This document shows, in pieces, positions 1-21,066 of a DNA stretch of 21,066 nucleotides; positions within the stretch are counted from its first letter, which is position 1, and every line of letters starts with the position of its first letter. The DNA lies in IMG/VR virus record IMGVR_UViG_3300035703_000447, positions 1 through 21,066 of that record; one strand, given 5' to 3'. The notes beneath the pieces were generated by a model. That model made no database searches and was not told the DNA's origin. It was given only the letters and a program-made list of their open reading frames with translations. Position numbers and translations under genes: made by a program. The DNA comes from a virus.

Positions 1-624
1 TTCCACATCTAATAGATGTGTTACCAAATTGGCCAATATGTTTTTTTTGAACGTGCTGGGCTTTTTATCTTTAAATGCGGCACTGTATGCATCTCTCCAG
101 TTTTGAAAAACTGGGTCTGCCATCTTAAACCATTCAATAGCAAGTTTACTATCCCGCTTAAAATAAAAAAAACTGTTGTACAATTTTGGTAAGTTGTACT
201 CTTGTTCTATCTCAAAGCTGTGAAACTTATTGGTATGATAATTTCTATAGGTACGGGCATTGGATGGAATTGCAACGTCGTAGTCCGCAAATGTATCCCA
301 AAGTAATCCACAATCAACTTTGTTAAAAATAGTGTCATAGTCTACATATATTGTTTCTTTGAACGGGGAACAGTGCAGCATTTGCCAAAAATTTGCACCA
401 TGAAACCCGTCCTTGTGTGCAGTATTACCAAACGGCAATTCTGTAATATAATCAAATGCATGTAAATATTTCTTAGGAATGTTATCAGTGGCGTTTTTAT
501 CCACCACCAAACAAACCTCCGCAGCGGGGTCAGACTGTTTAATACTTAGTGCAAGTGCATAACTGTATTTTACCTTGTCAAGATCTGTGTTGATTCCCAG
601 TGTTAAAAATCCGCGCTCTGACAT
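1..624 (-). CDS. Glycosyltransferase-like protein, GT-A type with DxD motif (second tandem copy), 3' end cut by window edge
   Basis: The frame is open from the ATG at 624 to the window edge, giving 208 codons with no stop, so the C-terminus is missing. The start overlaps the stop of the upstream gene (TAATG) and has an AAGG ribosome site six bases upstream. The protein begins MSERGFLTLGINTDLDKVKY. Around residues 88-100 it has SPFKETIYVDYDTIF, a hydrophobic strand ending in D95-Y-D97. That pattern is typical of the metal/nucleotide-sugar-binding DxD of GT-A fold enzymes such as GT8. Later segments (IPSNARTYRNY, KLYNSFFYFKRDS, FQNWRDAY) match the neighbouring 298-aa protein by eye, so the two are paralogues. 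I recall similar proteins in marine T4-like phages, usually annotated as glycosyltransferase or hypothetical. Donor and acceptor cannot be told from the sequence. A non-catalytic nucleotide-sugar-binding role is also possible. Confidence 0.75.
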   Translation of the reverse strand, partial: MSERGFLTLGINTDLDKVKYSYALALSIKQSDPAAEVCLVVDKNATDNIPKKYLHAFDYITELPFGNTAHKDGFHGANFWQMLHCSPFKETIYVDYDTIFNKVDCGLLWDTFADYDVAIPSNARTYRNYHTNKFHSFEIEQEYNLPKLYNSFFYFKRDSKLAIEWFKMADPVFQNWRDAYSAAFKDKKPSTFKKNILANLVTHLLDVE

Positions 625-1520
625 TACACACCTTTCATCATTTTAAATATAGTTTCAGTATGACGATCAAGTGAGCGTTTGTTCATCACGTGGATGTTGT
701 CTTTAACTATACGTGTTAGAATATTTTTCCACGGCTCTTTGCGATTGTGTGACAACAGTATCCAATCGTTGAGGCTTTTGATTTCCACTACATCATCTTT
801 TTGATCCATGTTGATTAATGGAACGCCGGCAAAATCGTGAAGATAATTGTTGTTGTTGAACCCGTTCAGGATATGAGCTGCAATACTTACACAGAAGTCT
901 GTTCTAAACAATCCCGGGGGAAACTGGTACAACAAGTGATAGTAATCCCAATTGTCTTTAACATGTTCCCATAAATCGAAGAATATTTTACTTTCTTGAC
1001 TTTTATCAAAATAAACCACAGTACTCCACCAATGGTGTATACCTGCTTCATTTAGCGTTTGTTCGTTTAGATAAGGTAACTGATGTTCTAAATATCTTGC
1101 ATTACGATGCAAGCTAACAGGAATATCAGTTTCGAATATATAATCATAGAAATTGTTCTGTATAAAATAGTCAGTGTCTATTAACAATGTTTTTTCAAAA
1201 GGACTTAACGAAAAAATATCATCTTTGTTTTTGTTGTTGAACTGTGCGTTAAATTCAGTCCATGGACTATCAAAATGTTTTCGACTATTACTAGCATGAA
1301 CTATATCATGCACTACCACTGTATCAAAGCAAGCTGCGTGAAGTTCAGTGCTTATACTTTCTTTAAGCCAAGCATAAGACCCAGTGTCAGTTACTAGACA
1401 AGTGGTATTGTTCTTCATGTTTTGTTTAACATAGTGCGCAGCAAAGTGTGCGTATTTTATGTAATCAAGTTGATTGTTATTGTATGCAAACATGCACACA
1501 CCGCGTTCTTCCTCACTCAT
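624..1520 (-). CDS. Glycosyltransferase-like protein, GT-A type with DxD motif (first tandem copy), 298 aa
   Basis: I chose the ATG at 1520 because it overlaps the stop of the 115-aa gene as TAATG, the same coupling used elsewhere in this string. The reading frame extends two codons further to a TTG at 1526, which is a less likely start. The protein begins MSEEERGVCMFAYNNNQLDY. It carries SPFEKTLLIDTDYFIQNN, with D115-T-D117 as the likely DxD of a GT-A nucleotide-sugar transferase. The middle region (SLHRNARYLEHQLPYL, HWWSTVVYFDKS, VKDNWDYYHLLY) lines up by eye with the truncated neighbour downstream, including the shared NAR, a Y/S-x-x-x-YF strand and an NW motif. About 300 aa is plausible for a small phage glycosyltransferase. 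It ends at 624 overlapping the next start. Late co-transcription with virion genes suggests modification of virion or host-surface glycans, but this is inference. Fold assignment is moderately secure; catalytic activity is not. Confidence 0.75.
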   Translation of the reverse strand: MSEEERGVCMFAYNNNQLDYIKYAHFAAHYVKQNMKNNTTCLVTDTGSYAWLKESISTELHAACFDTVVVHDIVHASNSRKHFDSPWTEFNAQFNNKNKDDIFSLSPFEKTLLIDTDYFIQNNFYDYIFETDIPVSLHRNARYLEHQLPYLNEQTLNEAGIHHWWSTVVYFDKSQESKIFFDLWEHVKDNWDYYHLLYQFPPGLFRTDFCVSIAAHILNGFNNNNYLHDFAGVPLINMDQKDDVVEIKSLNDWILLSHNRKEPWKNILTRIVKDNIHVMNKRSLDRHTETIFKMMKGV

Positions 1521-1867
1521 TACCAATCCATAATTGTTTTAATATTTCTAGACTTGTTGAGTTTTTCAACTTGTATCTTATATTCATTAGTGGCTTCTGT
1601 GTATGCGCCAATCAAAAGATCCAGAAATTCTTGGTAACTTGAAATTTCCACCGGATTATCTTTGGTATCAATTGCTATACCAGATTTTTTACCATTAACG
1701 ATCAAGGCGTTTATAAATCCAATGGTGGCAGCATCTGCTACAAATACACCGTTATTATGATGTACCGTTTGCAAGATATGCATTCTTGCACGTACATTTC
1801 GTCGTTGATTGCTCAGTGTGCTGCGATAGTTAGCGAATTCTAGCGCACGTTCGAGTCTCTCGTCCAT
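1520..1867 (-). CDS. Conserved-looking 115-aa protein of unknown function
   Basis: This is the first gene after a late promoter box at 1900-1907. It has a good ribosome site (AGGAG at 1880-1876, eight bases before the ATG). The protein starts MDERLERALEFANYRSTLSN and has a charged N-terminal helix with RRNVRAR. A central hydrophobic stretch GVFVADAATIGFINALIVNG follows, then an acidic region with EISSYQEFLDLLIGAY, and a basic end VEKLNKSRNIKTIMDW. No signal peptide or clear membrane segment is present. I recall proteins of similar size and layout (N-terminal NYR..L..Q, C-terminal KSR..) in T4-like cyanophages and other marine myophages, without a known function; I could not check this. It overlaps the first glycosyltransferase-like gene by one base (TAATG), so the two are translationally coupled. 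I do not assign a function. Confidence 0.8.
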   Translation of the reverse strand: MDERLERALEFANYRSTLSNQRRNVRARMHILQTVHHNNGVFVADAATIGFINALIVNGKKSGIAIDTKDNPVEISSYQEFLDLLIGAYTEATNEYKIQVEKLNKSRNIKTIMDW

Positions 1868-1899
1868 ATGAGTTTCTCCTATTATATACTAATATAATG

Positions 1900-1907
1900 T
1901 ATTTATA
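1900..1907 (-). promoter_or_regulatory. T4-type late promoter box TATAAATA
   Basis: The minus strand reads GCTATATAAATACAT, a perfect TATAAATA. T4-like late promoters, recognised by gp55-type sigma factors, consist of this box at about -13 to -6. The start of transcription would be near 1894, leaving a leader of about 27 bases that includes the AGGAG of the 115-aa gene. The box lies in the longest intergenic gap of the window. It would drive the 115-aa gene and the two glycosyltransferase-like genes. Confidence 0.75.
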
Positions 1908-1923
1908 TAGCAGTTGTCAACCG

Positions 1924-3084
1924 TTAACTGTCGTCGCCTGTGTTAAAATTATCGCTGATTGACAATATAGGGTCAGGATTAACATCAAAAATCGCACTGT
2001 TTCGTTCAATAATGTCAGGCATAAGATAGCTACAGGTGGCTTCTATTTGTCCGTCTATTACTTGATCAAATGTGGTATCATCTAAAGTTAATTTAAATCT
2101 GACTGCTCTGCCACCATCGGCCCATTTGCCGTATAGCTTGAATCTTAGATTGGCATATGCACTGTATGATCCGTAGCTTGACGCATATACAGATGTGGAC
2201 GGTGGGCAATAATGGTACCCGGTGGTATAACCTGGCATGCTGTTTGAAACAAATCCAAATGCACCTGTTGGTTCAAAATTATAGCCGTATCCGTAGCTAC
2301 TAACTGTAACACCTGAACTAGTAAACAACAAACCCTCGTCGTCTGCACCTGCGTCACTTCCGTCGCCATAGTACTGTGTAAGATCATAAAATCCTTTGCC
2401 TTCACTTGTACCAGCAGTATAATTGTTGTTACTTTGTTGTAAATTGTTCCAGGTAAAACTAAGAACACCAATTTCGTTTATAACGTCACTCCAGTTATAA
2501 TATCCTGCTGTACAACCGCCTGACATTTCTAGCATAATACGCAACTGACCGCCGCTGTTAAAAAAGTATCTAGCATGACTGTAATCGTCAAACGTCCACA
2601 CATGCTCTGATGTAATTTTATTTGTCCAAGGAGTAGTTCTTTTATAAGGTCCACCCGAAACCGGAGTCGCAATTAGCGCACTTGCATTGATAGGATCAAT
2701 TGTTAAATGTGTATTGTTTGCTAGTATGGTGTTGTTTATTTTATTTTCGACAATGTTTAAATCTTCAGCTCTGACCGGAGTTCTGACTTCAACAGTGGTT
2801 CTATTAGTGGGTGCAGAAAACACAAGTATAGTATCTGTTAGATTACAGTGATCCACCATAACGTTGGTTCGATCCACTGTGTACTGTAATCTATCAGCAG
2901 TTATTAATTCTTCAACAGCAACAGTGTCTTCAATGTTGGGTGCGCCCCATCCAAACTTGTGATTTGTTTTGTCCAAGTCAGTAACAGCCGCGGTACTATA
3001 ATTGTCACCAAACACTTTGTTAACAAGTGTAGCAACACTATTATATTCGCTGGCTTGTGCTATTGCACCTGGGCTAACAGTCAT
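1924..3084 (-). CDS. Virion structural protein, probable tail-fibre or baseplate-associated, 386 aa
   Basis: The ATG at 3084 overlaps the stop of the 305-aa gene (TAATG), with AGGGA about eight bases upstream. The N-terminal 60 residues (SPGAIAQASEYNSVATLVNK and onward) look helical. Residues of roughly 60-150 alternate short strands with T/N-rich loops. A segment near residue 170, HARYFFNSGGQLRIMLEMSG, resembles a motif (FFN.GG..R) that I recall in structural proteins of marine T4-like phages. Roughly residues 225-315 are rich in Gly, Tyr and Ser (SSYGYGYNFEPTGAFG, ASSYGSYSAYANL), suggesting a beta-rich, loop-heavy surface domain. The C-terminal part (FKLTLDDTTFDQVIDGQ) looks like a beta-sandwich. 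No enzymatic motif is visible. It is the last gene of the virion-type trio and is followed by a 56-nt gap with a new promoter. The exact virion role is unknown. Confidence 0.7.
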   Translation of the reverse strand: MTVSPGAIAQASEYNSVATLVNKVFGDNYSTAAVTDLDKTNHKFGWGAPNIEDTVAVEELITADRLQYTVDRTNVMVDHCNLTDTILVFSAPTNRTTVEVRTPVRAEDLNIVENKINNTILANNTHLTIDPINASALIATPVSGGPYKRTTPWTNKITSEHVWTFDDYSHARYFFNSGGQLRIMLEMSGGCTAGYYNWSDVINEIGVLSFTWNNLQQSNNNYTAGTSEGKGFYDLTQYYGDGSDAGADDEGLLFTSSGVTVSSYGYGYNFEPTGAFGFVSNSMPGYTTGYHYCPPSTSVYASSYGSYSAYANLRFKLYGKWADGGRAVRFKLTLDDTTFDQVIDGQIEATCSYLMPDIIERNSAIFDVNPDPILSISDNFNTGDDS

Positions 3085-4001
3085 TACTTTGTCCCTACAA
3101 CTACTTCTATTAGACCAGCGCCGTCAACCTCTTTACTGGTGAGAGCTCTGCCAATAATTCGTCTATAATCCCCTAGTTCTGATGCAAATGCTGCACGAGC
3201 ATGACCTTCAATGCTGCTAGTTACCAGTCGTTGTCCTTTGTCTACTTTTCCTATCACCTTGCAAGGAACACGCCCAGCAAGTGCTACAAATGGATGAGTA
3301 GCGTCTGTTCCGGCGGCACTGTTCATTTCAAATCCCGGCGCAGTTGATACAATACCAAATACTTCCACACTAGCTTCTGCTTTTGAACTTGTAATTTCTT
3401 TTTCGCCGCCCAATATCACCACTGTGCCGGGCTCATATACATTGTCTGCTGCATATCGTTCTGCAAGGTCAGCGTATTCTGCGCTGGTGGCAATGCCTCT
3501 GAACTTGTAGTTGCTGGTGATGTTCATATTAACGCCAGCCTGGATCACAGGAAATTGGGTAGACAGTGCAGTAACTCCATCTTCGAGATATTCTGTTGGA
3601 TGTGGTGTCCACGCAACTGTGTCGTCTACTGTGATAGTTACAATTTTATCATCCACAATGTGTTCTATAGTGAAATGATATATGTTGAGAGTGTCAAGTC
3701 GTTTTCTAACTTCCATACGAGTTGTTCCAGCTGGACTACCGATGGGATACCAGCGTCCGTTGTCGTACAACATCAGATAGCTGTTGGCAGTATCATACCA
3801 CAACTGTCCTTCAGTTGGATTAACAGGCGCAGTTGTGTTGGCATGATGTTCTAAGAGCCTAAGAAAATTCTCATTTAATGATTCACCAAATCGATTGTAA
3901 TTCTTTCCTATCAGCACTAAGCTGGTACTAGTGTCAACTGTACCGTCATTAACTACTATAGGTGTTTTTCCGCTGGTCGCATAGTCTACTGTATATGGCA
4001 T
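3084..4001 (-). CDS. Tail-fibre-like structural protein, 305 aa
   Basis: The start ATG at 4001 has AGGA at 4012-4009, seven bases upstream. The N-terminal region, residues about 25-80, contains LVLIGKNYNRFGESLNENFL followed by TEGQLWYDTANSYLMLYD. I recall this module (GKN...GE.LNENF.RLLE..A......P..GQLWYD) in tail-fibre and structural proteins of T4-like cyanophages. The C-terminal 120 residues contain AEYADLAERYAADNVYEPGT, VVILGGEKEIT, VFGIVSTAPGFEMNSAAG and RRIIGRALTSKEVDGAGLIE. This is the recognisable domain (YADLAE.Y..D..YEPGTVV..GG..E.T) found near the ends of many marine phage fibre proteins. There it often precedes an S74 chaperone domain, but none is encoded here. The protein is short for a fibre and may be a tip, adaptor or short fibre. 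It ends overlapping the next gene by one base. Confidence 0.8.
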   Translation of the reverse strand: MPYTVDYATSGKTPIVVNDGTVDTSTSLVLIGKNYNRFGESLNENFLRLLEHHANTTAPVNPTEGQLWYDTANSYLMLYDNGRWYPIGSPAGTTRMEVRKRLDTLNIYHFTIEHIVDDKIVTITVDDTVAWTPHPTEYLEDGVTALSTQFPVIQAGVNMNITSNYKFRGIATSAEYADLAERYAADNVYEPGTVVILGGEKEITSSKAEASVEVFGIVSTAPGFEMNSAAGTDATHPFVALAGRVPCKVIGKVDKGQRLVTSSIEGHARAAFASELGDYRRIIGRALTSKEVDGAGLIEVVVGTK

Positions 4002-4014
4002 ATGTTTATCCTAC

Positions 4015-4614
4015 TCATACATCGCTGTACGATGTTCTTATTCTTAATGTATAAATTATCTGTATTTTTCGATTAGCACTTTTTTGCACTGGATGAAAAA
4101 TAACATGAGTTAGCAGGTCGTTGTTTGCAGTGTACAATGCTAATTCGTCAAATACGTAAGCATCGTTCATATTTGCACTGGTATCATACGTGTCCTGCCC
4201 CACCGGGATGTTGTAATCAAGTGTGCATGTCACTACAACATCACTATACAAGTTACCATTGGTGTGTACTACTTCTGTACCCCTGTCTGCTGACCCTGAG
4301 ACAATTTCGTCTACGCTTTGATTATAGGTTTCGTTATACAATGCACCAGTGGTAACGTTTGTATTAGTTGCTTTGTAGGTTACTGCACCTAATCCATCTA
4401 TAATAGTGCCACCGTTACCAAATCGCATGTCTGCAATTTCATAGGTTCCAGTAACACCAGATTCATTGGCCAACAGTTTAGCAATTGCAATACTCATATT
4501 TTCAAAATTAATAGCATTACGTCGGCGTACTAACACTTCGCCGTTATCAGGATCCCATATAGTAATATGACCTTCTATACCTATCAAGGGTTTTTCAATT
4601 TTTGACAAACTCAT
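4015..4614 (-). CDS. Baseplate or tail-fibre-associated structural protein, 199 aa
   Basis: This is the first gene after the late promoter box at 4635-4642. The ATG at 4614 has only a modest ribosome site (GAGAG, about seven bases upstream). The protein starts MSLSKIEKPLIGIEGHITIW, followed by DPDNGEVLVRRRNAINFENM and IAIAKLLAN, then ADMRFGNGGTIIDGLGAVTY. I recall small marine T4-like structural proteins with this layout (G...I.DP..GEVL...NAI..ENMS.A.A..LA....... ..FGNGGT). The rest is beta-strand rich and ends with DELALYTANNDLLTHVIFHP and a basic SANRKIQIIYTLRIRTS. No catalytic motif or signal peptide is visible. The position between the giant wedge-region protein and the 305-aa fibre-like protein supports a structural role, possibly connecting fibre to baseplate. 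Function inferred from context. Confidence 0.7.
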   Translation of the reverse strand: MSLSKIEKPLIGIEGHITIWDPDNGEVLVRRRNAINFENMSIAIAKLLANESGVTGTYEIADMRFGNGGTIIDGLGAVTYKATNTNVTTGALYNETYNQSVDEIVSGSADRGTEVVHTNGNLYSDVVVTCTLDYNIPVGQDTYDTSANMNDAYVFDELALYTANNDLLTHVIFHPVQKSANRKIQIIYTLRIRTSYSDV

Positions 4615-4634
4615 ATTTTTTCTCTCATTTGTAG

Positions 4635-4642
4635 TATTTATA
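4635..4642 (-). promoter_or_regulatory. T4-type late promoter box TATAAATA overlapping the giant gene's stop codon
   Basis: The minus strand reads CGATATAAATACTA, a perfect TATAAATA whose TAA at 4640-4638 is also the stop codon of the 3698-aa gene. The predicted start of transcription is near 4629, giving a leader of about 15 bases to the 199-aa gene. Together with the box at 1900-1907 it shares the ten-base core ATATAAATAC. It would drive the 199-, 305- and 386-aa genes. Confidence 0.75.
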
Positions 4643-7600
4643 TCGTTCCAAACCCTGCATTTCTTATAAATGCGTGTTCGGGTGTAGTTCCTGCTGTTGA
4701 TAGGCTAACACCAGTATCATTATATGCCATACGTAGTCCGTTACCGTAATCGATAAAGTTATCTAATGTAGGAATACGCTTGGTCCAGCTAGCATCTTCT
4801 ACACTAGCACCATTGGAATGAGTTGTAGTACTAGTACCCCGGGTACCACGTATACAATAAACCAGAGTATTACCTTCGATTGCGCCGTATTCAATACGTT
4901 CATTGCCAATCCATACTACACCACGTGGTGTAGTAATTGATTCGTATACAGTATATGTACCTGCTGGATCGGTTAGTAATGCTGCATTTACTACTGCAAT
5001 AGTAGTATCTGTTTCGGTGATCGAACTTGCAAGTGTTGTTTTTGCTGCGTCAACAATTGCAATACTTTCTTCTATACCACTCGGAGCAAAATAATCAATC
5101 TGGAATGATCTGGTATCACTGGTCTCAGTTGCTCCGTTAACATTGGTCTGTACACGAATACGAATATTTTCTGTAAAATCGACAGGGTAAATTTCACTGC
5201 CCCATCCTTCTTCTATAGGCTGTACAAAAGTATTACCATCGTATATAAAGTCAATGTCCACGTCCGGCGTAGTAAATGTACTTCCATCTTCGTTCGTAGG
5301 CGCGGTGCTGCCGGTTACTGTGCCATCTTCTACATAGTTGTCTGCTGAATACCCAGTTACTACATACGGATCTGCTAAGAATGTAGATGTAAATTCACCA
5401 CCGCTCAATATAGTATCACCTGCCCATGATCTGCCACTGTGATTATTATACTTCAGTATTATTTCTTCATCTAAATCAAGTTCAGTGATTTCTATATCAT
5501 TGGTTTCAGTGTAAGTAACTGCTTCAGTTGAACTGAGTAATTTAGTATGGAATGGTTTTATACTACTGAAAAATTCTTCAACTGCATCCATTGTATAATT
5601 TTGATATGTTGCTTTTTCCTCCAATAGAGGATGTTGTATTTTAAGATCAACAAAGGTTGTCTTGAAAGCAAAGTCATCGGTAGTGTTGTCTGCAATTGCT
5701 TGTTGCAGGCAAGAGAACCACAGTTGATTGTAGAGATATTTAAATCCGCCTATGAAAATTCTATTGCGCAATTCATCAAAAATCTTAGAAATAATATTTC
5801 CAAGATGGCTGTCGAACCCGGTAATATCAAATCCCACAGTGTCGAATCCATGACCGAACTTTGATTGATTCCACAGTTCTTCGCTGAATTCAATGGTGCC
5901 TTTTTTCTTCCATACCAACACCCATTCATTGTTCACATATCTGTAAATTTCAGGTCTGTTCGTGTTGTCTTCATGCAGTGCATTTTTTACATAAACATAG
6001 GTGTTTTCAGCGTAGTCAGCAGTTTCTCCCAGTACTGGTATCAGATCAAACTTTGATTCAACTGTCAAGTCCGGTACATTACTAATATCAAATTGATACA
6101 ACAGTGTACCATCTGCTGCGTAATCTCTACGAATCCAATCGATGTAATTCCAATACTTGCTGATATCATAGGTCACTGCACCTTCAACATAAGTTGAATT
6201 TAACACAGTGTCCCAGCCATTCATTTGACTTATCAAACAGATGTCACTGATCAATTTATTAGCAGTTTGTATAAAGTTGTGTCTGGCTTCCTCGTGATTT
6301 CTGATCAGACTTTGATTGGGTCTAGTCAAATGTCCGTAACGATTATACGGATGTAAACTTAAATCTGGTAGTGCTTTACTTCTGACAATGTCAATGTCAG
6401 CTTCAATTGTGTCATCTACTAATGAATATTCGTATATACGACTCCAATAATATTGTGCAGTGTCCACCGAAGGACTATGATTTAAATTCGAATCAATTAG
6501 ACTTATATAATATTTCTCGTCTTGCTCTACTACTTGATCTTTGTTATAAACTGTAAACGCAGAATATGTAGAATAGTTGTAGCGAATCTTGTTCCAGTTG
6601 TAAGCTACTAAACTGTCTCGCATTTTAATATGAAGCTGTTCGGGTATTGGTCGATTTTGATCACTATCACTCAACAGTGTGTATTCAGTCAACGGCATTG
6701 CATTGCTGATATAAGTTTGATTGATTTGTATAACACTGTTGTTGGTTACAAAATTTTCTATATTAGCAACAAACAACGAGTCAGCGCCAGATGCAGCACA
6801 CCAAGTAATATCATACGCTGTTGGATTTTCGATCAATTTAGCTAACTGATAGGTGTTGTAGTTTCTAATACCAGCATAGCTGTTTTTATTTTTAACCCAA
6901 AAGTAATAGTTGGTGGCAGTTGAATTTGTCTTTGGATTGTAATAAGTTTGTTCAGTCCACTGATACACTTGTTCGCCGTTCAGTGTTTCAGTATAAACTT
7001 CGCCACTCGCAGGTTTACCGTCGATCACAATGCCATCATCAACTAGCGATTGCCACTGATCTGGCAATGACGGACTACGAGTCCATTCATACACATCAAC
7101 TGTTGCGCCGTCGAATAATCTTCCCCAGTTGTTTTGCTGATAGTCGATACTGCTTTGTTCATAATCTAAATAAATCGCAGTATTTAAATTCCACCAACGA
7201 ACACCGATATGTTGATCGCTCCATGCTCTTTCATTGTTTGTATAGCCTGAAATATTACTATAGTTGTAATTAGCAATGTCTGAAGCGGATTTAAATTCAA
7301 TTTCTTTATCGATAAACCCCGGAAGTATGCCTTTAGCAGGATCCCAAACTTCAATAGTAGTAATCAAACTTCTAGTAACTGAATCATATATTTTTACGTT
7401 GTGTATTAGATCATTGCGAGCTTGTGCAATGCTGGTTCTAATTTTAAGCCAAGTGCCTTGGCCGTAATGTCCAGCAGTGTTACTAAACAAACCAGTATAA
7501 CGATATACAGCCGGATAACCAGAGTTATCGTCATCAACAAATGCATAGATAGGTTTTAGTCTATTATTTTGTCTATAATTGCTAAAATTGTATTTGTAAA

Positions 7601-10600
7601 TTCCGTTGACTTGATTGTTATAATTGTTAACAAGATCAGTATAATTGACAAATCGTACATTACGTAATGGATAGATATTACCTGTACCGCCTTCAGTTTC
7701 CAAATAAACATCAATGTAAAAAGTATTATTGCTTTTTATTCCGGTGACTTTGTGTACACCGTCTATATTAGGTATAGTAGTACTACCTCTGATCAATACA
7801 TAATCGCCTGACACTAAATTGTGTTGTTGTAAAACACCAGCGGGCATTGCAACAGTTATCTGTGCATCATCTGCCGCAGTAATTCCTGGACATGCATCTG
7901 CTATGTACATACCAAAGTCCATGCTTTGATAAACTGCGTAACCAGTATTAGCGGTTGCTGTTGTACTGTTGTCTGCAACCCAGATACTGAAAATGTTGGG
8001 ATCGTATTCCATTTCACGGAACACTTGATTGCCGTCACTGCCTACAATTGCGTTAAACACGTTGCTGACACTAGACGCAGCGGCAGTGTAGGTTTGTGCA
8101 GTAAATCCAACAGTGGTGTTTGCGGTCCCGGCGCCAATTATTAATGTACTATTGGTACTGGTTAATTTGAGCTTGTTGTTACCGCTGCTAGCAGTCACTC
8201 CGGTTATTGCTGCGAGATTGATTGCAGTAATAATAGAAGTCAGATCGCTGGTCACAGGAACAGAAGTGATTGTTTGCGTTGCTGCGGTGACACCCGGGGT
8301 AAGACCAATAGTAGCGTTAGCAGTTCCTCCACCTATGTAGAGTGTAGAACTAGTGCTAAGGATATTTAAAAACAACCCGCTTGGTATTGCTGCACGGGCA
8401 GTTATACCGTCTATTCCTGCTGTGTTGATTTGATCTATCACTTGTGTGATAGTTAAGTTAGGATTACTAACAGTTGTGTTACCGGTAGAATTAATAACAG
8501 TGGTTGATGTAGTGATGCCCACTTCTGCATTGGCTGTTGCTGCGGTGATAGTGAAGTTAAAAGTCACTGCATTATTGAGTGTAGTTTTGGTCAGAACCAA
8601 TCTGTCAGACGAAATGCTGGCTGTTAAATTAGTAATAGTTGCTGCGTTTATTTTAGTAACTATTTGTGCTAGCGTATAAGTTTGATATCCTGTAGCTGTG
8701 TTGGTATATACCACAGTGGTAACACTGAACACAGTTGTGGTATTTGCTTGCAACCATATTGAAATATCATTGGTATATACTCCTGTATTCAATGCTGTTC
8801 TAGAATCAGTGATATCACCTGCTGCAATAGTTTCAGATCCTGACAATACGTTGGCTGCAATATAGCTTGTGCCTTTGATGTTATTGATAATAGTAACATC
8901 ACTGTCCATTAATGCTGCTATCTGTGCTGCATAGCTTGGAGATGCGTTGTACTCTGCCAGCAGTGCTGATATGTTAAGACCGGCGGTATTTGCAAAATAT
9001 GTAGTTAAGAATGTTGACCACGATCCTGTGTATGCTGTTCTTAGATTTTCGATAGCAGCGATTCTGGCAGTGGCTGCGGCAGCTCTTGCTGAAGTATTGT
9101 TGTTGACCGTCCAGCTGGAATTAAACGAATCTTCAAACGCAGCTTTTGCAGTTATGTTTGTAACAATCGGACCGGTATCATTGAATAAAACATCAACACC
9201 ATCCAGTGTGAGTTTTTTCGTAGCACTACCTTCAATTTGAGGATTGATCACTGTGCCTACTATTACAATGTTTCCGAATGTAAGTGTACTGGTTGTACTA
9301 CTGAACGAAATAGTTTGTGCAGTGTCTGAACTAGTTCCGAGAATCAAAGTGCTGCCGTGTGCTACCAAATTGGTACTAGCAATGTTAGCAGTGCCAGTGA
9401 TTGATATTGGATTATACGTTACACTAGAAGTAGTTTTTGCAATAGTTATAGTTGTACCGTCAATAATCAATGTTTGACCGTTGCTTGGTATAACTGGTAA
9501 TACACTAGTTCCGGTAACTGTAATAGGTTCACTTGGTCTGGTTAAGCCGCTGCTTCCATCCGGGTCCAGCATCTCCCACACACGGCCTTTGTATATTACA
9601 CGATCTTTGAATTTGTAAGAAGTTTTATTATCCCATTGACGGAGATTTTTCCAATCTCCGTCAAAACTATAAGCTGCACGAGTTTCTTCTGGAAATGAGA
9701 AAAAGTCATCACTGATCAATACTTTGTAATCAGTTTCCGTAGTTAGCGGAAGACCAGCGGTAATAAAATCATCCGCATATACGTCTTCTGCTGAAATTGT
9801 ATTATTATTGTAGGTTTTAGGACTACGAGTTGTAAAATTGTTGCCCGGAGTCCCGGTTACCAATAGTGGACTGTTTGTATCTATATCAATTACAATATCA
9901 GTCAACACATCAGGGCGATCATATCCGCTGAACCTAATAGGCTGCGGACTTGTTTTTAGCAGTTCACTATTAATTTGAAATTCAATAGTATTTCTACTGC
10001 GAACATCGCCGAAGTCAGCAGTTCGAATAGCCCAATCTTCATATAGTGTTGCGTTTGCAGCAAGACCGAACAAACTGGTGTTTCTCATAAATGCGTTCAA
10101 TGCAAATCGAGTTCCTCTGTACTTGCGTGTGCCTTGTGTAAAATAAAATGCAGTGTCATTGTCAGTGTCTAAATGTATAGCCCAATCGGGCTTGTTATAG
10201 CCAGTGTTAAATCTAGCAGTATCGACCAATTGGTTGTTGTTAAAAATCGCACCTTGTGCATATACTTGATCTATTTCTCTTGCTGTGGTATCAAAGTTGT
10301 TGATGATAGTATTGCCGTTCACCAAGTAACCCGGACTGTATAGCTTTCCGTTCCAGTCTTTGGTTCTGCTGCCTCTCCAGATTATTCTCTTGTGTAATTG
10401 TCCCAGTGCAGGATTATAAATTACATCGTCGAATTGGGTACTGTTGTTGAACACAATTGCATGTTCAATTTCAACTTTGTACATTCTAACACCGTAGATT
10501 TTTGTATTAGAATCTTTAGCTGTAATGGTTGTTACTCCATTTTCTTTTTCTAATACTTCTCTAGATATAATTACTTTGTTGGGCAATAGCTGTTTGTTGT

Positions 10601-13600
10601 TGCTGTCGATTAAATTGTAAACGCCGTCATACTTATTGTTAATGTTATCGTAATAACCACGTGTGCCTTCATTGATTTCAATAACGCTGTCACTTGGTAT
10701 AACATTTGTAGAATTGCCTATTGTTGCTGTGGTTGACCAAATTACAAATTGACCCGCTGCGTCGCCCCAAGTCTTAACCCAGCCTTGCTGATTTAAAAAT
10801 TCTCCATATCCTAGAATAAAATCATACACAGCTTGTAAAGTAGGCAACACAGTGTTGTAGTACAAACGCTGTGGGATATTATTATAAGATCTGTATTTGT
10901 TAACGGTGGTGTTACCAAAGCTAACAATAGTGGTTCTTGTTCCAGTGTTGGGAGTGTAATAGTTAAAATATTGATTACTGTTGTCGTACCCAGTAATCAA
11001 GTATCCGTTGAAGGATTTAGTAATTTTAACTGCTCCATAAAACAATTCTTGATTGGGTTGACTGGTATACAATAATGCAGTGTAGTCTTCTTCGGGGATA
11101 GCAACCCGTCCTTTATTTTGACTGCTTTCTAATATAAAACTTTGGTTATTAGGATTGACAAACCCGCCAGCTTTTATCATCGGAGTATAAGATAAGGTAT
11201 TGAATCTGTCTTCTAGACTTTCAACAGGTGTATTATTGAATCTAGCAAATTCCACAATAGCATTGCTCATACCATTGAAATAGCGTTTTGCACCTTTCAT
11301 CAAAAATGCATTAAATGTTGCAGTGCCACTGGATATAATCACTGTTGGTTTGCTTTGAAATTCACCACCGGGATTGGTAACACTAGCTGCTATAACAGCA
11401 CCGTTTACCACAACAGCAACCGCAGTTGCTCCGCCGCCAAAGTTTTCAAATATATTGAGCGTGGGAACACCATAGTCACTACCGCCGTTTGTTACGTCAA
11501 TATACTCAATAATATTATCTGCATACCTGCTATATGATAGATTGACATTTTTGTTATTGCCCAGTAGTTTAGTATCAGAGAATATTAGCTGATGATTATT
11601 TAAGGTTCTATTTTCTGCGAATCTACGTTTGTTGCTATTAAAATAATTATTGATAATCCACAGTGGACGAACTCTCATAAGTCCTAGTGCAGTTAATATT
11701 TTGTTTTCCGAAGTGGTTCTCCATTGATTTTCAATGTTCCCCCAGTCTCCGAACACAAATTCAATGTTTCTATCAGCTAGCGCAGGAGTAGAAGTTACCC
11801 CGGCAGTGATCGGATCATTGAGTACACCAGCTGTTGTCACCAACACGTTTGTATCCCAATTGTATGCACTGTATGCATATATTGCGTTATATTCAAAGTT
11901 AACATCGTCAGGATTGTTGTAATGCCCGTACTTCAGTGCTTCAATTAACGCTTCTCGCTTTGGGACGTTGGTCCAGCTGTAGTAATCATCCCACCAATAA
12001 GGTTTTTTATCGTGACCTAGCATTTCCCACGGATGACTGTGCGGACGGTCTGTGTTGAAAAAGTAATGATAAATTCCTCTCCATCCGCCAATGTACGGCG
12101 TAACAGTCTTGTAATTCCATGTAAATTTATTCAACGGATCGTAATAATCATCGCTGCTGAGCGAAGAAATGTTATTTTTAGTTTTCCACTTGTTGAATTC
12201 ACTTTGCAGTGCTAGTGTCATATCATCCCATTTCACCGACGATATTTTATTAGCATTGGGCATTATTTCCAAATAATCGATTATGTTGTCATAATCTCCT
12301 GTTAAATTATTAAATATTCTAGTTTCTAATTCCCATACTGCGGCGTCCAGTATATTAAAATTACCAGACTGTCTGTCCGAAAAGTCATCAGTAGTTGCAA
12401 TATGTATTGAACCGTCATGACATAAAATAACTCTCGACGTACCAATTCCAGTACTGTCAGTATCGAAGTTGTTTATCAATGTTGGAGTATAAGGTCTGAT
12501 AAAACCTAGCTTAACTGCGCTAGGCGGCATGAAGCTAACACTGTCCATTGGGTACCATCTAATCTCAATATAAACTCTACCAGTTGCATCAGGAGAAAAT
12601 GCTGTCGCAATGCGAACTTGTGCAGCGTTAATTATCTCATAGTCGGCGTCACGCAGTAGTGGCCTCCAATGCGCAACGTCTGCACCGCCATCACGATCTT
12701 TGACCCAGACTTGTATATGATTTTCAGTGTCGTCGTAGTAGTTAACTGTTTTAGGTAACGAAAATATAACACTTTCGCCTGTTGTCCATGTGTAGTCGAC
12801 ACTTTCGTAATCTCTGTACAACACCATGTTGCTGTGTGCAAAAGGAGAATCCTTTGTTTTACCCAAGTTCAATTCTGTCAGCGCACGATCCATTAGTTCA
12901 TAAACTGGGACTGTGATATCTGTAGTGTTGTGCAGTTGTGTTATTTTTCTCAATAACTGTTGACGAAACTTTGTGTAACTGCCAGCAATAAATTTTAAAC
13001 TAGCAAACGGATTGGTGTCTGTGTCCATTAGCGTTTGTGCTAGTAGTTCTGTACTGTAGGCTTGTTGCCTAATAGTACCACCAAACTCGTGGATTCTAGG
13101 CAGTGTGTCGTAGTTGTTATCGCCGAAATAATCACCCGAGAACCCTGGGATACCCGTCATTTGTGATTTGATATGTTGCTGCAAGTCCCCAAAAGTAGCA
13201 GAAGTCAACCACTCATTTTGTGGATTATAAATGTGAGTATCCGCAACGTCATAGGTGACTTCTGGATTATTAACAACAGAATTGGTTATCCATGTGACAT
13301 CCACCACAGTATCTTTAACATAATTGTCGCTTAGTGTTAGTTTGGTTCCTGCTAGTGTGTAGTTTGTGGTGATATTGCCGTTGATGTACACTTCTACATT
13401 TGTGGTTGCGGTATTACTATTCACGTATACAATACCGTAGATACTGTTGTCGCTCGCACTTTGATATTTAAATGCAAGTGTTGATAAACTAGAGCTTAAT
13501 GCTAAAGTAAACAGGTCTCCGCTGACCGCAGTTCTAGTAACACCTGTAATCGCTCCACCTGACATACTAACAAACTCTAAATCTGAATTGTCAAATTGAG

Positions 13601-15734
13601 TTTGTATAGTGTAGGTTTTTCCTTTACTCATAAACAGCACAGGGTTCATCCCATTTATAACAATAGGAGTATGAATTTCGTTGCTGGTACTTTCACTTGT
13701 GACAGTGAAATGACTTGAGTGAGTTTTCATAAATCTAAACTTGTTATCTAACGAAATATTTGTTGTTCCGAGATCAAATTCAGCAGGAACAGTACTATCA
13801 GTAATAACACGTCTAATTTTTGTTTTGATTGGCTGATCATTTCTTAGATTTACCCAACCGTTGTAAAGATTCAGTGTGTGCAAGTTTTTGTAGAAATAAT
13901 AACCTTTGATGTCTTCGATGCTGCTAGCATCATGACTGGCCTGGTACCCCTCATCACTGTTGGTGATGTTATAGTTGTATCTTACAGCGCCCAAAGCTAT
14001 ATCAAAATTAAATCCAGGATTATTTCCGTAGTCTACATATACTGGTGCAAATCCCAGACCTTCGTCCACCAGTCCATTGCTCTTACTGTAATCGAAAATT
14101 TTGTCACCAGCAAATGTACTATTGGGATAAACTGTGGGATCATCTAACACAGCGCCGTCTATGTCATACAAGTTGAATAATATTCCGTGACTACGACTGG
14201 ATTTCTGTTGTCCGTAGACCCAATCGCTACCAGACCAATACCATTCACTACCTGCATAAATTAATCCGTCATATGAATCTAAGAATACACTATTATAACC
14301 GTTTATGGTCATAACCTTGTCGCCTTCAGTTAAACTGGGAAAGATAAGCGAAAGAGTAATAGAACTTCCTACACCGCCCACAGTGTAAATTTTATTGTTG
14401 TACGATGCATTTGGACTGTTAACAAAAAGTACTTTGTCTCCGTTAGTCAAAGCACGAGCAGTAATTTGTCTCCAGTAACGTCGATTTTCGTAATATGTTG
14501 GATTTTTAGCCGACGCATGTGTTTCCACACAATCCCAAAACGTAACTTCAGTGTCAAGAGTGATCTTAACTTGTGTTCCCTTTTCGTATCCCACTGTATC
14601 CCACTCAGTGGTAACTGTTTGAGTTGCCAGATCCCACGAAGTGTTTCCGATGATATCAATAGGATCTATGCTGTCAAACATGTGGTTGAGTGTGGTTAGA
14701 TGCAACTGACCAAAATTATATTTTTCGATATTTGCTCTGAATTCAATGATAGGACGAGTAGCACGATGGCTGTCTACCGCGTAGTCAACTGCTGAATCAC
14801 CAGTATAATCACATACAGTGTGTATTACATCTTCTTTGACCCATAGATTGGTTCTTGCCCACGCACTCTGGTCCTGACTCCATCGTTGTTCGACTACATA
14901 TTCTCTAGTTGCAACATTGTCCGGATCAATTTGATCAGTATACTGGGTTTCTTGATAATCTGCTCTATAGATAGTGCTGTTCATCCATACTTTAGAGCCA
15001 AACGGCGAAGCATTAAATGAAGCTTCAAAATGTACAGTTAGTTTAATACCAGACGGATCTCCCACCCCGTCAATGATATATAACGCATCAAGTTCGCTGT
15101 TACTGACGTTGTCGCCGATAAAGCTAATTCTCATGCCGTTTTTGAATTCTAGTGTTTTACCGTTTTGAAGTACAGGTGTAGTGTAGTATATTTGTCCGAT
15201 GATGTCATCGACATCTATAGGATTGTCAACAGTCGCTTGAATTATGCAAGCAGGTATGTAATCAATCATCCAGAAATACTTGTGATAGTTTACAAACATA
15301 TCGTAATTGATAGGCAGATCCAATGTATAACCTGCTTCGTTTAATGCTTTGTTGGGTTGAGATACTTGTGCTTCATTGAACTCTAACGCCCGCAGTAAAT
15401 CATCGTAAGTTAAGATGCCTGTTAGATTGTTATCACTATCGCGGTTGGTTACACCAGGCGCAAATTGATAATAATCAGTTGTTCGATCTTGTACGTAGCG
15501 ATCACTGGCAGAAGTGTTGGTCTTCATTGAACCAATATAGTGGTTAATTGCTTGCAAACTACCGCTGGACATTAGCTGTTCAAGTGTGGTGTTTAAAAAC
15601 TGAGTATTGACTGTGGTTTTAAATATGCTAGGAAGCAATCCCGAAACATTTCTAGTTCCGACATATTCTGTACTTTCACCTGGTCTTGTGATATTTGGTG
15701 CTACAGTTGGATTTGCTCTAAAGTTTGTACTCAT
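4638..15734 (-). CDS. Giant virion structural protein of marine T4-like phage type, 3698 aa, probable baseplate periphery / fibre-attachment component
   Basis: One uninterrupted frame fills more than half the window. The ATG overlaps the gp6 stop (ATGA), with GGAG ten bases upstream. The N-terminus (LPSIFKTTVNTQFLNTTLEQ near residue 30, HYIGSMKTNTSASDRYVQ near 65, FVNYHKYFWMIDY near 145) matches a giant structural protein family I know from marine T4-like phages. Further shared motifs are PPSAVKLGFIRPYTPT near 1070, GHDGS near 1104, WRGIYHYFFNTDRPHSHPWE near 1225, FGDWGNIENQW near 1330, a GGSDYG-type beta module near 1410-1475, and two CBM5/12-like W/Y motifs near 2027-2062 and 3043-3100. Residues about 2070-2560 are a Thr/Ala/Ser-rich insert with flagellin-IN-like repeats. 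The C-terminus has WIGNERIEYG and RGTRGTSTTTHSNGA near 3610-3641. It occupies the place of T4 gene 7 but is over three times longer than T4 gp7 (about 1030 aa). No enzyme motif was seen. Confidence 0.9.
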   Translation of the reverse strand: MSTNFRANPTVAPNITRPGESTEYVGTRNVSGLLPSIFKTTVNTQFLNTTLEQLMSSGSLQAINHYIGSMKTNTSASDRYVQDRTTDYYQFAPGVTNRDSDNNLTGILTYDDLLRALEFNEAQVSQPNKALNEAGYTLDLPINYDMFVNYHKYFWMIDYIPACIIQATVDNPIDVDDIIGQIYYTTPVLQNGKTLEFKNGMRISFIGDNVSNSELDALYIIDGVGDPSGIKLTVHFEASFNASPFGSKVWMNSTIYRADYQETQYTDQIDPDNVATREYVVEQRWSQDQSAWARTNLWVKEDVIHTVCDYTGDSAVDYAVDSHRATRPIIEFRANIEKYNFGQLHLTTLNHMFDSIDPIDIIGNTSWDLATQTVTTEWDTVGYEKGTQVKITLDTEVTFWDCVETHASAKNPTYYENRRYWRQITARALTNGDKVLFVNSPNASYNNKIYTVGGVGSSITLSLIFPSLTEGDKVMTINGYNSVFLDSYDGLIYAGSEWYWSGSDWVYGQQKSSRSHGILFNLYDIDGAVLDDPTVYPNSTFAGDKIFDYSKSNGLVDEGLGFAPVYVDYGNNPGFNFDIALGAVRYNYNITNSDEGYQASHDASSIEDIKGYYFYKNLHTLNLYNGWVNLRNDQPIKTKIRRVITDSTVPAEFDLGTTNISLDNKFRFMKTHSSHFTVTSESTSNEIHTPIVINGMNPVLFMSKGKTYTIQTQFDNSDLEFVSMSGGAITGVTRTAVSGDLFTLALSSSLSTLAFKYQSASDNSIYGIVYVNSNTATTNVEVYINGNITTNYTLAGTKLTLSDNYVKDTVVDVTWITNSVVNNPEVTYDVADTHIYNPQNEWLTSATFGDLQQHIKSQMTGIPGFSGDYFGDNNYDTLPRIHEFGGTIRQQAYSTELLAQTLMDTDTNPFASLKFIAGSYTKFRQQLLRKITQLHNTTDITVPVYELMDRALTELNLGKTKDSPFAHSNMVLYRDYESVDYTWTTGESVIFSLPKTVNYYDDTENHIQVWVKDRDGGADVAHWRPLLRDADYEIINAAQVRIATAFSPDATGRVYIEIRWYPMDSVSFMPPSAVKLGFIRPYTPTLINNFDTDSTGIGTSRVILCHDGSIHIATTDDFSDRQSGNFNILDAAVWELETRIFNNLTGDYDNIIDYLEIMPNANKISSVKWDDMTLALQSEFNKWKTKNNISSLSSDDYYDPLNKFTWNYKTVTPYIGGWRGIYHYFFNTDRPHSHPWEMLGHDKKPYWWDDYYSWTNVPKREALIEALKYGHYNNPDDVNFEYNAIYAYSAYNWDTNVLVTTAGVLNDPITAGVTSTPALADRNIEFVFGDWGNIENQWRTTSENKILTALGLMRVRPLWIINNYFNSNKRRFAENRTLNNHQLIFSDTKLLGNNKNVNLSYSRYADNIIEYIDVTNGGSDYGVPTLNIFENFGGGATAVAVVVNGAVIAASVTNPGGEFQSKPTVIISSGTATFNAFLMKGAKRYFNGMSNAIVEFARFNNTPVESLEDRFNTLSYTPMIKAGGFVNPNNQSFILESSQNKGRVAIPEEDYTALLYTSQPNQELFYGAVKITKSFNGYLITGYDNSNQYFNYYTPNTGTRTTIVSFGNTTVNKYRSYNNIPQRLYYNTVLPTLQAVYDFILGYGEFLNQQGWVKTWGDAAGQFVIWSTTATIGNSTNVIPSDSVIEINEGTRGYYDNINNKYDGVYNLIDSNNKQLLPNKVIISREVLEKENGVTTITAKDSNTKIYGVRMYKVEIEHAIVFNNSTQFDDVIYNPALGQLHKRIIWRGSRTKDWNGKLYSPGYLVNGNTIINNFDTTAREIDQVYAQGAIFNNNQLVDTARFNTGYNKPDWAIHLDTDNDTAFYFTQGTRKYRGTRFALNAFMRNTSLFGLAANATLYEDWAIRTADFGDVRSRNTIEFQINSELLKTSPQPIRFSGYDRPDVLTDIVIDIDTNSPLLVTGTPGNNFTTRSPKTYNNNTISAEDVYADDFITAGLPLTTETDYKVLISDDFFSFPEETRAAYSFDGDWKNLRQWDNKTSYKFKDRVIYKGRVWEMLDPDGSSGLTRPSEPITVTGTSVLPVIPSNGQTLIIDGTTITIAKTTSSVTYNPISITGTANIASTNLVAHGSTLILGTSSDTAQTISFSSTTSTLTFGNIVIVGTVINPQIEGSATKKLTLDGVDVLFNDTGPIVTNITAKAAFEDSFNSSWTVNNNTSARAAAATARIAAIENLRTAYTGSWSTFLTTYFANTAGLNISALLAEYNASPSYAAQIAALMDSDVTIINNIKGTSYIAANVLSGSETIAAGDITDSRTALNTGVYTNDISIWLQANTTTVFSVTTVVYTNTATGYQTYTLAQIVTKINAATITNLTASISSDRLVLTKTTLNNAVTFNFTITAATANAEVGITTSTTVINSTGNTTVSNPNLTITQVIDQINTAGIDGITARAAIPSGLFLNILSTSSTLYIGGGTANATIGLTPGVTAATQTITSVPVTSDLTSIITAINLAAITGVTASSGNNKLKLTSTNSTLIIGAGTANTTVGFTAQTYTAAASSVSNVFNAIVGSDGNQVFREMEYDPNIFSIWVADNSTTATANTGYAVYQSMDFGMYIADACPGITAADDAQITVAMPAGVLQQHNLVSGDYVLIRGSTTIPNIDGVHKVTGIKSNNTFYIDVYLETEGGTGNIYPLRNVRFVNYTDLVNNYNNQVNGIYKYNFSNYRQNNRLKPIYAFVDDDNSGYPAVYRYTGLFSNTAGHYGQGTWLKIRTSIAQARNDLIHNVKIYDSVTRSLITTIEVWDPAKGILPGFIDKEIEFKSASDIANYNYSNISGYTNNERAWSDQHIGVRWWNLNTAIYLDYEQSSIDYQQNNWGRLFDGATVDVYEWTRSPSLPDQWQSLVDDGIVIDGKPASGEVYTETLNGEQVYQWTEQTYYNPKTNSTATNYYFWVKNKNSYAGIRNYNTYQLAKLIENPTAYDITWCAASGADSLFVANIENFVTNNSVIQINQTYISNAMPLTEYTLLSDSDQNRPIPEQLHIKMRDSLVAYNWNKIRYNYSTYSAFTVYNKDQVVEQDEKYYISLIDSNLNHSPSVDTAQYYWSRIYEYSLVDDTIEADIDIVRSKALPDLSLHPYNRYGHLTRPNQSLIRNHEEARHNFIQTANKLISDICLISQMNGWDTVLNSTYVEGAVTYDISKYWNYIDWIRRDYAADGTLLYQFDISNVPDLTVESKFDLIPVLGETADYAENTYVYVKNALHEDNTNRPEIYRYVNNEWVLVWKKKGTIEFSEELWNQSKFGHGFDTVGFDITGFDSHLGNIISKIFDELRNRIFIGGFKYLYNQLWFSCLQQAIADNTTDDFAFKTTFVDLKIQHPLLEEKATYQNYTMDAVEEFFSSIKPFHTKLLSSTEAVTYTETNDIEITELDLDEEIILKYNNHSGRSWAGDTILSGGEFTSTFLADPYVVTGYSADNYVEDGTVTGSTAPTNEDGSTFTTPDVDIDFIYDGNTFVQPIEEGWGSEIYPVDFTENIRIRVQTNVNGATETSDTRSFQIDYFAPSGIEESIAIVDAAKTTLASSITETDTTIAVVNAALLTDPAGTYTVYESITTPRGVVWIGNERIEYGAIEGNTLVYCIRGTRGTSTTTHSNGASVEDASWTKRIPTLDNFIDYGNGLRMAYNDTGVSLSTAGTTPEHAFIRNAGFGTI
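6430..6605 (-). other. CBM5/12-like module inside the giant protein
   Basis: Residues about 3043-3101 of the giant protein read YNWNKIRYNY, then STYSAFTVYNKDQVVEQDEK, YYISLIDSNLNHSPS and YYWSRI. The spacing of an aromatic-rich start, a tyrosine-asparagine-x-x-x-x-V strand, and a closing W resembles the small carbohydrate-binding fold of chitinase-type CBM5/12 modules. This fold recurs in phage fibre and baseplate proteins. Recognition is by eye; sugar binding is not shown. Confidence 0.45.
8060..9530 (-). other. Thr/Ala/Ser/Ile-rich insert of about 490 residues inside the giant protein
   Basis: Between the segment RVWEMLDPDGSSGLTRPSEP and the segment NQVFREMEYDPNIFSIW, which are mixed in composition like the rest of the protein, lies a low-charge stretch dominated by Thr, Ser, Ala, Ile, Val and Asn. 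It starts with beta-like repeats (GQTLIIDGTTITIAKTTSS, GSTLILGTSSDTAQTISFSS, KKLTLDGVDVLF). An Ala-rich helical part follows (SARAAAATARIAAIENLRTA). It ends with three flagellin-IN-like repeats. It looks like a domain insertion into an older scaffold. Confidence 0.6.
8098..8712 (-). repeat. Three tandem flagellin-IN-like repeats (protein level) in the giant protein
   Basis: In protein order the units lie at about 8712-8510, 8480-8290 and 8283-8098. Each has a helix-like core followed by two strands and a glycine turn: YTLAQIVTKINAATITNLTA; LTITQVIDQINTAGIDGITA then LYIGGGTANATIGLT; VTSDLTSIITAINLAAITGV then LIIGAGTANTTVGFT. The shared pattern (I...IN.A.I.G.TA....L.L......L.IG.GTAN...G.T) resembles the IN motif of flagellins and hook-associated proteins. 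Each unit is about 60-70 residues. The repeats are diverged at DNA level. Confidence 0.6.
9550..9655 (-). other. CBM5/12-like module just before the Thr-rich insert
   Basis: Residues about 2027-2062 of the giant protein read WKNLRQWDNKTSYKFKDRVI and YKGRVWEMLDPDGSSG. This matches the W..xxxY..gd.V.y.G..W pattern of small carbohydrate-binding modules. The Thr-rich insert begins a few residues later, so this module may have been the target of domain insertion. Recognised by eye only. Confidence 0.4.
11310..11505 (-). other. GGSGY-type beta module in the giant protein
   Basis: Residues about 1410-1475 read IDVTNGGSDYGVPTLNIFEN, then FGGGATAVAVVVNGAVIAAS and VTNPGGEFQSKPTVIISSG. The two half-repeats (NGGS.Y..PT...... 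GGGA.A.A.V.NG.V....VTN.G..... PTV.I) are a common beta module of marine phage structural proteins. A related module is present in gp6 at 17205-17410. Confidence 0.65.
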
Positions 15735-18700
15735 CTAATGCTAACTCCGGTATTTGCTGATAATGTAGTTGGATTTGCAGTAATGCTATTCACTACTGTA
15801 ATATTTGCTGTATTCAATACCGGCATAAACATTTCGTCGCTGTCTGCTGCAATTTCAAATAAGCTAGTTGTGGCGGTGATATTGTTGATAGGAGAAATTG
15901 TAATTTGTGAAATTTGTCCGACCATTTGTGTATGTATATATGCTGCCATTTCGGTGAAGTAAAATGTTTCACCGAAATCCCAGTTGTCAACACTAAAATA
16001 CTGATCTATCAACTTTACTACTTTTTGTTTTATTTCAGTGTCGCTCATTGTGGCATTGCTGTTTTTTACCACACGGAAAGTGGCTTGTAGTTCGCCGGGT
16101 GCAAGTTCTCCAAACAGTATTTTAAACTTAACAGGTCTGTAAACGATCTGATCGCTAATGGATTTTTTACTGTCAAGACTGCTAAACATTGTGGACAATT
16201 CTGAAATAGTTGGCGGATTGGGTTTTGAATAAGGACGTCCGTCGTACACCGCCCATGTTCTAAACGCAGACTCATAGCTGCGTAATAGTACAAACGTATC
16301 GATAATGTTGGTGCTGCTGGGATCAATCACTTGATTTAAGTCCGCAACTCTGTTATACTTCATGTGTAGTGCGGCACGGCCGTTCACAGTTGTATTACCT
16401 TCGTCGTCATACACAGTGTAATCGTAACCATATTCAGACACTGTACCGAGATTAATAGTTTCAGTTGAAGCAATCTCATGATAAGCTGCTGGATTATTTG
16501 GGAATCCATCGTTGTCTGGGTCTGCTAATGTAACTCTCAACTTGTGCGGATCAGTATAACCATCGTTGTATATAAAATAACCAAAACTGTTGAATGTGTA
16601 GGTTCTGTTTAGTGGAACGTTGTTGTTAGTAGATTTTGTATTGATAGGCAAAATGTCAAAACGATCTTTGCCTGGTTTCAATGTTTCGCTGCTGAATGTT
16701 TCAGCAAAATTGAGATTGTTGAATCTCAATGTTGTTTCACTGCCAATTACATAACGTGTTTTTCTAGTTAAAATTTCCCAATTGGTACCGGAGTAATTCA
16801 CACGAATTACCCAGCTGTTGTCTAATCCAGTGTCACTGGTGTCATTTTCGTATTCTCTACTCCAGCTAGATGCACTGTTACTCACAATACCATTGGTGGG
16901 CAAGTTACTGCTGTCTACCACTGACCATTCTTGTGTATCTGCGTCATAGCGCAGCGCAAATGTGTTTCTATTTTCTAGCTTGCTTAACACTTCAGTTTTC
17001 ACTAATGATGTTAGTTCAAATTCCCAACTTGGAACAATACGCTTAATTCTAGCGCCTGCAGGTATAATACTACTCAATGTAACTGCACCACGTCCTGAAG
17101 GGTCGATTCCTGTTGGCGTACCTGCTGCATCATCTTCACCCAAGCCAGTATTGTGTAATTTAACAATTCTAGCCCAACGAGTGTTTGCATCGGCTACTAT
17201 AACTCTTGCACTTGCACCAGTACCGCCACCGCCGGTGAATGTAATATTTGTTGCAGTGGTGTAGTTTTGTCCGCTATTGGTAATACTCACACTCACTACC
17301 ACACCTGCAGATATATTTGCAACACCAGTAGCACTAGAACCAGCACCTAGTATTTGAACAGTGGGTGCGCTGGTATAGCCGCTGCCGCCATTGAGTATTT
17401 CAATGGTTTGTACGTAACCTGTTTTATATGGACTTGTGATGAATTCTACCAACCCGTTAACTTCCAGTTTTCGCAACGGAGCACTGGCAGTGTCTCCTAG
17501 TCTCTGTACAACACCGTTGAAATTGATGTGCCCGGTTGATGTGTTGTTGCCTTTGCTTATCTGGTTCCAACGATAGGTTCCGGTAGGGTCAGTTTCTTCT
17601 TGTCCCGACACAAAATATGTTATCGAAGCAGTAGTGTCACTGTATTGCGTGTCTACATCAAACGCTCCACTAAGACCGTAAAAATGTCTGTGATAGTAGA
17701 AGTTTTTAACTTCTGGATGATTTAGTATAGGGCGAACATAACGCTGAAAAAGTTGTTCAGAGTTCATGTTGTTGGGTAGTGTTACGATATTTCTAGTGGT
17801 AACATCTTCTTGATACAAATATGCATCGTCTGTGTATTGTATTGCATCACTGTATGTGGCAGTGGGATCATAAAAATCTCTAAATCTACTGTGTCCACTG
17901 TGGACGCGGTTTATACTTTTTATTTTTCTAATGTTTTCGCTTACAGTGATAGGAAACAAGCTGTAGTCATCAGCAGTTACCATTCGGTCTTGTGTAGCGA
18001 AGAATCTTCCTGCATTGGCACGTATACTGTCTATGCTTTCACGTTGACTGCCGTTGCTCACTGTGTTTTTTAAACTACAACGCAGTGTTGCTCTATACAC
18101 ATTACCATCATCACTGATATAATTAAATGACAGTATGATTGTACCTAAATCTGTTGGAAGTAGATTATAAGTTTGGTTTAGACCAGTGCGATACCAAACA
18201 CGTATAATACCGCGTGGTATGTTACCAAATGCACCGTCACCAAACACCACACTTATCTGGTCATTTTCTCTGCTGCTGATAGTATAAATGTCACGTTGAT
18301 TGTTGTTAACAATGTTGAACATTGCGTTAAGACCAAACAGTCTATCAACTTGTGTCCAATTTTTCTGAACTTGCCCAAGTTCGTCGATCGACTGTACCCA
18401 TACATTTCCGTTTGCAACATTGGAATCATTGATATCTAAAATCATGTTAGGCAAGCCATTTTCAACAGTAAAGTCTTTGTAGCTAAGTGTACCTTGCTTG
18501 AATCCTACAAAAAATCCTGTGTTGGGACTATTAAATCCGCCGTTGTCGTTTTTGTACATAAGATCAATTACACTGAATGGATCTGGTGTTTTTTCTTCAA
18601 TTCTGCTCAATGCTTGATTGTAATACAAGCTGTGCATACCAAATGTGGCTCTTGACCCATTCACATACCCGCTAAACGGATAATTGATCTCATTAGTCGA

Positions 18701-19273
18701 ACTGTTGGTCCTGTAGATTTCATACTGTACATTATTGCTAGTGTACTTGGAGTAAGGACTACCGAACTTACTGTTTTGTTGTAGGAAGCTGTTTATAATG
18801 ATTAAGAAATTTTGATAAGTGCTAGGATCTGTAACATCTTCAAATTGTACATCAACACCCGACAAACTGTTTCCGTCAACGTCGTACAAATTTTCTGTTG
18901 TTTTAATACTGTCTACTTTTAACAACCCATTGGCTACTACGTTACGTGTAGGGGTGTATCCTAAAAATTCAGCAATGCGCAGTGCGCTTTCTCTGCGCTC
19001 TGCTGTGCTAAGGAAATTTTCTCTGCTGGCTAGGTCAGCTCTGAACGCAAGGTTGTGTCCTAAGAATGCCATAAGTTCAATTAAGCTGATAAATTCACTT
19101 GAACTTATCCAGTCATTGAAATTCTCTGGGTAATTGTTGTTGATATACTCGACCATTGCGGTTCGTATAGTGTCAAAGTCATATGCTTGAAAATTTGCCT
19201 GAACAAAACTTTCATATACTACACTAAAGTCTTCTGCTGCAAATAAGCTACTTTGTCTTGCGCCTTGTGCCAT
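15731..19273 (-). CDS. gp6: Baseplate wedge subunit gp6 (Baseplate_J-like), enlarged, 1180 aa
   Basis: In T4, gp6 dimers knit the wedges into the inner ring of the baseplate and rearrange on sheath contraction. Here the N-terminal helical region (DWISSSEFISLIELMAFLGH, then NLAFRADLASRENFLSTAER, residues about 55-100) fits this family. Residues about 342-362 contain SVVFGDGAFGNIPRGIIRVW and YRTG, the Baseplate_J signature. The C-terminal part near 1050-1130 (FKILFGELAPGELQATFRVV, VDNWDFGETFYFTEMAAYIH, ISQITISPIN) is also characteristic. At 1180 aa it is much longer than T4 gp6 (about 660). Part of the excess is an insert around residues 620-690 with GSGYTSAPTV-type beta repeats. The start overlaps the gp25 stop (TAATG), and the end overlaps the giant gene (ATGA), so gp25, gp6 and the giant protein are translationally coupled. 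Assignment is secure. Confidence 0.93.
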   Translation of the reverse strand: MAQGARQSSLFAAEDFSVVYESFVQANFQAYDFDTIRTAMVEYINNNYPENFNDWISSSEFISLIELMAFLGHNLAFRADLASRENFLSTAERRESALRIAEFLGYTPTRNVVANGLLKVDSIKTTENLYDVDGNSLSGVDVQFEDVTDPSTYQNFLIIINSFLQQNSKFGSPYSKYTSNNVQYEIYRTNSSTNEINYPFSGYVNGSRATFGMHSLYYNQALSRIEEKTPDPFSVIDLMYKNDNGGFNSPNTGFFVGFKQGTLSYKDFTVENGLPNMILDINDSNVANGNVWVQSIDELGQVQKNWTQVDRLFGLNAMFNIVNNNQRDIYTISSRENDQISVVFGDGAFGNIPRGIIRVWYRTGLNQTYNLLPTDLGTIILSFNYISDDGNVYRATLRCSLKNTVSNGSQRESIDSIRANAGRFFATQDRMVTADDYSLFPITVSENIRKIKSINRVHSGHSRFRDFYDPTATYSDAIQYTDDAYLYQEDVTTRNIVTLPNNMNSEQLFQRYVRPILNHPEVKNFYYHRHFYGLSGAFDVDTQYSDTTASITYFVSGQEETDPTGTYRWNQISKGNNTSTGHINFNGVVQRLGDTASAPLRKLEVNGLVEFITSPYKTGYVQTIEILNGGSGYTSAPTVQILGAGSSATGVANISAGVVVSVSITNSGQNYTTATNITFTGGGGTGASARVIVADANTRWARIVKLHNTGLGEDDAAGTPTGIDPSGRGAVTLSSIIPAGARIKRIVPSWEFELTSLVKTEVLSKLENRNTFALRYDADTQEWSVVDSSNLPTNGIVSNSASSWSREYENDTSDTGLDNSWVIRVNYSGTNWEILTRKTRYVIGSETTLRFNNLNFAETFSSETLKPGKDRFDILPINTKSTNNNVPLNRTYTFNSFGYFIYNDGYTDPHKLRVTLADPDNDGFPNNPAAYHEIASTETINLGTVSEYGYDYTVYDDEGNTTVNGRAALHMKYNRVADLNQVIDPSSTNIIDTFVLLRSYESAFRTWAVYDGRPYSKPNPPTISELSTMFSSLDSKKSISDQIVYRPVKFKILFGELAPGELQATFRVVKNSNATMSDTEIKQKVVKLIDQYFSVDNWDFGETFYFTEMAAYIHTQMVGQISQITISPINNITATTSLFEIAADSDEMFMPVLNTANITVVNSITANPTTLSANTGVSIR
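17205..17410 (-). other. GSGYT-type beta module inserted in gp6
   Basis: Residues about 621-690 of gp6 read IEILNGGSGYTSAPTVQILG, then AGSSATGVANISAGVVVSVS and ITNSGQNYTTATNITFTGGG. This is a two-part repeat of the GSGY..APTV type. It lies between the conserved N-terminal and C-terminal gp6 regions and is related to the module at residues 1410-1475 of the giant protein. T4 gp6 lacks the space for it. Confidence 0.7.
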
Positions 19274-19638
19274 TATTCTATCTCACCCACAAATGTTAAA
19301 TATAATTCTTCCGCAGTACCAGTATCATCATAGATTAACTGTACACGTATATTTAGAGTGTGATCATCTGGCTTTTCCATTTTTAAATCTTGAAAAATCC
19401 ATCTCGGATCACTGTTAACAATACGTATCACATCTTCACGAGCTGCGGTTTCTGTTATTGCGTCTAATGGATCGAAAATCAAATCCCAAATAATGCATCC
19501 AAATGTTGGATTCATTACACGCTCGCCTTTGCGTGTGTAAAAATGATTGGTTAGATCTCTGATCGCAAGTGATTTGTCAGTCAAGACAATATTACCAGTT
19601 GCAGATCCAATAGTGCTGTATCCTACGTATGTTACCAT
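19273..19638 (-). CDS. gp25: Baseplate wedge subunit gp25 (gp25/lysozyme-like family), 121 aa
   Basis: gp25 is a conserved sheath-initiating baseplate protein of contractile tails; it joins the inner wedge to gp6 and gp53 in T4. Residues 32-55 read HFYTRKGERVMNPTFGCIIW then DLIFDP. These align by eye with the T4 gp25 stretch TTRKGSRPFDPEFGCDLSDQ, and the later EDVIRIVNSDPRWI aligns with the T4 helix ending in EPRI. Length (121 aa) is close to T4 gp25 (132 aa). The only usable start in frame is the ATG at 19638: the frame upstream runs back into the stop codon of the 303-aa gene without another ATG, GTG or TTG. There is no visible ribosome site, and a late-promoter box ends just six bases upstream. 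The stop overlaps the gp6 start. Confidence 0.93.
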   Translation of the reverse strand: MVTYVGYSTIGSATGNIVLTDKSLAIRDLTNHFYTRKGERVMNPTFGCIIWDLIFDPLDAITETAAREDVIRIVNSDPRWIFQDLKMEKPDDHTLNIRVQLIYDDTGTAEELYLTFVGEIE

Positions 19639-19643
19639 ACAAA

Positions 19644-19651
19644 TATTTATC
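19644..19651 (-). promoter_or_regulatory. T4-type late promoter box GATAAATA before gp25
   Basis: The minus strand reads ACGATAAATATTTGTATG, with GATAAATA matching the relaxed NATAAATA late box reported for T4-like cyanophages. With T4 spacing the transcript would start at or next to the A of the gp25 ATG, so the mRNA would be nearly leaderless. It lies in one of only three gaps over 20 bases in the window, which supports it. It would drive gp25, gp6 and the giant gene. Confidence 0.6.
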
Positions 19652-19671
19652 GTATAATTAACTACTATGTT

Positions 19672-20583
19672 TTAGATTTTAAGTGTAGCAAATATAATGT
19701 CATTTGTAGTCATTTCTTTTGTAATAGTAAATGAACTACCTTCAGTGATATTAAAATCAAACAAATGTTGTATAATATCTCCATTTACTTTTACTTGCAA
19801 TTTTTCTACAGGAGTCATACTAATAGCACTGCCCATATCAAATAAATTAACAGTACCGTTGTAAGTGAACTTTTTAACCAATAGTGTTTCTTCATAACGC
19901 TTGGCTATGTCACGCTTGATGCTGTTTGGAGTCAATGGCAGAAAATCTAAAGTTTCTGCATAATAAGCAAACCTGGCTCGTCTGAGTTGTTCGTCGTTGA
20001 GTAGTCCTATTTGATTGTCGGCTCTCATTTTATAAATGCCGTTAGTACGCAACCAAGTTCTAGATTTTGGTTTACCGTAATCTGCCAGACGTAATATAGT
20101 TGCAGCTCTTATGCAGTGTTGTTTGTACACGTTGCTGCGCATTATCATGCTTGCTACTGTATCCCATTCTTTGCGTATGATAGGCTCTTTGGTATCGTAA
20201 ATACCTTCACCGGACTTGACTGTTAGTATATCTCCTGTTATCCAGTAGTAAAGCATTAATCCGTCATACACTGACTGTGGCATAGTGGTCACGCCCAACG
20301 CTAGTATTTGTTTTCTAAAAAGGCGTTGTTTGCTTTGAAATACACCAATCCATGTATTGTAAGACTCTTGCTCAGTTATGCCACGACCCAATGTGGTGGT
20401 AACTCCGTATGCTTCACCGTCAAATCCTGTATAAGAATTTAGATTCAGTGCAGTTAATATGAGATTTTCACTAGCGTATATATCACTTACTGCTATATTA
20501 GTTTCATACAACTCGTGAGTTCTAACTACATAATCAGTCCAAGTTGTAATAAAGTAAGTGGGTACTTGTGTGAGCATTATCAT
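19672..20583 (-). CDS. Baseplate-region protein, 303 aa, with a possible degenerate lysozyme-like segment
   Basis: The ATG at 20583 overlaps the hub gene's stop (ATGA) and has a strong GGAGG six bases upstream; a second in-frame ATG lies two codons on. The protein starts MIMLTQVPTYFITTWTDYVV. Residues about 55-120 read GFDGEAYGVTTTLGRGITEQ, ESYNTWIGVFQSKQRLF and MPQSVYDGLMLYYWITGDI. The order of elements (glycine-rich turn, IT.QE helix, long helix, then a DGL...Y..TGDI segment) resembles phage lysozymes of the GH24/T4 type. The characteristic catalytic residues are not clearly in place, so an inactive or remote relative is likelier than an enzyme. The C-terminal 80 residues (VEKLQVKVNGDIIQHLFDFN, ITEGSSFTITKEMTTNDI) look like a small beta domain. 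It does not look like gp53. Its place between hub and gp25 implies a baseplate or tail-tip role; this is inference. Confidence 0.65.
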   Translation of the reverse strand: MIMLTQVPTYFITTWTDYVVRTHELYETNIAVSDIYASENLILTALNLNSYTGFDGEAYGVTTTLGRGITEQESYNTWIGVFQSKQRLFRKQILALGVTTMPQSVYDGLMLYYWITGDILTVKSGEGIYDTKEPIIRKEWDTVASMIMRSNVYKQHCIRAATILRLADYGKPKSRTWLRTNGIYKMRADNQIGLLNDEQLRRARFAYYAETLDFLPLTPNSIKRDIAKRYEETLLVKKFTYNGTVNLFDMGSAISMTPVEKLQVKVNGDIIQHLFDFNITEGSSFTITKEMTTNDIIFATLKI

Positions 20584-21066
20584 CTCATACCTCCAGTGGT
20601 GGGCGGCTTAAACGAGTTACTGGCAGGTGCTACTGATCCTTGCCCAGTGATTCCTGTTTTGCCAGCAGGAGCCACAGTGGATCCTTGCCCACTTGCGCCC
20701 GACGGCTTAGCCAAGTCGTAATCTTTAGCTGTTAGTGCCGAAGAACTAGGCGCTTGTGCCGGAACAACTGTGTCAGCTTCATTATGACCGCCCCACGGTT
20801 CATGTTCGGGCACACGCCCTGCTGTACTTTCTTTGACACCACGATTGGTGGTTATATTGTTAGGAGTAGTCTTAGATGCTTCAGCAGCACTAATACCGTT
20901 CAAGTCTATCATACCGCCCACAGATGACAGCCTGATGTTGCCTGAGCTCCTTAGATGAAGATTGAGTTCTGTGGTCAGCTTTATTTCTTTGTTGCTGTGT
21001 AAATCAATGCCGCCGCCAGCAGTTTCTAGTTTAATGCCGTCACTGCCTCTGCTTTTGATGTTAACT
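20580..21066 (-). CDS. gp5: gp5-like baseplate hub / tail needle protein, C-terminal part only
   Basis: The frame is open to the right window edge (first complete codon at 21065), so the N-terminal OB-fold, and any lysozyme domain, lie outside. The visible start reads VNIKSRGSDGIKLETAGG, IDLHSNKEIKLTTELNLHL and SSGNIRLSSVGGMIDLNG. These are eight-residue-like repeats with alternating hydrophobic residues and Gly, as in the triple-stranded beta-helix of T4 gp5 and VgrG spikes. A segment ESTAGRVPEHEPWGGHNEAD follows; I recall RVP.HEPW in hub proteins of marine T4-like phages. The last 60 residues are Ala/Pro/Gly/Ser-rich with a short tandem duplication (GQGSTVAPAG / GQGSVAPAS) and end SFKPPTTGGMR. 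The needle tip would be expected near the helix end, so this tail may be flexible. A GTG inside the frame at 20921 is not taken as a start. Confidence 0.85.
   Translation of the reverse strand, partial: VNIKSRGSDGIKLETAGGGIDLHSNKEIKLTTELNLHLRSSGNIRLSSVGGMIDLNGISAAEASKTTPNNITTNRGVKESTAGRVPEHEPWGGHNEADTVVPAQAPSSSALTAKDYDLAKPSGASGQGSTVAPAGKTGITGQGSVAPASNSFKPPTTGGMR
20635..20691 (-). repeat. Short direct repeat in the hub gene's low-complexity tail
   Basis: The plus-strand 12-mer GATCCTTGCCCA occurs at 20635-20646 and again at 20680-20691, 45 bases (15 codons) apart. The flanking bases are also similar, so the protein has GQGSTVAPAGKTG followed by TGQGSVAPASNS. This looks like one tandem duplication of a 15-codon unit. 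Confidence 0.7.

Follow-up and report, generated by a model that had tools for sequence, protein, structure and literature searches.

The window, the whole 21,066-base virus record analysed here, carries on its minus strand a series of genes that begins with baseplate genes and extends as far as the left edge (Table 1). The last two of these, A and B, had been described in the initial annotation as tandem glycosyltransferase-like paralogues beside virion genes, and they do lie within a tail and baseplate gene cluster. T4-like signs are present in the form of gp25 and wedge homologues, the wedge subunit being closest to those of the jumbo phages Atu_ph07, SCTP-2, Phosso and PA5oct. Contigs with relatives of the locus reach up to 222–285 kb, and a gp21-like protease (PF03420) is present in 5/5 long relatives.

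In the record of PA5oct, the genes at the positions of c2, c3 and c7 carry an ESI-MS/MS note. Pieces of c2 are 47% identical to PA5oct gp359, gp360 occupies the position of c3, and residues 150–210 of c3, which sits between c2 and the promoter, find a 34% partial match in PA5oct-group phages. PA5oct also has an 11.6 kb gene, annotated as a virion protein, at the same place as the 3698 aa frame of the window.

Table 1 Features of the window, in the order of the minus strand
Feature	Position	Strand	Remark
303 aa baseplate-region gene		-	First in the window's minus-strand series
gp25-like gene, 121 aa		-	After the 303 aa gene
Wedge subunit, 1180 aa		-	phrog_10646, E 3e-266
Giant gene, 3698 aa	4638-15734	-	Single reading frame, between wedge subunit and c7
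TATAAATA upstream of c7	4635..4642	-	Late-type octamer without sigma-70-like match
c7, 199 aa, structural-region protein	4015..4614	-	phrog_11259, E 1e-59
c2, 305 aa, virion-type protein, intramolecular-chaperone-like (Peptidase_G2) region	3084..4001	-	Pfam E 0.003, under the curated cut-off
c3, 386 aa, putative tail-tip/virion protein, candidate acceptor	1924..3084	-	Partial match in PA5oct-group phages
YGYGY stretch in c3	2281..2295	-	At the site of the relatives' long (YG)n tracts
Sigma-70-like promoter TTGACA-N18-TATATT	1891..1920	-	Sole match in the window, 0.21 expected; equivalent in 59/68 relatives
T4-late-like octamer TATAAATA	1900..1907	-	Inside the sigma-70 spacer; ATAAATA in 51/68 relatives
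c4, 115 aa	1520..1867	-	Opens the transcription unit holding A and B; no family assigned
Gene A, 298 aa, GT8-like GT-A glycosyltransferase (predicted)	624..1520	-	DxD = D115-T-D117
Gene B, N-terminal 208 aa of about 290	1..624	-	Truncated at the left edge; paralogous to A, with DYD as its motif

Pairing and distribution of A and B

A and B are direct neighbours whose stop and start codons overlap in TAATG, in agreement with the coupling proposed earlier, and the c4/A junction of the window also reads TAATG. The span 624-1520 given earlier for the pair is that of A; B (1-624) lies outside it. The reported sequence likenesses were all recovered: the proteins start with MSEEERG (A) and MSERG (B), both carry an SPF-type D.D motif (SPFEKTLLIDTD in A, SPFKETIYVDYD in B), and BLASTP and profile comparison agree on the alignment of the NAR, YF and NW blocks. 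By BLASTP the two are 23% identical over 223 columns (E 6e-7), and a profile-profile comparison with 32 members each gives 96.7% (E 3.9e-10, 197 columns).

The full second copy that was to be looked for exists in the relatives, at about 275–308 aa. Further copies were not found: 9/9 long records have a single copy of each gene. The c8 protein, which has a DADN stretch, was considered as a third transferase and rejected: compared with A it scores 0.4%, and the PDB returned nothing relevant for it.

Scans of viral_contigs returned 39 loci via A, 27 via B and, via the profile of A, 136 relatives, of which the nearest 80 were used; a scan of genome_contigs returned one locus. A and B stand side by side in 163/164 loci or sequences with either gene, and the remaining one begins inside B. 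Among the 68 distinct loci (neither identical to nor contained in another, so that close relatives remain), the series c7-c2-c3-c4-A-B-c5-c8 is complete in 51 and the other 17 are without end genes only; in all 68, c4 precedes A and the genes overlap or nearly touch. Gene order was examined in 21 representatives, the window included, and tandem radical-SAM genes follow c8 in most of them. In one of the relatives, L088, two of three such genes pass the twitch radical SAM cut-off of 170 bits (306.7 and 367.6), and the third scores 60.8. The order tail-tip c3, promoter, c4, A, B, c5, c8 and radical-SAM genes is thus fixed in many T4-like, often jumbo, viral contigs.

To look at the locus from its neighbours, we scanned for c3 (best 80 of at least 439 relatives) and c4 (best 80 of at least 551). 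Among these nearest relatives with room downstream, A follows in 98/98 distinct c3 loci and 141/141 c4 loci, and B in 82/98 and 123/141, respectively. Of the 18 c4 loci that have no B, 17 have a protein of 232–239 aa in its slot and the remaining one, L214, a transferase-like protein of 266 aa, indicating that B is replaceable. The possibility that the 232–239 aa protein is a degenerate B was discarded as unsupported (comparison 1.5%).

Among 50,697 isolate records we found no convincing relative of A or B. Searching the isolate collection by tblastn gave no match for A and two weak staphylococcal matches for B (E 0.1–0.2), and a distant A gave one weak match (E 0.5). In the same collection c4 has no homologue at E ≤ 1 and c8 has none, and PA5oct has no match to A or B.

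Two neighbouring observations are of separate interest. The c8 protein (L088 10705-11682, plus strand, and relatives; about 326 aa) has a mean column identity of 73% across lineages, more than A, B, c3, c4 or c5, occurs in two or three tandem copies in loci without B, and matches no known family. In the isolate phage Atu_ph07 (NC_042013.1, L165; 9119-10009, minus strand, and neighbours), a protein that resembles the precursor of a modified peptide, gp170, is encoded behind tail genes; its C-terminal tail, CHSSCHASCHNSRSRR, is rich in Cys and His, and radical-SAM genes (gp168 and gp171) lie on either side of it.

Predicted fold and the DxD motif

Searched singly against Pfam, PHROGs, NCBIfam and PDB sequences, A and B gave nothing usable. 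No Pfam or PHROG glycosyltransferase model fits either protein, no NCBIfam model fits A or B of L088, and when 32 members of each family were compared with Pfam, Glyco_transf_8 was not among the matches. At the profile level, A found nothing relevant in the PDB, and B matched glycogenin-1 weakly by sequence (E 0.013) with the DxD places aligned.

We report the fold from AlphaFold2 models of A (pLDDT 86.7, pTM 0.87, poor at residues 84–94) and, because the window copy of B is cut, of the full-length B relative L018 (pLDDT 89.0, pTM 0.89). Foldseek against the PDB placed glycogenin at the top for both (E 6e-8 for A, 7e-7 for B). A aligns with the glycogenin structure over 225 of its 298 residues (Z 15.4, rmsd 3.9), and the B relative with GlyE over 227/292 (Z 16.4, rmsd 3.9) and with LARGE1 over 238 (Z 16.2, rmsd 4.1). 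LgtC is also among the GT8-type matches, for which Z is 15–16 overall. The best viral match of the A model is an uncultured Caudovirales protein (TM 0.84, 28% identity). In these predicted models, solved GT-A enzymes match most of the chain of A and of the B relative, so the GT-A fold expected in the initial annotation has come through the fold prediction that could have spoken against it.

A and B are thus predicted to be GT8-type GT-A glycosyltransferase-like proteins. They resemble glycogenin, LgtC, GlyE and the N-terminal domain of LARGE1 in predicted fold, and glycogenin also in the profile place of the DxD, but differ from these enzymes in sequence (about 8–16% identity in structural alignments, and the Pfam GT8 model without a match) and in forming a two-protein unit, one member of which often has no DxD. 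GT8 enzymes carry a C-terminal HxxGxxKPW motif; A has instead a shorter HNRKEPW-like stretch with variable letters, and its H258 is a histidine in 75/106 aligned rows only.

The DxD metal site of GT8 enzymes is present in 122/122 distinct A sequences, whereas in B it depends on the lineage (63/107). The window belongs to a clade in which both proteins keep it. The contrast between DTD in A and DYD in B had been taken as strong divergence and as a hint of different donors or acceptors; this does not hold, because the middle position is free to vary within either family and so is uninformative about donors. The 44 B sequences without the motif have no D.D nearby, and other residues have gone with it: the C-terminal histidine is found in 59/59 aligned sequences with DxD and 5/44 without, and K194 falls from 0.90 to 0.02. 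The same DxD-less proteins still keep G5, W80, P87, W109 and K167 at 0.89–1.00. What is new here is this asymmetry: A keeps its DxD throughout, and B has often lost the motif and other presumed donor-site residues while its fold residues and the gene itself are retained.

In a first tree of A (68 rows), all DxD-less B sequences fall on one side of a branch with SH-aLRT 99. In the larger tree (122 rows) the DxD state of B changes four times; at least two of these changes fall on supported branches, and the placement of several long branches is unsure. The distances of A and B are correlated over 66 pairs (r 0.896, reached by 0/999 permutations; L006 and L013, with a partial B, were left out). 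The B/A distance ratio is 1.50 in the DxD-less group (15 rows) and 1.17 in the other (51 rows); B has drifted faster relative to A where the DxD was lost. This pattern suggests an enzyme and a partner turning into a pseudoenzyme, and is by itself no proof of a complex.

The promoter ahead of c4

The genes had been assigned a late promoter of their own. The octamer is indeed conserved in position among the relatives (Table 1), but it lies upstream of c4 and not directly before A: in none of the 68 loci do the 150 bases before A or B contain either promoter pattern. Two octamers occur in the window against 2.16 expected, which is chance level. The second lies upstream of c7, as it does in 22/61 relatives, none with a sigma-70-like match (probably an undercount, as starts of longest ORFs were used).

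In the gap between c3 and c4, the relatives carry TTGAC[A/C/T]-N16-18-TATANT in 59/68 cases and TTGAC in 67; the same 859,636 bases hold 89 occurrences of the full pattern in all on one strand. In the alignment of relatives ATAAATA falls within the sigma-70-like spacer. From its sequence, the c4-A-B unit looks readable by the host polymerase. The nesting of the octamer in the spacer, conserved in position, raises the possibility of a dual early/late promoter. The earlier argument that late expression points to a virion protein or a host sugar as the target loses its footing, since the octamer ahead of c4 overlaps a conserved sigma-70-like promoter: being virion-directed does not follow from being late.

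Acceptor candidates and alternative readings

Our leading reading, which we hold tentatively, is that A and B form one heteromeric transferase, with A catalytic, that modifies a tail-tip or baseplate protein. A and B would be co-translated paralogous subunits of a single nucleotide-sugar-dependent glycosyltransferase, in which A would carry the metal and donor site and do the chemistry. B would have begun as a second transferase, its site still intact-looking in the clade of the window and that of a pseudo-transferase elsewhere; as it decays and yet stays linked to A, its role is probably structural or substrate-presenting. Transcription would start at the promoter ahead of c4, which looks usable early by the host polymerase and perhaps late too. 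The most likely substrate of the complex would be a tail-tip or baseplate protein encoded just upstream, c3, c2 or c7. Consistent with this, A and B always lie behind tail genes, and it is the PA5oct counterparts of these that bear the mass-spectrometry note. Against it stand the lack of fit to any family glycosyltransferase model, the variability of H258 in A and the replaceability of B. No nucleotide-sugar gene or acceptor was identified.

Two linked transferase proteins also make up the GtfA/GtfB O-GlcNAc transferase of serine-rich repeat adhesins, whose fold class differs from that of A and B. There, according to the part of the literature considered, one protein is the transferase and the other a chaperone for the acceptor adhesin (PMC6973325); the likeness extends to a repeat-bearing virion protein near A and B. 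The GtfA/GtfB Pfam domains, DUF1975 included, are absent from the matches of the 32 A and 32 B members. Judged by its sequences, B would fit the part of an inactive member in the 44/107 cases without DxD and not in the other 63, and unlike that system both copies keep the motif in the clade of the window.

Among the possible acceptors, c3 is the boldest candidate, with a host surface glycan as its main rival. Tracts of at least three Tyr-small-residue units, with up to ten YG, occur in c3 of 58/66 distinct near relatives (c3 under 200 aa, 2/68, left out) against 0.4 expected from shuffles, and in 0/588 other ORFs of at least 200 aa. The part of c3 in which they lie is variable, although the rest of the protein can be aligned. 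Their codons are mixed (TAT 248, TAC 119 and each of the four GGN), which favours selection at the protein level over simple slippage. The c3 of the window, with YGYGY only, is one of the 8/66 without such a tract, and the PA5oct protein at the c3 position has none. In L020, c3 is nearly doubled (736 aa) and a run of YSGG repeats precedes the YG tract.

In the wider set of nearest relatives, the tract is present in 43/98 distinct c3 loci, all with A, and absent from 55/98; since these also have A, the idea that A requires the tract was dropped. Sorted by B, the tract occurs in 43/82 loci with the gene and 0/16 without it, and YGYGY in 47/59 with a DxD-bearing B, 2/43 with a DxD-less B and 0/18 with no B row. 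We do not take this as a link between the DxD of B and the tract, for just two independent pairs lie on supported branches, nothing beyond shared ancestry.

Glycogenin glucosylates a tyrosine, and nothing else in the vicinity is as unusual as the tract, which makes the tract a natural candidate target. The most specific version of the leading reading would have A, with a decaying pseudo-transferase B, add sugars to the tyrosines of Tyr-Gly (or Tyr-Ala/Val/Ser) tracts in c3, perhaps with the downstream radical-SAM enzymes, as a phage adhesin modification module; we regard this as a long shot.

The strongest alternative, unlikely in our estimate though to be taken seriously, is that, early in infection, A and B act on a host surface glycan and so block superinfection or re-adsorption. 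A conserved sigma-70-like promoter permits early expression and fits host-surface modification equally well, and LgtC and other GT8 enzymes of cell-surface glycans are among the fold matches. This is also the published reading for pelagimyophages, T4-like marine phages that have, close to tail genes, both radical-SAM cassettes and GT8 genes, interpreted in the part of the source considered as modifying the host O-chain (PMC7029224). Compared by description, that cluster shares with ours GT8-type and radical-SAM genes beside tail genes, but it is a hypervariable island, whereas here the order of c3, c4 and A is fixed across distant lineages. The coupling of c4, A and B directly behind tail-tip genes also argues against a host target, as does the conservation of A (mean column identity 66%), which seems higher than expected of a protein tracking variable host sugars.

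That each of A and B is an active enzyme in its own right, the two adding successive or different sugars, appears rather improbable. The DxD kept by both in the clade of the window, and with it the C-terminal histidine of B, would suit two enzymes; the retention of B beside A after donor-site loss would be left unexplained, and the loss of the motif in B alone suggests a single enzyme whose partner is drifting, which weakens the idea of two independent ones. Glycosylation of phage DNA bases in the manner of the T4 glucosyltransferases, suggested by the T4-like character of these phages (gp25, wedge and gp21-like protease), is very improbable, given that the alpha- and beta-glucosyltransferases of T4 have the GT-B fold, whereas GT-A/GT8 structures are the top matches of both models and align with most of their length, that no base-modification gene was seen beside A and B, and that the pair is placed with tail genes.

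Phage-encoded glycosylation of the virion is documented in few systems. In mycobacteriophages Che8 and Rita, phage-encoded transferases are reported to act on the capsid (PMC11256854, considered in part); by description, the likeness to the leading reading lies in phage transferases with a virion acceptor, and the difference in capsid versus tail. The literature, covered partly through excerpts, yielded no paper describing the A-B module or uniting glycosyltransferase, radical SAM, tail fiber and jumbo phage. For the GT8 genes of T4-like phages from the sea, modification of the host O-chain has been put forward as an untested role, as far as the portion of that source considered goes (PMC7029224). 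Distant jumbo-phage-like contigs share the locus described here as a fixed module, in which one protein of the pair looks like an enzyme and the other like a pseudoenzyme, and a candidate acceptor is encoded two genes away; this makes the question directly testable.
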